Under the pieces are notes generated by a model. It was given only the letters and a program-made list of their open reading frames with translations. It was not told the origin of the DNA and searched no databases. A program made the position numbers and the translations under genes. Of a stretch of DNA of 64,000 bases, positions 1 to 64,000 are shown one piece after another. Every line of letters begins with the position of its first letter. The stretch's first letter is position 1. Location: contig NZ_JAUCGJ010000017.1 in assembly GCF_030378065.1 (NCBI RefSeq), forward strand, positions 1 through 64,000. The letters run 5' to 3'. Source of the stretch: Candidatus Venteria ishoeyi (lineage in GTDB: Bacteria; Pseudomonadota; Gammaproteobacteria; Beggiatoales; Beggiatoaceae).

Positions 1-127
1 CAGGGTTTTTATTCATTTTCAAGGCGTGAAAACAGGCGCATAGCAAGCTATGTAACTGTTTTCACAACGCAGAAAATGGAGGAAAAGACCAGCCAAGTTG
101 CTGAAGTTATAAAATTCTCACTCCTTA
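1..127. repeat. Dispersed repeat A, copy 1 (cut by window edge)
   Basis: Near-identical sequence recurs at 23781-23943 in the same orientation and at 37531-37705 and 63528-63690 in the opposite one. The core holds a hairpin around CATAGC-AA-GCTATG. The complete copies are about 163-175 bp and end in imperfect terminal inverted repeats (TAGGAGTGAG type). This copy is truncated by the start of the window, and its right end lies 4 bp from the dnaA stop codon. It looks like a MITE-type element, but no transposase is visible here. Confidence 0.8.
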
Positions 128-131
128 TTAT

Positions 132-1532
132 TCAACCGGATAATTGTGTCCGTAATCGCTGATAATCCTGCTGTACACTTTGATCTGCGCCCACCAGTTT
201 ATGGATGGTTTTATAACTGTGCGTCACTGTGGAACGATCACGATTAAAAGCATGACCAATTTCGGTTAAACTCTGCTCGGTCAGATCTTTGCATAAACTG
301 ATAGCCATTTGACGCGGACGTACGATCACACGTTGTCGGCGTTTGGACAGCAGATCCTCTAGCGATAATTTAAAATAATCTGCCACCTGCTGCTGAATCT
401 CGGTAATATTATATTGTGGTTGAATTTGGGGCGCTAATAAGTCGTGTAAGGCTTCTCTGGAAAAGTCCAGACTGATTTCCCGGTGCATGAAACGCGCACT
501 GGCTAACAAGCGATGTAAAGCACCTTCCAGTTCACGAATATTGGAATTGATATGATTGGCAATAAACTCCGCGACCTCATCAGAGAGTTTGACATTTGAA
601 ACTGCGGCTTTGCGCTGTAATATCGACACCAGCGTATCACGCGCAGGCACATCAACAGTGACTGTCAAACCACTGCCTAATCTTGATTTCAGTCGATCTT
701 CCAGACCATCTAAGGCGCGTGGCGCGCGATCACAAGTCATAATAACCTGCTGATGACCTTCAATCAGGGTGTTAAAGGTATGAAAAAACTCTTCTTGCGA
801 ACGCACCTTGCCTGCCAGAAATTGAATGTCATCGATCAACAAGACATCCACCGAACGATAATATGCCTTAAAATCTTCAATAACTCTGTTTTGTATGGCT
901 TTAACCATATCCGAGACAAAACGTTCTGTGGGTAGATATACAATATTTGCCTGTGGTCGAGTTTGGCGTAACTGATGACCAACAGCCTGCATTAAATGGG
1001 TTTTGCCAAGACCTGCCCCACCGTAAATAAACAGTGGATTAAAATCACAGGTTTCTGCGGCCTGCTGAGCTGCGGCGTAAGCCAATCGGTTGGCATTGCC
1101 TGCCACGAAATCCTGGAAGGTAAACTTCTGATTTAATGGACTTTGCTGCCATACCCGCTGTGGTTTGGCACGGTTTGTTGGCGGTTCCCGGTTCTGCGCT
1201 AGTTTGTCACCAAATGAAACGATATTGTTGCGTTTTTGACCGGCTCGATCTCCAGCAGTGCTTGGTTGTGCCTGGGCAGATTTTCTGCGCGTACCCACTT
1301 GCAGTTGTAATTGCAGTTTTTGATTGTGATTTAATTGGGTCAGTAATTCGATTAAACGCGCTGAAAAATGCTGTTGCACCCTGTCTAACACAAAACGGTT
1401 TGGTGCCAGCAGCACAATATGCTGCTTGCTGATTTCCTGCATGTGTAACGGGCGGATCCAGGTATTGAACTCCTGTGGTGCTATTTCACGCTCCAAATGT
1501 TGCAGACAACGCTGCCAAAGTGGTTCTGTCAC
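132..1532 (-). CDS. dnaA: Chromosomal replication initiator DnaA
   Basis: DnaA binds DnaA boxes as an ATP complex and opens the origin. The order is an N-terminal helicase-loading domain, a variable Gln/Arg-rich linker, an AAA+ ATPase with Walker A GGAGLGKTHLM (about residues 171-181) and Walker B VLLIDDIQF, and a C-terminal box-binding domain with the signature RDRSTVTHSYKTI. The frame is open back to a TTG at 1559, but I prefer the GTG at 1532. That GTG has GGAG a few bases upstream and gives the canonical N-terminus MTEPLWQRCL (466 aa). The gene is divergent from rpmH. Repeat A lies directly after the stop, so any dnaN would be beyond the window. Confidence 0.97.
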   Translation of the reverse strand: MTEPLWQRCLQHLEREIAPQEFNTWIRPLHMQEISKQHIVLLAPNRFVLDRVQQHFSARLIELLTQLNHNQKLQLQLQVGTRRKSAQAQPSTAGDRAGQKRNNIVSFGDKLAQNREPPTNRAKPQRVWQQSPLNQKFTFQDFVAGNANRLAYAAAQQAAETCDFNPLFIYGGAGLGKTHLMQAVGHQLRQTRPQANIVYLPTERFVSDMVKAIQNRVIEDFKAYYRSVDVLLIDDIQFLAGKVRSQEEFFHTFNTLIEGHQQVIMTCDRAPRALDGLEDRLKSRLGSGLTVTVDVPARDTLVSILQRKAAVSNVKLSDEVAEFIANHINSNIRELEGALHRLLASARFMHREISLDFSREALHDLLAPQIQPQYNITEIQQQVADYFKLSLEDLLSKRRQRVIVRPRQMAISLCKDLTEQSLTEIGHAFNRDRSTVTHSYKTIHKLVGADQSVQQDYQRLRTQLSG

Positions 1533-1982
1533 AACTGCTCTCCGGTGTCTTGTAGACAACGCTATACCAGGGCTTCAAGCACTATACGCTGAAACCAGTA
1601 TTTTTATAATGGAGGAAAAATAAGGCGAAAACAGGAACAGGCATTACCTGCGGCTATCAGGCTTTGCATCCATTCAGTGATCGCTGGGGAAAGTAATTTT
1701 AACCAGCTATCATCAGATAATCCAGTCGTGAAAAAATACTGAAAAATACTGGGGCTTGACTAATAAGGTTATGATTTTACTTTGTTTTCAATAAAACACC
1801 TAAGTCATTGAACAATGCTTGTTTCAGAGTCATTTCAAGTAGATAGCGAAACAAACCCGGCATGAAAAAATAAATAAAAAAAATTTTTTTATTAAAAATA
1901 CAAATCACGTACTGGTATGTTGCTGAGTTTTGAAATATAATTGCCGGTTTTATTTTTCCCGACTTGAATAAGGTAAAGGCTC
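1533..1982. other. dnaA-rpmH divergent intergenic region
   Basis: These 450 bp separate the divergent dnaA and rpmH genes, a common oriC position in gammaproteobacteria. I searched by eye for TTATNCACA-type boxes on both strands and found none convincing. There is a strongly AT-rich stretch at about 1863-1902 (A and T tracts) which could be an unwinding element or promoter UP region. One GATC occurs near 1679. No gene is visible. Confidence 0.5.
1936..1941 (+). promoter_or_regulatory. Possible -10 box of the rpmH promoter
   Basis: A TATAAT hexamer lies 42 bp before the rpmH start and is followed by the spaced Shine-Dalgarno AAGGTAAAGG. The -35 at the right distance (near 1913) is poor, so only the -10 is supported. 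Confidence 0.4.
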
Positions 1983-2117
1983 ATGAAAAGAACATTCCAA
2001 CCCAGTCAGTTAGTACGTAAACGTCGTCATGGTTTTCGTGCACGTATGCAAACCCGTGGTGGTCGTCAAATTTTAAGAAATCGTCGCGCTAAAGGCCGTG
2101 CTAAGCTGAGTGCTTAA
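1983..2117 (+). CDS. rpmH: 50S ribosomal protein L34
   Basis: A 44-residue, highly basic protein starting [18 protein letters not shown] and ending KGRAKLSA, which is full-length L34. It is a structural component of the large ribosomal subunit. An AAAGG Shine-Dalgarno precedes the ATG. Its last codons overlap the start of rnpA by 8 bp, giving the conserved rpmH-rnpA pair. Confidence 0.97.
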
Positions 2118-2526
2118 GCAACAGCGTTCTGCTCAGCAGGCGCAAGCGACTTTGGATACTGGATTCCAGCGCCGTCACCGCTTATTAAATAGCGCTGATT
2201 TCAAGCCGGTTTTTGAAACACACCCCTGGAAATCCAGTGACCGTTATCTGACTGTTCTCGCAATTTGTAATCATAAACCAGCCGCGCGTTTGGGTATGGT
2301 TTTTATGAAGAAACGGGTTAAACTGGCGGTACAGCGCAATCGTCTCAAACGCCTGACCCGCCATAGCTTTCGTTTTCATAAGCAACAATTAGCCGGCCTG
2401 GATTTAGTTGTCCTGGCACGCAGTGGGGCGGCAGAAGCAAGCAACCCAGTTTTATCACGCTCGCTGCAAAAACATTGGCAACGCATTCTCAAATCTAAAT
2501 CACTCCAATCTCAATCATTAAAGTAA
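2110..2526 (+). CDS. rnpA: Ribonuclease P protein component
   Basis: Protein subunit of RNase P, which helps the catalytic RNA trim 5' leaders from pre-tRNAs. The 138-residue basic protein has the family opening [15 protein letters not shown] and the RNR signature within [15 protein letters not shown]. The start is a GTG at 2110 inside the last codons of rpmH, implying translational coupling. The protein has a 20-residue Gln-rich lead before the conserved part. The gene usually next in line, yidD, is absent, and yidC starts 9 bp after the stop. Confidence 0.95.
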
Positions 2527-2535
2527 GGCAAGTAC

Positions 2536-4281
2536 ATGGATAATATCCGACTGATTCTGATCATGACGCTGGCTTTTATCGGTCTGCTGCTTTACCAGGC
2601 GTGGCAACAGGATTATGGGCCGCAATCGCGCCCTGTTGTCAGTACCACATCAACACCAGGCAGCATCCCTGCCACAGCCTCCCAGTTGCCGTCTGCACCA
2701 GATGGTACGCCAAATACTATGGAAGGCGCACCCCCCAGCGTTGCGACAAGCCCACAACAGAATTTGCCCATGTCGGCTGGCAACCAATTATTTAACAGCG
2801 CAGGTCGGGTACAGGTGAACACCGATACCCTGCATGTAGAAATTGATTTGCAAGGTGGTGATATCCGGGTTGCGGATTTATTGAGCTATCCCGTCAGCAG
2901 TAGTTTGCCGGATCAGCCCGTGCAATTAATGAATGATCAACTGCCTAATGTGTTTGTGCTGCAAACCGGTTTCCTGGGACAACCCGGCGATCCCAATAGC
3001 CCGAATCATCAAAGCAAAACACCTTATACAACAACACAAAACAGCTATGAACTGGCTCCCGGCAGCGATACACTGGATGTTGTTCTGACCTGGGAAGCCG
3101 CAGATGGTGGCGTACAACTCCAGAAAATTTATCATTTTCAGCGCGGTCAGTATCTGGTTCAGTTGCAGCACAAAGTCACCAACCATTCCGATAAACCCTG
3201 GCCTGCGCGGCCTTATGGGCAGTTGCAGCGCACGCAAATTGGTGAAGCCGGTCAATCCAGCTTTATTTATACCTATTTAGGCGGCGCGATTTCCACCCCG
3301 GAAAGCAATTACCAGAAAATCGATTTTGGTGACATTCAAGAAGGGGGGACGCATATCTCTTATCTGGATGTCAGTACCAATATCCTGCCAAACGTGCAAG
3401 AAGGCTGGCGCAATGGCTGGATTGCCATGCTGCAACATTATTTTGTTGCCAGTCTGGTGCCACCTGCTGAGCAAACCTGGCAATATTACAGTCAATACTT
3501 GCCGACCGGAACTCGTTATATGCTGGGTATGTTTGGCCCTAGTCAGGAAGTGGCGGCAGGTGCCAGCGAATCTTTTGATTTACAGTTTTATGCAGGCCCG
3601 AAAGTTCAGGATAAATTACTGGCACTTTCACCGGGACTTGAGTTAACCGTGGATTATGGTTTCTTATGGTTTATCGCCCAACCTTTATTCTGGCTGCTGA
3701 AAAAACTCTATGAATTCCTGGGTAACTGGGGGTGGTCGATTATTGGTATCACCATTTTGATTAAACTGGCTTTTTTCCATTTATCTGCCACCAGTTATCG
3801 TTCTATGGCGAAAATGCGTACATTGCAACCGCGTCTGGCGCAACTGAAAGAGCGTTATGGGGATGATCGTGGCGCACTTAATCAAGCCATGATGGACATG
3901 TATAAAAAGGAAAAAATCAATCCATTGGGTGGCTGTCTGCCAGTGCTGGTGCAGATTCCGGTGTTTATCGCCTTATATTGGATGCTGCTGGAAAGTGTTG
4001 AATTACGCCAGGCCCCTTTTATCCTATGGCTGACCGATCTTTCTATTCCTGATCCCTATTTCATTCTGCCACTGTTGATGGGAGCCAGTATGTTGGTTCA
4101 GCACCGTTTGAATCCGGCACCACTTGATCCCATGCAGCAAAAAATCATGATGGCATTGCCCATCGTCTTTACTATCTTTTTTGCCTTCTTCCCCGCTGGT
4201 CTGGTGTTGTACTGGACGGTGAATAACCTGATTTCGATTTCCCAGCAGTGGTATATTACCCGCAAAATCGAAGCAGGATAA
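2536..4281 (+). CDS. yidC: Membrane protein insertase YidC
   Basis: YidC inserts and folds inner-membrane proteins, alone or with SecYEG. At 581 residues it is full length for the gammaproteobacterial type. There is an N-terminal membrane anchor (LILIMTLAFIGLLLY), a Pro/Ser/Thr-rich linker, a large periplasmic beta domain up to about residue 370, and the conserved C-terminal five-helix core containing GGCLPVLVQIPVFIALYW and PAGLVLYWTVNN. It follows rnpA by 9 bp and precedes mnmE, the usual order apart from the missing yidD. Confidence 0.97.
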   Translation: MDNIRLILIMTLAFIGLLLYQAWQQDYGPQSRPVVSTTSTPGSIPATASQLPSAPDGTPNTMEGAPPSVATSPQQNLPMSAGNQLFNSAGRVQVNTDTLHVEIDLQGGDIRVADLLSYPVSSSLPDQPVQLMNDQLPNVFVLQTGFLGQPGDPNSPNHQSKTPYTTTQNSYELAPGSDTLDVVLTWEAADGGVQLQKIYHFQRGQYLVQLQHKVTNHSDKPWPARPYGQLQRTQIGEAGQSSFIYTYLGGAISTPESNYQKIDFGDIQEGGTHISYLDVSTNILPNVQEGWRNGWIAMLQHYFVASLVPPAEQTWQYYSQYLPTGTRYMLGMFGPSQEVAAGASESFDLQFYAGPKVQDKLLALSPGLELTVDYGFLWFIAQPLFWLLKKLYEFLGNWGWSIIGITILIKLAFFHLSATSYRSMAKMRTLQPRLAQLKERYGDDRGALNQAMMDMYKKEKINPLGGCLPVLVQIPVFIALYWMLLESVELRQAPFILWLTDLSIPDPYFILPLLMGASMLVQHRLNPAPLDPMQQKIMMALPIVFTIFFAFFPAGLVLYWTVNNLISISQQWYITRKIEAG

Positions 4282-4312
4282 AGCGGAATAATCGGCATAA
4301 CATTCACCACGA

Positions 4313-5656
4313 ATGTCTTCAAGCTTAGTGCAAACCGATACCATCGCCGCCCTGGCAACCCCGCCTGGGCGTGGTGGTATTGGCATTATTCGTGTTTCCG
4401 GCAGCCAATGCCGTGATGTTGCTCAAGCCTTATTAGGCAAGCTTCCCCTTCCCCGCAGCGCCGTATTCCAGGATTTTAAAAGCCCTCAGGGCGAATTATT
4501 GGATCAAGGTATTGCCTTGTATTTTCCCGGCCCGCATTCCTTTACCGGCGAAGATGTGCTGGAATTGCAAGGGCATGGCGGCACTATCCTAATGGATCGT
4601 CTGCTGCGCGAAGTACTAAAACTGGGGGCGCGGCTGGCAAATCCCGGCGAATTCTCAGAACGCGCTTTTCTCAATGGCAAAATTGATCTGGTACAGGCTG
4701 AAGCCATTGCCGATCTGATAGACAGCAGCACCGAGCAGGCCAGTCGTTGTGCATTGCGCTCGCTGCAAGGTCAATTCTCGGAGCGTATACACCAACTGGT
4801 TGCCGACCTTACCTGGCTGCGCACCTATATTGAAGCGGGCATTGACTTTCCCGATGAAGAAATTGATTTATTGGCTGATGGTCAGGTTGCCGGGAAAATA
4901 AACACCTTGCAAACCCAACTGGATACTTTGTTATCCCAGGCGCAGCAAGGCTATTTATTGCGTGAGGGTCTGCATATCGTGATTATCGGCAAACCCAATG
5001 TCGGTAAATCCAGTCTGCTCAACGCCCTGGCACGGCGCGAAACCGCCATCGTCACCGATATTGCCGGTACCACGCGCGATATTGTGCGCGACAGCATCGA
5101 ACTTGATGGCGTGCCACTGCATATCACCGACACTGCGGGCTTGCGTGAAACCGCAGATCCGGTAGAGCAGGAAGGCATACGCCGCGCTCGCGAAGCCCTG
5201 CAAACGGCAGATGCGGTTTTGCTGCTGGTGGATGATCGGGAGCAAGAGCCTGTCTTACCCCCTGCGGAAATGCCTGCTGCCGTGCCTTATCTGACATTGC
5301 GCAATAAAGCGGATCTCAGTCAGCAAGTCACCGGGTTTATTGATGCCCATCAACTGCGTTTATCGGTTAAACAGGAACACGGCCTGGACTTATTAAAAGA
5401 CTGGCTTAAACAGCAGGCAGGCATACAAACCGGTTTTGAAGGCAGTTTATTTATGGCGCGCCGCCGTCATCTGGATGCTTTGCAAGCCGCCCGACTATCT
5501 CTGGCAGAAAGTGCTTTGCAAGCCCAATATCAACAAGCGGAACTGATCGCGGAAGAACTACGTCAGGCGCAACAGGTTTTAGGTTCAATTACCGGCGAAG
5601 TGACAGCGGATGACTTGCTGGGGCAGATTTTTTCAAGTTTTTGTATCGGCAAGTAG
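4313..5656 (+). CDS. mnmE: tRNA uridine-5-carboxymethylaminomethyl modification GTPase
   Basis: With MnmG, MnmE modifies the wobble uridine (position 34) of certain tRNAs. The 447-residue protein has the N-terminal folate-binding domain ([20 protein letters not shown]), a GTPase domain with G1 GKPNVGKS (about 226-233), G3 DTAG (273-276) and NKAD, and the C-terminal FCIGK motif with its essential Cys. The start is ATG 4313, 31 bp after yidC. The partner mnmG is not in this window. Confidence 0.97.
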
Positions 5657-5708
5657 AGATATATCATTTTTTATGAAAAAAAATTTACTTTGTTGCAGGC
5701 AAAAAAAA

Positions 5709-5728
5709 GGCGCGACGGGCGTCGCGCC
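5709..5728 (-). terminator. GC-rich hairpin next to an A/T tract
   Basis: An inverted repeat GGCGCGAC / GTCGCGCC with a 4-nt loop is preceded on the plus strand by eight A residues. Read on the minus strand it is a hairpin followed by a U run, so it would stop leftward transcription. On the plus strand it may still help end the mnmE transcript. Confidence 0.5.
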
Positions 5729-5895
5729 AAACCACCAAAGGAGGATGGAGGAGTCTGTGATTGTATGAGAAAATCAATTAATTGCCTCATGAATCAATGA
5801 TGTGTATTATCCTCTACTTTACTATATTAGTCAATGCTAATTTTCTAAAATAATTTCAGGCAAGGAAAATTGCCTTACTGACAGGAGAATCCTCT

Positions 5896-8454
5896 ATGCT
5901 GGAAGCCTATCGTGAACATCAACAAGAACGTAGCGCACAAGACCTCCCCCCTTTAGCATTAAATGCTCAACAGGTGACTGATTTAATAGAATTATTAAAA
6001 AAACCACCTGCCGGAGAAGAAAACACCTTACTGGAATTATTGATTCATCGGATACCGCCAGGTGTGGATGAAGCGGCTTATGTCAAAGCCGGTTTTCTGG
6101 CAGATGTCGCAAATGCTAAAACCCAGACGCCATTAATTGATGCCGTTAAAGCCACGGAGTTATTAGGCACCATGCTGGGTGGTTATAATATTCAGCCTTT
6201 AATTGCACTGCTGGATAAAACTGAACTGGCACCTGCCGCAGTGAAAGCGCTATCACATACCTTATTGATGTTTGATGCCTATCATGATGTTGCAGAAAAA
6301 GCCAAAACCAATGAATTTGCTCAGCAGATTATGCAATCCTGGGCCGAAGGTGAATGGTTTACCAGTAAACCAAGTCTGGCGGAAAAAATCACCGTCACCG
6401 TATATAAAGTACCGGGAGAAACCAATACGGATGATTTATCCCCGGCTTCTGAAGCCTGGAGCCGCCCGGATATTCCACTGCACGCCAAAGCCATGCTGGT
6501 TAGTCGCATGGACAAGCCACTGGAAACCATTGCCGAACTCAATAAAAAAGGTCATCCGCTGGCTTATGTCGGTGATGTGGTTGGCACTGGTTCTTCGCGT
6601 AAATCTGCGATTAACTCCGTACTCTGGCACATGGGTTCTGATATTCCTTTTGTACCCAATAAACGCCAGGGTGGCGTGGTATTAGGCAATAAAATTGCAC
6701 CAATTTTCTTTAATACCGCAGAAGATTCCGGTGCCTTACCTATCGAATGCGATGTCAGCAAACTCAATACCGGGGATGTGATTCACATCTATCCCTTTAA
6801 AGGCGAAATCACCAATGACAGTGGTGAAGTCATCAGCACCTTTGAACTTAAACCCACCACCCTATCCGATGAAGTGCGCGCTGGAGGCCGTATTGCTCTG
6901 ATTATCGGTCGTGGCCTGACGGAAAAAGCGCGTGAGGCTTTAGGTTTGCCTGCGACAGATTTATTCTTGCGTCCAGTGACGGTCAGTACGGGTGATAAAG
7001 GTTTTACCCTGGCGCAAAAAATGGTGGGACGCGCTTGTGGCGTGGATGGCGTGCTGCCTGGTTCGTATTGTGAGCCGAAAATGACCACTGTGGGTTCGCA
7101 GGATACTACTGGCGCGATGACCCGTGATGAGCTCAAAGAACTGGCCTGTCTGGGTTTTTCTGCCGATTTAGTGATGCAGAGTTTTTGTCATACCGCCGCT
7201 TATCCCAAACCGATTGATATTAAACTGCAACACAGTCTGCCGGACTTTTTCCAGACCCGTGGCGGCGTAGCTTTGCGCCCTGGTGATGGGGTGATTCACT
7301 CCTGGCTGAATCGTATGATTCTGCCCGATAGCGTCGGTACCGGTGGTGATTCCCATACTCGTTTTCCTATGGGCATTTCTTTTCCCGCAGGCTCCGGTCT
7401 GGTGGCTTTTGCCGCCGCGTTAGGGGTGATGCCGCTGGATATGCCAGAATCCGTTTTGGTGCGCTTCTCTGGCAAGATGCAGCCCGGCATTACCTTGCGC
7501 GACTTGGTTAATGCCATTCCTTACACGGCCATTCAACAAGGCTTGCTCACGGTTGAGAAACAAGGCAAGAAAAATATTTTCTCTGGTCGGGTGCTGGAAA
7601 TTGAAGGTCTGCCGGATTTAAAGGTTGAACAGGCGTTTGAATTAGCAGATTCCTCAGCGGAACGCTCTGCCAATGGCTGTACCGTTAATCTTGATAAAGC
7701 GCCAGTGACTGAATATCTCCATTCCAATGTGACTTTGATGAAATGGATGATTGCCAACGGTTATAACGATGCCCGCACTTTAGAGCGGCGCATTGAGGCT
7801 ATGCAGCAATGGCTGGAAAATCCACAACTGCTGAAACCGGATACCAATGCCGAGTACGCTGCTATCATTGAAATCAATCTGGATGAAGTCAAAGAACCGA
7901 TTGTAGCCTGTCCGAATGATCCCGATGATGTCAAACTGTTGTCAGAAGTGGCTGGCACCACGATTGATGAAGTCTTTATTGGTTCCTGCATGACCAATAT
8001 CGGGCATTACCGCGCGGCGGCAAAAGTGCTGGAAGGCCAGGGTAGCGTGCCGACACGCTTGTGGATTGCACCACCGACCCGCATGGATGAGCGTCAACTT
8101 ACCGAGGAAGGTGTGTATTCCATCTTTGGCACGGCAGGCGCACGCACGGAAATGCCGGGATGCTCCTTATGTATGGGTAACCAGGCGCGGGTTGCGGACA
8201 ATGCTACGGTAATGTCTACCAGCACCCGTAATTTCCCTAACCGTTTGGGCAAGGATGCCAATGTGTATCTGTCTTCTGCGGAACTTGCCGCAGTTGCCGC
8301 TTTGCTGGGTAAAATTCCCAATGTTGAGGAATATCAGGTATATGCGGATAAAATCAGCGGTGTAGCCGATAATATTTACCGTTATCTGAACTTCCATGAA
8401 ATCGCTGAATATCAAAGCGTTGCGGAGAAGGTTATACCGGTGGTTGCAGCCTAA
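5896..8454 (+). CDS. acnB: Aconitate hydratase B
   Basis: AcnB interconverts citrate and isocitrate in the TCA cycle. The 852-residue protein follows the AcnB domain order: an N-terminal HEAT-like domain ([20 protein letters not shown]), a swivel domain, then the catalytic core. Iron-sulfur ligands are visible in [10 protein letters not shown] and in [12 protein letters not shown]. The Shine-Dalgarno GGAG lies 9 bp before ATG 5896. It appears monocistronic, with hairpins and a small repeat downstream. Confident. Confidence 0.97.
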
Positions 8455-8499
8455 GCATCATTGTAACGGGTGTTACGCAAAAGCTTTTTTTGCTTCACG

Positions 8500-8607
8500 C
8501 TAGTACATCAGTAGCCTTGTTTTGACGGAAGTACAGACCTGACAGGTTTTAAAAACCTGTCAGGTCTTTGGTATGAATCCCGACAATAGAATGTTGCTGA
8601 TGTACTG
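8500..8607. repeat. CTAG-end palindromic element, copy B1
   Basis: This element of about 108 bp starts CTAGTACATCAG and ends CTGATGTACT. At its centre (8535-8567) is a 33-nt near-perfect palindrome with 16-bp arms, AGACCTGACAGGTTTT. Most of it recurs in the opposite orientation at 17965-18052. It occupies much of the acnB-ubiG gap and looks like a MITE or REP-type element. The palindrome could also act as a transcription stop for acnB. Confidence 0.7.
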
Positions 8608-8690
8608 ATTTTCATTTACCCTTGGCAAGCCCCATTTGGTGCAAAAAATAGCAACTGCGTAACATCAGATTTTAAGCATAATCAAGTGAT

Positions 8691-8721
8691 ACAATAAGCA
8701 ACTATTGAATTTGCTTATTGT
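8691..8721. promoter_or_regulatory. Inverted repeat before the ubiG ribosome binding site
   Basis: ACAATAAGCA (8691-8700) and TGCTTATTGT (8712-8721) form a perfect 10-bp inverted repeat with an 11-nt loop. It ends immediately before the TTAGGAG Shine-Dalgarno of ubiG. It could be an operator or a 5'-UTR hairpin affecting translation; the sequence does not say which. Confidence 0.45.
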
Positions 8722-8735
8722 TAGGAGTCTGTACC

Positions 8736-9440
8736 ATGGAAGCAACAGTCAATGCCGATCCCGGTGAATTAAAAAAATTTGGCGCACTGGCCAACCGCTG
8801 GTGGGATCCTCATGGCGAGTTCAAACCCTTACATGAAATAAACCCCTTGCGGCTGGATTACATCGCCTCTTTTGCCGGGGAATTCATGGATAAAACCGTG
8901 CTGGATGTAGGTTGTGGTGGTGGCATTTTATCGGAAGGCATGGCTGAACGCGGCGCAATCGTCACTGGTATCGACATGAGCGAGCAACCGCTGGAAGTGG
9001 CAAAACTGCACTTATATGAATCAGGCTTAAGTGTTGATTACCAGCATAATAATGCAGAAGATTGGGCCGAGCTGCATCCACAACAATATGATATTGTCAG
9101 TTGTCTGGAAATGCTGGAGCATGTCCCTGATCCGGCATCGGTTATTAGCGCCTGCGCAAAACTGGTTAAACCCGGTGGTTTTGTTTTTTTCTCAACCATT
9201 AACCGTAATCCCAAAGCCTATACCTTAGCGATTATCGGCGCGGAATATCTGCTGCGAATGCTGCCAAAAGGCACGCATGATTATGCCAAGTTTATTCGTC
9301 CTTCAGAGTTGGCTGAGTGGGTTCGCGGTACTGAGCTTGAGCTATTGGATATTACCGGTATGGAGTACAACCCGTTTAATAATGCCTATAGTCTCAGTGA
9401 TAATGTGGATGTGAATTATCTGCTGGCAACGCAATTATAA
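8736..9440 (+). CDS. ubiG: Bifunctional ubiquinone O-methyltransferase
   Basis: UbiG carries out both O-methylations in ubiquinone biosynthesis using SAM. The 234-residue protein has the family opening [20 protein letters not shown], the SAM-binding motif [13 protein letters not shown] and [10 protein letters not shown]. The frame is open upstream, but ATG 8736 has an AGGAG at the right distance and gives the normal N-terminus. rodA follows after 31 bp. Confidence 0.95.
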
Positions 9441-9471
9441 ATTTTTAGATTAAAAACTATACTGTAACTCT

Positions 9472-10584
9472 ATGCGCGTCAGTTGGAAGGTTTCTCCCAC
9501 GCTTAATCTTGATATCCCGTTGCTACTGGGTTTATTCACCTTGTCCGGTATCAGTCTGGCGGTATTATATTCTGCCAGTGGGGAATCGATGGCGATTCTG
9601 ATAAAGCAATCCATTCGTCTGGGTATTGGTTTTTTTGTCATGCTGCTGCTGGCTCAGGTACGCAGTCAGCAACTGATGCGCTGGACACCGATTTTTTATG
9701 TCATAGGCATGGCAATGCTGGTGGCGGTATTGCTGGTGGGAACGGTGGGCAAGGGTGCTCAGCGTTGGCTGGATTTGGGGTTTATGCGCTTTCAGCCCTC
9801 TGAAATCATGAAAGTGATCGTACCATTAACCATTGCCTGGTATTTTGCGGACAAACCCTTGCCGCCAAACTATAAACGTCTGGGCTTTGCGCTGATATTA
9901 ATTCTCATCCCAACCTTATTAATCGCCAAGCAGCCTGATTTAGGCACTTCTTTATTAATTGCTGCTTCCGGTATATTCGTGTTGCTACTGGCGGGTATTC
10001 CCTGGGCGCTGGTATTTGGCGCATTACTGGCTGGTGGTGGCGCGGTTGCGGCAGTGACGCTAACCCCGTTGCGGGAATATGTATTTCATCCTTATCAGTG
10101 GCGACGTATTCAAACCCTGCTTAATCCGGAAAGTGATCCCCTGGGTTCCGGTTATCACATTATTCAGTCAAAAATCGCTATTGGTTCCGGGGGTTTATAT
10201 GGTAAAGGCTGGTTAAACGGCACCCAATCCCATCTGGAATTTTTACCGGAACGCTCAACAGATTTTATTTTTGCCGTGTTGAGTGAAGAGTTTGGTTTAA
10301 TGGGTGTGATAGCCTTGCTGATGGTGTATGTGTTTATTATTACCCGTGGTTTATACATCGCCACCCAGGCACAAGGCATTTTTGGCAAACTGGTGGCGGG
10401 CAGCATCACGCTCACATTTTTTGTGTATATTTTTGTGAATATCGGCATGGTTTCCGGCTTGCTGCCTGTAGTTGGCCTGCCTTTGCCTTTGATTAGTTAT
10501 GGCGGCACCTCCATCGTCAGCATACTCAGTGGTTTTGGTATCTTGATGGGCGTGCACGCGCATAAACGCTTGCTTTCCGAATAA
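9472..10584 (+). CDS. rodA: Rod-shape SEDS peptidoglycan glycosyltransferase RodA
   Basis: RodA polymerises glycan strands for side-wall growth, normally with PBP2. The 370-residue protein has about ten hydrophobic segments and SEDS-family motifs: GKGAQRWLDLG, QPSEIMK, KQPDLGTSLLI, FLPERSTDFIFAVLSEEFG and PLPLISYGGTS. The ATG at 9472 has only a weak Shine-Dalgarno. The usual partner gene mrdA (PBP2) is not adjacent, and downstream lies a foreign-looking island. FtsW is the alternative family member, but the RodA-like length and N-terminus favour RodA. Confidence 0.9.
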   Translation: MRVSWKVSPTLNLDIPLLLGLFTLSGISLAVLYSASGESMAILIKQSIRLGIGFFVMLLLAQVRSQQLMRWTPIFYVIGMAMLVAVLLVGTVGKGAQRWLDLGFMRFQPSEIMKVIVPLTIAWYFADKPLPPNYKRLGFALILILIPTLLIAKQPDLGTSLLIAASGIFVLLLAGIPWALVFGALLAGGGAVAAVTLTPLREYVFHPYQWRRIQTLLNPESDPLGSGYHIIQSKIAIGSGGLYGKGWLNGTQSHLEFLPERSTDFIFAVLSEEFGLMGVIALLMVYVFIITRGLYIATQAQGIFGKLVAGSITLTFFVYIFVNIGMVSGLLPVVGLPLPLISYGGTSIVSILSGFGILMGVHAHKRLLSE

Positions 10585-10638
10585 GCTGACTCCCAGTATT
10601 AGGTTCAACAACTTATAACAGGAACTAATTGGTTAAAT

Positions 10639-11688
10639 ATGAAAAATATTGAAGAAATAGTTACTATTAAAAGAAATTCACTAAAAACTGATCGACTTGA
10701 TATGTCTTTTGGCGAGCTAATGAACATGTTTGAGGACAAGGAGTTATTTATTACTCCTGAATATCAGCGAGTTTTTAGATGGACTGATTTTCAGCAGACA
10801 CGGTTTATCGAGTCAGTTTTACTTGGAATTCCCATCCCCCCTATATTTGTTGCGGAAGATGACCATGGAAAATGGGAAGTTGTTGATGGATTACAACGTA
10901 TCTCAACTATTTTTGCTTTTTTTGGGCTACTTGAGTCTCTTCCCGAAAAAAATCATACCACTTTAACGCCTGGTGAGTTAATTAAAGAACTGGAAGGCCT
11001 CACTGTTGTAACTATTCCCCTAAAGCTAAAAACTACAATTAAACGTTCGGTATGTCGGATAGAAATAGTTAGGTGGGATAGTATAGAAGATATAAGATAT
11101 GAATTATTTAATCGCCTGAATACTGGTGCAAGCCCACTATCAGATCAAGAGATTAGGAATGCTATTTTTGGATCCTATGATGTCGATTTAAATATGGTAT
11201 TACGTGAGATAGCCAAAAATGAAGAATTTCAAGCACTAATAAGTCCTAGTACCACCAAAAAAGAACAAATGTTCCTAGAGGAATTAGCCCTAAGATTTTT
11301 TGCTTTCAAACATTTTGAAGGAGAGTTTAAAACTACAGTTCCTCAATTTTTAACAGAATTTATGAAGTCTGTTTCAAGTGGAGAGTATCCATTTGATCTA
11401 ATTGAAGAAAAGTCATATTTCTTAGAAATAACTCACTTACTTAACGACAAGTATGGAAACTCGATATTTAGGCCAAAAGGAAATTTTGCACTACATATAT
11501 TCGATTCAATAGCATTTGCTTTAACTAAGACTTACCCAACAATAGTCGGTAATGAAAAAAAAATATTTTCTCGAATTGATGCTCTGGTTTCTGATAAAGA
11601 GTATAATGGAATAGGTACAAGCACATTTTCTAATATGCGAATTCGGAAGCGAATGGATCGAGCACTCGAGGTGTTTTCTCGTGCATGA
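10639..11688 (+). CDS. DUF262 (GmrSD N-terminal-like) protein
   Basis: The 349-residue protein has hallmarks of DUF262, a ParB/Srx-fold nucleotidase-like domain found in GmrS and many defence proteins. These are YQR (42-44), an invariant-looking Trp48, LLGIPIPPIF (61-70), DGLQR (83-87), FNRLNTG (157-163) and QEIRNA (170-175). It lacks an obvious DUF1524 HNH domain at its C-terminus, so it is not a full GmrSD. It overlaps the next gene by 8 bp. Base composition is clearly AT-rich compared with rodA upstream, a sign of transfer. I infer that it is the sensor or NTP-using half of a two-gene defence or toxin-antitoxin module; substrate unknown. Confidence 0.85.
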   Translation: MKNIEEIVTIKRNSLKTDRLDMSFGELMNMFEDKELFITPEYQRVFRWTDFQQTRFIESVLLGIPIPPIFVAEDDHGKWEVVDGLQRISTIFAFFGLLESLPEKNHTTLTPGELIKELEGLTVVTIPLKLKTTIKRSVCRIEIVRWDSIEDIRYELFNRLNTGASPLSDQEIRNAIFGSYDVDLNMVLREIAKNEEFQALISPSTTKKEQMFLEELALRFFAFKHFEGEFKTTVPQFLTEFMKSVSSGEYPFDLIEEKSYFLEITHLLNDKYGNSIFRPKGNFALHIFDSIAFALTKTYPTIVGNEKKIFSRIDALVSDKEYNGIGTSTFSNMRIRKRMDRALEVFSRA

Positions 11689-12301
11689 TGTAATCGAAGA
11701 AATTTCTGCTTCTAATAGCTGGCGTGATGGTGAATTTGCAAAGTTTAAATTAAATGCAGCTAATGTTGATAAAAACTTATGGTTCCGTATGTGTATTCCA
11801 ATGATATATGCACACTGGGAAGGTTTTGTTGTAAGCTCATTAAGAATACTTATTAGTTACTTAAATAGCTTAGAGTTAAATCCAAAAAATATTCGAACGA
11901 ATTTAGTGGTAATAGGGCTTGGGGATTCGTACAAGACTTTAAGTGGAAAGCAATCATTTGTACAGCGTATTGAATTTACCGATAAGTTTTCTAGTCTTTA
12001 TAAAGAAAGTTTAAAGTTTGCAAAAAAAATAGATACAAAATCAAATCTTAGATCAAATGTGCTCGAGGAACTATGTAAAATGTTCGGGTTCAATTATGAA
12101 AACTTTATAGAGTATACAAGCGATATAGACAGACTTGTGAATATCAGAAATAGCATAGCTCATGGGGAAAATGCTTTTCTACTTGATTTGGAAAATATTG
12201 ATAAATATATTAAAGCTGTAACGGCTGCCACTGATGTTTTACTTCGTGAGATACAACGCTTTGTAGAAGATAAAGAATATCTATTGCCAGGAAGCACCTA
12301 A
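11681..12301 (+). CDS. MAE_28990/MAE_18760-like HEPN predicted nuclease
   Basis: This 206-residue all-helical protein carries the HEPN RNase signature Rx4H as RNSIAH (residues 156-161) near its C-terminus and the subfamily motif AHWEGFV (44-50). HEPN proteins with this motif are typically metal-independent RNases acting in defence or as toxins. The start is GTG 11681, inside the end of the DUF262 gene, so the two are co-translated. It shares that gene's AT-rich composition. RNase activity and the toxin role are inferred from family knowledge. Confidence 0.82.
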   Translation: MHDVIEEISASNSWRDGEFAKFKLNAANVDKNLWFRMCIPMIYAHWEGFVVSSLRILISYLNSLELNPKNIRTNLVVIGLGDSYKTLSGKQSFVQRIEFTDKFSSLYKESLKFAKKIDTKSNLRSNVLEELCKMFGFNYENFIEYTSDIDRLVNIRNSIAHGENAFLLDLENIDKYIKAVTAATDVLLREIQRFVEDKEYLLPGST

Positions 12302-12372
12302 CAAAATACTACACGCGGATCCAGCAAAGCAGTAAGTTTTTACTATTGCTCTAATTGCATCGCTTTAGCGTG

Positions 12373-12472
12373 CTAGTACAGCAATTGATAAGTACCGATA
12401 ATAATAATTAACCATTAAGACAAGGCTCTTGGCTAAATTTTTATTATTCATATTTAGTATTTGCTGTACTAG
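12373..12472. repeat. CTAG-end MITE-like element, 100 bp
   Basis: The perfect 12-bp terminal inverted repeats CTAGTACAGCAA and TTGCTGTACTAG bound an AT-rich, non-coding 76-bp interior. The ends match the CTAGTACA ends of elements at 8500, 17860 and 17965. It lies just after the DUF262-HEPN island. No transposase is present. Confidence 0.75.
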
Positions 12473-12556
12473 TGAACATAATCGTTAGGCAGAACAGTCG
12501 TCGCACTCCTTAAAGGATTGCTAATCCTTGGTTCCTGATCCAAGTTTTATGAAGAC

Positions 12557-13276
12557 TTAAATCCGCCACTGCACTTGTTGCATTAAGCGTTGTTTAAAGG
12601 GTTCCAGAGCTTCACCCTGCTCGCCAATAATTGCCAGATTACCCTGTTGCGGCTGTACCGGGATTAATTCACCATGCAAACGGTGATCGGCTATGCGTTG
12701 TGGCTTTTCAGCAATGCTGGTTGGGGCGTAGAGCACGGTGACAACACCTTTTGAGCCTTGTAATACCAGGTGCATACCCCGCTCTCCCACAATATCACAA
12801 TAACTGACGTGCAAGATGGTACCAATCTCACCTTTGCATTGCGCCCCGAAGCTGGCAAGTATGCTGTTTAATTTATCTTGCGGCGTTTCTGCAGGCGGAT
12901 TATGTGCCACTTGCAGAAATTGAGGTTCATTATAGACATGTGCCAGCATTTCTTTTGCCAGTCCGTTTGTGTCATTAAAAAACCAGAGTTGCGCGCTGAT
13001 CGCAATGCCTAAAACCAAAGCCGCAGCCATTGCCAGCATGGGTTTGGATACACTGCGAAAACGCTGGTGTTGGTGCAGGCTTTGTTGTAATAAAATTTTA
13101 TCTGCCAGATCTTCAGGCACGGGGGTAGCAAGCGCCTGCGCTAATTGACTGTCAAATATGCGTAATTCATGGGCAAAAAAGCGGGCATTTTCATCCTCTG
13201 CCATTTTTTCCAGGAAATCGGGCTTTGAATCTTGTGGATTACTGTAACAACGGCGGCGAAATTCCAGATCATCCAT
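12557..13276 (-). CDS. DUF3379-type anti-sigma factor
   Basis: A 239-residue protein with a cytoplasmic N-terminal part starting MDDLEFRRRCYSNPQD, one membrane segment (PMLAMAAALVLGIAISA) and a periplasmic C-terminal domain of about 120 residues. This matches membrane anti-sigma factors of the DUF3379 type. I chose ATG 13276 because it has AGGACAGGA just upstream and overlaps the sigma gene stop by 8 bp. A longer frame adds 15 residues. It presumably holds the sigma factor encoded just upstream at the membrane until a signal arrives. Confidence 0.8.
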   Translation of the reverse strand: MDDLEFRRRCYSNPQDSKPDFLEKMAEDENARFFAHELRIFDSQLAQALATPVPEDLADKILLQQSLHQHQRFRSVSKPMLAMAAALVLGIAISAQLWFFNDTNGLAKEMLAHVYNEPQFLQVAHNPPAETPQDKLNSILASFGAQCKGEIGTILHVSYCDIVGERGMHLVLQGSKGVVTVLYAPTSIAEKPQRIADHRLHGELIPVQPQQGNLAIIGEQGEALEPFKQRLMQQVQWRI

Positions 13277-13823
13277 GTTCCTGTCCTTTATGTTGTGGGG
13301 AAGAGGATGTTGATTGTTCATCCTGGTACAAGGCTTTCAGTTGTGCGCGCGCACGAAATAAGCGCGTGGCAACGGTATTGGGGTTCATTTCTAAAATCTG
13401 GGCGATTTCCTCACCACTGAAACCACCAACAACCTGTAATACCAAAGGTTCCCGGTATTCGACTTCGAGTCGGGCAATCGCACGTTGCAAGCCATAATGC
13501 TCGCGCTCTTGTATACTGTCGACTGCCGCATCGCCACCATGCAGTTCAATATCAACAAAATCCGGGGTGTATTTTTCAAAACGCCTTGCATTTTCGCGGC
13601 GTACAATGGTGATTAACCAGGCTTTTGCCGCTTTTTCATTTCTCAGGGAGTCCAGCTTGCGCCAGGCACGTAAAAAGGTTTCCTGCGTCAGGTCTTCGGC
13701 AATTTGGGCGTGACCACATAACCAATAGGCATAACGATAAATATCGCTGTGCAGTGCGCGGGTTAGTTTTTCAAAGCGTTTTTGTTTGCTGTCCATGTCT
13801 TTAGAGACCGTTTGATTCAGCAT
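13269..13823 (-). CDS. ECF-type sigma-70 factor
   Basis: A 184-residue sigma factor with region 2 (ALHSDIYRYAYWLCG, AEDLTQETFLRAWR) and region 4 with its helix-turn-helix (GGFSGEEIAQILEMN, VATRLFRARAQL). Without regions 1 and 3 it belongs to the extracytoplasmic function group. AAGGAAGGG precedes ATG 13823. Its stop overlaps the anti-sigma start, the standard sigma/anti-sigma pairing. It sits 21 bp after an SDR gene at the end of the Hcp gene run and may share that transcript. Confidence 0.92.
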   Translation of the reverse strand: MLNQTVSKDMDSKQKRFEKLTRALHSDIYRYAYWLCGHAQIAEDLTQETFLRAWRKLDSLRNEKAAKAWLITIVRRENARRFEKYTPDFVDIELHGGDAAVDSIQEREHYGLQRAIARLEVEYREPLVLQVVGGFSGEEIAQILEMNPNTVATRLFRARAQLKALYQDEQSTSSSPQHKGQEHG

Positions 13824-13844
13824 TTTCTTTCCCTTCCTTTTCTG

Positions 13845-14672
13845 TCAGGGGATATGACGTATCACCCAATCCATCCAACGATAAGGCAGAATACGGCGTA
13901 AGGTAGCAAATAAATAAGTTGGAAAGGTGACGTAATAGCGTATTTGTGGACGTGGATTTTCCAGTGCATGAATCACACGTTGATAGACTGCATCTGGCGA
14001 CTGGGTAAATTTTGAAGCATTACCTTCTTTTTCCAGACGTGCCAACACGCTTTGATATTTTTCACGATAAAAACTTTGCTCCCAGGCAATGTTATGCAAA
14101 AACATCATACGCCCATTTTCCCTAAAACGACTGCGTATGGGGCCGGGTTGAATCAGCGAAATAAAAATACCACTGCCATGCAGTTCCAGGCGCTGGGTAT
14201 CTGCCAAACCTTCCAGCGCGTGCTTACTGGCATTATAAGCACCACGATAAGGCATGGACATAAAACCTAAAATGGAGCTGTTGTGAATAATGCGCCCCTG
14301 GCCTTGCTTGCGCATAATAGGAATCACAGCATTGGTCAGCTCCATCCAGCCAAATAAATTGGTTTCAAACTGCTCCCGCAACACTGCGCGACTGAGATCT
14401 TCGACCGCGCCGGGTTGTCCGTAAGCCCCGTTATTAAATAAGGCATCAAGCTTTCCATCAGTCAGTTTCAGCATGGCTTTCACTGCGGCTTGTATTGAAG
14501 CTGAATCCGCTAAATCCAGTTGCAGGCTTTCCAGACCTTCGGTTTTGAGTTTTTCGACATCGGCTATTTTGCGAGCTGTGGCAAACACCCGATAACCCCG
14601 TTGTTGCAGTTGTTTGGCGACATAATAACCAATACCACTGGAACAGCCAGTGATTAAAATCGTTTTTTCCAT
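13845..14672 (-). CDS. Short-chain dehydrogenase/reductase (SDR) family
   Basis: A 275-residue classical SDR with the NAD(P)-binding motif TGCSSGIG near the N-terminus, NNGAYG, catalytic Ser in HNSSILGF and the YNASK active-site motif (Tyr and Lys). An Arg after the first strand (TARK) suggests NADP preference. The substrate cannot be told from sequence. It lies 33 bp after the third Hcp gene and 21 bp before the sigma factor, so it may be part of that operon, but no functional link is evident. Confidence 0.9.
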   Translation of the reverse strand: MEKTILITGCSSGIGYYVAKQLQQRGYRVFATARKIADVEKLKTEGLESLQLDLADSASIQAAVKAMLKLTDGKLDALFNNGAYGQPGAVEDLSRAVLREQFETNLFGWMELTNAVIPIMRKQGQGRIIHNSSILGFMSMPYRGAYNASKHALEGLADTQRLELHGSGIFISLIQPGPIRSRFRENGRMMFLHNIAWEQSFYREKYQSVLARLEKEGNASKFTQSPDAVYQRVIHALENPRPQIRYYVTFPTYLFATLRRILPYRWMDWVIRHIP

Positions 14673-14705
14673 GTTTCAAAACTCAGCATTAATAATTCAG
14701 TATCA

Positions 14706-15662
14706 TCAAGTAACCTTACCCGCTTTCCAATCAAATTTTCTTGCAGGTTTAACTTTACCGCGCTTACCACTGACAACATCGCCTTCGGCAAAAATAAACT
14801 CAGCAACATCATAGCTGATTTCCAGGCGTTCTATCGGCATATCTTCATCGGCTCCTTCAATATGATAATTGACAATATTGGCATCTTTTAATATCACCGT
14901 TAAGTAAAGGTTTTGTGCATCGGTTAAGGGTTGCTCATCACTGGCACCCACCAGCATGGGACGGTACATCTTAAAGGTGCAGGAGGTTAATGGCTGACCT
15001 TCACAACAGACTGCCAATAATTTAGATGAGCTACTGTCTATCCGTTTATCTAATTCCAGGGGTTCGTGTTGGGAAAGCTCTTCCAGCTCATCTTTATAAT
15101 CAATTTCAAAATCATTTTCATCAATTTCAAAGTTATCAATACGTTCTATATTTTTATTCAAATGTTGGTAAGCATGGACAAAATTTTCAGGCATACCCTC
15201 AAGGTTAAGTTCATCGTCTTCATCATTTTCCAGGCTTAAAGCAATATTTGCAGATTGGATTAATTCTCGCCGTTCCTGCTCTAGCGCCTGTTGTTTTTGT
15301 TTCATCTCCTTACTAATATTCTTAAAGTTTTTTTGTATGTTGGTTTGCCAGTTGGCCAGTTGGTGCATAAATTTCCGGGAATCACCACCACCATGCTGAT
15401 AAAATTTTGTTTTCAAGCGCTCCAATTGCTGAAATTCATCTTTTAATGTATTAACGCTGTTTGATTTCAGTTTGGAAAGTTTCTGGGTTAAATGCTCTGA
15501 TGCTTTTAAAGCGTCTTTAATATCAGATTTGACATTCACTTTGCTATATTCCAGTGAAAAACCCCAGGATATCACCTCTATTTCCTGTTCATGATTCTTT
15601 ACCTGGCAATCACCAGTAATTGGACTGCCACCTTTATCCAGCATTTTTAAATAAATGGGCAT
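14706..15662 (-). CDS. Hcp-like T6SS tube protein with long helical insertion
   Basis: A 318-residue protein with a split Hcp fold. The N-terminal strands are at residues 1-38 (MPIYLKMLDKGGSPITGDCQ) and the rest at about 203-318 (LDKRIDSSSSKLLAVCCEG, LYLTVILKDANIVNY, FDWKAG). Between them is about 160 residues of charged, Gln/Lys/Glu-rich helical, probably coiled-coil sequence with an acidic stretch (ENDEDDELN). Normal Hcp has only a short loop there. It is third of three tandem hcp-like genes, 4 bp after the second. It could form part of a decorated tube or carry an effector or adaptor domain; this is inference. Confidence 0.78.
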   Translation of the reverse strand: MPIYLKMLDKGGSPITGDCQVKNHEQEIEVISWGFSLEYSKVNVKSDIKDALKASEHLTQKLSKLKSNSVNTLKDEFQQLERLKTKFYQHGGGDSRKFMHQLANWQTNIQKNFKNISKEMKQKQQALEQERRELIQSANIALSLENDEDDELNLEGMPENFVHAYQHLNKNIERIDNFEIDENDFEIDYKDELEELSQHEPLELDKRIDSSSSKLLAVCCEGQPLTSCTFKMYRPMLVGASDEQPLTDAQNLYLTVILKDANIVNYHIEGADEDMPIERLEISYDVAEFIFAEGDVVSGKRGKVKPARKFDWKAGKVT

Positions 15663-15666
15663 GATG

Positions 15667-16497
15667 TCAGCCTTGAGGCACTGCTTTTCCGGTAGTCCAA
15701 TCCCAGGAAATTACTTTATTACGCCCACGCTGTCCGGTACTGGGATCGCCTTCAACAAATTTGAATTTAGCTTTGTCATAATTAATTGCAACGATTTCTT
15801 TAGGCAAATCCTCGCCACTGTGTTTAATCTCAAAACGTGTGATGATGGCATCTTCCAAGGTGATTTCGACAAATTCCTTGGCACTTTTTGCCAGGTTAAT
15901 TTTACTGCCGGCAGCCGGAATATCGGCAGAGCGATATAAGGTGAAATGACATTCAGTGAGTTTTTCTGCGGTGCAACAGGCTGTTAACAGCTTATAGGAT
16001 GCTTTATCTGTATATTTTTCAAAAATCATTTCCGAATGTTTGGAACCTGAAAAGCGCTGACTGTAGGATTCAAGAAAGTTTTTAAACTTAACCATGCTGG
16101 TATCCAGGGTTTTATTACTGGTTTTCCAGCCTTGATCCAGATTGCCCAGTTCACTCTCAAAATTCTTGCGCCATTTTTCCAGTTCTGTCCTTAAACGAAT
16201 AAAGTGTTCATCACGTGATTCCGCCAGATCGCCGCCTTTGGCATAGCGGTTTAAGGTTTTAAAATCGGGCATGTTGCGGCGTAAGCGACTGATTTCTTTT
16301 AGCTCAATACCCTGATCCAGTTCATTTTGCAGTTGAAAACGGGAAACCTCCTCATCAAAGCTTTGTTTGCCATAAGTAAAAGCCTGATGCCAGCGAAAAA
16401 CCTCTATGGTACCTTCATGACCGAAGGCTGAACTGCCACCAGTGAATTTTCCACTTTGTCCTTTGATACGTAAAAAACCGTTACTTGCACCAGACAT
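15667..16497 (-). CDS. Hcp-like T6SS tube protein with medium helical insertion
   Basis: A 276-residue Hcp paralog. The N-terminal strands (about 1-43, with GFLRIKGQSGKFTGG) are followed by a helical insertion of about 110 residues. The conserved Hcp C-terminal block then resumes at FEKYTDKASYKLLTACC and ends ISWDWTTGKAVPQG. The C-terminal blocks of this and the flanking hcp-like genes are clearly related while the insertions are not, so they arose by duplication plus loop expansion. Good Shine-Dalgarno AAAGGTGG; 3 bp after the first hcp gene. Confidence 0.8.
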   Translation of the reverse strand: MSGASNGFLRIKGQSGKFTGGSSAFGHEGTIEVFRWHQAFTYGKQSFDEEVSRFQLQNELDQGIELKEISRLRRNMPDFKTLNRYAKGGDLAESRDEHFIRLRTELEKWRKNFESELGNLDQGWKTSNKTLDTSMVKFKNFLESYSQRFSGSKHSEMIFEKYTDKASYKLLTACCTAEKLTECHFTLYRSADIPAAGSKINLAKSAKEFVEITLEDAIITRFEIKHSGEDLPKEIVAINYDKAKFKFVEGDPSTGQRGRNKVISWDWTTGKAVPQG

Positions 16498-16500
16498 GTC

Positions 16501-17037
16501 TTAGCCACCTTTTGCAGTTGCCCAACTAAAAGTCATTGATAAGGGCTTACTGGATAATTCCCCGGTTTTTTTATCAATGGCCTTATATTTGAACTGAATA
16601 CCTTCGTAGGTAATATCGATAGTTTCCGTAGGGATTTCTTCTTCATCACCTTTGATTTCATAAGAAGAAATATAAGCTCCTTCCAAAACCACTTGTAAAA
16701 ACCAGTCATTAGGCGGCGCAAGATTGCTTTGGCTGCCAGCATAAGCTGAACGGAATACTTCAAACGTACAGGTTTTCAGCGCCGCCCCCGTCCAACAGGC
16801 TTTCATCAGATCATCAGAAGCCATATCATAAAACTTTTCAAACTTCATCACGCCGGGGGTGGATTTTGGCAATTTCTTTTTACTGCCTTCCCCCTGTTTT
16901 TCTGCTTCCATGCTTTGTAATACGCTGGTTTCCCAATTGCTGATTTCAATTTTTTTTTCATGTCCTTTGGCTTTACAATTGCCTTCAAAAGGCCCTCCTG
17001 TTTTGGGTATGATTTTGAGATAGGCATGGGTGGACAT
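16501..17037 (-). CDS. hcp: Hcp-like T6SS tube protein, standard size
   Basis: A 178-residue Hcp-family protein, close to the usual 160-175 residues. It begins AYLKIIPKTGGPFEGNCKAK, has the central block FEKFYDMASDDLMKACWTG and ends SLSMTFSWATAKGG. Hcp hexamers stack into the inner tube of type VI secretion systems and are expelled with effectors. Only a short Lys-rich loop (about 42-62) stands where its two downstream paralogs have long insertions. It follows tssE by 12 bp. No VgrG, TssB/C or ClpV gene is in the window. Confidence 0.85.
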   Translation of the reverse strand: MSTHAYLKIIPKTGGPFEGNCKAKGHEKKIEISNWETSVLQSMEAEKQGEGSKKKLPKSTPGVMKFEKFYDMASDDLMKACWTGAALKTCTFEVFRSAYAGSQSNLAPPNDWFLQVVLEGAYISSYEIKGDEEEIPTETIDITYEGIQFKYKAIDKKTGELSSKPLSMTFSWATAKGG

Positions 17038-17049
17038 GGTATCTGGCCT

Positions 17050-17538
17050 TTAAGTGGCAAGTGATAAGGTGACGGGTGATTGCTGGTGTGGTTTAATCGA
17101 TAAGGGAAAAGACAGTGGCTCGGTATGACCATTAATGATTAATTCCGCTTCCAACTGCCCCAGCAGGGTTTTATGATCACCGCCCTCAGGATAGTCCAGG
17201 AAAACCCGCGCATTTTGCAAACGTGGCTCATAAATACGAATCGTATCTTCCAGAAAACGTGCCAGAGACTGTTGATCTTCATGACTTTCGGTATATAAAG
17301 CACCAAAGTCAGGCACGCCATAATCAATCACGCTACGTTCCCGGTTTTCCAGTTCTGCCAAGGCAAAGGGACAGCGCGTATTCAGCAGCCAGGTCAGATC
17401 ACGCTCTAACCCGGCTAATAAATCTTCGCGCAAATAAGCCTGTCGCAAACGGGTTTCAGTTTTTTGCTCGGGTTTATCGTCAAGTAAACGATCTAATAAA
17501 GAAGCCCGAACATAACCCGGTTTTCTGCGCTGTTTCAT
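17050..17538 (-). CDS. tssE: Type VI secretion baseplate subunit TssE (gp25-like)
   Basis: A 162-residue protein with the TssE/gp25 pattern: ASLLDRLLDDKP at the N-terminus, a Glu/Arg-rich helix DLLAGLERDLTWLLNTRCP, then SVIDYGVPDFG and RLQNARVFLDYPEG. TssE is a wedge component of the T6SS baseplate from which the sheath and tube are built. It leads the hcp-like genes in a tight minus-strand cluster. Its ATG at 17538 has a poor Shine-Dalgarno, and a strong hairpin lies just before it. The rest of the T6SS apparatus must be elsewhere or absent. Confidence 0.85.
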   Translation of the reverse strand: MKQRRKPGYVRASLLDRLLDDKPEQKTETRLRQAYLREDLLAGLERDLTWLLNTRCPFALAELENRERSVIDYGVPDFGALYTESHEDQQSLARFLEDTIRIYEPRLQNARVFLDYPEGGDHKTLLGQLEAELIINGHTEPLSFPLSIKPHQQSPVTLSLAT

Positions 17539-17550
17539 GTCAGAGTGCCC

Positions 17551-17584
17551 GTGACAGCTTAAGCGTTTACGCTTAAGCTGTCAC
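17551..17584 (-). terminator. 15-bp perfect hairpin between DUF1737-like gene and tssE
   Basis: The arms GTGACAGCTTAAGCG and CGCTTAAGCTGTCAC enclose a 4-nt loop. On the minus strand the hairpin begins within the last codons of the upstream small gene, including its TAA, and ends 12 bp before tssE. There is no U run after it, so an attenuator, RNA-stability element or processing site is as likely as a terminator. Confidence 0.6.
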
Positions 17585-17830
17585 TTTTCTAACCAGCAGC
17601 ATGGGCTGGTAATAATATTCTTCATTATGCTCAAGCTGAATCGACATGGAGCCTTGCGGCTTGTAGCCTTTGAGAATCATACTACTGACCCGGTTTTCCA
17701 GTTTTGCTAAATCCGGTTCACAAATAACAATATAAGGTTTTTGGGTGGGTTTTACTTGTGCCATTGGAGAGAGTTCCAGTAAAAAAATGAATACGATGAA
17801 AAATATCAAACTTCGAGTATAACGAAACAA
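17573..17830 (-). CDS. Small exported DUF1737-like protein
   Basis: An 85-residue protein with a signal-peptide-like N-terminus (RSLIFFIVFIFLLELSPMA). The mature part of about 60 residues contains LENRVSSMILKGYKPQGSMS and YYYQPMLLV, reminiscent of DUF1737, a short domain of unknown function. The start is most likely TTG 17830 with GAGG six bases upstream; no in-frame ATG precedes the signal sequence. It heads the tssE-hcp run. Family assignment is from pattern memory and is moderate. Confidence 0.6.
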   Translation of the reverse strand: MFRYTRSLIFFIVFIFLLELSPMAQVKPTQKPYIVICEPDLAKLENRVSSMILKGYKPQGSMSIQLEHNEEYYYQPMLLVRKVTA

Positions 17831-17859
17831 AACCTCAGCGTCATCCAGGAGTTTTTAAT

Positions 17860-17968
17860 CTAGTACAGCGAACACTAATTTCACATAATAACTTTGTGTA
17901 GGACTGGCAGTCCTTTAAGGACTGCCAGTCCTGAAGTTATTATTTGTTTTTACCAGTTACGGTACTAG
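17860..17968. repeat. CTAG-end palindromic element
   Basis: It begins CTAGTACAGCG and ends GGTACTAG. The centre has a 14-bp-arm hairpin, AGGACTGGCAGTCC / GGACTGCCAGTCCT (17900-17932), extended by flanking AATAACTT / AAGTTATT. Its right-hand CTAG is also the left end of the next element, so two elements abut and share one CTAG. Confidence 0.65.
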
Positions 17969-18052
17969 TACATCAGCAATATTCTATTGTCGGGCTTCAT
18001 ACCAAAGACCTGACAGGTTTTTAAAACCTGTCAGGTCTGCACTTCCATCAAA
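17965..18052. repeat. CTAG-end palindromic element, copy B2
   Basis: This is a reverse-complement match of the 8500-8607 element. It starts CTAGTACATCAGCAAT and contains the same 33-nt palindrome (18006-18038). The far end lacks a recognisable CTAG inverted repeat, so this copy seems truncated where it meets the 3' end of the CAP-protein gene. Confidence 0.65.
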
Positions 18053-18067
18053 ACATGAATGGTTGCC

Positions 18068-21000
18068 TTATTCCATCACATCCACTGAAATCAGACCCAC
18101 GCCCGGTTTGCCATCGGTTGCCGTGACCACGGCGGTATAGGCATTACCCGCCATACTGGCATCCAGCTCAATTAAAATTGCTGACTCTGTGCTATCCGTA
18201 GGTTGATACACTGCGGGAATCGCACCGGCATTGACATCACTGGCCCAGTTGTCATTGCTGTAAATCTGCGTGCTGCCTGCGGGCAGGTTCATGTCGTGCA
18301 GAGTGATAATCGGGTCAAGTTGGGTATTAACCCCCAGCGCGTTCATGCTGCGCCCCAAGGCTTTGATCAGGATTTTCATTTTGCCTTCACCCTGGATAAT
18401 AAAACCGGCAATTTCACTGTCCTGTCCCAGTCCGACATAAGCGCGGGTGCTGATATTAACCAGCGCAGCGGTCGCTGTCGTATCCGAGGCGATGGCATCC
18501 AGACTGATAAGGCCCACGCCACTGACATCCAAAGGACTCATTACCGCTGTGTAAGCATGGCCTGAGCTGCTGGCTGCCAAGTCCAGCAGCAAGGCGCTGT
18601 CAAAGCGGTGTCCTGGTTGCATCGCCGCTGGAATCTCATTGGCACGGCTAGCAGATTGCCAATCATCATTTTCAGCAATCTGCGTCTGACCACTGGCTAA
18701 TACCATATCATGAATATTAAATTTGGGATCAAGCATGGTATCCACCACAGGCCGCAGACTTTGCCCTGCTGCGCGCAGCAATACGGTTTTACTGCCTGTG
18801 CCTTTGATAATAAAACCGGCAATGGCGCTGTCCTGTCCCGGTGCGACAAAAGCACGGGTGCTGATATTGGTCAGCCTTGGCGGGTTGGCGCTGACGGGGC
18901 AGGCACTGGTGGTCAGACTCGCGTCATCAGAAGCCGCCAGCCCCACACTGTCTTGTGCTGTGAAACGGTAATGATAGGTGGTGTTACATTGCAGGTCTTG
19001 CAAAGTGCTTTGTAGCAGACGTTCTTCACTAATGCTACCCATTTCCAGGCGTTGCCCGTATTGCGTGCTGGTGCCATATTCTACGGCAATCACCGCTGCC
19101 TGCGTATCCGGCGTAATCTTAGCCTGCACCTTGGCGTTGTCGCTGTCTATCTGGCTGCTGCTCACATCACTGATCACAATATTGCTGGTCGGCGTTGAAG
19201 TGCCCGTGCAAGTACCTGTGGCAAAGGTCTGATCGTCTGAATTAACAGTGGTATTATTCGTGCTTGCGGCTACCCGAAAATGATATAAGGTGCCACAATT
19301 TAAGTCACTCAAAGCGGCTTTAACTAAAGTGGCTTGGCTGCTGCTGCCAATACTACCCAAATTTACCCGATTTTCATAAGTGGTATTCAAGCCATAATCA
19401 AGAAATACCGTAGTTTCCTGTCCGTTGGCGGTGACGCTGGCTTTGATTGAAACGCTGTCCACCCCGATAGGCGTGGCTGAAATATCAGTAATGCTGGGAT
19501 TCATGGCTGTACCGGAAATAATCGCATCCCAACGTAGGTCGTAAGTATTACCGGCATTGTTAAAATATACCATCACATAATAATAAATATCTGTGCGGGC
19601 AACCGTATACTCAATCGACTCAGAATCATTATAACCTTCAGAAATACTCATGAAATTGCCCGATTCATCAAACAATAGTATGTCAATATCACCATCGGCA
19701 TGGGTAAAACTTAAGTCCACAGTGATTTTTTCCGTACCTGCCGGCACAAAGAACTTATACCAGTCTTCATCGGCTTGAATACCGTAGCCCTGAATAGTGC
19801 TTAACAGGGTTTTGGCATGACTGGATAAATCATAAGCGGTATCCGGCGTGTTATTGGTTTCATAAGCATCATCACCACTGGTAGGCAGTGCAGTCTGAAA
19901 ATAAAAGGTTTCGCTCTCCAACTGGCTGCTATCAGTTAAGGTCAGGCTGATAAACCAACGATACCATTGACCGGGTTTTAAGCTGTCTACACAACTGCTT
20001 GAGGCATAAGTCTGAGTATTACTGGCTAAGGCCACATGCTCGCAAGCGCGAATTGGGATACTTTGTGCGCTCTGATCAGCGTCAGTTTCTGCCAGGGTGA
20101 AATATACGGCAGCCACTGCATTGTTATTATTCTGCCAGGAGAAATTGATTTGCTGACTTTGCTTGGTGGCATGATTGAGCGGGCTGCTCAGACCCGGTTT
20201 TTGCACACCCACTGCCAGACTGACTGTTTTTGAGACACTGACCACTTCACCTTTATCGTCCGTCACTGTCAGGGTAATGATATAATCCCCATTCGCGCTG
20301 AACGTCAGGCTGGTTTGTTTGCCACTGGCGGATAAGCCATTATTGGTAGACCATTGATATTGGGTAATCACGCCATCAGCATCAAATGAAGCACTGGCAT
20401 CCAGCGTCACAGTCAAAGACTGCACATTATAATCAAATAAAGCGGAGGGTTTTTGGTTGGCATTGGTGCTGCCCGTTAATTGGTAATCCAACAATACACT
20501 CTTATCCGCCACTGGTATGCTTTGGCTCACGGGAGCCGTTAATACGCCGCCGGAAAATGTTACCTGATAAGTACCCGCCGCAGTGATAGGAATGGCATAA
20601 CCACCGCCGGCACTGGTAATGGCAAAATACTCACCTTGATTTGGTTCTACCCGGACATTGGCATATCCTTCTCCGGCATCATAACGGCTGTTAGTATTTT
20701 TATCCTCCCACACCGTGCCTACCAGAAAGCGGTTATGGTGTCCCGGTTCCGCAGTCCAGGGTGCAGCATGAGCATAGTTTTCTGTCACCACCAGCGGCCC
20801 CACGCTGGTGCTGGAATTATTTTCCGGTACCATAGCAATACCGACATTGCTAAAATCTTTATTAATTGACATCAGATTAACCCGATGTCCACGCCCGGTT
20901 TGCATTCCGCTACCGTCATTACCACCCCAGTCGATATTAAATCCAGCATGGGCATGTAAGGCGTTATTCGCATAAGAAAATACACTACCGCCAGCATTGG

Positions 21001-21520
21001 CAAATACAAAGCCTTGCGCACTGATGCGATCAAACTGCTGGTTATGATCCTGCGCATCGCGGGCAATTAAATCCAGGGAATGGTTATAGGCAGCCTGGTA
21101 TAAACGCACATCAAACGCTGCGGGCGGCTCGGCCTGATAACTGGCAAACTCACTTTGCAGCAGGCTGGTATTAACACTAAAATAATTGCGGGATGAAGCA
21201 ATATCAGATTCCGTGGAGGTTGCCAGCCAGATGCCTTCTGCGGCGGGATTCTGGCGCGCGATATTTTTCAGCCACAACATGGCTTGCTCATTGCCATCAG
21301 GATGTGCGCCATCTGCGCTGCGGTGATAAGTCCACTCGGTTGTTGCTGCGCGGCGCTGTGGCAGGTAAACCGGAGCCTCGTAGGGCTGTGGAGGTACTTC
21401 AATCGTTGGCGGGTCTAAGGCGGGATGCTGCGCAACGGGGGCAGCGTTCACGACTGCTGTAAAACACAGCGCACTAATTAGAAAGGCGTTGTAAAACAAA
21501 TATTTATAATACATTTTCAT
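18068..21520 (-). CDS. Large secreted multidomain CAP-superfamily protein
   Basis: A 1150-residue protein with a signal peptide (to about residue 26). A CAP/SCP-like domain (about 145-255) contains TGRGHRVNLMS, VGIAMV and VTENYA. Then come an SdrD/carboxypeptidase-regulatory-like domain starting GTVWEDKNTNSRYDAGEGYA (about 268-345), a PKD domain (about 360-435, LDASASFDADG), an Fn3-like region, and a pre-peptidase C-terminal domain (about 553-668, DEDWYKFFVPAG, HADGDIDILLFD). Two Fn3-like repeats and two C-terminal repeats of about 130 residues (NISTRAFVAPGQDSAIAGFI; NISTRAYVGLGQDSEIAGFI) end the protein. CAP domains occur in secreted proteins of varied function; the substrate is unknown. GAGGG precedes the ATG. 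Confidence 0.85.
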   Translation of the reverse strand: MKMYYKYLFYNAFLISALCFTAVVNAAPVAQHPALDPPTIEVPPQPYEAPVYLPQRRAATTEWTYHRSADGAHPDGNEQAMLWLKNIARQNPAAEGIWLATSTESDIASSRNYFSVNTSLLQSEFASYQAEPPAAFDVRLYQAAYNHSLDLIARDAQDHNQQFDRISAQGFVFANAGGSVFSYANNALHAHAGFNIDWGGNDGSGMQTGRGHRVNLMSINKDFSNVGIAMVPENNSSTSVGPLVVTENYAHAAPWTAEPGHHNRFLVGTVWEDKNTNSRYDAGEGYANVRVEPNQGEYFAITSAGGGYAIPITAAGTYQVTFSGGVLTAPVSQSIPVADKSVLLDYQLTGSTNANQKPSALFDYNVQSLTVTLDASASFDADGVITQYQWSTNNGLSASGKQTSLTFSANGDYIITLTVTDDKGEVVSVSKTVSLAVGVQKPGLSSPLNHATKQSQQINFSWQNNNNAVAAVYFTLAETDADQSAQSIPIRACEHVALASNTQTYASSSCVDSLKPGQWYRWFISLTLTDSSQLESETFYFQTALPTSGDDAYETNNTPDTAYDLSSHAKTLLSTIQGYGIQADEDWYKFFVPAGTEKITVDLSFTHADGDIDILLFDESGNFMSISEGYNDSESIEYTVARTDIYYYVMVYFNNAGNTYDLRWDAIISGTAMNPSITDISATPIGVDSVSIKASVTANGQETTVFLDYGLNTTYENRVNLGSIGSSSQATLVKAALSDLNCGTLYHFRVAASTNNTTVNSDDQTFATGTCTGTSTPTSNIVISDVSSSQIDSDNAKVQAKITPDTQAAVIAVEYGTSTQYGQRLEMGSISEERLLQSTLQDLQCNTTYHYRFTAQDSVGLAASDDASLTTSACPVSANPPRLTNISTRAFVAPGQDSAIAGFIIKGTGSKTVLLRAAGQSLRPVVDTMLDPKFNIHDMVLASGQTQIAENDDWQSASRANEIPAAMQPGHRFDSALLLDLAASSSGHAYTAVMSPLDVSGVGLISLDAIASDTTATAALVNISTRAYVGLGQDSEIAGFIIQGEGKMKILIKALGRSMNALGVNTQLDPIITLHDMNLPAGSTQIYSNDNWASDVNAGAIPAVYQPTDSTESAILIELDASMAGNAYTAVVTATDGKPGVGLISVDVME

Positions 21521-21542
21521 TATTTTATCCCTCTGTTTAAGG

Positions 21543-21588
21543 AGCGAGGATGCTATAAAACCTCGCTAGGAGTCCGACAGCCTCCTGG
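21543..21588. repeat. Small hairpin plus inverted-repeat remnant
   Basis: AGCGAGG / CCTCGCT (21543-21567) forms a 7-bp hairpin. It is followed at 21564-21586 by CTAGGAG next to TCCGACAGCCTCCT, which resembles both ends of the 32307-32473 element brought together. This may be an excision or deletion scar of such an element. Confidence 0.4.
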
Positions 21589-21637
21589 TCATGATTGGGT
21601 ACAAGCTAATACAATAATGATAGTCAACACATTATCA

Positions 21638-22708
21638 TTAAAACTCTATAAAAGGACGTATGGCAAGAATTGTGTCACCTTCGGTATCTGTCAGACTACC
21701 CTGATATTTGCGATCCGTGGTATGAATAATGCCAAAGCCCAGTGATAAGGCGATACCAAATTTTTTCAGGGGGAATTTTTTATCTAATTTCAATTCATAA
21801 CTGACAGGTTTAAATGTTTTTTGCTCAAATTGATACTTGAATTCAAAACCGGCATTCAATAACCAGGATAAAATTGGCGCATTAAAATCAATGCGATTAC
21901 GGCGCAGTGCAAGATAACCCACATCGGCAATATCAGGATTGGAATGCCATTGCACCCCCGGTCTTAAATTCCAGGCCAGCAATTCATCACTGGCTTTCAC
22001 GCCGCCTTTAATATGCCATTCAAATTGATACCAGGTATCATCAATCAGCTCATTGCGTTTAATATGCTGTTTACCGGCGCTGAACTGATACCCCATAAAC
22101 CCCCGGTTAATGCTATGGCTGGCTTTATCCGGGCTGTAATCGACCACATTGCCAACAAATGCTGACAAGGCAAAAGGGGCTTCATAACCAGCCGTCACTG
22201 ACTGAATCAGGTTAAAACGTCCAAAATCAAAGGCATCATAAATATTATGATTTTTACGCAGGGCAACACCCAGCAAAGGTACTGGATAAACGCTACCGCT
22301 GATAATTAAATGGCGGGGATTTAAGGAACTGAACAACAGATCGCGATAAAAACCGATTTCGCTTTTGCCCTCAACCACCGGAATGGGTTTGTCGCTGAGG
22401 TTCATATACAAACCCAGTGTTGCCTCATAAGCATTTGCACCCACTTCAATGCTGTGACTGGCAATCTGGCGCTGGTATAACCGTTTCTGGGGTGTTTTTT
22501 CCAGATAAGTGATTTCTTCAGCTTGCAGGTAAGCTGGAAGGCACAAGCTGATGAGACTGCTCCACAGCGTAGGGCGGATAAGCGTCAGCATCATCCGGCG
22601 TTGCTTGAGTGCATCACCAGCATAGGTTTTGCCGTGCCATCCACCATTGAGGGAATTCTTTACTTTAGCAGCAACATTGCTCAATGCTGACACAATACTT
22701 GTTTTCAT
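21638..22708 (-). CDS. Putative outer-membrane beta-barrel protein, function unknown
   Basis: I do not recognise the family. The protein (356 residues from ATG 22708, preceded by AAGGTGG) has many alternating amphipathic strands, regularly spaced aromatics and a C-terminal Phe (ILAIRPFIEF), the usual outer-membrane targeting end. A typical signal sequence, LIRPTLWSSLISLCLPAYLQA, sits at about residues 43-63 behind an unusual 39-residue basic leader. An alternative ATG at 22591 would remove that leader but has no clear Shine-Dalgarno. It lies 58 bp after the PHP-domain gene on the same strand. Confidence 0.6.
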   Translation of the reverse strand: MKTSIVSALSNVAAKVKNSLNGGWHGKTYAGDALKQRRMMLTLIRPTLWSSLISLCLPAYLQAEEITYLEKTPQKRLYQRQIASHSIEVGANAYEATLGLYMNLSDKPIPVVEGKSEIGFYRDLLFSSLNPRHLIISGSVYPVPLLGVALRKNHNIYDAFDFGRFNLIQSVTAGYEAPFALSAFVGNVVDYSPDKASHSINRGFMGYQFSAGKQHIKRNELIDDTWYQFEWHIKGGVKASDELLAWNLRPGVQWHSNPDIADVGYLALRRNRIDFNAPILSWLLNAGFEFKYQFEQKTFKPVSYELKLDKKFPLKKFGIALSLGFGIIHTTDRKYQGSLTDTEGDTILAIRPFIEF

Positions 22709-22766
22709 CTTTCCACCTTGTTCGGGTGTTGACAGGTTGTGGCAGATGGCGCTGCGCTTATCTGCC

Positions 22767-23615
22767 CTACGACCAGGCTTCCCACACCCCGCGACAACCG
22801 GCGGGTAATGCAGGTAATACCCCCAATTCCAACCAGAAATGCGCGGCTCCGTGGTAATCAGAACCCATTGAAGCCAGCAAATCATAATACTGGGCAAGTT
22901 GCGCCATTTGAAAATTATCATCAAGGCTGTGGCTACCGGATACCACTTCCAAGCCCTGTCCGCCCAAAGCCTTAAACGCATCCAATAATTTTTTTAAGCG
23001 GGTACGGGTTATTTTATAACGTGCAGGATGGGCGATAACCGCGATACCACCCGCCTGCTTAATCCAATGCAGCGTTTCTTCAAGCGTTGCCCATTGTGCG
23101 CCGACATAACCCGGTTTACCTGCTACCAGATAACGCTGAAACACTTTACGCACATGGCTGGCGCGTCCTTGTTCCACCAGATAATGTGCAAAGTGGGTGC
23201 GGCTGATAAGACCCCCACCAGCAAAGGCCTTCACACTTTGATAAACGTCTTTAAGCCCGGTTTTTTCCAGCTTTTCCGCCATTTTATGCGCACGCAGCTC
23301 ACGTTCTGCACGAATCTGCTGTAAACCCGCCTGTAATTCAGTATGTTCAGGATCAATATTCAAGCCAACAATATGCAGGGTTTGATTATTCCAGGTAACG
23401 GAGATTTCCACCCCGGCGATCAGTTGTAAAGGTGTATTTTGCTGTAATGCGCCTGCCTGTGCCTCGGCAATGCCTGCTGTGGTATCGTGATCGGTCAGCG
23501 CCAGGGTATGCAGTCCACGCTTTGCTGCGCGCTGCACCAATTCCAATGGGCTTAAACTACCATCGGAAGCGGTGGAATGCGCATGTAAATCAATGGGGCT
23601 AAATGGTTTTGTCAT
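22767..23615 (-). CDS. rnm: PHP-domain 3',5'-nucleoside bisphosphate phosphatase / RNase AM
   Basis: The protein aligns by eye with E. coli YciV/TrpH (RNase AM), which removes nucleotides from the 5' end of RNA and hydrolyses 3',5'-bisphosphates. PHP metal-binding motifs are visible: IDLHAHSTASDGSLSP, LTDHDTT, GVEISVTW, VIAHPARYK and SMGSDYHG. The start is ambiguous between ATG 23615 (MTKPFSP, GGAA nine bases upstream) and ATG 23630; I chose the first. At about 282 residues it is the family's normal length. Confidence 0.85.
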   Translation of the reverse strand: MTKPFSPIDLHAHSTASDGSLSPLELVQRAAKRGLHTLALTDHDTTAGIAEAQAGALQQNTPLQLIAGVEISVTWNNQTLHIVGLNIDPEHTELQAGLQQIRAERELRAHKMAEKLEKTGLKDVYQSVKAFAGGGLISRTHFAHYLVEQGRASHVRKVFQRYLVAGKPGYVGAQWATLEETLHWIKQAGGIAVIAHPARYKITRTRLKKLLDAFKALGGQGLEVVSGSHSLDDNFQMAQLAQYYDLLASMGSDYHGAAHFWLELGVLPALPAGCRGVWEAWS

Positions 23616-23780
23616 TGTTTTATTTTCCATAATATCGCGATAAACCAATTCCAGCGCAGGAATAAACAGCCAGTACCCGTATCTGCTGGATATGTGAGCA
23701 ATATTTTACCCAATCCTGTTATCCATTTTGTGATAATCGCACCAGTGCTACATTATTTTAATCACATAAAATATAATGTT

Positions 23781-23943
23781 TAGGCGTGAGGATGAAATAA
23801 GTGCAGGAACTGGGCACAGGATTTTTATTCATTTTCAAGGCGTGAAAACAGGCGCATAGCAAGCTATGTAACTGTTTTCATAACGCAGAAAATGGAGAAA
23901 AAGACCAGCCAAGTTGCTGAAGTTATAAAATTCTCACTCCTTA
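23781..23943. repeat. Dispersed repeat A, complete copy 2
   Basis: This 163-bp copy is bounded by TAGGCGTGAGGAT and its imperfect inverse ATTCTCACTCCTTA. It has the same orientation as the copy at 1-127 and more than 95% identity to it over the shared part by eye. The internal GAAAACAGG...CATAGC/GCTATG...TGTTTTC hairpin is present. It is non-coding. Confidence 0.8.
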
Positions 23944-24033
23944 CCCTGATTTATCAGAGTACAGCATATCACCGACCTGTATTTTTTGCAGCGCCCGGTG
24001 AATGCTTGCTTGTGGAAGCTGAAAACTAAACAA

Positions 24034-24600
24034 CCACCCGCTAAAAGACGGGTGGGTTAGAGCGTTTGGCGGCTGAAAGCCGAGATACAGGGCGGACAAG
24101 CCCTGTTGTTTAGCCCCAATGGGGCGCATTAATATAGCCAGGGGTAACACCCCTGGAATTGTATCCGTGTCATTCTCTACCCTGGGGCGCTGCCCCACTA
24201 CCATTAACTTAAGAAAATATTCAAGCCCCAAAGGGGCAAAACATACTAGCCCAGGGCAACGCCCTGGGTGTGTAATGTGATGATACCAGAGCCCTGAAAG
24301 GGCGATACATAAATGACGCGCCCTCTGATGTATCGCCCTTTCAGGACTCTAATTCAACAAAACAACCTACCTGGGGCGCTGCCCCAGGCTGGTATGCTTA
24401 TCCCTTTCAGGGATATACTTGCTCACCCAATGAGAATAAAGCAATAATTTTTAACCAAAAGTCTTAAGTTAATGGCAGTGGGGCGCTGCCCCAGGCTATA
24501 TTAAAATACCCCTTTGGGGTGTTAGCGCTAAAACCCATATTTTAAGTTTTACCGTTAAACATTAGAGATAAATCTGTTCGCCTGAAAGGCGAAGGTTTTA
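24034..24600. repeat. Cluster of short GC-rich palindromes (REP-like)
   Basis: This gene-free stretch holds a dozen small palindromes. They include CCACCCG/CGGGTGG (24034-24055), GCCCCAATGGGGC (24113-24125), CCAGGGGT/ACCCCTGG (24138-24156), GCCCCAAAGGGGC (24225-24237), CCCAGGGC/GCCCTGGG (24250-24268) and CCTGGGGC/GCCCCAGG (about 24371-24389). A 23-bp inverted repeat with one mismatch spans 24288-24350 around GCCCTGAAAGGGCGATACAT. The same modules recur at 27905-28105. Frames open through them are artefacts of the repeats. Confidence 0.75.
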
Positions 24601-24710
24601 ACCTTGTGCATGGAAAATAAACCTGAACCTGTAAGGCCGGCATAAATAAAACCCGCATAATCACTTATCCATCCTATTGCACTTTTTATTCTGGAAGGTC
24701 TTTATCTAAA

Positions 24711-25808
24711 ATGTACGTCATCATCCGCTTTATATTTCCCTGCTTTTTTATATTCTTTTACAGCCTGCACACGCTGGCGCAAAATCAGGAAGTATCTCGC
24801 TGTATCAGCCATTATTCAGACAGCGGCAATTTATCCATTCCCCTAATTAATATTGCCGATCAGCCTTACCAGGCCGGTTTTCGTTACGCGCCAGAATCTC
24901 AAACATTTCGGCTGGAAACACTGGAAAAACTAACCGATGTTAGCTGGTGTGAGCGCACGCCAGTCTATCTGCTCTCCGCAGCACGTTTATATTTACCCGT
25001 GGTAGCAGTTAATAACACAGATTATCAAGCTGAATTGCGCTTGTTACCAGAACATAATGAAATTCGTTTTGCGCTGGTGTCCGCACAGCTTGCCCCACCT
25101 CGCGACATTGATGTCGCGTATACCTATCAAGTGGTTAATACCTACCCCCATGACTCAGAGGCTTTTACCCAAGGTTTATTTTTTCACAGTGGTCACTTAT
25201 ATGAAAGTATCGGTTTACGCGGTCATTCGGCGCTACGGGAATTAGGTTTGGAGAGTACCTTGCCGGTGCGCGAACATCAGTTGGCAAGTACCTTGTTTGC
25301 TGAGGGTTTAACTTTATACCAGGACAACTTATATCAACTCACCTGGACCTCCGGTATTGGTTTTGTTTATGCTCTGGAAGATTTCAAGCCAATTGCTGAT
25401 TTTTATTATCCCACGCAGGGCTGGGGCCTGACGAATGATGATTATTCCTTAATTTACAGTGACGGCAGCGCGGTGCTGCGTTTTATGGATCCGGCTGATT
25501 TTAGTTTGCGGCGCGAAATCAGCGTACATGATGACAATGGCCCGGTATATCGCTTGAATGAACTGGAATATGTTGCCGGGGAAATTTATGCCAATATCTG
25601 GATGAGCAATCGTATTGCCCGGATTTCACCTACCACAGGGCGAGTATTGGCCTGGATAGATTTAACGGGCTTATTACCTGCTGAGCAGGTGCAACAAGCG
25701 GATGTATTAAATGGCATTGCTTACGATAGCAGCCAGCAACGTTTGTTGGTAACGGGAAAATTATGGCCGACACTATTTGAAATCGAACTATTGCAATCAA
25801 AAAAATGA
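24711..25808 (+). CDS. Secreted glutaminyl-peptide cyclotransferase
   Basis: This is a bacterial/plant-type glutaminyl cyclase, which converts N-terminal Gln of peptides to pyroglutamate. The 365-residue protein has a signal peptide (FIFPCFFIFFYSLHTLA), an extra domain of about 100 residues, then the five-bladed propeller: YPHDSEAFTQGLFF, GHLYESIGLRGHS, FAEGLTLYQDNLYQLTW, LNELEYVAGEIYANIW and VLNGIAYDSSQQRLLVTGK. The family motifs EAFTQGL and NELE are intact. It stands alone between repeat-rich gaps. The N-terminal extension is not recognised. Confidence 0.88.
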   Translation: MYVIIRFIFPCFFIFFYSLHTLAQNQEVSRCISHYSDSGNLSIPLINIADQPYQAGFRYAPESQTFRLETLEKLTDVSWCERTPVYLLSAARLYLPVVAVNNTDYQAELRLLPEHNEIRFALVSAQLAPPRDIDVAYTYQVVNTYPHDSEAFTQGLFFHSGHLYESIGLRGHSALRELGLESTLPVREHQLASTLFAEGLTLYQDNLYQLTWTSGIGFVYALEDFKPIADFYYPTQGWGLTNDDYSLIYSDGSAVLRFMDPADFSLRREISVHDDNGPVYRLNELEYVAGEIYANIWMSNRIARISPTTGRVLAWIDLTGLLPAEQVQQADVLNGIAYDSSQQRLLVTGKLWPTLFEIELLQSKK

Positions 25809-25861
25809 TCTTAAAAAATCACGGTACGTCTGGATTGCTGCACATAAATTGATTGAGGTTG

Positions 25862-25985
25862 AGCGCAATAGTTTTACCAACAGCTTGTTATATTGCGCTA
25901 ACAGTCATCACCCTGCTGCCCGAAGAAGAGGACACAAAATACTGCTCTAAAAGCTGAGCAGATGGCATAATATCAGTGCTATAAT
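25862..25985 (+). promoter_or_regulatory. proS upstream region: hairpin and possible -10 box
   Basis: AGCGCAATA (25862-25870) and TATTGCGCT (25891-25899) form a 9-bp inverted repeat that may end the upstream transcript. A TATAAT at 25980-25985 lies 39 bp before the proS start and is a plausible -10 box; no good -35 is seen at the right spacing. Confidence 0.4.
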
Positions 25986-26023
25986 CTCCAATTTTTACCA
26001 CGCTGAATCAAGAAGGTTTGTTT

Positions 26024-27745
26024 ATGCGCACATCGCAGTTACTGCTTGCTACCTTAAAAGAAGTCCCGGCAGATGCCGAAGTGATAAGTCACCAGTTGAT
26101 GCTACGTGCGGGGCTAATCCGCAAGCTCGAAGCCGGTGGTTTGTATACCTGGTTGCCGTTGGGCTTGCGGGTGTTGCGCAAGATCGAAAATATTATTCGT
26201 GAAGAAATGAACCAGGCCGGTGCGCAGGAATTATTAATGCCGGTAGTGCAGCCTGCGGATTTATGGGAGGATTCCGGGCGCTGGGCGCAATATGGGCCGG
26301 AGTTATTACGCTTTAAGGATCGCCACCAACGTGAGTTTTGCTTAGGCCCCACCCATGAAGAAGTGATTACCGACCTCGCGCGCCGGGAACTGCGCAGTTA
26401 CAAACAACTGCCAATGAATTTTTACCAGATTCAGACCAAGTTCCGCGATGAAATCCGTCCCCGCTTTGGCGTCATGCGCGCGCGTGAATTTTTAATGAAA
26501 GACGCTTATTCTTTTCATATAAACTGGGAATCACTAGAGCAAACCTATCAAGTGATGTTCCAGACTTATAATCAGATTTTCTCACGGCTGGGCCTGAAAT
26601 TTCGCCCGGTATTAGCGGATAGCGGTAATATCGGCGGCAGTAGCTCCCATGAATTTCATGTGCTGGCAGAATCCGGCGAAGATGCCATTGCTTACAGCGA
26701 TCAAAGTGATTACGCCGCCAACATCGAAATGGCGGAAGCCCTGGCAGTGCCAGACCAGCGGCCTGAAGCCAGTGGCGTTGAAAAAGCCGCAGTAGAAACC
26801 CCGCAGCAGCACAGCATTGAAGAAGTCAGCCAGTTCTTGAACATAGCTGCACAGCAATGCCTGAAAACGCTAATCGTTAAGGGTGAAGAAGATAGTCTGG
26901 TAGCCCTGGTGTTACGCGGCGATCATAACCTGAATGCCATTAAAGCAGAAAAATTATCCGCTATCAGCAGTCCGCTGACGTTTGCCAGCGATGAAGAAAT
27001 CGAACAACAAATTGGTTGTAATGTCGGTTCGCTGGGGCCTGTGGGCTTATCCATACCCACCATCGTTGATCGCAGCGCTGCCCAGGTTGTCGATTTTGTC
27101 TGTGGTGCTAATCAAAATGGGCAACACCTGACTGGTGTGAACTGGGGACGCGATTTACCCGAGCCGGAACTGGCAGACATACGCGATGTCATGGCAGGTG
27201 ATCCCAGTCCTGACGGGCAAGGCACTTTAGATATTGCACGCGGTATTGAAGTCGGGCATATTTTCCAGCTAGGTGATAAATACAGCGCGGCAATGAATGC
27301 TAATGTGCTGGATGAACAGGGCAAGTCCGTCACCATGATCATGGGTTGCTACGGCATTGGCGTTTCCCGCATTGCCGCTGCCGCGATTGAACAGAATCAC
27401 GATGACAAGGGTATTTGCTGGCCTGCCGCGATTGCGCCTTTCCAGGTGGCGATATTACCTATGAATATGCACAAATCCGCGCGTCTGGCGGAAGCCGTTG
27501 CGCAGTTGTATGATGAACTGACGGCGGCAGGCATGGATGTATTGCTGGATGATCGTAAAGAGCGCCCCGGCGTGATGTTTGCCGATATGGAATTAATTGG
27601 TATTCCGCATCGCGTGGTGTTAGGCGAGCGTGGGCTGGATGATGGCATGGTGGAATATAAAAGTAGAACCGATAAAGACAACCAGCATATTGCCAGAGAT
27701 GAGATTGTCAGCTTTTTGTCTGGGCAACTTAAAAAACCTGTTTAG
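26024..27745 (+). CDS. proS: Prolyl-tRNA synthetase (bacterial type)
   Basis: Charges tRNA-Pro with proline. The 573-residue protein has class II motifs ([37 protein letters not shown]; the C-terminal [10 protein letters not shown]), a YbaK-like editing insertion in the middle (about 230-390), and a C-terminal anticodon-binding domain. The real start is ATG 26024 with AAGAAGG upstream; the frame also opens at a TTG two codons earlier. A terminator hairpin overlaps its last codons. Confidence 0.97.
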
Positions 27746-27755
27746 GTTTTTTAAG
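27728..27755 (+). terminator. proS terminator overlapping its stop codon
   Basis: The 12-bp arms CTTAAAAAACCT and AGGTTTTTTAAG enclose a 4-nt loop and a T run. The stem includes the last Lys-Lys-Pro-Val codons and the TAG. A second hairpin (27759-27783, ATTTATCTCA/TGAGATAAAT) follows. Confidence 0.7.
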
Positions 27756-27786
27756 TAGATTTATCTCAGAAAATGAGATAAATCCC

Positions 27787-28105
27787 GTCTAAGTTGAAAA
27801 CCACAGTTTTTGTCATTCCCGTGTAGATGGGAATCCAGCTGAGATGGTGAAAATTATCATTATTTTGCTATCTTTAGAAGATGAAATTAGTTTGTTTTTA
27901 TTCCGAATTAAGCCCCAACGGGGGTGCGTTAATATAGCCTGGGGCAGCGCCCCTGGGCTGTGTATTTTCAGCGTTTACGCCCTGAAAGGGCAATTTAAAG
28001 ACATTGCAATCATTTTAATATGCCCTTTCAGGGCACAATCGTACTATTCTCTACCCTGGGGCGATGCCCCAGGCTATATTAAAATGCCCCTTTGGGGCGT
28101 GTGGA
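27787..28105. repeat. Palindromic repeat cluster 2 and TCTAAGTTGAA repeat
   Basis: The gap between proS and the DUF4160 gene is repeat-filled. At 27787-27816 is TCTAAGTTGAAAACCACAG, matching 40700-40740. Next is the common dispersed motif TTCCCGTGTAGATGGGAA. From about 27909 come the same palindromic modules as at 24.1-24.5 kb: GCCCCAACGGGG, CCTGGGGC/GCCCCTGG, GCCCTGAAAGGGC with its inverse GCCCTTTCAGGGC, CCTGGGGC/GCCCCAGG and GCCCCTTTGGGGC. No gene is seen. Confidence 0.7.
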
Positions 28106-28258
28106 ACAAAAAGTGACTGAACAATCTGGAAATAATTTGAGAGATTTTCACCACCCCAGAATCCAGCCTTCGTGAACAGTGACTGGATACCTGCCTGTTG
28201 TACCACTCAAATTAAAAGATATACCCCATGACTCATAATGGCAACATAGGATTAATAC

Positions 28259-28507
28259 ATGCCTGAGATTACAAGATTCTATGGAATTATCATAAAATTA
28301 TTTTTTGGTGATCATCCGCCGCCACATTTTCATGCCGTCTATGGTGAACATGTCGGTTTATTTAATATTGATACCCTGGAAATGATAGAAGGTGATTTAC
28401 CAAAGAGGGCTAGAAAACTGGTGCTTGAATGGGCAAAAATGAATAATAGTGAATTAAAGCGTATGTGGGAAACTCAAGAGTTTCATAAGCTTTCACCTCT
28501 GGAGTAA
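28259..28507 (+). CDS. DUF4160 protein (possible toxin-antitoxin partner)
   Basis: This 82-residue protein has the DUF4160 core: FYGIIIKLFFGDHPPPHFHAVYGEH at the N-terminus, then IDTLEMIEGDLPKRA and VLEWAKMN. The HPPPHFHA His cluster is the family hallmark. DUF4160 genes are regularly paired with DUF2442 genes, as here (3 bp apart), and are suspected type II toxin-antitoxin modules; that role is not demonstrated by the sequence. AT-rich relative to alaS downstream. Confidence 0.85.
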   Translation: MPEITRFYGIIIKLFFGDHPPPHFHAVYGEHVGLFNIDTLEMIEGDLPKRARKLVLEWAKMNNSELKRMWETQEFHKLSPLE

Positions 28508-28510
28508 ATA

Positions 28511-28762
28511 ATGGTGAGTTACCCAAGGATTGAATCAGCAACTGCAATTGATGATCACACTTTAGTAATTGAGTTTAACAATAAACAACAAAAAAAGTAC
28601 GATATTACGCCATTGCTTAAAAAGAAAATGTTTTCTCCATTAAGGAATATTGTCTTATTTAAAACTGTACAGGTAGAACGCGGTGGTTATGCAATATTTT
28701 GGAATGATAAAATAGATATTAGTGAATATGAGTTATGGACTCATGGGCAAACCATACCATAA
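28511..28762 (+). CDS. DUF2442 protein
   Basis: This 83-residue protein has DUF2442 features: DDHTLVIEFNNKQQKKYDITPLLKK, then KTVQVERGGYAIFWNDKIDISEYELW. Its Shine-Dalgarno (TGGAG) lies within the end of the DUF4160 gene, so the two are co-translated. DUF2442 members often accompany DUF4160 as the putative antitoxin or DNA-binding half. Function unproven. Confidence 0.85.
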   Translation: MVSYPRIESATAIDDHTLVIEFNNKQQKKYDITPLLKKKMFSPLRNIVLFKTVQVERGGYAIFWNDKIDISEYELWTHGQTIP

Positions 28763-28801
28763 AAACATACTCAACAGGTAACGATGTAAACGGATCATTT
28801 T

Positions 28802-31420
28802 ATGACATCTCAAACAACAGTACCCACAACAACCCAGCAATTACGCCAAGCTTTTCTGGATTATTTTGCCTCCAAACAACACCAGATCGTTAGCAGTTCT
28901 TCGCTGATTCCGGCCAATGATCCCACCTTATTGTTTACCAATGCCGGTATGGTGCAGTTCAAGGAAACCTTTCTGGGGCAGGAAAAGCGCAATTATCAAC
29001 GCGCCACGTCCTGCCAACGCTGCGTGCGGGCGGGTGGCAAGCACAACGATCTGGAAAATGTGGGTTATACAGCACGCCATCACACCTTCTTTGAAATGCT
29101 GGGTAATTTCAGTTTTGGCGATTATTTCAAACGCGAAGCCATTGCTTTTGCCTGGGAATTTTTGACTGAAACCCTGAAGCTGCCCACTGACAAACTCTGG
29201 GTTACGGTGTTTCGTGATGATGACGAAGCAGCCGCTATCTGGATTGATGAAATTGGCGTTGATCCGGCACGTTTAACCCGTTGTGGTGAAAAAGATAATT
29301 TCTGGTCTATGGGCGATACCGGCCCTTGTGGCCCCTGCACCGAGATTTTTTATGATCACGGCCCCGAAGTTGCCGGTGGCCCACCTGGAACGCCGGAAGA
29401 AGACGGTGATCGTTATATTGAAATCTGGAATCTGGTGTTCATGCAATATGACCGCGACAACAGCGGCACGCTGAACCCCCTGCCCAAACCTTCAGTGGAT
29501 ACCGGCATGGGTTTGGAGCGTCTGGCAGCAGTGATGCAGGGCGTACACAGTAATTATGAAATCGACCTGTTTCAGAACCTGCTCAAAGCCATTGCCAACA
29601 TGGCAGAGATGGACGATCATAATCACGCCTCGATTAAAGTCATTGCCGACCATATCCGTTCCAGTGCATTTTTAGTGGTGGACGGTATCGTACCGGCTAA
29701 CGAAGGCCGTGGTTATGTGTTGCGGCGTATTATTCGCCGTGCTTTGCGCCACGGTCATAAACTGGGCTTAAATGATCGCTTTTTCTATCGTCTGGTCGCT
29801 GTGCTGGACGCAGAAATGGGGGAAGCCTATCCTGAATTGCACAAAGCCAAGGATTTGGTTGCCCGCGTCTTAAAACAGGAAGAAGAGCGTTTTGCCGAAA
29901 CCCTGGATCACGGCATGAAAATTCTGGAGCAGGCCATAGGCGAATTATCTGCCCAGGAAATTCCCGGTAGCGTGGTTTTCAAACTTTATGATACTTATGG
30001 CTTCCCGGTTGATTTAACCGCGGATATTGCCCGTGAACGTAGTCTCAGCCTGGATATGCCAGGTTTTGAATCAGCAATGGAAGCACAACGCCAACGCGCG
30101 CGCGCAGCCAGTCAGTTTGAAGGCAACTGGGATCAAACCGGCATTACCCTGGAACAAAAAACCAAATTTACCGGCTATGACGCATTAAGCGAAACAGTTA
30201 CGATTGCCGCCTTATTTCATGAACAACAAGCCGTTGATTGCCTGCATAATGGGCAACAAGGACAAATTGTTCTGGATAGCACCCCGTTTTATGCGGAATC
30301 CGGTGGTCAGGTTGGTGATACAGGCTTGTTAAGCCAGGGTGATACGCAGTTTAAGGTTTTGGATACCCAAAAATCGGGGGATGCTTTCATTCACTTAGGC
30401 CAAGTGCAGGGTGGTGATATAAAAGTTGGCGACAGCTTAAGCGCGCAAGTGGATGGCAGCAAGCGTGATGCCACTGCCAGGAACCACTCCGCCACCCACC
30501 TGCTGCACGCCGCACTGCGGGAAATTTTAGGTGATCACGTACAGCAAAAAGGCTCTCTGGTTGATCCGCAGCGCCTGCGTTTTGATTTCTCCCATTTTGA
30601 AGCCATACACCCGGAACAATTACAACAAATTGAACAGCGGGTGAATCAGGAAATTCTCAAAAACATCGAAGTCAAAACCCAGCTTATGTCATTGGAGGCG
30701 GCTAAAGACAGCGGTGCAATGGCCTTGTTTGGTGAAAAATACGCCGATGATGTGCGGGTTTTATCTATGGGTGCGTTTTCCGTGGAGCTTTGCGGCGGTA
30801 TTCATGTCAATCGTATCGGTGATATTGGCCTGTTTAAGATTAGCAGCGAATCCGGGGTTGCAGCAGGCGTGCGCCGTATTGAAGCCATTACCGGCCTGGG
30901 TACGCAAGCATGGGTTGAGCAAACCCAAAATCAGGTCAACACCCTGGCGCAATTGCTGAAAACCACGCCTGACGCACTGGAAAGCCGGGTACAGCAATTA
31001 CTGGAACAGCTTAAAAGCAACGAAAAAACGCTTAAACAATTACAGGATCAACTCAACAGCAACCAGGGCAGCGATCTTGCCGGAGATGCCGTTGAGGTCA
31101 ATGGGGTTAAAGTGTTGGCAGCACATATCAAAAATGCCGATGTCAAAACCCTGCGCGATCTGCTGGATCAACTCAAAAATAAACTGGGCAGCGCGGCAAT
31201 CGTGCTGGCAACGGTGAAAGGTGACAAAATCACTCTGGTCGCGGGTGTCACCAAAGCCGAAACCGGCAAAATTAAAGCCGGTGCTTTGGTGAACTTTGTC
31301 GCCCAGCAAGTTGGCGGCAAGGGTGGCGGTCGTCCTGACATGGCGCAGGCTGGTGGTAATCAACCGCAAGCTTTGGATGGAGCGTTAAAAAGCGTGGTAG
31401 CTTGGGTGCAGGATCAATAA
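28802..31420 (+). CDS. alaS: Alanyl-tRNA synthetase
   Basis: Charges tRNA-Ala and edits mischarged Ser/Gly. The 872-residue protein has the class II catalytic domain ([49 protein letters not shown]), the editing domain with the zinc motifs [12 protein letters not shown] and ELCGGIHV, a coiled-coil, and the C-terminal DHHA1 domain ([15 protein letters not shown]). The start ATG 28802 gives the normal N-terminus. Confidence 0.98.
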
Positions 31421-31436
31421 GCTAAGGCATCCAATT

Positions 31437-31490
31437 TCTCGTTCCTATGTTCCAACGTGGGAATGCTTGCCTTGGCGTTCCAGCGCCAAG
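31437..31490. repeat. Short dispersed intergenic repeat
   Basis: Contains GTTCCAACGTGGGAATGC and GGCGTTCCAGCGCC, a palindromic motif that is widespread in intergenic regions of gammaproteobacterial genomes. It lies in the 90-bp gap between alaS and the next gene. Weak evidence from this window alone. Confidence 0.4.
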
Positions 31491-31510
31491 TTCACATGAG
31501 ATTTTAAAGC

Positions 31511-32299
31511 ATGAAACCCAAACGCGTTAAAAAACAAAAAACGGCGCGTTTGCGTAATACCGCTCCGCTTAGCTCCTTACCACGCTACCCCCTGATTGAC
31601 CTATTACGCGGCCTTGCCATCAGCATGATGATTATTTATCATTTTTTTTATGATTTGGTTATGTTTCGCGTGCTGTGGATAGATTTACAGCAGGAACTCT
31701 TCTGGGTAAATTTTCGTGCTTTAATCGTCAGCAGTTTTTTACTGCTGGTCGGTTTCAGTCTGGTACTGGCAATGCGTCGGGGATTGCAATTAAAAGCCTT
31801 TTTGCATCGGCTGGGCTGGTTGGCGCTGTGCGCCCTGCTGGTTTCGGTGGGCAGCTTTTTAATGTTTGCCGAGCGCCTGATTTTTTTTGGCATTTTACAT
31901 CTTATCACCACCGCCAGCATCATTGCAGCCATCCTGAATTATTTCCTGAAAAAACACTACGGGTTGTTTCTACCGCTGGGTTTGGCTTTAATTGCACTGG
32001 GTATCTGGCTACAGCATCCGTTTTTTAATCAGAGCAGTTTACAATGGCTGGGCTTGATGACTTACAAGCCGCCAACGGAAGATTATGTCCCGTTGCTGCC
32101 CTGGCTGGGTGTTGTGGTGCTGGGCTTATTTGCCGGACATATTTGTGAAAAGCGCGACTGGTTGCAACAACAAACGCTACCACATTTCACGCGCCCTCTG
32201 GTTTTTGCCGGAAAACATGGTTTATTGATTTATATGCTGCATCAGCCGATTTTAATTGGCTTGTTGTGGGTGCTGTTGTTTGCCGCTAAAAATATCTGA
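31511..32299 (+). CDS. DUF1624 / heparan-alpha-glucosaminide N-acetyltransferase-like membrane protein
   Basis: A 262-residue integral membrane protein with about seven hydrophobic segments. The start of the HGSNAT catalytic-like domain is clear: PLIDLLRGLAISMMIIYHFFYD, then FILLVGFSL-type and HLITTASIIAA segments and a C-terminal GKHGLLIYMLHQPILIGL. The His in MIIYHFF is the family's candidate catalytic His. Bacterial members have no assigned substrate. The basic N-terminus (KPKRVKKQKTARLR) is cytoplasmic by the positive-inside rule. The Shine-Dalgarno is weak. Confidence 0.82.
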   Translation: MKPKRVKKQKTARLRNTAPLSSLPRYPLIDLLRGLAISMMIIYHFFYDLVMFRVLWIDLQQELFWVNFRALIVSSFLLLVGFSLVLAMRRGLQLKAFLHRLGWLALCALLVSVGSFLMFAERLIFFGILHLITTASIIAAILNYFLKKHYGLFLPLGLALIALGIWLQHPFFNQSSLQWLGLMTYKPPTEDYVPLLPWLGVVVLGLFAGHICEKRDWLQQQTLPHFTRPLVFAGKHGLLIYMLHQPILIGLLWVLLFAAKNI

Positions 32300-32306
32300 C
32301 AAACGC

Positions 32307-32473
32307 CTAGGAGGCTGTCCGAGAACACAAGACCTACTGCGGAAAAGCTGGATTTGGTCAGATTTCTCCCTTATTTTCGTTAAATATACCCAATATTCGC
32401 CTCAAATAATGAAAAAATCTGCCTCAAACCAGCTTTCCCTCGCTACGGCCTCTGTTCTCGGACAACCTCCTAG
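32307..32473. mobile_element. 167-bp near-palindromic MITE-like element
   Basis: Terminal inverted repeats CTAGGAGGCTGTCCGAGAAC and its inverse differ at one position, and both ends carry CTAG. Subterminal sequence is also inverted: AAAGCTGGATTTGGTCAGAT on the left answers ATCTGCCTCAAACCAGCTTT on the right. The whole element could fold into one long hairpin. It is non-coding and sits between the acyltransferase-like gene and the SulP gene. A non-autonomous transposon derivative is the simplest reading. Confidence 0.8.
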
Positions 32474-32572
32474 TGGATAAAAAAAATTTATACCAAACTC
32501 AGGTTATTTATTAGAAGTTCGTAATATGATAATATGTGGGGCTATTTTGCCACCACTTGCTTGAGGTTTTTT

Positions 32573-34105
32573 GTGTTTTTTAATTTTAACTGCTCAGATC
32601 ACGGCTGTCCCAAAAATGATCTGCTTTCCGGTCTTACTGTTGCTTTAGCCTTAGTGCCTGAAGCTGTCGCTTTTGCTTTTGTTGCCGGTGTTGATCCTTT
32701 AGTGGGGCTTTATGCTGCCTTTATAGTAGGTCTGATTACCGCCGTCATTGGTGGTCGCCCTGGTATGATTTCAGGTGCGACAGGGGCTTTAGCTGTGGTT
32801 ATGGTGGCTCTGGTTGCTGAACATGGCGTGCAATATTTATTTGCCACAGTGGTTTTAATGGGGCTGATTCAAATTCTGATTGGCTTACTACGCCTGGGTA
32901 AATTTATCCGCATGGTGCCCCATCCCGTGATGTTGGGTTTTGTTAACGGGCTGGCGATTGTCATTTTTCTGGCACAGCTTCAATCCTTTCAAGTCACTGA
33001 TGCAATGGGCGAAAGTCACTGGCTGCAAGGTGAAAAACTTTACATTATGCTGGGTCTGGTCGTTTTAACTATGGCAATTATTAATTTTCTGCCCAAGCTC
33101 ACCAAAGCCATACCCGCATCTCTGGCAGCGATTATAACCGTCACTTTGCTGGTGATTGGTCTGAATCTGGAAAGCCGCAGCGTAGGCGATTTAGCTTCGA
33201 TTGCCGGTGGTTTGCCTGAATTTAGTATTCCCAGCGTCCCTTTCACCTGGGAAACCCTGCGCATTATTCTTCCTTATGCCATTATTCTGGCAGCCATCGG
33301 TCTGATTGAATCCTTGCTGACCTTGAGCCTGATTGATGAACTGACCGAAACCCGGGGTCGGGGTAATAAAGAATGTGTCGCCCAGGGCGCTGCCAATACC
33401 GTTACCGGCTTTTTTGGCGGCATGGGCGGCTGCGCGATGATTGGTCAGAGCATGATTAATATTAACTCCGGTGGTCGGGGACGTTTGTCGGGAATTTCTG
33501 CCGCGCTGTTTTTACTGGCATTTATTCTGTTTGCTTCCAGCTTGATTGAAATGATTCCATTGGCGGCATTGACCGGCGTGATGTTTATGGTGGTTATCGG
33601 TACTTTTGAATGGTCGAGTCTGCACATTATTAAAAAAATTCCGCTCTCTGATGCCTTTGTTCTGGTGCTGGTATCTGCCGTTACGGTTGCCACGGATTTA
33701 GCCGTTGCAGTGGTTGTCGGAGTGATTGTTTCCGCGCTGGTTTTTGCCTGGCAGCATGCCAAGCACATCAATGTCAAAAGTTATGAAGGCAAGTTAGGTG
33801 GCAAGGTCTATGAATTACACGGCCCCTTGTTTTTTGCTTCAGTGAATAATTTTCAGGATTTATTTGATCCCAAAAATGATCCTGATGACGTGGTGGTTGA
33901 ATTTCAGCATTCCAGGGTCATGGATCACAGTGCAATTGAAGCCATTGATACCCTGGCGGAGCGTTATCTTAATGCCGGTAAACGCCTGCACTTGCGGCAT
34001 TTAAGCGTGGAATGTCAGCAATTATTGCGTAAGGCGGGAAATTTAGTGGAAGTAAATGTGATAGAAGATCCCCGTTACCGGGTGGCGAGCGATCAACTGG
34101 CATAA
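32573..34105 (+). CDS. SulP-family anion permease with STAS domain
   Basis: A SulP-type secondary transporter of inorganic anions, probably sulfate or bicarbonate. It has the family opening [20 protein letters not shown], then [29 protein letters not shown], about ten membrane segments, and a C-terminal STAS domain (about the last 110 residues, [30 protein letters not shown]). I prefer GTG 32573 (GAGG seven bases upstream) to ATG 32534, because the extra 13 residues are atypical. Length is about 510 residues. The 167-bp element lies about 100 bp upstream. Confidence 0.88.
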
Positions 34106-34112
34106 CAATCAT

Positions 34113-34160
34113 GTGGCATTTTGACCTTCCGGGTTTTGAAAACCTGGACGGTCTTGCCAC
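34113..34160. repeat. Interrupted palindrome after the SulP gene
   Basis: GTGGCA, GACC, TCC and GGGTTTT on the left are answered in inverse order by AAAACC, GGA, GGTC and TGCCAC on the right, making a 48-nt imperfect hairpin. Its core (GGGTTTT-GAAAACC) is similar in style to the palindromes at 8535 and 18006. It may end SulP transcription. Confidence 0.5.
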
Positions 34161-34227
34161 TGAAAAATTATTGGCTGATTATTCTTTTGTGCGACAATAA
34201 GCTTATTCTTAATCAGGAGTAAAAATC

Positions 34228-35568
34228 ATGGCATATTCTTTAGAAGACCGGGCTTTTCAACGTAAACTGACCCGGCGTGATTTCATCTGGCTGAGTACCG
34301 TTGCGGCTGCGGGTTCCATGACGGGCTGCGCGAAAAACCCGGTCACTGGTGACAGCCAATTAATGCTGATGTCAGAAGCTGAAGAAATTCAGGTTGATCA
34401 AGAGCAGGCACCGCATCAGTTTTCCGCAGATTACGGTGCGGTACAGGATAATGCGCTCAATACCTATATCACCACAGTGGGCAACAGCATGACCCAAAGT
34501 TCCCACCGCCCACACATGCCTTACTCTTTCCGCGCAGTCAATGCCACTTATGTGAATGCCTATACTTTCCCGGCAGGCAGCATTGCCACCACCCGTGGTA
34601 TTTTGCTGGAAATGGATAATGAAGCGGAACTGGCAGCCTTACTGGGGCATGAAATCGGTCATGTTAATGCGCGTCATGCGGCGGAGCGCCAAACCAAAGG
34701 TTTGCTGGCAAGTGCCGTGGTGGCGGGTGCGTCATTGGCGACACAATACAGTAAATACAATGAATACGCAGCCCTGGTGCAAGGTATTGGGGGTTTTGCC
34801 TCCGGCGCATTGCTGGCAAAATACAGCCGTGATAATGAACGTCAGGCAGATTCTCTGGGCATGGAATACATGAGCCGCGCCAGACAAAATCCTAATGGCA
34901 TGACGGGTTTGATGGAAGTGCTGGTGAATAAATCCCAGGCCAAACCCAATGCCCTGGAAGCCATGTTTTCCAGTCACCCAATGAGTCAGGATCGTTACGA
35001 TACTGCAAAACAGCGTGCCGCCAGTCAGTATGGCAGCTTATTGGTCTTGCCGGATAACCGTGAGCGGTATATGGATAATATTGCCAAGTTGCGTGCCATG
35101 AAGCCGGTGGTTGATAAACTGCAAGATGGTGAGGCACAGTTAAAACAGGAAAAATTCCATGATGCCAAAAATTCTTTTGCCAGGGCGCTGCGCAAAGCAC
35201 CGCGTGATTATGCTGCCTTGGTTTTAATGTCTAAATGCCAGCTTGCCTTGGATAAGCCCAAAACTGCGCGTCATTATGCGCAAAAAGCGCAACATATTTA
35301 TCCCACGGAGGCCCAGGGTCATCATCTCAATGGTATCAGCCAACTGGCGATGGGGAAAAGCGCTGATGCTTATCAGGCGTTTAAGCGTTATGAGCAACTG
35401 TTGCCCGGTAATCCCAGCACCTTGTTTTTACAAGGCGTGAGTCTGGAGGGGATGCAGCAAAAACAAGCGGCAGCAGAAGTGTATAACCGCTATTTAAAAT
35501 CTGTGAAGCAAGGTGATCAGGCGCAACATGCTTACGGTCGTTTGCAAGCCTGGGGTTATGTACGTTAA
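34228..35568 (+). CDS. M48-family metalloprotease with TPR repeats, putative Tat-exported lipoprotein
   Basis: A 446-residue BepA/LoiP-like zinc protease. The N-terminus has a twin-Arg motif (LTRRDFIWL) followed by a lipobox-like SMTGC, suggesting Tat export and lipidation. The catalytic motif HEIGH and the third zinc ligand in NERQADSLG are present, with HPMSQDR later. The C-terminal third (about 300-440) is TPR-like (ALRKAPRDYAALVLMSKC, AQHIYPTEAQGHHLNGISQL). Such proteases usually monitor outer-membrane protein assembly. CAGGAG precedes the ATG. rtcB follows 11 bp downstream. Confidence 0.9.
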   Translation: MAYSLEDRAFQRKLTRRDFIWLSTVAAAGSMTGCAKNPVTGDSQLMLMSEAEEIQVDQEQAPHQFSADYGAVQDNALNTYITTVGNSMTQSSHRPHMPYSFRAVNATYVNAYTFPAGSIATTRGILLEMDNEAELAALLGHEIGHVNARHAAERQTKGLLASAVVAGASLATQYSKYNEYAALVQGIGGFASGALLAKYSRDNERQADSLGMEYMSRARQNPNGMTGLMEVLVNKSQAKPNALEAMFSSHPMSQDRYDTAKQRAASQYGSLLVLPDNRERYMDNIAKLRAMKPVVDKLQDGEAQLKQEKFHDAKNSFARALRKAPRDYAALVLMSKCQLALDKPKTARHYAQKAQHIYPTEAQGHHLNGISQLAMGKSADAYQAFKRYEQLLPGNPSTLFLQGVSLEGMQQKQAAAEVYNRYLKSVKQGDQAQHAYGRLQAWGYVR

Positions 35569-35579
35569 GAAGAAACATC

Positions 35580-36776
35580 ATGCCTGTACAAATGACCATG
35601 AAAAAAGCCAGAGTGCCGGTTAAAATCTACACTAACAATGTCGATTCCAGCGCCCTGGATCAGTTACAGCAAGTGGCACAACTGCCTTTTATTCATCAAC
35701 ATGTGGCGGCAATGCCGGATGTTCATGCCGGGATTGGCGCAACGGTGGGGTCTGTAATTCCCATCAAAGGCGCAATTATTCCCGCAGCGGTGGGGGTCGA
35801 TATTGGTTGTGGCATGAATGCGCTGCGCTTGTCGCTGCGTGCTGAAGATTTACCGGATAATCTGAAAAAAGTGCGTCTGGCGATTGAAGCGGCGATTCCC
35901 GTTGGATTTGAACACCACTCACGCCCCACAGCTAAAAAATCAACCTTAACACCGCTGGAGCGTGATTTGTTCCAGATTTTTGATAAGCACCCCGGCTTGA
36001 GTAAAATGCAAAAACGCTCCCATGAAACCTGGGCGCTTCAACTGGGTACCTTGGGTGGCGGCAATCATTTTATTGAAGTGTGTCTGGATGAAAATCAGGA
36101 CGTGTGGCTGATGCTGCATTCCGGCAGTCGCGGCATTGGTAATGTGATTGGGCGTTATTTCATCAATCTGGCAAAAAAAGAAATGGAGCGCCACCATATC
36201 CATTTACCCAATAAAGACCTGGCTTATCTGCAAGAAGGTGCGCAATATTTTAATGATTACGTGGAAGCGGTGCATTGGGGACAGGCTTATGCAATGGAAA
36301 ATCGCCGGGAAATGATGCGTCTGTTGTTACAGGCATTGCAAACCCAGTTTCCCCATTTTGCAATCACCAAAGAAGCGATTAACTGCCATCATAATTATGT
36401 ATCCGTTGAAGAACACTTTGGCGCGCAGGTATATTTGACCCGTAAAGGCGCTATCAGCGCGCAGCAGGGCGAGTTGGGCATTATTCCCGGCAGTATGGGT
36501 GCGAAATCTTATATCGTGCGCGGCCTGGGCAATCCTGAATCATTTTGCTCCTGCTCTCACGGCGCAGGCCGGGTAATGAGTCGTTCTGCGGCAAAGCGCC
36601 AGTTTAATCAGGATGATTTAAGCCAGCAGACGCAAGGCGTGGAATGCCGTAAAGATACCGGTGTGATTGATGAAATTCCCGGTGCTTATAAAGATATCGA
36701 GCAGGTGATGGATAATCAGCGCGATTTAGTTGAAATTGTACATACTTTGAAACAAGTGGTGTGTGTTAAAGGCTGA
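35580..36776 (+). CDS. rtcB: RtcB-family RNA ligase
   Basis: RtcB joins 2',3'-cyclic phosphate or 3'-phosphate RNA ends to 5'-OH ends using GTP and Mn2+. The 398-residue protein has AMPDVHAG (44-51), the metal-binding VDIGCGMNA (Cys77), GTLGGGNHFIEV, HSGSRG and the guanylylated His in CSCSHGAGRVMSR (His327). It is complete. No RtcA cyclase, archease or RtcR gene is adjacent; it follows the M48 protease gene by 11 bp, probably in one transcript. Confidence 0.93.
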   Translation: MPVQMTMKKARVPVKIYTNNVDSSALDQLQQVAQLPFIHQHVAAMPDVHAGIGATVGSVIPIKGAIIPAAVGVDIGCGMNALRLSLRAEDLPDNLKKVRLAIEAAIPVGFEHHSRPTAKKSTLTPLERDLFQIFDKHPGLSKMQKRSHETWALQLGTLGGGNHFIEVCLDENQDVWLMLHSGSRGIGNVIGRYFINLAKKEMERHHIHLPNKDLAYLQEGAQYFNDYVEAVHWGQAYAMENRREMMRLLLQALQTQFPHFAITKEAINCHHNYVSVEEHFGAQVYLTRKGAISAQQGELGIIPGSMGAKSYIVRGLGNPESFCSCSHGAGRVMSRSAAKRQFNQDDLSQQTQGVECRKDTGVIDEIPGAYKDIEQVMDNQRDLVEIVHTLKQVVCVKG

Positions 36777-36828
36777 GAGGCTTTTAACAGCACCTTTCAC
36801 AATTCGTTATCAACAGAATATTGTAAAT

Positions 36829-36860
36829 ACCCCTGTTTTTACGGTAGAATCAGGGGTTTT
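36829..36860 (+). terminator. Probable terminator after rtcB
   Basis: ACCCCTG (36829-36835) and CAGGGGT (36851-36857) form a 7-bp stem with a 15-nt loop followed by TTTT. It lies between rtcB and the cytochrome c4 gene, 21 bp before the latter's start. Confidence 0.5.
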
Positions 36861-36881
36861 ATTCGACAGGAAGAGATTGGA

Positions 36882-37526
36882 ATGAAAAGATTCACTTTAG
36901 CATTATGCATGGCTTTAACTGCCGGTTTAACAAGTGCCGCTTACGCAGAAGGACATGGCGCTGGCGATTCCGCAACCAAAGCAGCGGATGTGGAAGCGGG
37001 TAAGCAAAAAGCAACTACAGTATGCGTTGCCTGTCATGGCGTGGATGGCAACAGCCTTGCCGATGCCTTTCCTAAAGTAGCAGGTCAGCAAAGCACGTAC
37101 ATTGTCAATCAGCTGAAAGCCTTTAAAGCGGGTGCCCGGAAAAATCCGCTGATGGCACCACAAGCCGCAGGCTTGACTGAGCAGGACATGATTAATCTGG
37201 CGGCTTATTACAGTCAGCAAACCATGAGCCAGGGCAGCGCGGATGAAGCGGCTGCCAAACAGGGTGAGGCCTTGTATCGTGGTGGTAACGCGGATAAAAA
37301 TCTGCCTGCCTGCATGGCTTGTCATGGCCCGAGCGGTAGTGGTATTGCACCTTCTTATCCACGTTTAGGTGGTCAATATGCCAAATATCTGGAAACACGT
37401 ATTGCAGCAATTGCACAAGGCGAACACAGTGGCAATGCCAATGGCCAAATGATGCAAGACGTGGCAAAACGCATGAGCGCCAAAGAAATTAAAGCCGTTT
37501 CCGGTTATATTGCCGGTTTGCATTAG
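36882..37526 (+). CDS. Dihaem cytochrome c4
   Basis: A 214-residue periplasmic electron carrier with a signal peptide (LALCMALTAGLTSAAYA) and two cytochrome c domains, each with a haem motif: CVACH and CMACH. Each domain has a downstream Met (NPLMAPQA; GQMMQDV) as likely sixth ligand. Cytochrome c4 shuttles electrons to terminal oxidases. AGGAAGAG precedes the ATG. Repeat A begins 4 bp after its stop. Confidence 0.93.
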   Translation: MKRFTLALCMALTAGLTSAAYAEGHGAGDSATKAADVEAGKQKATTVCVACHGVDGNSLADAFPKVAGQQSTYIVNQLKAFKAGARKNPLMAPQAAGLTEQDMINLAAYYSQQTMSQGSADEAAAKQGEALYRGGNADKNLPACMACHGPSGSGIAPSYPRLGGQYAKYLETRIAAIAQGEHSGNANGQMMQDVAKRMSAKEIKAVSGYIAGLH

Positions 37527-37530
37527 TATT

Positions 37531-37705
37531 TAGGAACGAGGATTTTATAATTCCCGAAACCAAGCTGGCCTTTTTCTCCATTTTCTGCGTTATGCCTGTT
37601 TGGACTTAGGCAGTTACATAGCTTGCTATGCGCCTGTTTTCATGCCTTGAAAATGAACAAAAATCCTGCGCCTGGTTTCGGTTCTTATTTCATCCTCATT
37701 CCTTA
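37531..37705. repeat. Dispersed repeat A, copy 3 (inverted)
   Basis: Opposite orientation to the copies at 1 and 23781. Ends are TAGGAACGAGGAT and ATCCTCATTCCTTA. It is about 175 bp because the central region near 37608-37626 is replaced by about 12 extra bp (GCCTGTTTGGACTTAGGC). It starts 4 bp after the cytochrome c4 stop. Confidence 0.75.
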
Positions 37706-37786
37706 ATGTTACACAATTGGACTGTTTTTGATTTGAACCTGAAGTTTTCTTGATTTTAGTCAAAAATGATGCTTTTGTGTAACATT
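37705..37786. repeat. 82-bp segment with 12-bp inverted ends
   Basis: AATGTTACACAA (37705-37716) and TTGTGTAACATT (37775-37786) are perfect inverse copies bounding an AT-rich, non-coding segment. It directly abuts the end of repeat A copy 3. It could be another small element or a paired binding site. Confidence 0.5.
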
Positions 37787-37840
37787 ATTTAATACTTTAA
37801 TTGTATAAACTTTTTTTATAATATCTTGATTGTAAAGCAT

Positions 37841-37878
37841 AAAAAATCTGTGGGTTAATAAACTCACAGATTTTTTTT
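37841..37878. terminator. Strong bidirectional-type terminator hairpin
   Basis: AAAAAATCTGTG(GG) pairs with (CT)CACAGATTTTTT, about 14 bp with one wobble and an 8-nt loop, flanked by A and T runs. It isolates the symporter operon from upstream transcription. Confidence 0.65.
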
Positions 37879-38032
37879 ATGGATTATTACATTTTTGTTG
37901 CAAACTCAGTACACTGTGCAGGCTTGAAACGGAAGCATACTGAGTTTGGATGCATGAGCTTGTAAAAATATTCAAGTTTATTCGTGCATAACTGCTCAAG
38001 TTAAATACTAACAATCAAAGGAGCTTATTCCT

Positions 38033-38290
38033 ATGTCTGATGATACAAAACAGGCTTACTGGCGCGCAAATTTGCGCCTGCTCGCCTGGTGTTTAAGTAT
38101 CTGGTTTGTGGTGTCTTATGGTTTTGGCATCCTGCTGGTAGAACAACTTAATCAAATTAAAATCGGTGGTTTCATGCTGGGTTTCTGGTTTGCCCAGCAA
38201 GGTTCGATTTATGTTTTTCTACTGCTGATTTTTTTCTATTCCTGGCGTATGAATCAGTTGGATCGCCAATATAACGTGCATGAAGATTGA
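38033..38290 (+). CDS. DUF4212 small subunit of sodium/solute symporter
   Basis: An 85-residue protein with two membrane segments (LAWCLSIWFVVSYGFGILL; QGSIYVFLLLIFFYSW) and the DUF4212 pattern YWRANLRLL ... GGFMLGFWFAQQGS ... LDRQYNV. Such proteins are always encoded just before an ActP-like sodium/solute symporter, as here (10 bp gap), and are thought to be its accessory subunit. AAAGGAG precedes the ATG. Confidence 0.9.
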   Translation: MSDDTKQAYWRANLRLLAWCLSIWFVVSYGFGILLVEQLNQIKIGGFMLGFWFAQQGSIYVFLLLIFFYSWRMNQLDRQYNVHED

Positions 38291-38300
38291 GGAATAAAAC

Positions 38301-40100
38301 ATGGATTTAAAAACCCTAACTTATATCGTCGTTGGTGCCAGCTTTTTACTGTATATCGGTATCGCGATTTGGGCAAAAGCCCGTAGCACCAATGACTTTT
38401 ATGTCGCAGGTGGTGGTGTACATCCGGTTGCCAATGGTATGGCAACGGCTGCTGACTGGATGTCGGCAGCTTCATTTATTTCCATGGCAGGTTTAATTGC
38501 CTTTTTAGGTTATGGCGGCTCGGTTTATTTAATGGGCTGGACCGGTGGTTATGTACTGCTGGCTTTATTATTAGCACCTTATCTGCGTAAATTTGGCAAA
38601 TTCACTGTACCAGAGTTTATTGGTGAGCGTTATTATTCGCAAACTGCGCGTCTGGTTGCCGTTGTCTGTCTGATTTTTATTTCTTTCACTTATGTCGCAG
38701 GGCAAATGCGTGGTGTTGGGATTGTATTCTCCCGTTTCCTGGAAGTGGATATTATCACTGGTTTGTTAATTGGTATGGGCGTGGTCTTTTTCTACGCGGT
38801 ACTAGGTGGCATGAAAGGGATTACCTATACTCAGGTCGCGCAATATTGTGTACTGATTTTTGCTTATACCGTACCTGCGGTGTTTATCGCTATTGAAGTG
38901 ACTGGCGTTGCCCTGCCTCAAATTGCATTGGGCAGTGAGGTTGTGGATGGCTCCGGTTATTTGCTGGATAAACTTGATAAGGTGGTGACGGACTTAGGTT
39001 TTACGGCCTACACCCAAGGCACCAAGTCGACTATTGACATGTTTGCTATCACTGTCGCTTTGATGGTGGGTACTGCGGGTCTGCCGCATGTGATTGTACG
39101 CTTTTTCACCGTGCCTAAGGTACGCGATGCGCGTAAATCCGCAGGCTGGGCATTATTATTCATCACCTTGCTGTATACCACCGCACCTGCGGTTGGCGCA
39201 CTGGCGCGTTTGAACCTGATTGATACCGTGAATGGTGCCGACGGTCAAGGTACTGCTTATACTTCAATGCCAAGCTGGTTCCAAACCTGGGAAAATTCAG
39301 GTTTGATTGCCTGGTATGACCATAATGGTGACGGTAAAGTACAATATGCCGCAGGCAAGCCTATGGAAGGTAAACCTAAGTTTGAAGGTGAAACCCGTGG
39401 CACGCACGGTGAGCGCGTTGTCACCAACCCAAGCAAAGGAGAAGCAGTTAATGGTGCACCATTTGCCAATGAGTTACACGTAGATCGTGACATCATGGTA
39501 TTGGCGAATCCAGAAATTGCGAATTTGCCGATGTGGGTGATTGCATTGATTGCCGCAGGGGGTATTGCCGCAGCCTTATCCACGGCAGCCGGGCTGTTAC
39601 TGGTGATTTCTGCCAGTATTTCACATGATATTGTGAAGGGTATGCTCCGTCCGAATATCAGTGAGCGCAATGAACTCATGGTGGGACGTATTTCCGCCGC
39701 GTTTGCAATTCTGATTGCAGGGTATCTGGGGGCTAATCCACCCGCCTTCGTGGCGCAAGTGGTGGCGTTTGCCTTTGGCCTCGCCGCCTCCTCCCTGTTC
39801 CCAGTTATCCTGATGGGCATTTTCAATAAGAGAATGAACCGTGAAGGGGCTATTTCCGGTATGTTGGTGGGTCTGGTCTTTACCATAGGCTATATCCTGT
39901 ACTTCAAAGGCGTGTTTATTACGCCAATGGCAGCCAATATTCCAGAAAACTGGTTATTTGGTATCTCACCAGAAGGCATTGGTTTTATCGGTATGTTACT
40001 GAACTTCCTGGTTGCGTTTGTGGTATCTAAAGTCACCAGCGCACCACCAGAGCATATTCAGCATCTGGTTGAGGATATTCGTGTACCCAAAGCCAGTTAA
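38301..40100 (+). CDS. Sodium/solute symporter (VC_2705/ActP-like) with EF-hand-like loop
   Basis: A 599-residue SSS-family transporter, probably for acetate or another short monocarboxylate. Family features include STNDFYVAGGGVHPVANGMA, AADWMSAASFISMAG, MVGTAGLPHVIVRFFTV and AAALSTAAGLLLVISASISHD. A periplasmic-looking insert (about 325-390) contains DHNGDGKVQYAA (340-351), which matches the first part of a Ca2+-binding EF-hand loop but lacks the final Glu. It pairs with the DUF4212 gene upstream. Hairpins follow at its stop codon. Confidence 0.9.
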   Translation: MDLKTLTYIVVGASFLLYIGIAIWAKARSTNDFYVAGGGVHPVANGMATAADWMSAASFISMAGLIAFLGYGGSVYLMGWTGGYVLLALLLAPYLRKFGKFTVPEFIGERYYSQTARLVAVVCLIFISFTYVAGQMRGVGIVFSRFLEVDIITGLLIGMGVVFFYAVLGGMKGITYTQVAQYCVLIFAYTVPAVFIAIEVTGVALPQIALGSEVVDGSGYLLDKLDKVVTDLGFTAYTQGTKSTIDMFAITVALMVGTAGLPHVIVRFFTVPKVRDARKSAGWALLFITLLYTTAPAVGALARLNLIDTVNGADGQGTAYTSMPSWFQTWENSGLIAWYDHNGDGKVQYAAGKPMEGKPKFEGETRGTHGERVVTNPSKGEAVNGAPFANELHVDRDIMVLANPEIANLPMWVIALIAAGGIAAALSTAAGLLLVISASISHDIVKGMLRPNISERNELMVGRISAAFAILIAGYLGANPPAFVAQVVAFAFGLAASSLFPVILMGIFNKRMNREGAISGMLVGLVFTIGYILYFKGVFITPMAANIPENWLFGISPEGIGFIGMLLNFLVAFVVSKVTSAPPEHIQHLVEDIRVPKAS

Positions 40101-40180
40101 AAGTTAAATAAACTTTTAAGCGTAGAAAACAGTGGCTGCAAGGAGCATTCAATCTCCTTCAGCTCATTGCAGCCACTGTT
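40097..40180 (+). terminator. Two hairpins after the symporter gene
   Basis: TTAAAAGTT/AACTTTTAA (40097-40119) includes the symporter TAA and ends in a T run. A longer hairpin follows, with 14-bp arms AACAGTGGCTGCAA / TTGCAGCCACTGTT (40128-40180) and an inner AGGAG/CTCCT pair. Together they make a convincing transcription stop. Confidence 0.65.
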
Positions 40181-40227
40181 CTAAATACTGAAGCCGGCTC
40201 TGGAAACTCAATCATGAGAGCGGCTAT

Positions 40228-40280
40228 GCTACTGCGCGTTGCGCGGTTTGCCGTCTGGAAGACAGCGCTCCCGGCAAATT
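40228..40280. repeat. Short dispersed repeat, also at 61.4 kb
   Basis: GCCGTCTGGAAGACAGCGCT followed by CCCGGCAAA resembles 61408-61438 (GCCGACTGGAAGTCGGCGCT then CCCAGGGAAA). It is a palindromic intergenic motif; two copies are seen here. Confidence 0.45.
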
Positions 40281-40307
40281 AACCTTAAAATAATTGAATA
40301 AGATAGT

Positions 40308-40351
40308 TTGACAAAATAAGCCACAATCCTTATATTCGAAACATGTCGAAT
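40308..40351 (+). promoter_or_regulatory. ArsR-gene promoter and operator, predicted leaderless start
   Basis: A near-consensus promoter: TTGACA (40308-40313), 17-bp spacer, TATATT (40331-40336). The expected +1 falls at about 40343, the A of the ATG. The palindrome ATTCGAAACATGTCGAAT (40334-40351) covers the -10 and the start codon. No Shine-Dalgarno can fit, so the mRNA is predicted to be leaderless and self-repressed. Confidence 0.7.
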
Positions 40352-40684
40352 ATCAAAACTCTGGAAAATGATCTGCCCGTACTGGAGCAGTACGCAAAGA
40401 TGTTTAAGGCCTTATCAAATCCGGTACGCCTGCGTATTTTTTTGCGTTCTTTAGAAAAACACCCGCCAGGCATGACTTGTGATATTGATGTGGATACCAT
40501 GCTTTCCTGTCAGCGCAGTCTGGCCACTGAATTTGGTTTGGCACCTTCAACAATTTCGCATCATGTCAAAGAGTTAAGCAATGTTGGTTTGTTGCATGTG
40601 CGGCGTGATGGGCAACGGGTTTTAATTTGGGTGGATGCTGAGGCGATACAAAAGCTCGATTTATTTTTTGGCTCCTTATCCTGA
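40343..40684 (+). CDS. ArsR/SmtB-family transcriptional regulator
   Basis: A 113-residue winged-helix regulator: LSNPVRLRIFL, then the recognition region FGLAPSTISHHVKELSNVGLL and wing VRRDGQRVLIWVD. There are Cys at TCDID and LSCQR but no clear ELCVC-type metal site, so the inducer is unknown. It starts with the ATG inside its own predicted operator. The same operator motif lies before the RND efflux genes downstream, so I infer that it represses both itself and the pump. Confidence 0.88.
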   Translation: MSNIKTLENDLPVLEQYAKMFKALSNPVRLRIFLRSLEKHPPGMTCDIDVDTMLSCQRSLATEFGLAPSTISHHVKELSNVGLLHVRRDGQRVLIWVDAEAIQKLDLFFGSLS

Positions 40685-40694
40685 ATTTAATAAA

Positions 40695-40746
40695 CACCAT
40701 CTAAGTTGAACACCATCTAAGTTGAACACCACAGTTTTTTGTCATT
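40695..40746. repeat. Tandem 16-bp repeat
   Basis: CACCATCTAAGTTGAA occurs twice in tandem (40695-40710, 40711-40726), followed by CACCACAGTTTTTTGTCATT. The same sequence type is found once at 27787-27816. It lies between the regulator gene and the efflux operon. Confidence 0.6.
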
Positions 40747-40782
40747 ACCTTTAAAAAATTTATTTGCATTTCTCAGTACAAA

Positions 40783-40800
40783 ATTCGAAAAGTGTCGAAT
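40783..40800 (+). promoter_or_regulatory. Second copy of the ArsR-type operator
   Basis: ATTCGAAAAGTGTCGAAT matches the palindrome over the ArsR-gene start at all but two central positions. It lies 40 bp before the efflux-operon ATG, just upstream of a TATAAT at 40806-40811. Inferred binding site of the adjacent regulator. Confidence 0.7.
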
Positions 40801-40839
40801 TTTATTATAATAAAACAAATCTGTTTCAAGGAAGTCAAC

Positions 40840-42006
40840 ATGTGTCATCAAAAATATAAAATTGGTATTACTGCTGGTTTTTTATTTAATTTTTTATTCA
40901 TAACAACAACACAAGCTGAACAAGTGGTCAGAATAGAAACTGTCAAATTGCAGCAATTGCAACAGCACAAGCGTGTCACAGGTAACTTGCGCGCGCTATC
41001 GGAAGCCAGCTTAGCGGTCAGAGAATCGGGATATGTGGCAAAAGTGTTGGTTAATGAAGGCACACGCGTCAAAGCGGGGGATATGCTGGTGCAACTTGAT
41101 GAGCGGCGACTGCGCTCAGAACTGGCGCAGTTAAAAGCCGAGTTAAGTCAGGCCAAAGCCGCCGTGCGGCAGCGTCAGGCAGAATTGGCAAATGCCAAGG
41201 TGGAAATGGAGGCCAACCAATATTCAGCCAATAAAAAAGCCATTTCACAACGTGCCTTGCGTTTATCCAAAACCCAGTTTAATGTCGCGCAGGCGGCCTT
41301 GCAAGAAGCCAAAGCCGTCATCGCTGCGCGTAATGCACAGTTACAGTTATTACAAGTGCGTTTAGCGGATTTGACCCTGTATGCGCCATTTGCGGGTTTA
41401 ATCACTGAGCGTCTGGCAGAACCGGGAGAGTGGTTTAAGCAGGGGCAGAATGTCATTACTTTGGTGGCAGATGCACAATTGGAAGCCTGGCTGGATGTGC
41501 CGGAGCGTTTTGTTCATCAGTTAAACACAAACCCGCAGCAGAAAATTAATTTACAAATTAATGGCACGCACCTGGAGGCAGGCAGTCAGGTAATCTTGGG
41601 CAAGGTTGATCCCCATGCGCGAACATTTACCCTGGTTGCACATTTTGATAACACTGAGCAGCATTGGATGCCAGGTATGTCGGTATTGGCCTGGTTGCCA
41701 TTAGCTGGACAACAGGCTGTGTTGACGGTCAGTAAAAATGCCCTGGTGCAGCGTAATGGCAAATATACGGTATTTAAGGTGAGTAAAGCTGAAGAAGGTG
41801 ATACAGCCAGTGCAGTGGCGGTGGAAGTCCTGTTTTACCAGGATGGCCGCGCAGCAATTAAAGCGATGGATTTAGCCGAAAATGACCGGGTTGTGAATGA
41901 GGGTAATGAACGCCTGAATCCGGGCGCTGTGCTGGTAACGAAAATAGCAACTGATGATAAGTCCGTGAGCTTGGCTGAATTAAAAACACAACAGGAAGCT
42001 TTATGA
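40840..42006 (+). CDS. RND efflux periplasmic adaptor (membrane fusion protein)
   Basis: A 388-residue HlyD/AcrA-type adaptor with a signal peptide (GITAGFLFNFLFITTTQA) and a lipoyl-like half-motif (SLAVRESGYVAKVLVNEGTRVKAGDMLVQLD). A helical hairpin (about 90-165) with Gln/Ala heptads follows, then the second lipoyl half LTLYAPFAGLITERLAEPGEWF and beta-barrel domains. I chose ATG 40840 (AAGGAAG upstream), not the GTG inside the operator. It couples the permease to an outer-membrane channel; no TolC-like gene is adjacent. Its TGA overlaps the permease ATG. Confidence 0.92.
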   Translation: MCHQKYKIGITAGFLFNFLFITTTQAEQVVRIETVKLQQLQQHKRVTGNLRALSEASLAVRESGYVAKVLVNEGTRVKAGDMLVQLDERRLRSELAQLKAELSQAKAAVRQRQAELANAKVEMEANQYSANKKAISQRALRLSKTQFNVAQAALQEAKAVIAARNAQLQLLQVRLADLTLYAPFAGLITERLAEPGEWFKQGQNVITLVADAQLEAWLDVPERFVHQLNTNPQQKINLQINGTHLEAGSQVILGKVDPHARTFTLVAHFDNTEQHWMPGMSVLAWLPLAGQQAVLTVSKNALVQRNGKYTVFKVSKAEEGDTASAVAVEVLFYQDGRAAIKAMDLAENDRVVNEGNERLNPGAVLVTKIATDDKSVSLAELKTQQEAL

Positions 42007-45000
42007 AACTTGTTGATGCTGCCGTCAGGCAACCTATTACAGTGGTTGTCGTTGTATTGATGGCAATGATGGCGGGCGTGCTGGCTTTTACCCAGGTACC
42101 GATTCAGATGACGCCATCTGTTGATTCGGTGGTGATTTCAGTGAGTACTTTTTGGGAAAATGCCTCACCCAAAGAAATTGAGTCCGACATTATCACCGAG
42201 CAGGAGCGGGTTTTAGGTGATGTGACGGGCTTGCTGGCGTTAACCAGCATCAGTCAGGCCGGTCAGGGCCAGTTGCGCCTGGAATTTGAAAATGGCACTG
42301 ATATTCATCTGGCGATGCAACAGGTGCTGCAAAAACTGGATGAGGTGATCGCCTATCCCGAAGGGGTTTCTCAGCCCGTGGTTGAAGGCGTTGATCCTGA
42401 TTCCATTGATCACATTGCCTGGGTGGGTCTGGCGGCAACTGACCCCAATTTTGACGCATCGACTTTATATGATTTTATGGAGCGCCGCCTGCGTCCGCGT
42501 TTGGAGCGGATTAAAGGCGTGTCGAAAGTCGGCATTGTGGGTGCGCGGGAAAAAGAGCTGCAAATTCGTATTGATCCCGTGGCACTGGCGCAGCACGGTA
42601 TCACCTACACGGCATTAATGGACGCTATTCGCTTAAATAATCAGAATTTTTCTGGTGGACGCTTAAATGATGGTAAAAATGATATTCGTGTCCGTGCCGT
42701 GGGACGCTTTTCCGATATTGATGCGGTAAAACGTCTGGTGGTACAGCGTAATCAGGCCGGGCCGGTTTATCTGGGGGATCTGGCAAGCATTAAAGAAACT
42801 TATAAGGAGTTGCAGGACTGGGTGCTGGCACGCGGTATTTTAATGCCATTTTTTAATTTCCAGTTGCAATATGGCGCAAACCTGTTGGAAACCATGCACT
42901 TGATCAAAGCGGAACTGGCGACATTAAACGCCCCCGCAGGTTTGCTTGAGCAGGAAGCCCAGCGTATGGGGGTTGATGGTACATTGGAACTGGTACAAGT
43001 GTGGGATTCTTCCACCTATGTGGATCAGGCCATTGATTTAGTGCAAAACAACATCCTGATTGGTGGCTTGCTGGCAACTTTAACCTTGCTGCTGTTTTTA
43101 CGTTCCTTGCGTACCATCGGCGTGATTGCCATTGCCATTCCAATCTCAGTCATTGCTGCTTTGGTGGTATTGGTTGCTTTGGGGCGTTCGATCAATATTA
43201 TTTCTCTGGCAGGGATGGCATTTGCGGTGGGCATGGTGATCGATAATGCCATTGTGGTCATCGAAAATGTGTTTCGCCATTTGGAAATGGGTAAAACCAC
43301 CGTGCGTGCTGCGATTGAAGGTACGCATGAAGTGGCGGGCGCGGTGCTGGCTTCGACCCTGACCACTTTAATGGTCTTTTTACCCATTCTGTTTATTGAG
43401 GATTCCGCTGGACAATTATTCCGTGATATTGCGCTGGCAATTATGGCCTCAGTGGGCATTAGCTTTTTGGTCTCAATTTTAGTCATTCCCGCCACTGCCG
43501 CAGGTTTCTTACATCTGCCCAAACAAACCCGGGCGCGCTTGCAGCAAAACAAACCAAAAGCAGGTATTGCGCAATGGGTTGCCGGTATTGTACAGTTTTT
43601 CACCCGTAACTGGCTGCGGCGTTTACTGCTGACGCTGAGTTTTGCCATAATTACCTTTATTGGTATCTCATGGCTGATACCGCCGCTGGATTATTTACCT
43701 AAAGGCAACCGTAATGCGGTATTTGGCGTTATGATCCCCCCGCCCGGTTACAATCTGGAACAAATGCGCATAATTGGAAAAAGGATGGAAACCACCATTC
43801 GCCCAACCTGGGAATATACCGGTGATAAATTTGGTGCAGAACCCAGAATTCGCGGCACTGACGCGCCCGACCCCAGTGATCGTCGCCCGATGATAAGCAT
43901 TAATGGACAACAGCAGCCTGCGCCTGCTTTAGATCATTATTTCCTGGTGGCAATGGGTGGGCGTATGTTTCACGGCGCTTTACCTCATGATGCGCGCACT
44001 GCTGTGGATGCTATTGATTTGCTGAACAGTGCCGCCTCTGGTGCAAATACACCCGATGTACTGGGTTTTGCTTTCCAGTTCCCACTGTTTTTAAGTGGTG
44101 GCACCACCGGCTCGGCGATTAATATTGACTTGGTTGGTGATGACTTATCTCTGGTCAGCAAAGGTGCTGAGGCTTTGTTATTTAAGCTGTTTGAGCAGTT
44201 TGGTTTTTATGCAGTGGTGCCGGAACCGGCTAATTTTTTATTGCCATCGCCGGAATTACGCATCACTCCTGATGATGAACGCCTGCAACATATGGGCCTT
44301 AGCCGCAGTGACGTGGGTATTGCTGTGGCTGCCAATGGTGATGGTTATATCCTGCCCCGTGGTTTTGAAATTGGTGGCGAGTTAAAGGATATTAAAGTTA
44401 TCAGCCAGCCAGCCTTGGCTGATAATCCAATTGATGCCTTATTACAAGTGCCTTTGGCTACGCCTACGGGCAAAGTGGTGGATTTGGAAAATGTTGCCCA
44501 GGTGGAACGCCTGCAAGATGCTGATCAAATTAAACACGTAAACCGTCAACGCGCTGTTACCTTACAATTTACCGCCCCCGATGGCATGGCAATGGAAGAT
44601 GCGATACAGGCCATTCAAAGCATAGTGGCGGAACTGCGTGAGCAGGCGGCAATTTCGCCCTTGATTGAGGTACAGTTGGCGGGTAGCGCCGGTAAATTAA
44701 GCGACATTAAACAAGCCTTAATGGGCGATGGCAGCCTGATTGGCACAATTTCCAGCTCATTGTTTTTAGCCATGCTGGTGGTGTATCTGGTGATGGTGGT
44801 GTTATTCCAGAACTGGTTTTATCCGCTGGTCATCATGGTGACAGTGCCACTGGCAACCCTGGGCGGTTTTATCGGTTTATCCTGGGTGCATCAAATCAGC
44901 GTAGCAGAGCGTTATTTACCCGTGCAAAACATGGATGTGCTGACCATACTTGGTTTTGTTATTTTAGCGGGTGTGGTGGTCAATAATGCCATTTTAATCG

Positions 45001-45314
45001 TGCATCAAACCTTAAATTTTCTGGCAGGTAAATCCGATGTCGGGGATAAGGTTGAGCAAATGACGCCCCAACAAGCCATTATCAAGTCAGTGGAATCGCG
45101 CGTGCGCCCGATTTTGATGAGCACTCTAACCTCTGTCGGTGGTATGTTGCCTTTGGTGTTGATGCCGGGGGCGGGTAGTGAGTTGTATCGTGGCCTGGGT
45201 GCTGTGGTGGTTGGCGGTTTATTAATCGCCACATTTTTCACCTTATTTTTGGTGCCGGTGATTTTATCCATGTTGTTTGAGTTGCGGGCTAAAAAAGCAG
45301 AATACACCGCATAA
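42003..45314 (+). CDS. RND-family efflux permease (AcrB/HAE1-like)
   Basis: A 1103-residue inner-membrane proton-driven pump with two repeated halves. The N-terminal helix is RQPITVVVVVLMAMMAGVLAF, followed by the porter loop. TM4 has the proton-relay region GMVIDNAIVVIENVFRH, and the second half has GVVVNNAILIVHQTLNF and RPILMSTLTSVGGMLPL. Substrate (organic or metal) cannot be read. Slightly longer than AcrB owing to an enlarged second porter loop (about 600-700). ATGA overlap with the adaptor gene, under the ArsR-type operator. Confidence 0.93.
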   Translation: MKLVDAAVRQPITVVVVVLMAMMAGVLAFTQVPIQMTPSVDSVVISVSTFWENASPKEIESDIITEQERVLGDVTGLLALTSISQAGQGQLRLEFENGTDIHLAMQQVLQKLDEVIAYPEGVSQPVVEGVDPDSIDHIAWVGLAATDPNFDASTLYDFMERRLRPRLERIKGVSKVGIVGAREKELQIRIDPVALAQHGITYTALMDAIRLNNQNFSGGRLNDGKNDIRVRAVGRFSDIDAVKRLVVQRNQAGPVYLGDLASIKETYKELQDWVLARGILMPFFNFQLQYGANLLETMHLIKAELATLNAPAGLLEQEAQRMGVDGTLELVQVWDSSTYVDQAIDLVQNNILIGGLLATLTLLLFLRSLRTIGVIAIAIPISVIAALVVLVALGRSINIISLAGMAFAVGMVIDNAIVVIENVFRHLEMGKTTVRAAIEGTHEVAGAVLASTLTTLMVFLPILFIEDSAGQLFRDIALAIMASVGISFLVSILVIPATAAGFLHLPKQTRARLQQNKPKAGIAQWVAGIVQFFTRNWLRRLLLTLSFAIITFIGISWLIPPLDYLPKGNRNAVFGVMIPPPGYNLEQMRIIGKRMETTIRPTWEYTGDKFGAEPRIRGTDAPDPSDRRPMISINGQQQPAPALDHYFLVAMGGRMFHGALPHDARTAVDAIDLLNSAASGANTPDVLGFAFQFPLFLSGGTTGSAINIDLVGDDLSLVSKGAEALLFKLFEQFGFYAVVPEPANFLLPSPELRITPDDERLQHMGLSRSDVGIAVAANGDGYILPRGFEIGGELKDIKVISQPALADNPIDALLQVPLATPTGKVVDLENVAQVERLQDADQIKHVNRQRAVTLQFTAPDGMAMEDAIQAIQSIVAELREQAAISPLIEVQLAGSAGKLSDIKQALMGDGSLIGTISSSLFLAMLVVYLVMVVLFQNWFYPLVIMVTVPLATLGGFIGLSWVHQISVAERYLPVQNMDVLTILGFVILAGVVVNNAILIVHQTLNFLAGKSDVGDKVEQMTPQQAIIKSVESRVRPILMSTLTSVGGMLPLVLMPGAGSELYRGLGAVVVGGLLIATFFTLFLVPVILSMLFELRAKKAEYTA

Positions 45315-45371
45315 TGGCAAAGGATTAAAATATAGCATCGGATTGTGTTTATCGAAAAGCAGGGAGATTGT

Positions 45372-45377
45372 TATACT
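45372..45377 (+). promoter_or_regulatory. Possible -10 box of hemL
   Basis: TATACT lies 56 bp before hemL; TTATCG at 45349-45354 is at -35 spacing but matches poorly. Low confidence. Confidence 0.3.
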
Positions 45378-45433
45378 ATAGGGAATATTACATAACAGCG
45401 TTTACTCCATATTTTTAAAGATGAGGAAATCCC

Positions 45434-46714
45434 ATGACCCAATCCCATGATCAATTTGTTGCGGCCCAAAAAGTTATTCCTGGTGGCGTCAATTCGCCAG
45501 TGCGCGCATTTCGCGCGGTTGGCGGTGATCCGGTATTTATTGAACACGCGCAAGGCAGCCGTTTATATGATGTGGATGGGAACAGTTATATTGATTATGT
45601 GGGTTCCTGGGGGCCGATGATTGCAGGTCATGCCAACCCGGAAATTGTCAGAGCCGTGCAGGCAGCAGCAGCGCAAGGTTTAAGTTTTGGCGCGCCCACT
45701 CAGATTGAAACCGTAATGGCAGAAAAGCTGTGTGAATACGTGCCTTCCATGAAACAAGTGCGTATGGTCAGCAGTGGCACGGAAGCAACCATGAGCGCAA
45801 TTCGTCTGGCACGAGGCGCAACCGGGCGCGATAAAATCCTGAAATTTGAAGGCTGTTATCATGGGCATGGCGATTCACTGCTGGTAAAAGCCGGTTCCGG
45901 CGCATTAACCCTGGGCGTGCCAAATTCTCCGGGCGTACCCGCAGCATTGGCAGCCTGCACCTTAACCCTGGCCTATAATGACCTGGCGCAGGTGGAACAA
46001 CTTTTTGCTGAAATGGGAGCGGAAATCGCCTGTATTATTGTCGAGCCGGTTGCCGGTAACATGAACTGCATTCCGCCATTACCGGGTTTTCTGGAAGGGC
46101 TGCGTAAAGTTTGTGATGACAGCGGTGCATTGTTGATTTTTGATGAAGTCATGACCGGATTTCGGGTTGGGCTGGGTGGCGCTCAGGGACACTATGGCGT
46201 TACCCCGGATATCACCACCCTGGGTAAGATCGTTGGCGGTGGTATGCCCGTGGGCGCTTTCGGCGGCAGTGCTGAAGTGATGAATCAACTGGCACCACTG
46301 GGGCCGGTATATCAGGCGGGTACCTTATCGGGTAATCCCGTGGCGATGGCGGCAGGGCTGAAAACTCTGGAACTGGTTGCCAAACCCGGTTTCTATGAAA
46401 CGCTAACGCAAAAAACCGAAACTCTGGTTAATGGTATGCTGGAACGCGCAAAAGCAGCGGGTATCAACATGACGGCGAATACTGTCGGTGCAATGTTCGG
46501 CCTGTTTTTTACCGATGCCGGACAAGTGGATAATTTTGCCCAGGCAACGGCCTGTAACCAGGAACAATTCAATCGTTTCTTTCACGGTATGTTGAATGCT
46601 GGTGTGTATCTTGCGCCTTCCGCCTATGAAGCGGGTTTTGTCTCCAGCGCGCACAGTGATGAGGATATCGCGGCAACGCTGGCAGCGGCTGAGCAGGTAT
46701 TTTCCTCTTTGTAA
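45434..46714 (+). CDS. hemL: Glutamate-1-semialdehyde 2,1-aminomutase
   Basis: PLP enzyme of the C5 haem pathway that converts glutamate-1-semialdehyde to 5-aminolevulinate. The 426-residue protein has [66 protein letters not shown] and the PLP lysine in [18 protein letters not shown]. Complete; GAGGAAA Shine-Dalgarno. The lipoprotein gene follows 12 bp downstream. Confidence 0.97.
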
Positions 46715-46726
46715 GGGAAAACAGGT

Positions 46727-47452
46727 ATGAACCCAAAAATCCTGTTATTGGCTTTAGTCATGTGGTTGTCTGGCTGTGTTGAGGAGAATCTCAAAGACAG
46801 CACGGGCGCTGCTGCTGCAAGTCCCCACAAAACTCAGACACAGATTGAAGCGCAAGTGACTGCTTTGCTGGCCCAGGCTTATATCGATCCGCTGACCGAT
46901 TATATTTATCAGTACCGCCATGATCCCCAATATCATCAAGCGGTGCAGACTTTAATCGAGACGCGGGAGGTGCGCTGTCAAGTAATTGCGCAGCGTTATC
47001 AAAAACGTGAAAAAACCCTGCAAATGCTGGCACGTCTGCAAAAGCATTATCAATACTCCTGTCCACAACAGGTCACGGATTTTGCCCATCAGGTTGCCAG
47101 CAGTGCTTTGGCTAAGGTGCCTGCCAAGCCTCAAACACAATCTGTGGCGCAACAAAAAGATTGCCAGCAATATTATGAGCAGGGCGATTATGCCAATGCT
47201 TTAAAAGTGTGCGCAGCCCTGGCTAAACAAGGCGATGCCAGGGCGCAACTGAAGCTGGGGATTTTATACGCTGATGGTCGCGGCGGCATTCCTAAAGACT
47301 TGATTGAAGCCTATGTCTGGTTATCATTGGCAATGCAGGGTGGTATCCAACAGGCGGCGGTATTTCGCCGTAGCATTGCGCACAGCCTCAGTACCGAGCA
47401 ACTGTTAAAAGCCAATGATCGCGTTGTGCTTATCAGTAAGCATTTCAGATGA
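46727..47452 (+). CDS. Sel1-repeat lipoprotein
   Basis: A 241-residue protein with a lipoprotein signal (LLLALVMWLSGC) and a helical middle. C-terminal Sel1/TPR-type repeats occupy about 145-225 (YYEQGDYANALKVCAALAKQ, DARAQLKLGILYADGRGG, LIEAYVWLSLAMQGG). Sel1 repeats mediate protein contacts. Its stop overlaps the start of the caspase-like gene (ATGA), so the two are co-translated and probably act together in the periplasm or at the envelope. No precise function is recognised. Confidence 0.8.
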   Translation: MNPKILLLALVMWLSGCVEENLKDSTGAAAASPHKTQTQIEAQVTALLAQAYIDPLTDYIYQYRHDPQYHQAVQTLIETREVRCQVIAQRYQKREKTLQMLARLQKHYQYSCPQQVTDFAHQVASSALAKVPAKPQTQSVAQQKDCQQYYEQGDYANALKVCAALAKQGDARAQLKLGILYADGRGGIPKDLIEAYVWLSLAMQGGIQQAAVFRRSIAHSLSTEQLLKANDRVVLISKHFR

Positions 47453-49341
47453 ATATCCAACATATTTTTGGTTTTTGTTGCTGGCTGCTGTGTGGTATTT
47501 TATCCGCACAGGCAGACATGCCCAGCACCTCGCCAGAGGTGCTGGGCAAAGTGGCGCTGGTCATTGGTAATGCCGATTATCCTTATGCGGCCTTAAATAA
47601 TGCGCGTAATGACGCCGAGGATATTGCAGCCAAACTGCAAATGCTGGGCTTTGATGTCATCTTAAAAACTGACAGTAATCGCCATGACATGTTAAAAGCT
47701 GTGCGCCAGTTTGGTGAAAAGCTGCAACAGCAAAGTGCCGGGGTATTTTATTATTCAGGCCATGCGCTGCAATTTCATGGGCAAAATTATTTGTTAGCGG
47801 CTAAAACAGCGATGCCTACAGCCGAGCAACTGGATCAGCAAAGCTTATCCATGGCGCGCATTCTTGACGAAATGAGTCTGGCGGAAAATACCACGAATAT
47901 CCTGATTATTGATGCCTGTCGTGACAACCCTTTTGTCACCAGCGCAAAAAATCCGGTCAAAGGTCTGGCAAAAATGGCAGCGCCACCCGGCACCTTAATT
48001 GCCTATGCCACCACGCCCGGTAGCGTGGCTGAAGATGGTAAGCAACGCAACAGCCCCTATACCCGCCATTTGTTAAGCTGGTTAGGCACTGCAAATTTAA
48101 CCGTGGGACAGATGTTTAACCGGGTGCGCGATGGCGTGATTTTGGAAACCAACAAGCGCCAGGTTCCTTCTGAGGTCAGTTATTTGCGTAAGGATTTTTA
48201 CTTTGCCGGTAAACGAAATAAAAAACAGTTAGCCGCGCAGGAAACAGAGCGTCTGCTGCAACAACTACGCGATGCGGAAGCAAAAAAACGTCAGCAAGAA
48301 AAACAACAAAAATACCAGCAACAATTACAAACCTGCTTGCAGCATGAACAGGCAATGCGCTTATTAGATGATAAGGGGCAGGGTGCGGCCTTGCCATGTT
48401 ACCAGACGATTTTGCAGCAATTTCCACAAGACAGCAAAGCGTTGGAACGCCTTCACTCTCTGGCGTTGCGTTATCTGACCTGGACTGAAGCCGCACTGCG
48501 TCACACCCAGTGGCAACGTGCAGAAACCTATTTACAGGGCTTACAGAAAATCAATCCAAAACATGTAGAACTGCCCGTTTTACAAGCACAATTAAAAAGT
48601 GGACAGGCGCAACAGGCAGAAACGCAACAAATTGAAGCCTTAAGCATTAAGCTGTTAGGCGTAGATGCTAATACGCATAAGCACGTACCTGTCGCCTATT
48701 GGGAAACGGATAAAGAAAGTTTATTATTACAACCCGGTCAGTCGTTTATTTATTATCTACCGCTACCAAGACATAACTTATTATATTCAGCCATGATTGA
48801 AGTGGATAATTTGCCCACTTGGTTAAAGTTTGAGGCAAAACATGCTTATCTTTATGGGCAGGTGCCTGATGAAAAGCAGCAAATGCCTATAGAGTTGCGT
48901 TTTAGCGCGCACCTTGAGCAGCAGGTTTCAGCGCCTTTATTTATAGCGATTAAAATTGATGGCAACGCTTCACAAAAACGGATTAAGCTGAAAAAAAACA
49001 AGCTTACAGAACCGTTAAACCCCAATGTATTTAGTCATAATCCCGATTTATTTCAAGAAATTGTCGTGCGTATTTTTACACAATTGGGTTATTGGGTTGT
49101 GCTAACAGAAGATACAAAAAATACTGAAGGTTATTATCCCGTGACCAGTACTGAAACTGAAAATATATTTTATGTTTCCCGTCCGCTGTTGATGCCACAG
49201 CAAAACGCTGATGAGTCACCACTTTATCTGCATTTATCGCGGCAGAACCCCCAACATAAGGTTTTAATGTTTCGTTTTAATCAACAACACCAGCAATTGC
49301 AGCAGGCGGGTTGGCTGGCATGGATTAAAAATCCTTATTAA
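47449..49341 (+). CDS. Exported caspase-like (C14) protease with C-terminal domains
   Basis: A 630-residue protein with a signal peptide (to about residue 22). The caspase-fold domain (about 33-250) begins VALVIGNADYPYAALNNARND. The catalytic dyad is His105 in FYYSGHALQ and Cys157 in LIIDACRDNP, both intact, so it should be an active Arg/Lys-type orthocaspase. A Gln/Lys-rich coiled-coil and TPR-like stretch (about 260-390) follows. Next is a beta domain with ATTRIBUTES of cadherin/Ig-like folds (about 420-520), and then a C-terminal region I do not recognise. Overlaps the Sel1 lipoprotein gene. Confidence 0.88.
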   Translation: MNIQHIFGFCCWLLCGILSAQADMPSTSPEVLGKVALVIGNADYPYAALNNARNDAEDIAAKLQMLGFDVILKTDSNRHDMLKAVRQFGEKLQQQSAGVFYYSGHALQFHGQNYLLAAKTAMPTAEQLDQQSLSMARILDEMSLAENTTNILIIDACRDNPFVTSAKNPVKGLAKMAAPPGTLIAYATTPGSVAEDGKQRNSPYTRHLLSWLGTANLTVGQMFNRVRDGVILETNKRQVPSEVSYLRKDFYFAGKRNKKQLAAQETERLLQQLRDAEAKKRQQEKQQKYQQQLQTCLQHEQAMRLLDDKGQGAALPCYQTILQQFPQDSKALERLHSLALRYLTWTEAALRHTQWQRAETYLQGLQKINPKHVELPVLQAQLKSGQAQQAETQQIEALSIKLLGVDANTHKHVPVAYWETDKESLLLQPGQSFIYYLPLPRHNLLYSAMIEVDNLPTWLKFEAKHAYLYGQVPDEKQQMPIELRFSAHLEQQVSAPLFIAIKIDGNASQKRIKLKKNKLTEPLNPNVFSHNPDLFQEIVVRIFTQLGYWVVLTEDTKNTEGYYPVTSTETENIFYVSRPLLMPQQNADESPLYLHLSRQNPQHKVLMFRFNQQHQQLQQAGWLAWIKNPY

Positions 49342-49379
49342 AAAACCTTATACACAAAAAGATTGGGGATAGCTAACAA

Positions 49380-49871
49380 ATGATTACCACTTATATCGGC
49401 CTTGGCAGTAACCTGAACGACCCCGTGCAACAACTGAATACAGCCATTAAGCACTTGCAGCAATTAAAACATTGTAAGTTTATCACCTGCTCACCGTTTT
49501 ATTGCAGCACGGCGCTACTGGCTGTGGATAATCAGCAAGCACAGCCGGATTATCTTAATGCGGTGGTGGTTTTAGCAACCACATTGAGTGCAGAAGATTT
49601 ATTACTGTGTTTGCAGGCTATTGAACAACAACAAGGGCGGCAACGTAATGGCCTGCGCTGGTCTGCGCGCACACTGGATCTGGATATACTGTTATATGGT
49701 GAAACGACTATCGATATGCCACATTTACAAGTGCCACATCCGGAACTCACACAACGCAATTTTGTCATTTACCCCTTATATGATGTAGCACCGGATTTAT
49801 GTCTGCCCGATGGTGCTGCTTTGCAATATTTACGACAACATTGTGAAACGCAAGGCATACAAGCTTATTAA
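49380..49871 (+). CDS. folK: Hydroxymethyldihydropterin pyrophosphokinase
   Basis: Transfers pyrophosphate from ATP to 6-hydroxymethyl-7,8-dihydropterin in folate synthesis. The 163-residue protein has TYIGLGSNLNDP, the metal-binding and substrate region RWSARTLDLDILLYG, and VPHPELTQRNFVIYPL. Complete; GGGG upstream of the ATG. lptG starts 2 bp after its stop. Confidence 0.95.
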   Translation: MITTYIGLGSNLNDPVQQLNTAIKHLQQLKHCKFITCSPFYCSTALLAVDNQQAQPDYLNAVVVLATTLSAEDLLLCLQAIEQQQGRQRNGLRWSARTLDLDILLYGETTIDMPHLQVPHPELTQRNFVIYPLYDVAPDLCLPDGAALQYLRQHCETQGIQAY

Positions 49872-49873
49872 CC

Positions 49874-50944
49874 ATGTTCTTAAAACGTCTTGATCGCTAT
49901 ATCGCTAAAACCGTACTCAGTACCACCTTGCTGGTGTTATTGGTATTGGTCGGTTTGTTTTTATTTTTCACCTTTATTGAAGAACTTGATGAAATTGGTA
50001 AGGGCAATTACAGCACTTATCACGCGCTAAATTATGTGTTCATGATGACCCCCCGCCGCACTTATGAATTTTTCCCGATTGCCGCTTTACTGGGCAGCCT
50101 GTTAGGACTGGGTTTGTTATCCAATAACAGCGAATTAACCGTGATGCGCGCCTCAGGAGTATCAATTATGCGCATTGGCTGGAGCTTAATCAAAGTCGGT
50201 CTGGCATTGATGGTATTGGTCATTTTATTGGGAGAAAGTATCGCGCCTTATGCCGAGCAAAAAGCCAAAAACATGCGCGCCCTGGCACAATCCGGGCAAT
50301 CGGCACTGAACACCCGTCACGGCTTATGGGCGCGAGATGGAAACAACTTCATCCATATTCGTCGGCCTGATGTGGGGGGGCAACTGGAAGAAGTGACGTT
50401 TTATGCTTTTGATAAGGAGCAGCGCCTGCAACAATTAACCACTGCCAGTAGTGCTTTTTATTATGACAAACAATGGGTGTTGGAAGATATTGCGCAAACC
50501 CACATTAATGGCAATCAGATAACGGGAGAACGCCTGACCTGGCAGGAACGCTCTGAGTTCCCCACCCCCAATTTAATTAATGTATTAACGATGGAACCTT
50601 CCCACCTCTCAACGCCTGAGTTGTATCGTTATATTGATTATCTGCAACAGAATAACTTACATGCCGCACCCTATGAACTCAGTTTCTGGTATCGCATGAT
50701 TTATCCTTTGACCACCATCGTCAGCATTTTTCTGGCTTTGCCATTTGTGTTTGGCTCGCTGCGCAGTGTTGCAGTGGGTCAACGCATTTTAGTCGGCACG
50801 TTATTGGGGATTGTATTTTATGCACTTAATCAGGTGATGGGGCACAGTGCATTGCTCTATGGCATCAACCCCCTGTTTAGCGCATTATTACCGACGCTGT
50901 TATTTTTTATGTTGGCATTATTATTAATGCGGCGTATTTTTTAA
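49874..50944 (+). CDS. lptG: LPS export ABC transporter permease LptG
   Basis: With LptF and LptB2, LptG extracts LPS from the inner membrane and feeds it to LptC. The 356-residue protein has three N-terminal membrane helices (TLLVLLVLVGLFLFFTFIEEL), a periplasmic jellyroll domain (about 130-270) and three C-terminal helices. Family signatures FFPIAALLGSLLGLGLLSNNSELTVMRASG are visible in part at about 65-95. lptF is not adjacent, unlike in most relatives. The Shine-Dalgarno is weak and translation may be coupled to folK. Confidence 0.93.
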   Translation: MFLKRLDRYIAKTVLSTTLLVLLVLVGLFLFFTFIEELDEIGKGNYSTYHALNYVFMMTPRRTYEFFPIAALLGSLLGLGLLSNNSELTVMRASGVSIMRIGWSLIKVGLALMVLVILLGESIAPYAEQKAKNMRALAQSGQSALNTRHGLWARDGNNFIHIRRPDVGGQLEEVTFYAFDKEQRLQQLTTASSAFYYDKQWVLEDIAQTHINGNQITGERLTWQERSEFPTPNLINVLTMEPSHLSTPELYRYIDYLQQNNLHAAPYELSFWYRMIYPLTTIVSIFLALPFVFGSLRSVAVGQRILVGTLLGIVFYALNQVMGHSALLYGINPLFSALLPTLLFFMLALLLMRRIF

Positions 50945-50955
50945 GGAGAGTACCA

Positions 50956-51717
50956 GTGATAGAACGGGAACAACTGCTGTTTTATATTAATAATTTGCTG
51001 GAGATTGACAATTTTCGAGATTATTGCCCAAATGGTTTGCAGGTGGAGGGCAAGACTCAGATCAAAAAACTGGTCAGCGGCGTGACTGCATGTCAGGCTT
51101 TAATTGAGCAGGCGATTGCGCTGGATGCAGATGCCTTGCTGGTGCATCATGGCTATTTCTGGAAAAATGAAGCCTATCCCATCACTGGCCTGAAAAAACG
51201 CAGAATTGCGGCCTTATTAGGTCATGATATTAATTTGTTGGCCTATCATTTACCTTTAGATGCACATCCTGAATATGGTAATAATGCCTGCCTGGGTAAG
51301 TTGTTACAAAAAACATTTAATATTGAAACAACCGGGGTACTGGAAGCAGAACCTTTAGTTTGTCTGGGGGCTGCGGAGTCGGCAATTAAGCCTGCATATT
51401 TTACCCAGCAATTAGAAACCTTACTGCAACGCGCGCCATTACACCTTTCCGGCGGTAAACAAGGGTTTCAGAAACTGGCCTGGTGCAGCGGTGGCGCGCA
51501 AGGCTTTATGGAAACGGTTGCGCAAACTGGCGTTGATGTGTATATCAGTGGCGAAGTATCAGAACAAACCCTGCATCTGGCAAGGGAATATGGCGTGGAT
51601 TATATTGCAGCGGGTCATCATGCTACTGAGCGTTACGGCGTGCAGGCGCTGGGTGCGCATTTAGCGGAAAAGTTTGAACTGGAACACCAGTTTATTGAAA
51701 TTAATAATCCCGTTTAA
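50956..51717 (+). CDS. Nif3-like dinuclear metal centre protein (YbgI type)
   Basis: A 253-residue protein of the Nif3/YbgI family, hexameric rings with a two-metal site and possible GTP cyclohydrolase I type 2-like relatedness. Motifs: DYCPNGLQVEG, ALLVHHGYFW, LLAYHLPLDAHPEYGNN, CSGGAQGF, VYISGEVSEQTLHLARE and AAGHHATERYGVQAL (metal ligand His residues). The cellular role is unsettled. GTG start with AAGGAGAG upstream, 11 bp after lptG. Confidence 0.92.
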   Translation: MIEREQLLFYINNLLEIDNFRDYCPNGLQVEGKTQIKKLVSGVTACQALIEQAIALDADALLVHHGYFWKNEAYPITGLKKRRIAALLGHDINLLAYHLPLDAHPEYGNNACLGKLLQKTFNIETTGVLEAEPLVCLGAAESAIKPAYFTQQLETLLQRAPLHLSGGKQGFQKLAWCSGGAQGFMETVAQTGVDVYISGEVSEQTLHLAREYGVDYIAAGHHATERYGVQALGAHLAEKFELEHQFIEINNPV

Positions 51718-51731
51718 ATCCTGGAAACTCA

Positions 51732-51757
51732 ACCTAAGTGCCTTTTAGCACTTAGGT
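51732..51757. terminator. Hairpin between convergent genes
   Basis: ACCTAAGTGC and GCACTTAGGT form a 10-bp stem with a 6-nt loop, 14 bp after the Nif3-like stop and 13 bp before the stop of the opposing NYN gene. It can serve both directions, though T runs are short. Confidence 0.55.
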
Positions 51758-51770
51758 CGAACCTCAAGGG

Positions 51771-52730
51771 TTAAGCAATCGCAGAAATGTCTTTATTACC
51801 ATTCGATGGTTCAAAAGATGATGGTTGATAACCCTCTTGTTGATTATCCGTTTCCTGGGTAATTGCAGGCTGATTTGGATAAACCTGCTCAATACGGGGA
51901 CTGGCCTGACGAATGTTCATGGCAACCGGATCTTTATTGGTGCGGGATTTTTCCAGGCGAAATTCAAATAACATATCACGGCTGGGCAGTATGGAAGGAT
52001 TAATCGTACTGGGCAGATTAGAGCCGTGAAAAAATACAGAACTATAAGGTGAGTCTGAGTTACGTGAATCAGTAATCCAAAGGCCGGGACTGATATGATC
52101 CATGTAACGCATGAAACCAAAACCTTTATCTTCATCATAATGGTAACAATAACCGCGCACCACTGAGCCAATTTCACCCCAGGTTGGGCTGTTATCACTT
52201 TTACGCACAGGCAATAGATTTGGAATCAGATAACCGGAAACAAACATATCGGCTTCACGTTTGAGTTCACTGGAAACATGGTCAAAAGCAATGACTTCCA
52301 CGCGACAGCCATAATTTTGCAGCGCACGAACAACTTGTACAAAATCACCATCGCCGGTAACTAAAACCACGCGATCTAAATTTTGGGACTGTAATAATGC
52401 GTCCACTGCCATATCAAGATCGGCATTCGCTTTACCATAGCGATTGCCTTTCTCATCTTCATACCATTTGACATTTTTTTGAATAACTTTGAAGCCATAT
52501 TCGCGTAATACAGAAAAATAACCGTTAATACCTTTACGATAATTTAAATCTTCCCGCGAGCGTTCAGGATCAAAACTAACATAAGCATTCAAGCGTAAAG
52601 CTTCAGCAGAATCACGGCAGGCAAATTCACGTAATACATCATAATGCATACCATAACCACCATTGCGGTTAATATTGGCAACATCAACGTAAACACCTAT
52701 TTTTGCACTGGAGGAGCGATTAAATAACAT
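51771..52730 (-). CDS. NYN/LabA-type nuclease with C-terminal cold-shock-like domain
   Basis: A 319-residue protein. The NYN (PIN-like) nuclease domain (about 8-170) carries the acidic residues of VYVDVANI (Asp16), NADLDMAVDAL (Asp104, Asp106) and VTGDGDFVQV (126-129). A second domain (about 190-275) resembles a cold-shock/OB fold: YHYDEDKGFGFMRY, SVFFHGSNLP and FEFRLEKSRTNKDPVAMNIR. The tail is polar and disordered. A metal-dependent RNase that recognises RNA through the second domain is a reasonable inference. Monocistronic, with an unusual AT-rich upstream region. Confidence 0.82.
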   Translation of the reverse strand: MLFNRSSSAKIGVYVDVANINRNGGYGMHYDVLREFACRDSAEALRLNAYVSFDPERSREDLNYRKGINGYFSVLREYGFKVIQKNVKWYEDEKGNRYGKANADLDMAVDALLQSQNLDRVVLVTGDGDFVQVVRALQNYGCRVEVIAFDHVSSELKREADMFVSGYLIPNLLPVRKSDNSPTWGEIGSVVRGYCYHYDEDKGFGFMRYMDHISPGLWITDSRNSDSPYSSVFFHGSNLPSTINPSILPSRDMLFEFRLEKSRTNKDPVAMNIRQASPRIEQVYPNQPAITQETDNQQEGYQPSSFEPSNGNKDISAIA

Positions 52731-53049
52731 GAGTAGATTCCCTCTTAATTTTTAAAATATTTGCATATTTGCCTGGATATTGGCGCATTGCACTTTGACA
52801 AAGATATATTACATATTGTAACAAAACATTGTAACAATATGTAACAAGATTTTAGCACATATTACAAAATTGTGTATTTTTTATTTTAATATAAAATTAT
52901 TTTATGACTTGAAAGCAGCATGAAAACATGACCGTTCAGTCATAAAATCACTGGGTTTTCTTGATTAGGGATTATTATACAAATAGCTGAAACTAAACCC
53001 TGTCTTCAGAATATATGAACGCATAATTTACAAAACAAGAGGTTACAAA
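52731..53049. promoter_or_regulatory. AT-rich divergent promoter region with three TGTAACAA boxes
   Basis: This 319-bp gap separates the divergent NYN gene and the gspG-type gene. TGTAACAA occurs at 52817-52824, 52830-52837 and 52840-52847, a tight direct-repeat cluster about 90-115 bp before the NYN start. It may be a regulator-binding array. The rest is AT-rich with no gene visible. Confidence 0.45.
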
Positions 53050-53508
53050 ATGCATCCTTATTCTTTACAAAAAATTCAAATAAAATATAAAAGGCAACAC
53101 AAACACAGACAAAGCGGCTTCACCTTAATGGAGTTACTGATTGTCATGGCCATTATAGCAATGCTGGCGGGTCTGGCAGTACCTAATATTATTGATAGTT
53201 TTGGTGGCGCGCAACGTGATGGCGCAAAAGGCCAGATCAGTGCGCTGGAAACCGCACTGGACAGTTACCGGCTGGATGTAGGGAAATACCCTGCAAACCT
53301 CGATGCTTTGATTAAAAACCCAGGCAGCAATAAACGCTGGAACGGGCCTTATCTGAAAAAACAATCCTTGCCTCAAGATCCCTGGGGTAATGACTACCAA
53401 TATCGTAAACCTGGACGCCATAATAACCCGTATGATTTATATTCTATGGGGCCTGATGGCCAGGAAGGCGGTGAAGGTGAAAACGAAGATATTGTTAGCT
53501 GGAAATAA
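53050..53508 (+). CDS. gspG: Type II secretion major pseudopilin (GspG-like)
   Basis: A 152-residue pseudopilin. After a basic leader comes the prepilin peptidase site G^FTLMELLIVMAII with Glu5, then a hydrophobic helix. The GspG C-terminal pattern is DSYRLDVGKYPANLDALIKNP, WNGPYLKK, PQDPWGNDYQYRKPG and YSMGPDGQEGGEGENEDI (calcium-site region). GspG polymers form the T2SS pseudopilus. No other gsp gene is nearby; it is followed by a terminator, so it is monocistronic. Confidence 0.92.
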   Translation: MHPYSLQKIQIKYKRQHKHRQSGFTLMELLIVMAIIAMLAGLAVPNIIDSFGGAQRDGAKGQISALETALDSYRLDVGKYPANLDALIKNPGSNKRWNGPYLKKQSLPQDPWGNDYQYRKPGRHNNPYDLYSMGPDGQEGGEGENEDIVSWK

Positions 53509-53514
53509 ACAATA

Positions 53515-53566
53515 ACATCAATAATCAATTAAGGCCGTGAGCGAAATTGATTATTGATGTCATTTT
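53515..53566 (+). terminator. gspG terminator
   Basis: Perfect 16-bp arms ACATCAATAATCAATT (53515-53530) and AATTGATTATTGATGT (53545-53560) enclose a 14-nt loop and are followed by CATTTTC. It begins 7 bp after the gspG stop. Confidence 0.7.
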
Positions 53567-53574
53567 CCTGATTT

Positions 53575-53820
53575 TTACTGCTCAATAACAACCCACACAT
53601 TGTCCTGATAAATGCCGGCTTGTAGCAATTGTTCGGCAGGTATCCGCGCATAGATTTTATGCATTCCCATACCCACCGTTAAACGCTGGCTGACATGGCG
53701 CGGGTGTTGAAATGCCTATCGGCATATTGTCCCACGTCCAGTGAGATTTGTATGGGGGCTGTGGCACAATCGCTTAAACGAATTTCCCCCGTTATGATAT
53801 GGATGGAAAATAAAACAGTA
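53575..53820 (-). pseudogene. Frameshifted spore-coat-U-like (Csu-type pilin) remnant
   Basis: Reading the minus strand, one frame gives ITGEIRLSDCATAPIQISLD and then RHFNTRAM before a stop. Another frame continues QRLTVGMGMHKIYARIPAEQ, then LLQAGIYQDNVWVVIEQ and a stop at 53575. The two join if one frameshift lies near 53685-53705. The C-terminal pattern (xRIPAxQ...AGxYxDxVxVxI) is that of spore coat U / Csu pilin domains. No start codon with a Shine-Dalgarno is seen. It follows the pilus chaperone gene, as expected for a decayed chaperone-usher operon. Confidence 0.55.
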
Positions 53821-53840
53821 TATTTTTTGATAAAAACAGC

Positions 53841-54581
53841 CTATTGACAATCTTTACCCGATAAAGACAATGCATGGGTTGTTGTTTGATTCTGGATAGT
53901 CAGTGCTACTTTGGCGCGTCGGGCTTTTTTACAGATTTTTTGTTTCCAGGGCAGACTGAAAAATACGTGTCCATCCGGTAATACATACCAACCAGCTTTG
54001 CTAAGCGTGTCTAAGGCCTTACCACGTTTATCAAATAATTGCGCCTGTAGCTGATTGATGCGAAAGTGTTGTTTTCCCGTATTGTGAATGCCTATTTTCA
54101 AATATCTGGGCGTTTTTTCCAACTTGAAAATATTTAAACTGGGTTTGCCAGAAGCGCTGTTGTTTTTTAAAAACACTGGAATACTCAGATGCACCGGCAT
54201 GACCACGCCTATGCCCTGCTTGGTGTTTTTCGGTGGCAGTTCATCTATAAACAGGCGAAAGGCTTGTTCCGTGTTCGGCCAGGTTCCTTGGTAAGCCACG
54301 CGCACCGGGCGCTCACCTTGCGCTTCAATCGTCAGTAGTTTGGGATAAATAATCAAGCCTGAACTTTTCCCCAATAAGGTTTTCCCATTTTCATCCTGCG
54401 ACCATGCCTTGATAAAAACCTGTAGTTTAACGGCTTTATTCTGCCGATTCATAATCTTTAAGGCGACACTTTTATGTTTGGGATTGATGTCCACTTTTGT
54501 TGGGGTGACCATCAAATTGGCAGCAAAAATCGGGGTATTCCACAATAATAAAATCAATAATAGCAATGGATATTGTTTCAT
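53841..54581 (-). CDS. PapD-like pilus periplasmic chaperone
   Basis: A 246-residue protein with a signal peptide (LLLLILLLWNTPIFA) and two Ig-like domains. Chaperone features are PTKVDINPKHKSVALKIMN, the strand pair around RPVRVAYQG, and EQAFRLFIDELPP, the motif typical of chaperones serving spore-coat-U/Csu pili. A Cys pair in the C-terminal domain (KQKIC...GKDCQ) may form a disulfide. No usher or intact pilin is adjacent; the downstream gene is a frameshifted remnant, so this may be a relic. Confidence 0.82.
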   Translation of the reverse strand: MKQYPLLLLILLLWNTPIFAANLMVTPTKVDINPKHKSVALKIMNRQNKAVKLQVFIKAWSQDENGKTLLGKSSGLIIYPKLLTIEAQGERPVRVAYQGTWPNTEQAFRLFIDELPPKNTKQGIGVVMPVHLSIPVFLKNNSASGKPSLNIFKLEKTPRYLKIGIHNTGKQHFRINQLQAQLFDKRGKALDTLSKAGWYVLPDGHVFFSLPWKQKICKKARRAKVALTIQNQTTTHALSLSGKDCQ

Positions 54582-54907
54582 GAGCGGATACTCTTTACGT
54601 TTAATGACAAAGATATCACTATCTACGCAAAAGCAAGGCCATATTTTTCAACATTCACTGGATTTACTGAGATCGTGTATATTATTGTGCGTGAAGCCAA
54701 TTTGTATGAAGTGAATTATTTTTTCTGCAAGACTGGAAAAAAGCTGAGACATCAGCGAAGGGAAGAAAAACGGTACTTCGGGAGCGCCCAACCACCCGAA
54801 GTACCTTGCCACTTAAAGCCAGGTAGGAATTGGCTTTGCGGTGGCTGCATCACTCAATGCAGATAGCGTGCCAGTTTTATAAAAATACCTATAATGGATT
54901 ATCATGT
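54582..54907. other. glnE upstream region with hairpins
   Basis: This 326-bp gene-free gap holds GGTACTTCGGG / CCCGAAGTACC (54772-54805, 11-bp stem) and AAAGCCA / TGGCTTT (54812-54834). It could be a structured leader of glnE or a terminator of an unseen transcript. I recognise no known riboswitch. The rest shows nothing. Confidence 0.45.
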
Positions 54908-57900
54908 ATGCCAAGTTCTAATAACACACTTTGCCCTGCCTCACTGACAATGGCTTGGCAGCAAGCGCAACATCAATGTCAGGAAATTATCACACAACAA
55001 AACCTGCCTGAAGATTTATTTGAGCAAGCACCGGAAAACCTGCCGGAGTTAGAAAAAGTCTGGACTTGCAGCCCGTTTATTGTAAGACAATGCCGTTTAT
55101 ATCCCGGTTTATTACAAGATTTTATGGACTCTGGTGATTTATTGACAGCCTATGACGATGGGTCAAATGCAGCCGATGTGCTAAGCAATGGTGCGGGCAT
55201 CATGCGCAAAAAATTACAAGATATGCTGGGGGCTTACGAAACACCCTTGGAAGAAAGCGCCTGGATGGAAAATCTGCGTCAGTTTCGGCAACGGGAAATG
55301 GTGCGCATTGCCTGGCGTGATATTGTTGGCCTGGCTGACATACATGATAATCTGAAAGATATTTCCAACCTGGCGGACGTGGTGATTCAAGACACGGTGG
55401 AACGCCTTTCTCATACGCTGAGTAAACGTTTTGGCAAACCACGCAACAAGCAAGGTGATTTGCAATCACTGCTGGTGATTGGCATGGGCAAACTCGGTGG
55501 TCGGGAATTAAATTTCTCATCCGATATTGACCTGATTTATGTGTTCCCGGAAAACGGTGAAACCGACGGCAGCAAGGAAAACGGACAGCGCTGCCTGAGT
55601 AACCAGGAATATTTTATCAAGCTGGGGCAAAAGCTGATTCAATTGCTCAATACCCAGACTGCATACGGCTTTGTGTTTCGCGTTGATATGCGTTTGCGTC
55701 CGTTTGGCGGCAGTGGCCCGATGGCGGTCAGTTTTTCGGCAATGGAAGATTATTATCAGATTCATGCCCGTGAATGGGAGCGTTACGCGCTGGTTAAAGC
55801 CCGTTTTGTTACCGGTAGTGAGACGGATAAAAATCAGTTACAAAAAATGCTGACACCCTTTATTTATCGGCGTTATCTGGATTTTACCGCGTTTGAGTCA
55901 TTGCGTGATCTGAAAACCCAGATTGACCGTGAAGTGCGGCGTTTAAGCAAGCAGCAAAATATCAAACTGGGGCATGGTGGCATCCGCGAAATTGAGTTTA
56001 TTGTCCAGGTTTTTCAGTTATTACGCGGTGGTCGTGAACCGGGTCTGCAAACCCGCCATTTATTGACCACGCTGGCGCATTTACAAGCCTATGATTACCT
56101 GCCAGCAAGCACCGTTGAACAATTACAAGTCGCCTATATTTTCCTGCGCCGGGTTGAGCACCGCATCCAGTTAATGGAAGATGCGCAAACCCAGCAATTA
56201 CCAGAAAATGAAACTGATCAACAGCGTCTGGTCTGGATGTTGGGTTTTGCTGATTGGGATGCATTTATGGTAGTGCTGGATCAACACCGCCAGCATGTTG
56301 CCGGGCATTTTAAGACCTTAATCGCGCCGGAAGAAGAAAGTGCAGAAGTATCATCAACCGCTACGGAGGCTGAAAATGCAGCGGCAGTCCGGCTGGAAAA
56401 TCTGCACGTATTATGGAGTCAGGTATTGCAGGCGGAAGAGCGGGATGATGGCCTTGCGCTGCAACTGCTGCAACAAAGTGGTTTTAGCGATCCGCATGAG
56501 GCATTGCGCCAGTTATGTGATTTAGCCGCCACCAAAGTCATGCGCCAGCAAAGCGCGCAGGCGCAACGGCGTTTGCAGCAACTCATGCCCTTGTTACTGA
56601 CCGAGGTTTCCCAGACTACAAATTCAAAAACCACCCTGCAACACAGTTTGCGTCTGGTGGAAGCCATCACCCGCCGCAGCGTTTATCTGGCGCTGCTATT
56701 GGAACATCCCCAGGCTTTGCACCATCTGATACAACTGTGCAGCCAGAGTGAATGGATAGCCGCGCAAATCATCCGTTACCCACTATTGCTGGATGAATTG
56801 CTTGATGGGCAAAAACTCTATGATTTGGGTGATTCTGCACTGGTTGATCAGGCATTGCGTGCGCGTCTGGCGCATATCCCGGAAGAAGACCTGGAACTGC
56901 AAATGGACAGTCTGCGCGAATTCAAACGCGCCCAGGTATTACGGGTGGGTGCAGCCGAACTCAGTGGCGTGTGTAATACGGAACGCGCCAGTGATTATTT
57001 GTCTGCCATTGCCGACAGCATCCTGCGCCATAGTCTGGAACTGGTCAGTTATATCCTCCAGGAAAAACACGGCCTGCCCTATTGCACAGATAATCAGGAG
57101 CAGCGCCGTCAGGCGGGTTTTTGTATTATCGCCTATGGCAAATCCGGCGGCATTGAATTGAGTTATAGCTCGGATTTGGATTTGGTGTTTTTGCATGACA
57201 GCCAGGGCAAGGGGCAATATACCGATGGCACTAAAAGCATTGACAATGCCGTATATTTTTCGCGCCTGGTCGGGCGCTTGACCCATGTACTCAGCACCCG
57301 CACCGGCGGCGGTATTTTATATGAAATCGACCCCCGTCTGCGCCCCGGCGGTAATTCCGGTTTACTGGTCAGCAGCCTGAATGCTTTTTCCGACTATCAG
57401 CAAAACAACGCCTGGACCTGGGAGCATCAGGCTTTAATCCGCGCCCGTGCCGTTGGCGGCGATGCCGATTGCATTGCAGGTTTTGAGAAAATTCGCAAAC
57501 AGATTTTAAGCCAGCAGCGTGATGTTGAAAAATTAAAAACCGACATTTGCGACATGCGCCGGAAAATGCGCGATAACCTCGACAGCAGCGATACCGACAA
57601 CTTTGATCTCAAACAAGGCGTTGGCGGCATTGTAGATATTGAATTTATGCTGCAATATGGTGTATTAGCACATGCCTGGGAATATCCGCAATTGCTGGAA
57701 ACCACCGGTATGTTGCCGCTGCTGGAATATTTCCAGAATCTGGAAATCTGGTCACAGGCACAATGCCAAACCCTGGCGGAGGCGTATCGTTGTTACCGCG
57801 CGGAAACCCATCGTCTGGCACTGCAAAATCAAAAGGCGAAGGTGTCGGATGATAGTTTTCAGACGCTGCGGCAAGGTGTGGCGCAGTCCTGGCAGGATGT

Positions 57901-57913
57901 AATGTGTACTTAG
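54908..57913 (+). CDS. glnE: Bifunctional glutamine synthetase adenylyltransferase/adenylyl-removase
   Basis: Adds and removes AMP on glutamine synthetase in response to nitrogen status. The 1001-residue protein has two nucleotidyltransferase domains: the N-terminal removase (VIGMGKLGGRELNFSSDIDL) and the C-terminal adenylylase (IAYGKSGGIELSYSSDLDLV), with the conserved RLRPFGGSGPMAVS and RLRPGGNSGLLVSS. The frame is open upstream to 54830, but ATG 54908 gives a normal N-terminus; its Shine-Dalgarno is weak. Confidence 0.95.
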   Translation: MPSSNNTLCPASLTMAWQQAQHQCQEIITQQNLPEDLFEQAPENLPELEKVWTCSPFIVRQCRLYPGLLQDFMDSGDLLTAYDDGSNAADVLSNGAGIMRKKLQDMLGAYETPLEESAWMENLRQFRQREMVRIAWRDIVGLADIHDNLKDISNLADVVIQDTVERLSHTLSKRFGKPRNKQGDLQSLLVIGMGKLGGRELNFSSDIDLIYVFPENGETDGSKENGQRCLSNQEYFIKLGQKLIQLLNTQTAYGFVFRVDMRLRPFGGSGPMAVSFSAMEDYYQIHAREWERYALVKARFVTGSETDKNQLQKMLTPFIYRRYLDFTAFESLRDLKTQIDREVRRLSKQQNIKLGHGGIREIEFIVQVFQLLRGGREPGLQTRHLLTTLAHLQAYDYLPASTVEQLQVAYIFLRRVEHRIQLMEDAQTQQLPENETDQQRLVWMLGFADWDAFMVVLDQHRQHVAGHFKTLIAPEEESAEVSSTATEAENAAAVRLENLHVLWSQVLQAEERDDGLALQLLQQSGFSDPHEALRQLCDLAATKVMRQQSAQAQRRLQQLMPLLLTEVSQTTNSKTTLQHSLRLVEAITRRSVYLALLLEHPQALHHLIQLCSQSEWIAAQIIRYPLLLDELLDGQKLYDLGDSALVDQALRARLAHIPEEDLELQMDSLREFKRAQVLRVGAAELSGVCNTERASDYLSAIADSILRHSLELVSYILQEKHGLPYCTDNQEQRRQAGFCIIAYGKSGGIELSYSSDLDLVFLHDSQGKGQYTDGTKSIDNAVYFSRLVGRLTHVLSTRTGGGILYEIDPRLRPGGNSGLLVSSLNAFSDYQQNNAWTWEHQALIRARAVGGDADCIAGFEKIRKQILSQQRDVEKLKTDICDMRRKMRDNLDSSDTDNFDLKQGVGGIVDIEFMLQYGVLAHAWEYPQLLETTGMLPLLEYFQNLEIWSQAQCQTLAEAYRCYRAETHRLALQNQKAKVSDDSFQTLRQGVAQSWQDVMCT

Positions 57914-58047
57914 ATTTTGCGTCTTGTCAGTACATTACGCACTAAAAACTCATTTTATCCTAAATATCAACAGAAGCTCACAAAAGAGGGAAACAACAAT
58001 GTTAAAATATGTCTGTCTCCTTAAAAAAACATTAAAGGTATTTGATC

Positions 58048-59466
58048 ATGATTCGTAAGATACTGATCGCCAACCGGGGTGAGATTGCGGTTCGCATCAT
58101 TCGCGCCTGTGCTGAGATGGGTATACGTTCGGTAGCCATCTATGCGGAAGCCGATAGCTTTTCGCTGCACGTCAAAAAGGCCGATGAAGCCTATAACCTC
58201 GGTAGTGATCCGCTGACGGGCTATTTGAATGTGCATCGCATTGTCAATCTAGCCGTTGCAACAGGCTGTGATGCACTTCACCCAGGTTATGGCTTTCTCT
58301 CGGAAAATCCGGAACTGGCTGCTGCCTGCGCGCGCCGTGGTATCACTTTCATCGGCCCAACGGCTGAAGTAATTCAACGCATGGGTGATAAGACCGAAGC
58401 GCGTGATGCCATGAAAGCAGCAGGCTTGCCGGTGATACCGGGTTCTGATGGTAATCTGGAAAGCGTAGAACAGGCAGTGAAACTGGCTGATACATTTGGC
58501 TATCCTATCATGTTAAAAGCCACTTCCGGCGGTGGTGGACGCGGCATTCGTCGCTGTGATACGGTCGAGGAATTACGCCGGAATTTTGATCGGGTCATTT
58601 CCGAGGCCACCAAGGCCTTTGGCCGCGCTGATATTTTCATGGAAAAGTGTATCGTCAACCCGCGCCATATTGAGGTGCAGGTATTGGCGGATCACCACGG
58701 CAACGCCATACACTTGTATGAACGTGATTGCTCGATTCAGCGGCGTAACCAGAAGTTGATTGAGATCGCACCCTCACCACAACTGGATGAGGCGCAACGT
58801 CAATATATTGGTGGTTTGGCGGTGCTGGCCTCCAAGGCCGTGGGTTATACCAATGCGGGTACCGTTGAGTTTTTGCTGGATGCTGACGGGCGTTTTTATT
58901 TCATGGAAATGAACACGCGGGTACAGGTTGAGCATACGATTACCGAAACCATTACCTTTGTCGATATTGTCGAAGAACAGATTCGCGTGGCGGCTGGCTT
59001 GAAGCTACGCTTCCAACAGCATGAAATTGTGCGTCGTGGCTTTGCCATTCAGTTCCGGGTCAATGCTGAAGATCCAAAAAATGGTTTTCTCCCCACTTTC
59101 GGGCGCATTTCCCGTTACTATGCGCCGGGTGGCCCCGGTGTGCGCACTGATACCGCCATCTATACCGGTTATAAGGTTCCCCCGCATTACGATTCAATGC
59201 TGGCTAAGGTCATCGTTTGGGCGCTGGACTGGGAAGATGCCGTCAATCGTGGTGAGCGCGCCTTGCGTGATATGGGATTGCATGGTATCAAAACCACGAT
59301 TCCCTACTATCTGCAAATTCTGCATCATCCCCAGTTTCGTGCTGGAAACTTTAATACCGGTTTCGTCGAAGCGCACCCTGAACTTATCGAATACTCTCAA
59401 AAACTCAGCCGTGAAGACCTGGCGCTGGTACTGGCAGCGGCAACAGTCGCACATACAGGTCTTTAA
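58048..59466 (+). CDS. pycA: Pyruvate carboxylase subunit A (biotin carboxylase)
   Basis: ATP-dependent biotin carboxylase: KILIANRGEIAVRIIRACAEMG, HPGYGFLSENPELA, the ATP-grasp glycine loop KATSGGGGRGIRRC, ERDCSIQRRNQKLIEIAPSP and MEMNTRVQVEHTITE. The 472-residue length fits PycA or AccC. Because it lies 14 bp before a pyruvate/oxaloacetate carboxyltransferase-biotin subunit, a two-subunit pyruvate carboxylase that makes oxaloacetate is the best reading. ATG 58048 has AAAGG upstream. Confidence 0.9.
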   Translation: MIRKILIANRGEIAVRIIRACAEMGIRSVAIYAEADSFSLHVKKADEAYNLGSDPLTGYLNVHRIVNLAVATGCDALHPGYGFLSENPELAAACARRGITFIGPTAEVIQRMGDKTEARDAMKAAGLPVIPGSDGNLESVEQAVKLADTFGYPIMLKATSGGGGRGIRRCDTVEELRRNFDRVISEATKAFGRADIFMEKCIVNPRHIEVQVLADHHGNAIHLYERDCSIQRRNQKLIEIAPSPQLDEAQRQYIGGLAVLASKAVGYTNAGTVEFLLDADGRFYFMEMNTRVQVEHTITETITFVDIVEEQIRVAAGLKLRFQQHEIVRRGFAIQFRVNAEDPKNGFLPTFGRISRYYAPGGPGVRTDTAIYTGYKVPPHYDSMLAKVIVWALDWEDAVNRGERALRDMGLHGIKTTIPYYLQILHHPQFRAGNFNTGFVEAHPELIEYSQKLSREDLALVLAAATVAHTGL

Positions 59467-59480
59467 CCTGGAGCTTATCA

Positions 59481-61325
59481 ATGAACAATAAAGTACATAT
59501 TACTGATGTCATTCTGCGCGATGCGCATCAATCGCTGATTGCAACCCGCATGCGTACTGAGGACATGCTGCCCATTTGCGACAAGCTCGACGATATCGGC
59601 TATTGGTCGCTGGAATGTTGGGGTGGGGCCACTTTTGATGCCTGTCTGCGTTTTCTCAAGGAAGATCCCTGGGAGCGCCTGCGCAAACTGCGTGCAGCCC
59701 TGCCTAAGACCCGCCTGCAAATGTTACTGCGCGGTCAGAACCTGCTGGGATACCGTCACTACTCAGATGATGTGGTACGTGCCTTTGTACATAAAGCTGC
59801 TGGCAATGGCATGGACGTATTCCGTATTTTCGATGCGCTCAACGATCTGCGCAATCTGCGCACCGCTATTGAAGCAACCGGGGATGCAGAGAAACACGCT
59901 CAGGGTACTATCTGCTACACCGTGAGTCCGGTTCATGATATCGCCGGATTTGTCGCTATGGGGCGGGAACTGCAAGCCATGGGCTGCGCATCTATCTGTA
60001 TTAAGGATATGGCCGGGTTGTTGACCCCTTATGCCACTGGTGAATTGGTCAAGGCGCTCAAGGATGCCGTGGATCTGCCGCTGCATCTGCATTGTCATTC
60101 CACAGCCGGGCAGTCGGAAATGTGCCAGCTTAAAGCGATAGAGAATGGCTGTAACCATATCGATACCGCGATTTCCTCATGGGCAGGCGGCACTTCTCAT
60201 ACACCTACGGAAAGTATGGTCGCGGCCCTGCGCAACACGGAATACGATACGGATCTGGATCTTGAAGCTATCCAGGCAATCGGCCTCTATTTCTTTTCCG
60301 TACGCAAAAAATACCACCAGTTCGAGAGTGATTACACAGGTGTGGATACCCGGGTACAGGTTAACCAGGTACCGGGTGGCATGATTTCCAATCTGGCGAA
60401 TCAGTTGCGCGAACAGAGCGCGCTGAATCGCATGAACGAGGTGTTAGCCGAGATTCCTGCCGTGCGCAAGGATCTGGGTTATCCGCCACTGGTCACGCCA
60501 AGCTCACAGATTGTGGGTACCCAGGCGGTGCTTAATGTGCTGACTGACAAGCGTTATCAAACCATTACCAACGAAGTGAAGCGTTACTTACAGGGTGGTT
60601 ATGGTCAAGCGCCAGCCGCAGTGAACTTCGATCTGCAACAACAAGCCATTGGTAGCGAAGAATTGATTGAATGCCGTCCCGCAGACTTACTTAAACCTGA
60701 GTTAGTGCGTCTGCATGATGAAATTGGCCCATTAGCAAAATCTGAAGAAGACGTGCTTTCCTTTGCCATGTTCCCGGAAGTTGGACGGAAATTCCTGGAA
60801 GAACGTGCCGCTGGTACCTTGGTACCGGAAGCCCTGGAACCACCCAAGACTGCAACAAATACCGATGCCAGTAGTAGTAACAGGGCACCTACCGAATTCA
60901 ATATCAACTTGCATGGTGAATCCTATCACGTCAAGGTGACGGGGGCTGGTCACAAACATGAGAGTGAGCGCCATTTCTATTTCACTGTCGATGGTGTGCC
61001 TGCTGATGTATTGATCCAAACACTGGACGAGGTAGTGCTCGATGGTGGTGCCAAAGGCGCGGTCAAAGACGCGATTGCTGGCAGGCGACCAAGACCGGTA
61101 GCGGAAGGCGATGTCACCACCAGTATGCCGGGAAATATCGTTGAGGTATTGGTTAAAGAGGGCGATGAGATTGAGATGGGGCAACCGATTTTGGTCACTG
61201 AAGCGATGAAAATGGAAACTGAAATTCAGTCTCCTATCGCGGGTGTGGTCAAGGCGGTTTATGTGCAAAAAGGCGATGCTGTCAGCCCGGATGAAACACT
61301 GGTGCAGATTGAGGAAGGCGAATAA
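59481..61325 (+). CDS. pycB: Pyruvate carboxylase subunit B (carboxyltransferase + biotin carrier)
   Basis: A 614-residue protein. The N-terminal carboxyltransferase TIM barrel has DVILRDAHQSLIATRMRTED, WGGATFDACLRFLKEDPWER, LPLHLHCHSTAGQ and the metal-site region. A C-terminal biotinyl domain has the lysine in VTEAMKMETEI. It is also the architecture of OadA of the Na+-pumping oxaloacetate decarboxylase, but no oadB/oadG genes are present and pycA is just upstream, so anaplerotic pyruvate carboxylase is more likely. Confidence 0.9.
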   Translation: MNNKVHITDVILRDAHQSLIATRMRTEDMLPICDKLDDIGYWSLECWGGATFDACLRFLKEDPWERLRKLRAALPKTRLQMLLRGQNLLGYRHYSDDVVRAFVHKAAGNGMDVFRIFDALNDLRNLRTAIEATGDAEKHAQGTICYTVSPVHDIAGFVAMGRELQAMGCASICIKDMAGLLTPYATGELVKALKDAVDLPLHLHCHSTAGQSEMCQLKAIENGCNHIDTAISSWAGGTSHTPTESMVAALRNTEYDTDLDLEAIQAIGLYFFSVRKKYHQFESDYTGVDTRVQVNQVPGGMISNLANQLREQSALNRMNEVLAEIPAVRKDLGYPPLVTPSSQIVGTQAVLNVLTDKRYQTITNEVKRYLQGGYGQAPAAVNFDLQQQAIGSEELIECRPADLLKPELVRLHDEIGPLAKSEEDVLSFAMFPEVGRKFLEERAAGTLVPEALEPPKTATNTDASSSNRAPTEFNINLHGESYHVKVTGAGHKHESERHFYFTVDGVPADVLIQTLDEVVLDGGAKGAVKDAIAGRRPRPVAEGDVTTSMPGNIVEVLVKEGDEIEMGQPILVTEAMKMETEIQSPIAGVVKAVYVQKGDAVSPDETLVQIEEGE

Positions 61326-61361
61326 TCACTGATTCCGAGTCTTTTGTGTGTCCCCTGGGAA

Positions 61362-61475
61362 CGCTGGCATTCTGCCAGCCCTGGGGCGGGTGGCTTTCAG
61401 TCGCCCGTGCCGACTGGAAGTCGGCGCTCCCAGGGAAAATAACATTCATACCAAACAACCCCGATGGGGTTGCGT
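61362..61475. repeat. Palindromic intergenic repeats after pycB
   Basis: CTGGCATTCTGCCAG, GCCGACTGGAAGTCGGCGCT and AACCCCGATGGGGTT are short palindromes in the 196-bp gap. The second matches the motif at 40228-40280. No gene is seen. Confidence 0.5.
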
Positions 61476-61521
61476 CTTGGGAAAGTGCTGTTAATGGCGG
61501 GTGAAGCGATGCTGCTCCGCC

Positions 61522-62187
61522 TTAGCGCAAGCTAATAATCTCCCAGCCACGCGCCTGCGCGGTTTGTTTTAAGGTCGGATCGGGGTCTACGGCAAATGGG
61601 TGGGTGACTTGTTCCAGCAAGGGGGTGTCATTGCGGGAGTCGCTGTAAAACCAGGTTTCCAGATTTTCCTGTTCCAGCGAAGCGCCGCGTTCCTCCAGCC
61701 AGGCTTTTAAGCGCGTGATTTTACCTTCAGCAAAACAAGGGGTGCCGGTCAGATCGCCGGTATATTGCCCATCAAGCATTTCTGGCTCGGTGGCAAGCAT
61801 GTCTTCAATGCCAAGAAGCTCGGCAATGGGGCCGGTAATAAAACGATTAGTTGCGGTGATAATTAATAATTCATGGCCTTGTTGACGATGTGATTTAATT
61901 AAATCAAAGGCTTTAGGTAATAAAATCGGTTTGATTTTTTGTTCCAAAAACTGGCTGCGCCATTCTAGCATCTGTTCCAGCGGATGTTCTGTCACCACTT
62001 CCAGCATAAAACGCTGAAAGGCAAAAATATCCAGCGTGCCGTTGAGGTAATCCTGATAAAAAGCCTGGTTTTTCTGTCCATAAGTTTCCGCGTCACGCAG
62101 GCCCAGTTCCACCATAAAATCACCCCAGCTTTCATCGCTGTCACCGCCAAGCAGGGTGTTATCCAAGTCAAAAATTGCCAGTTTCAT
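61522..62187 (-). CDS. HAD-IB family phosphatase
   Basis: A 221-residue SerB-like/HAD-IB hydrolase. Motif I is IFDLDNTLLGGDSDESW (Asp nucleophile), motif II is the Thr in LLIITATNRFIT, and motif III/IV is WFYSDSRNDTPLLEQV. Members dephosphorylate small molecules; the substrate here is unknown. ATG 62187 has AAGGAAG upstream; a longer GTG frame is less likely. It lies after fba on the same strand but is separated by a terminator hairpin. Confidence 0.9.
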   Translation of the reverse strand: MKLAIFDLDNTLLGGDSDESWGDFMVELGLRDAETYGQKNQAFYQDYLNGTLDIFAFQRFMLEVVTEHPLEQMLEWRSQFLEQKIKPILLPKAFDLIKSHRQQGHELLIITATNRFITGPIAELLGIEDMLATEPEMLDGQYTGDLTGTPCFAEGKITRLKAWLEERGASLEQENLETWFYSDSRNDTPLLEQVTHPFAVDPDPTLKQTAQARGWEIISLR

Positions 62188-62202
62188 TTTGCTTCCTTTT
62201 AA

Positions 62203-62237
62203 AAAAGAAAACACTGCTAAAAGCAGTGTTTTCTTTT
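62203..62237 (-). terminator. fba terminator
   Basis: 16-bp perfect arms AAAAGAAAACACTGCT and AGCAGTGTTTTCTTTT with a 3-nt loop and a T-rich 3' side on the minus strand. It lies 44 bp after the fba stop and directly before the HAD gene Shine-Dalgarno. Confidence 0.75.
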
Positions 62238-62280
62238 CATTTCTGTAGAAGGCGTAGCAGTGCTACGTTTCTACTCCTTA

Positions 62281-63315
62281 TTATTTGTAAAAATCAATCA
62301 TTTTTTCTAATGAAACAACTTTGATTTTTGATGCGTGACCTGCACAGCCAAAGGCTTCATAACGGGCTTTACAGATTTCCATCATGCCTTTGGTAGATTC
62401 TTTGAGGAATTTACGAGGGTCAAAGTTGGAAGGGTTATCCTGCAAGTGACGACGCACGGAACCGGTAGAGGCCATACGCAGGTCAGTATCGATATTGACC
62501 TTAGCCACGCCGTGTTTAATGCCTTCTTGAATTTCTTCAACCGGTACGCCATAGGTTTGTGCCATGTCACCACCAAAGTCATTGATGATTTTTAACCATT
62601 CCTGTGGTACAGAAGAAGAACCGTGCATCACCAGATGGGTGTTAGGAATCCGATCATGGATTTCTTTAATGCGGTTGATCGCCAGGATATCACCTGTCGG
62701 TGGACGGGTGAATTTGTAAGCACCGTGGCTGGTGCCAATCGCAATCGCTAAAGCATCTACGCCAGTCAGTTCAACAAATTTTGCAGCTTCTTCAGGGTCG
62801 GTCAGCAGTTGATCAGTATCGAGTTTACCCTCTGCGCCATGACCATCTTCTTCGCCCATTTCACCGGTTTCCAGAGAACCCAGGCAGCCCAGTTCGCCTT
62901 CTACGGAAACGCCACCAGCATGTGCCATATCGACAACATTTTTGGTAACTTCAACATTGTATTCAAAGCTGGACGGGGTTTTCATGTCGGCCATCAAAGA
63001 ACCGTCCATCATTACCGAACTGAAACCACTTTGGATAGAACGCAGACAAACCGCTGGTTCACTCCCATGATCCTGGTGCATTACCACTGGAATGTGTGGA
63101 TACATTTCAATGGCAGCAGAAATCAAATGACGCAGGAAAGGCTCGCCAGCATAGGAACGCGCACCAGCGGAACCCTGCATGATAACCGGGCTGTCAGTTG
63201 CATCAGCCGCCTGCATGATAGCGTGAACCTGCTCCATATTGTTAACATTAAATGCGGGCATACCAAACCCGTTTTCAGCTGCATAATCAAGTAATTGACG
63301 CATGGAAATCAGCAT
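62281..63315 (-). CDS. fba: Class II fructose-bisphosphate aldolase, Calvin-cycle subtype
   Basis: Zn-dependent aldolase that interconverts fructose-1,6-bisphosphate with two triose phosphates. The 344-residue protein opens [20 protein letters not shown] and has [11 protein letters not shown] (zinc and catalytic residues), [27 protein letters not shown] and [13 protein letters not shown]. The sequence is of the CbbA-like Calvin-cycle subtype common in autotrophic proteobacteria and also used in glycolysis/gluconeogenesis. AAGGAGA precedes the ATG. Confidence 0.95.
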
Positions 63316-63527
63316 CGCATTCTCCTTAGTTTGTGCAATGAATGAAAAATAATGAAAAAATCTGCACGGATTGTATCGTATTCTTGCAAAATCCGGTATT
63401 GTTTTATTTACTGCATGAGATGCGAATGCATAAAAAATGCAGAATCTATTGAAAAAATTATCAAGCCTGATTCACTGCTAGCAAAGTATTTAGCTCGTAT
63501 TATTCAAACACAGGCTTACTCGCTCCT
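63316..63527. other. AT-rich gap upstream of fba
   Basis: Nothing recognisable apart from the perfect palindrome CTCGCTCC-TTA-GGAGCGAG at 63519-63537, which straddles the left end of repeat A copy 4. It probably carries the fba promoter on the minus strand, but I could not place it. Confidence 0.4.
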
Positions 63528-63690
63528 TAGGAGCGAGAATTTTATAACTTCAGCAACCTGGCTGGTCTTTTTCTCCATTTTCTGCGTTCCGAAAACAGTT
63601 ACATAGCTTGCTATACGCCTGTTTTCACGCCTTGAAAATAAATAAAAATCCTGCACCCAGTTTCTGTATTTATTTTATCCTCACTCCTTA
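63528..63690. repeat. Dispersed repeat A, complete copy 4 (inverted)
   Basis: 163 bp, ends TAGGAGCGAGAAT and ATCCTCACTCCTTA, same orientation as the copy at 37531. Its left end is extended into a perfect palindrome, as if a second terminal repeat were joined head to head. Its right end is 3 bp from a GGDEF-tail fragment. Confidence 0.8.
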
Positions 63691-63693
63691 TCA

Positions 63694-63774
63694 ATGGATG
63701 ATATTATGAAATGGCTTGATAGTGCTTTGTATCAGGTGCAAGCAACTGGACACAATAAGGTGGTCAATCAATAA
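63694..63774 (+). pseudogene. C-terminal tail of a GGDEF-type domain (remnant)
   Basis: A 26-codon frame encoding MDDIMKWLDSALYQVQATGH then NKVVNQ. The pattern D-x-ALYQ-x-(7)-N-x-VV is that of the last helix of diguanylate cyclase GGDEF domains. The rest of the domain is missing; repeat A lies immediately upstream. Its TAA overlaps the ATG of the PAS gene, as in a former operon. Confidence 0.45.
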
Positions 63775-64000
63775 TGAATGCAGATTTCTTCCAACATAGC
63801 GCTGCCTTGTTTGCGACTTTGGATTTGCAGGGAAGATTTTTGCAGTATAACGAGACCTGGGCCAGTTTATTACATTCAGAGACTTTGAATTTTTCTGGTT
63901 CATCGCTGTCAGCACTTCTGCTCCCGGAAGATGAGCCGGTTTTCAGGCAAATATGGCAACAATTGCCAGAACAGCAGTTGCAAACGCTGCGCGCCTGTTT
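63774..64000 (+). CDS. PAS-domain signalling protein (5' part, runs off window)
   Basis: The first 75 residues are MNADFFQHSAALFATLDLQG, then RFLQYNETWASLLHSETLNF and SGSSLSALLLPEDEPVFRQI, continuing beyond the window. This is the beginning of a PAS sensor domain (ATLDLQGRFLQYNETWASLL is a typical PAS opening). Whether it ends in a histidine kinase, GGDEF/EAL or other output domain cannot be seen. The start overlaps the stop of the GGDEF-like remnant. Confidence 0.7.
   Translation, partial: MNADFFQHSAALFATLDLQGRFLQYNETWASLLHSETLNFSGSSLSALLLPEDEPVFRQIWQQLPEQQLQTLRAC

Follow-up and report, generated by a model that had tools for sequence, protein, structure and literature searches.

Introduction

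Leaderless autorepressors are already known as a kind: the genes of lambda cI and Tn1721 tetR are the classic leaderless repressor genes (as cited in PMC3017554), and AcuR of Rhodobacter sphaeroides is an autorepressor whose leaderless transcript was mapped by 5' RACE and whose operator overlaps its promoter; its gene has no Shine-Dalgarno (SD) sequence, and several lineages keep the operon layout (PMC3017554). Within the ArsR family, arsR of Cupriavidus metallidurans (Rmet_0333) has a measured transcription start 0 bp upstream and is listed as leaderless (PMC9045368, PMC7563307). Leaderless genes were detected in just 15 of 239 gammaproteobacterial genomes in one survey (PMC3160421). For arsRM operons, a methylarsenite-inducible example from Noviherbaspirillum denitrificans HC18 is cited in PMC12124457, and according to the biosensor description in that source the arsRM promoter piece extended over the first 48 bp of arsR, an extent compatible with an operator lying over the start of the gene.

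The window analyzed here is the whole 64,000-nucleotide stretch at positions 1 to 64,000 of contig NZ_JAUCGJ010000017.1 from Candidatus Venteria ishoeyi. It contains an ArsR-family regulator gene followed by the genes of an RND pump, and we consider it highly likely that this regulator is a member of an arsRM-type leaderless autorepressor branch that has been rewired to the pump, with a probable change of inducer.

The regulator gene and its predicted promoter and operator

The regulator is an ArsR/SmtB-family winged-helix protein. It scores above the Pfam cut-offs for HTH_20 and HTH_5 and just under that of NF033788 (51 bits, cut-off 55), and its best PDB matches are ArsR structures. The features at its start are these:

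40308–40313, + strand: −35 box TTGACA of promoter P1, kept as TTGAC in orthologues
40331–40336, + strand: −10 box TATATT of P1, with predicted +1 at 40343; TATAAT-like at the same place in orthologues
40334–40351 (arms to 40332–40353), + strand: predicted operator O1, a palindrome over the −10, the predicted +1 and the start codon
40343–40684, + strand: ArsR-family repressor gene, 113 aa, predicted leaderless

The two boxes of P1 are separated by a 17-bp spacer, and seven bases on from the last base of the −10 lies 40343, the A of the ATG at 40343–40345. An earlier note on this DNA had claimed that TTGACA-17-TATATT sets the transcription start on that A, and its letters and coordinates are correct. 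It was equally right that no SD sequence precedes this ATG. Its further claim that the palindrome covers both the −10 and the start codon holds for the start codon and needs qualifying for the −10: the 18-bp core of O1, ATTCGAAACATGTCGAAT, shares just the last three bases of the box, and it is the 8-bp arms ATATTCGA/TCGAATAT, spanning 40332–40353, that take in nearly all of it. The ATG at 40343 is the earliest possible ATG, GTG or TTG start of the 113-aa ORF, none other lying in frame 5' of it before a stop.

A 242-bp gap separates the regulator gene from a symporter gene upstream. Within this gap, an inverted repeat at 40128–40180 has 19-nt arms (95% complementary) and a 15-nt loop with no T run after it, and may possibly have a terminator-like or processing role limiting read-through into arsR. 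An Rfam search of 37400–42100 returned zero matches, and thus no known riboswitch is present in that region.

Start geometry in the orthologues

Searching 369 genomes of the class with the protein yielded 26 further orthologues (36–48% identity), found by protein similarity and not by DNA. With the window gene and its relative L001 from Candidatus Albibeggiatoa they make up a compared set of 28, two of which are pump-linked. The gene begins ATGTCGAA within the operator in 28/28, TTCGA begins eight bases before the ATG in 27/28, and TTGAC lies 35–37 bp before it in 23/28. A pyrimidine stands directly before the ATG in 26 of the 28, a pyrimidine and then A at +1 being a usual transcription start pair. 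The resulting consensus is TTGACA, 17 bp, TATAAT and then TCGAAAY directly followed by ATGTCGAAyTATA, with the axis of the palindrome immediately before the A of the ATG, and the window sequence conforms to the pattern that defines the branch, TTCGAwAnnTGTCGAA with the ATG at its centre. The same layout, with the start at ATGTCGAA in the operator, is present in 11 further orthologues from outside the class; plasmid homologues are distant, with about 41% identity at most among the matches listed. The more distant, lower-scoring ArsR matches that we used as a contrast (L002–L005, L010–L012, L083–L087) carry no fused element.

Three of these distant ArsR genes, L084, L086 and L087, have related half-sites (TGTCGAAATAT or ATCGAAATAT) upstream of the start, and in L084 and L086 an SD-like GGAG or AGGAG accompanies them, which suggests that another ArsR branch has a similar operator in leadered form. 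Separately, many orthologues, e.g., L013, L022 and L025, have a TTG at −36 that reads in frame with arsR and is part of the −35 TTGACA, and gene finders may therefore wrongly extend ArsR through its own promoter.

The background frequency of leaderless geometry was judged from window and neighbour genes. A promoter scoring at least 9/12 at leaderless spacing was present in 27/28 orthologues, against 0/107 neighbour genes and 0/41 window genes (Fisher test of orthologues against neighbours, 1.5e-27); the controls are the first ATGs of long ORFs, some of which will be wrong starts, although this is unlikely to account for 0/148. The conserved −10 lies partly inside the palindrome and so cannot be counted separately from the operator, whereas the −35 can. 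AGGA, GGAG or GAGG occurs upstream of none of the 28 orthologues as compared with 42% of neighbours (p 2.6e-6). Finally, the Ser2 codon is TCG in 28/28, against 17% of the other Ser codons in the same genes, which points to constraint on the DNA itself; since the orthologues share descent, the computed value of 5e-22 for this bias cannot be taken as a true probability, clear though the contrast is. The earlier proposal of a leaderless transcript thus gains support from sequence comparison, every orthologue examined having the same start geometry and the unusual codon constraint.

We weighed two other ways in which this gene might be expressed. In the first, the regulator mRNA would have a normal leader, coming from an upstream promoter or from read-through, and the palindrome would be an operator merely covering the start codon. 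Operators can sit inside a leader, the 5' end here is a predicted one, and the gap to the symporter gene is 242 bp long. We nevertheless regard such a leader as unlikely, given that P1 is the sole + strand sigma-70-like site in a promoter scan from 40080 to the pump start, that an SD is found in 0/28 orthologues and that leaderless spacing is found in 27/28. Moreover, a read-through mRNA would hide its AUG in the folded operator (mean −7.6 kcal/mol, against −1.4 for a leaderless 5' end); this accords with a leaderless message, and any read-through would tend to be silenced. In the second, translation would begin at Met20 (MFKALSNP) after a weak GGAG, and not at the first in-frame ATG. Met20 precedes the core ArsR fold and the GGAG lies 12 nt before it, but several orthologues have no Met there, and three have no alternative ATG, GTG or TTG either upstream or within the first 30 codons (codons 2–30). 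On these two grounds the Met20 start was rejected as extremely improbable; silent substitutions between the two genera upstream of Met20 also speak against it.

A predicted second operator before the RND pump

Downstream of the regulator gene lie the following features:

40783–40800, + strand: predicted pump-side operator O2, ATTCGAAAAGTGTCGAAT, identical in Albibeggiatoa
40784–40811, + strand: putative pump promoter P2, with TTCGAA as a weak −35 inside O2, a 16-bp spacer and TATAAT at 40806–40811
40828–40834, + strand: SD sequence AAGGAAG of the adaptor gene
40840–42006, + strand: RND periplasmic adaptor (membrane fusion protein), 388 aa from the ATG at 40840 (TIGR01730 above cut-off, HlyD_D23/HlyD_3)
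42003–45314, + strand: RND permease (ACR_tran), 1103 aa (PF00873, 597 bits; 83% identical orthologue in the Albibeggiatoa locus, G001)

The adaptor and ACR_tran permease genes overlap by 4 bp and form an RND efflux system in one operon, from which an outer-membrane factor gene is absent. Beyond the pump, an ORF at 47449–49341 resembles, as judged by eye from its sequence, a caspase-like (metacaspase-type) protein.

The palindrome recurs before the adaptor gene, as the earlier note had observed, and a genome scan for the motif, the check proposed there, found ATTCGAAAnnTGTCGAAT only twice in the 4.4-Mb genome, over the regulator start and before the RND adaptor. ATTCGA-N6-TCGAAT is confined to the same two sites genome-wide, O1 and O2, which lie 449 bp apart and flank the regulator. 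Allowing two mismatches adds one poor site in the whole genome; allowing up to three gives no match in the window besides O1 and O2, a count reached in 0/100 shuffles.

These sites also bear on whether the conserved start could reflect the protein N terminus (MSN) only, with the second palindrome a chance occurrence or the site of another regulator. The right arm of O1 is coding, and its conservation could be partly protein-level. The left arm, however, is non-coding yet conserved, Ser2 is uniformly TCG, O2 lies entirely outside coding sequence and matches at 18/18 positions between genera, and a genome of this size has just two such sites, so close together. We therefore give this explanation hardly any credence and continue to read O1 and O2 as two operators of one repressor.

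P2 is weak by consensus and falls under the threshold of the sigma-70 promoter scan; in Albibeggiatoa, TACAAT stands at the same distance from O2 as TATAAT does in the window. Transcription from P2 would start near 40818, followed by the SD AAGGAAG and the ATG at 40840; a separate pump promoter that overlaps O2 and yields a leadered mRNA with an SD is probable. There, O2 would cover the −35 and the spacer of P2, whereas O1 would cover the −10 and +1 of P1. No terminator-like + strand site was found between the regulator and pump genes, and as a result transcripts running on from P1 may contribute to pump expression. An exact tandem duplication of the 16-mer AACACCATCTAAGTTG, absent elsewhere in the window, occupies 40693–40724, just after arsR and before O2.

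The sister locus and the neighbouring genes

The regulator has one close relative, in Candidatus Albibeggiatoa (L001, 76% identity, apparently the same contig as G001:C185), and only 2/43 family genomes carry the orthologue. Both 18-bp operator sites are present letter for letter in Albibeggiatoa (18/18); around O2, identity is 36% over the left 25 bp and 46% over the right 39 bp, against 100% in the site. TTGAC starts 36 bp before the ATG there and 35 bp before it in the window. These identical sites and their near-identical spacing lend support to the earlier suggestion that the regulator would repress both itself and the pump through a shared operator.

The order of the Albibeggiatoa locus on one strand is arsR, O2, MarR, GNAT, adaptor, two LysE-type genes, a small gene, HNH and permease (L001 6349–11460 / L092); unlike in the window, MarR, GNAT, the two LysE-type genes, the small gene and HNH thus lie between O2 and the permease. 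Comparison of the two orders gives regulator, O2, adaptor and permease as the conserved unit, and the MarR and GNAT genes between O2 and the adaptor would make pump control in Albibeggiatoa less direct.

In all 20 of the orthologous loci fetched with flanks, the next gene is arsenite methyltransferase-like by sequence; two of these 20 were run against NCBIfam, and both exceed the ArsM cut-off. In the window an RND adaptor follows the regulator in place of arsM, and neither this genome nor that of Albibeggiatoa has an ArsM above cut-off, as compared with 11/43 family genomes that have one. Of the 26 other orthologue genomes, 22 contain a single TTCGAWANNTGTCGAA, located at arsR, and the remaining four have a variant site; two copies are present only in the pump-linked G000 and G001. 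The second operator is therefore a property of the pump-linked lineage, and this difference between one motif per arsM-linked genome and two here further favours a shared pump operator. In the tree, the two pump-linked proteins form a long-stemmed group (100/100) beside one arsM-linked protein (94/76), a picture compatible with function having changed quickly, though not strong evidence of it. Resolution in this tree is poor, and an origin of the two proteins inside the arsM-linked branch is therefore likely, not proved.

Loss of the presumed arsenic-site cysteines

The arsM-linked proteins carry CC-x5-C plus a wing Cys, with C33, C34 and C88 (L030 numbering) in 26/26. At the presumed arsenic-site positions the window regulator has K39, H40, C46 and I95, and Albibeggiatoa has K, H, V and I. 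The window regulator thus has no CC-x5-C plus wing Cys, and C56 is the only cysteine that it shares with the Albibeggiatoa regulator. With the CC pair and the wing Cys lost, we class it as a diverged relative of the branch and not among its arsenic-sensing members. The recognition region APST(L/I)SHH is retained, as is the operator, and the protein has probably kept its DNA reading and lost As(III) sensing. Since the arsM target and the cysteines that would be expected to bind As(III) are both gone, the inducer is probably not As(III) and may be a substrate of the pump, it being the cysteine loss that suggests the change. Against such a change, one published single-Cys ArsR still bound As(III) in vitro (PMC13236881).

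The regulator might still respond to As(III) or methylarsenite, sensing it by way of C46/C56 or other residues, and the pump might export an arsenical or another soft metal. It is an ArsR-family protein, its relatives adjoin arsM, and C46 and C56 remain in the window protein. We hold this to be a less probable, though appreciable, possibility, as C46 is replaced by Val in Albibeggiatoa, neither protein has the CC pair or the wing Cys, and the genome has no ArsM above cut-off. The permease, moreover, fits multidrug-type RND models better than the heavy-metal CusA/CzcA model, all of these scores being below cut-off.

Proposed mechanism and significance

The reading that we prefer, a rewired member of the leaderless branch with a probably changed inducer, would work as follows. 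The regulator would belong to a leaderless, autorepressing ArsR branch otherwise found before arsM. RNA polymerase would use TTGACA/TATATT and start either at the A of the ATG or at the preceding base; a repressor dimer would bind the palindrome centred on the start, covering the −10, +1 and first codons, and so block its own transcription. The regulator mRNA, having no ribosome-binding site, would be translated from the AUG at its 5' end, probably to a modest extent. Through O2, lying over the −35 and spacer of the separate leadered pump promoter, the same repressor would hold down the RND adaptor and permease, and binding of the inducer would release both operators. Counting against this explanation are the different placements of O1 and O2 relative to P1 and P2 and the weakness of P2.

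On balance, we also lean towards a wider interpretation, in which a phylum-wide arsR branch with operator, transcription start and start codon fused within 16–28 bp has kept leaderless translation across classes, and one Beggiatoa-related lineage recruited this unit to an RND pump, changed its inducer through loss of the arsenic-binding cysteines, and gained a second operator at the new target. With the three elements fused in this way, operator binding would dictate the N terminus, MSN/MSK.

The branch keeps its leaderless geometry, with no SD in any of the 28, in nearly every orthologue examined and in more than one class, and thus provides a clean case for testing why repressor genes are often leaderless. 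The pump-linked pair would represent a natural regulatory rewiring, in which the operator and the DNA-reading helix were kept while the ligand site and the target were replaced. In practical terms, DNA searches with the motif suffice to locate such operons, and start-codon calls can be corrected with it.

Comparison with known systems

Among open-access papers, we found none giving this operator or noting leaderless arsRM; the fused operator-start element of the arsM-linked regulators appears to be undescribed, as does its redeployment at an RND pump by a regulator that has lost the arsenic site. Lambda cI and Tn1721 tetR are similar in being leaderless repressors, whereas their proteins and operators are unrelated. 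The C. metallidurans gene is likewise a leaderless gene of the ArsR family, likened here by family and start position alone, but its product regulates arsRIC2BC1HP. AcuR resembles the window regulator, whose 5' end is a predicted one, as a leaderless autorepressor with its operator on the promoter, no SD and a layout kept across lineages; it differs in being a TetR-family protein with acrylate as inducer and an unrelated operator, TAATAGAC-n6-GTCTATTA. The arsRM operons have orthologous regulators of the same protein family, with the same operator and start geometry, directly before the ArsM gene, the HC18 ArsR being matched by description only. In contrast to these operons, the window locus has no arsM, its regulator has neither the CC pair nor the wing Cys, and a second operator stands before an RND pump.
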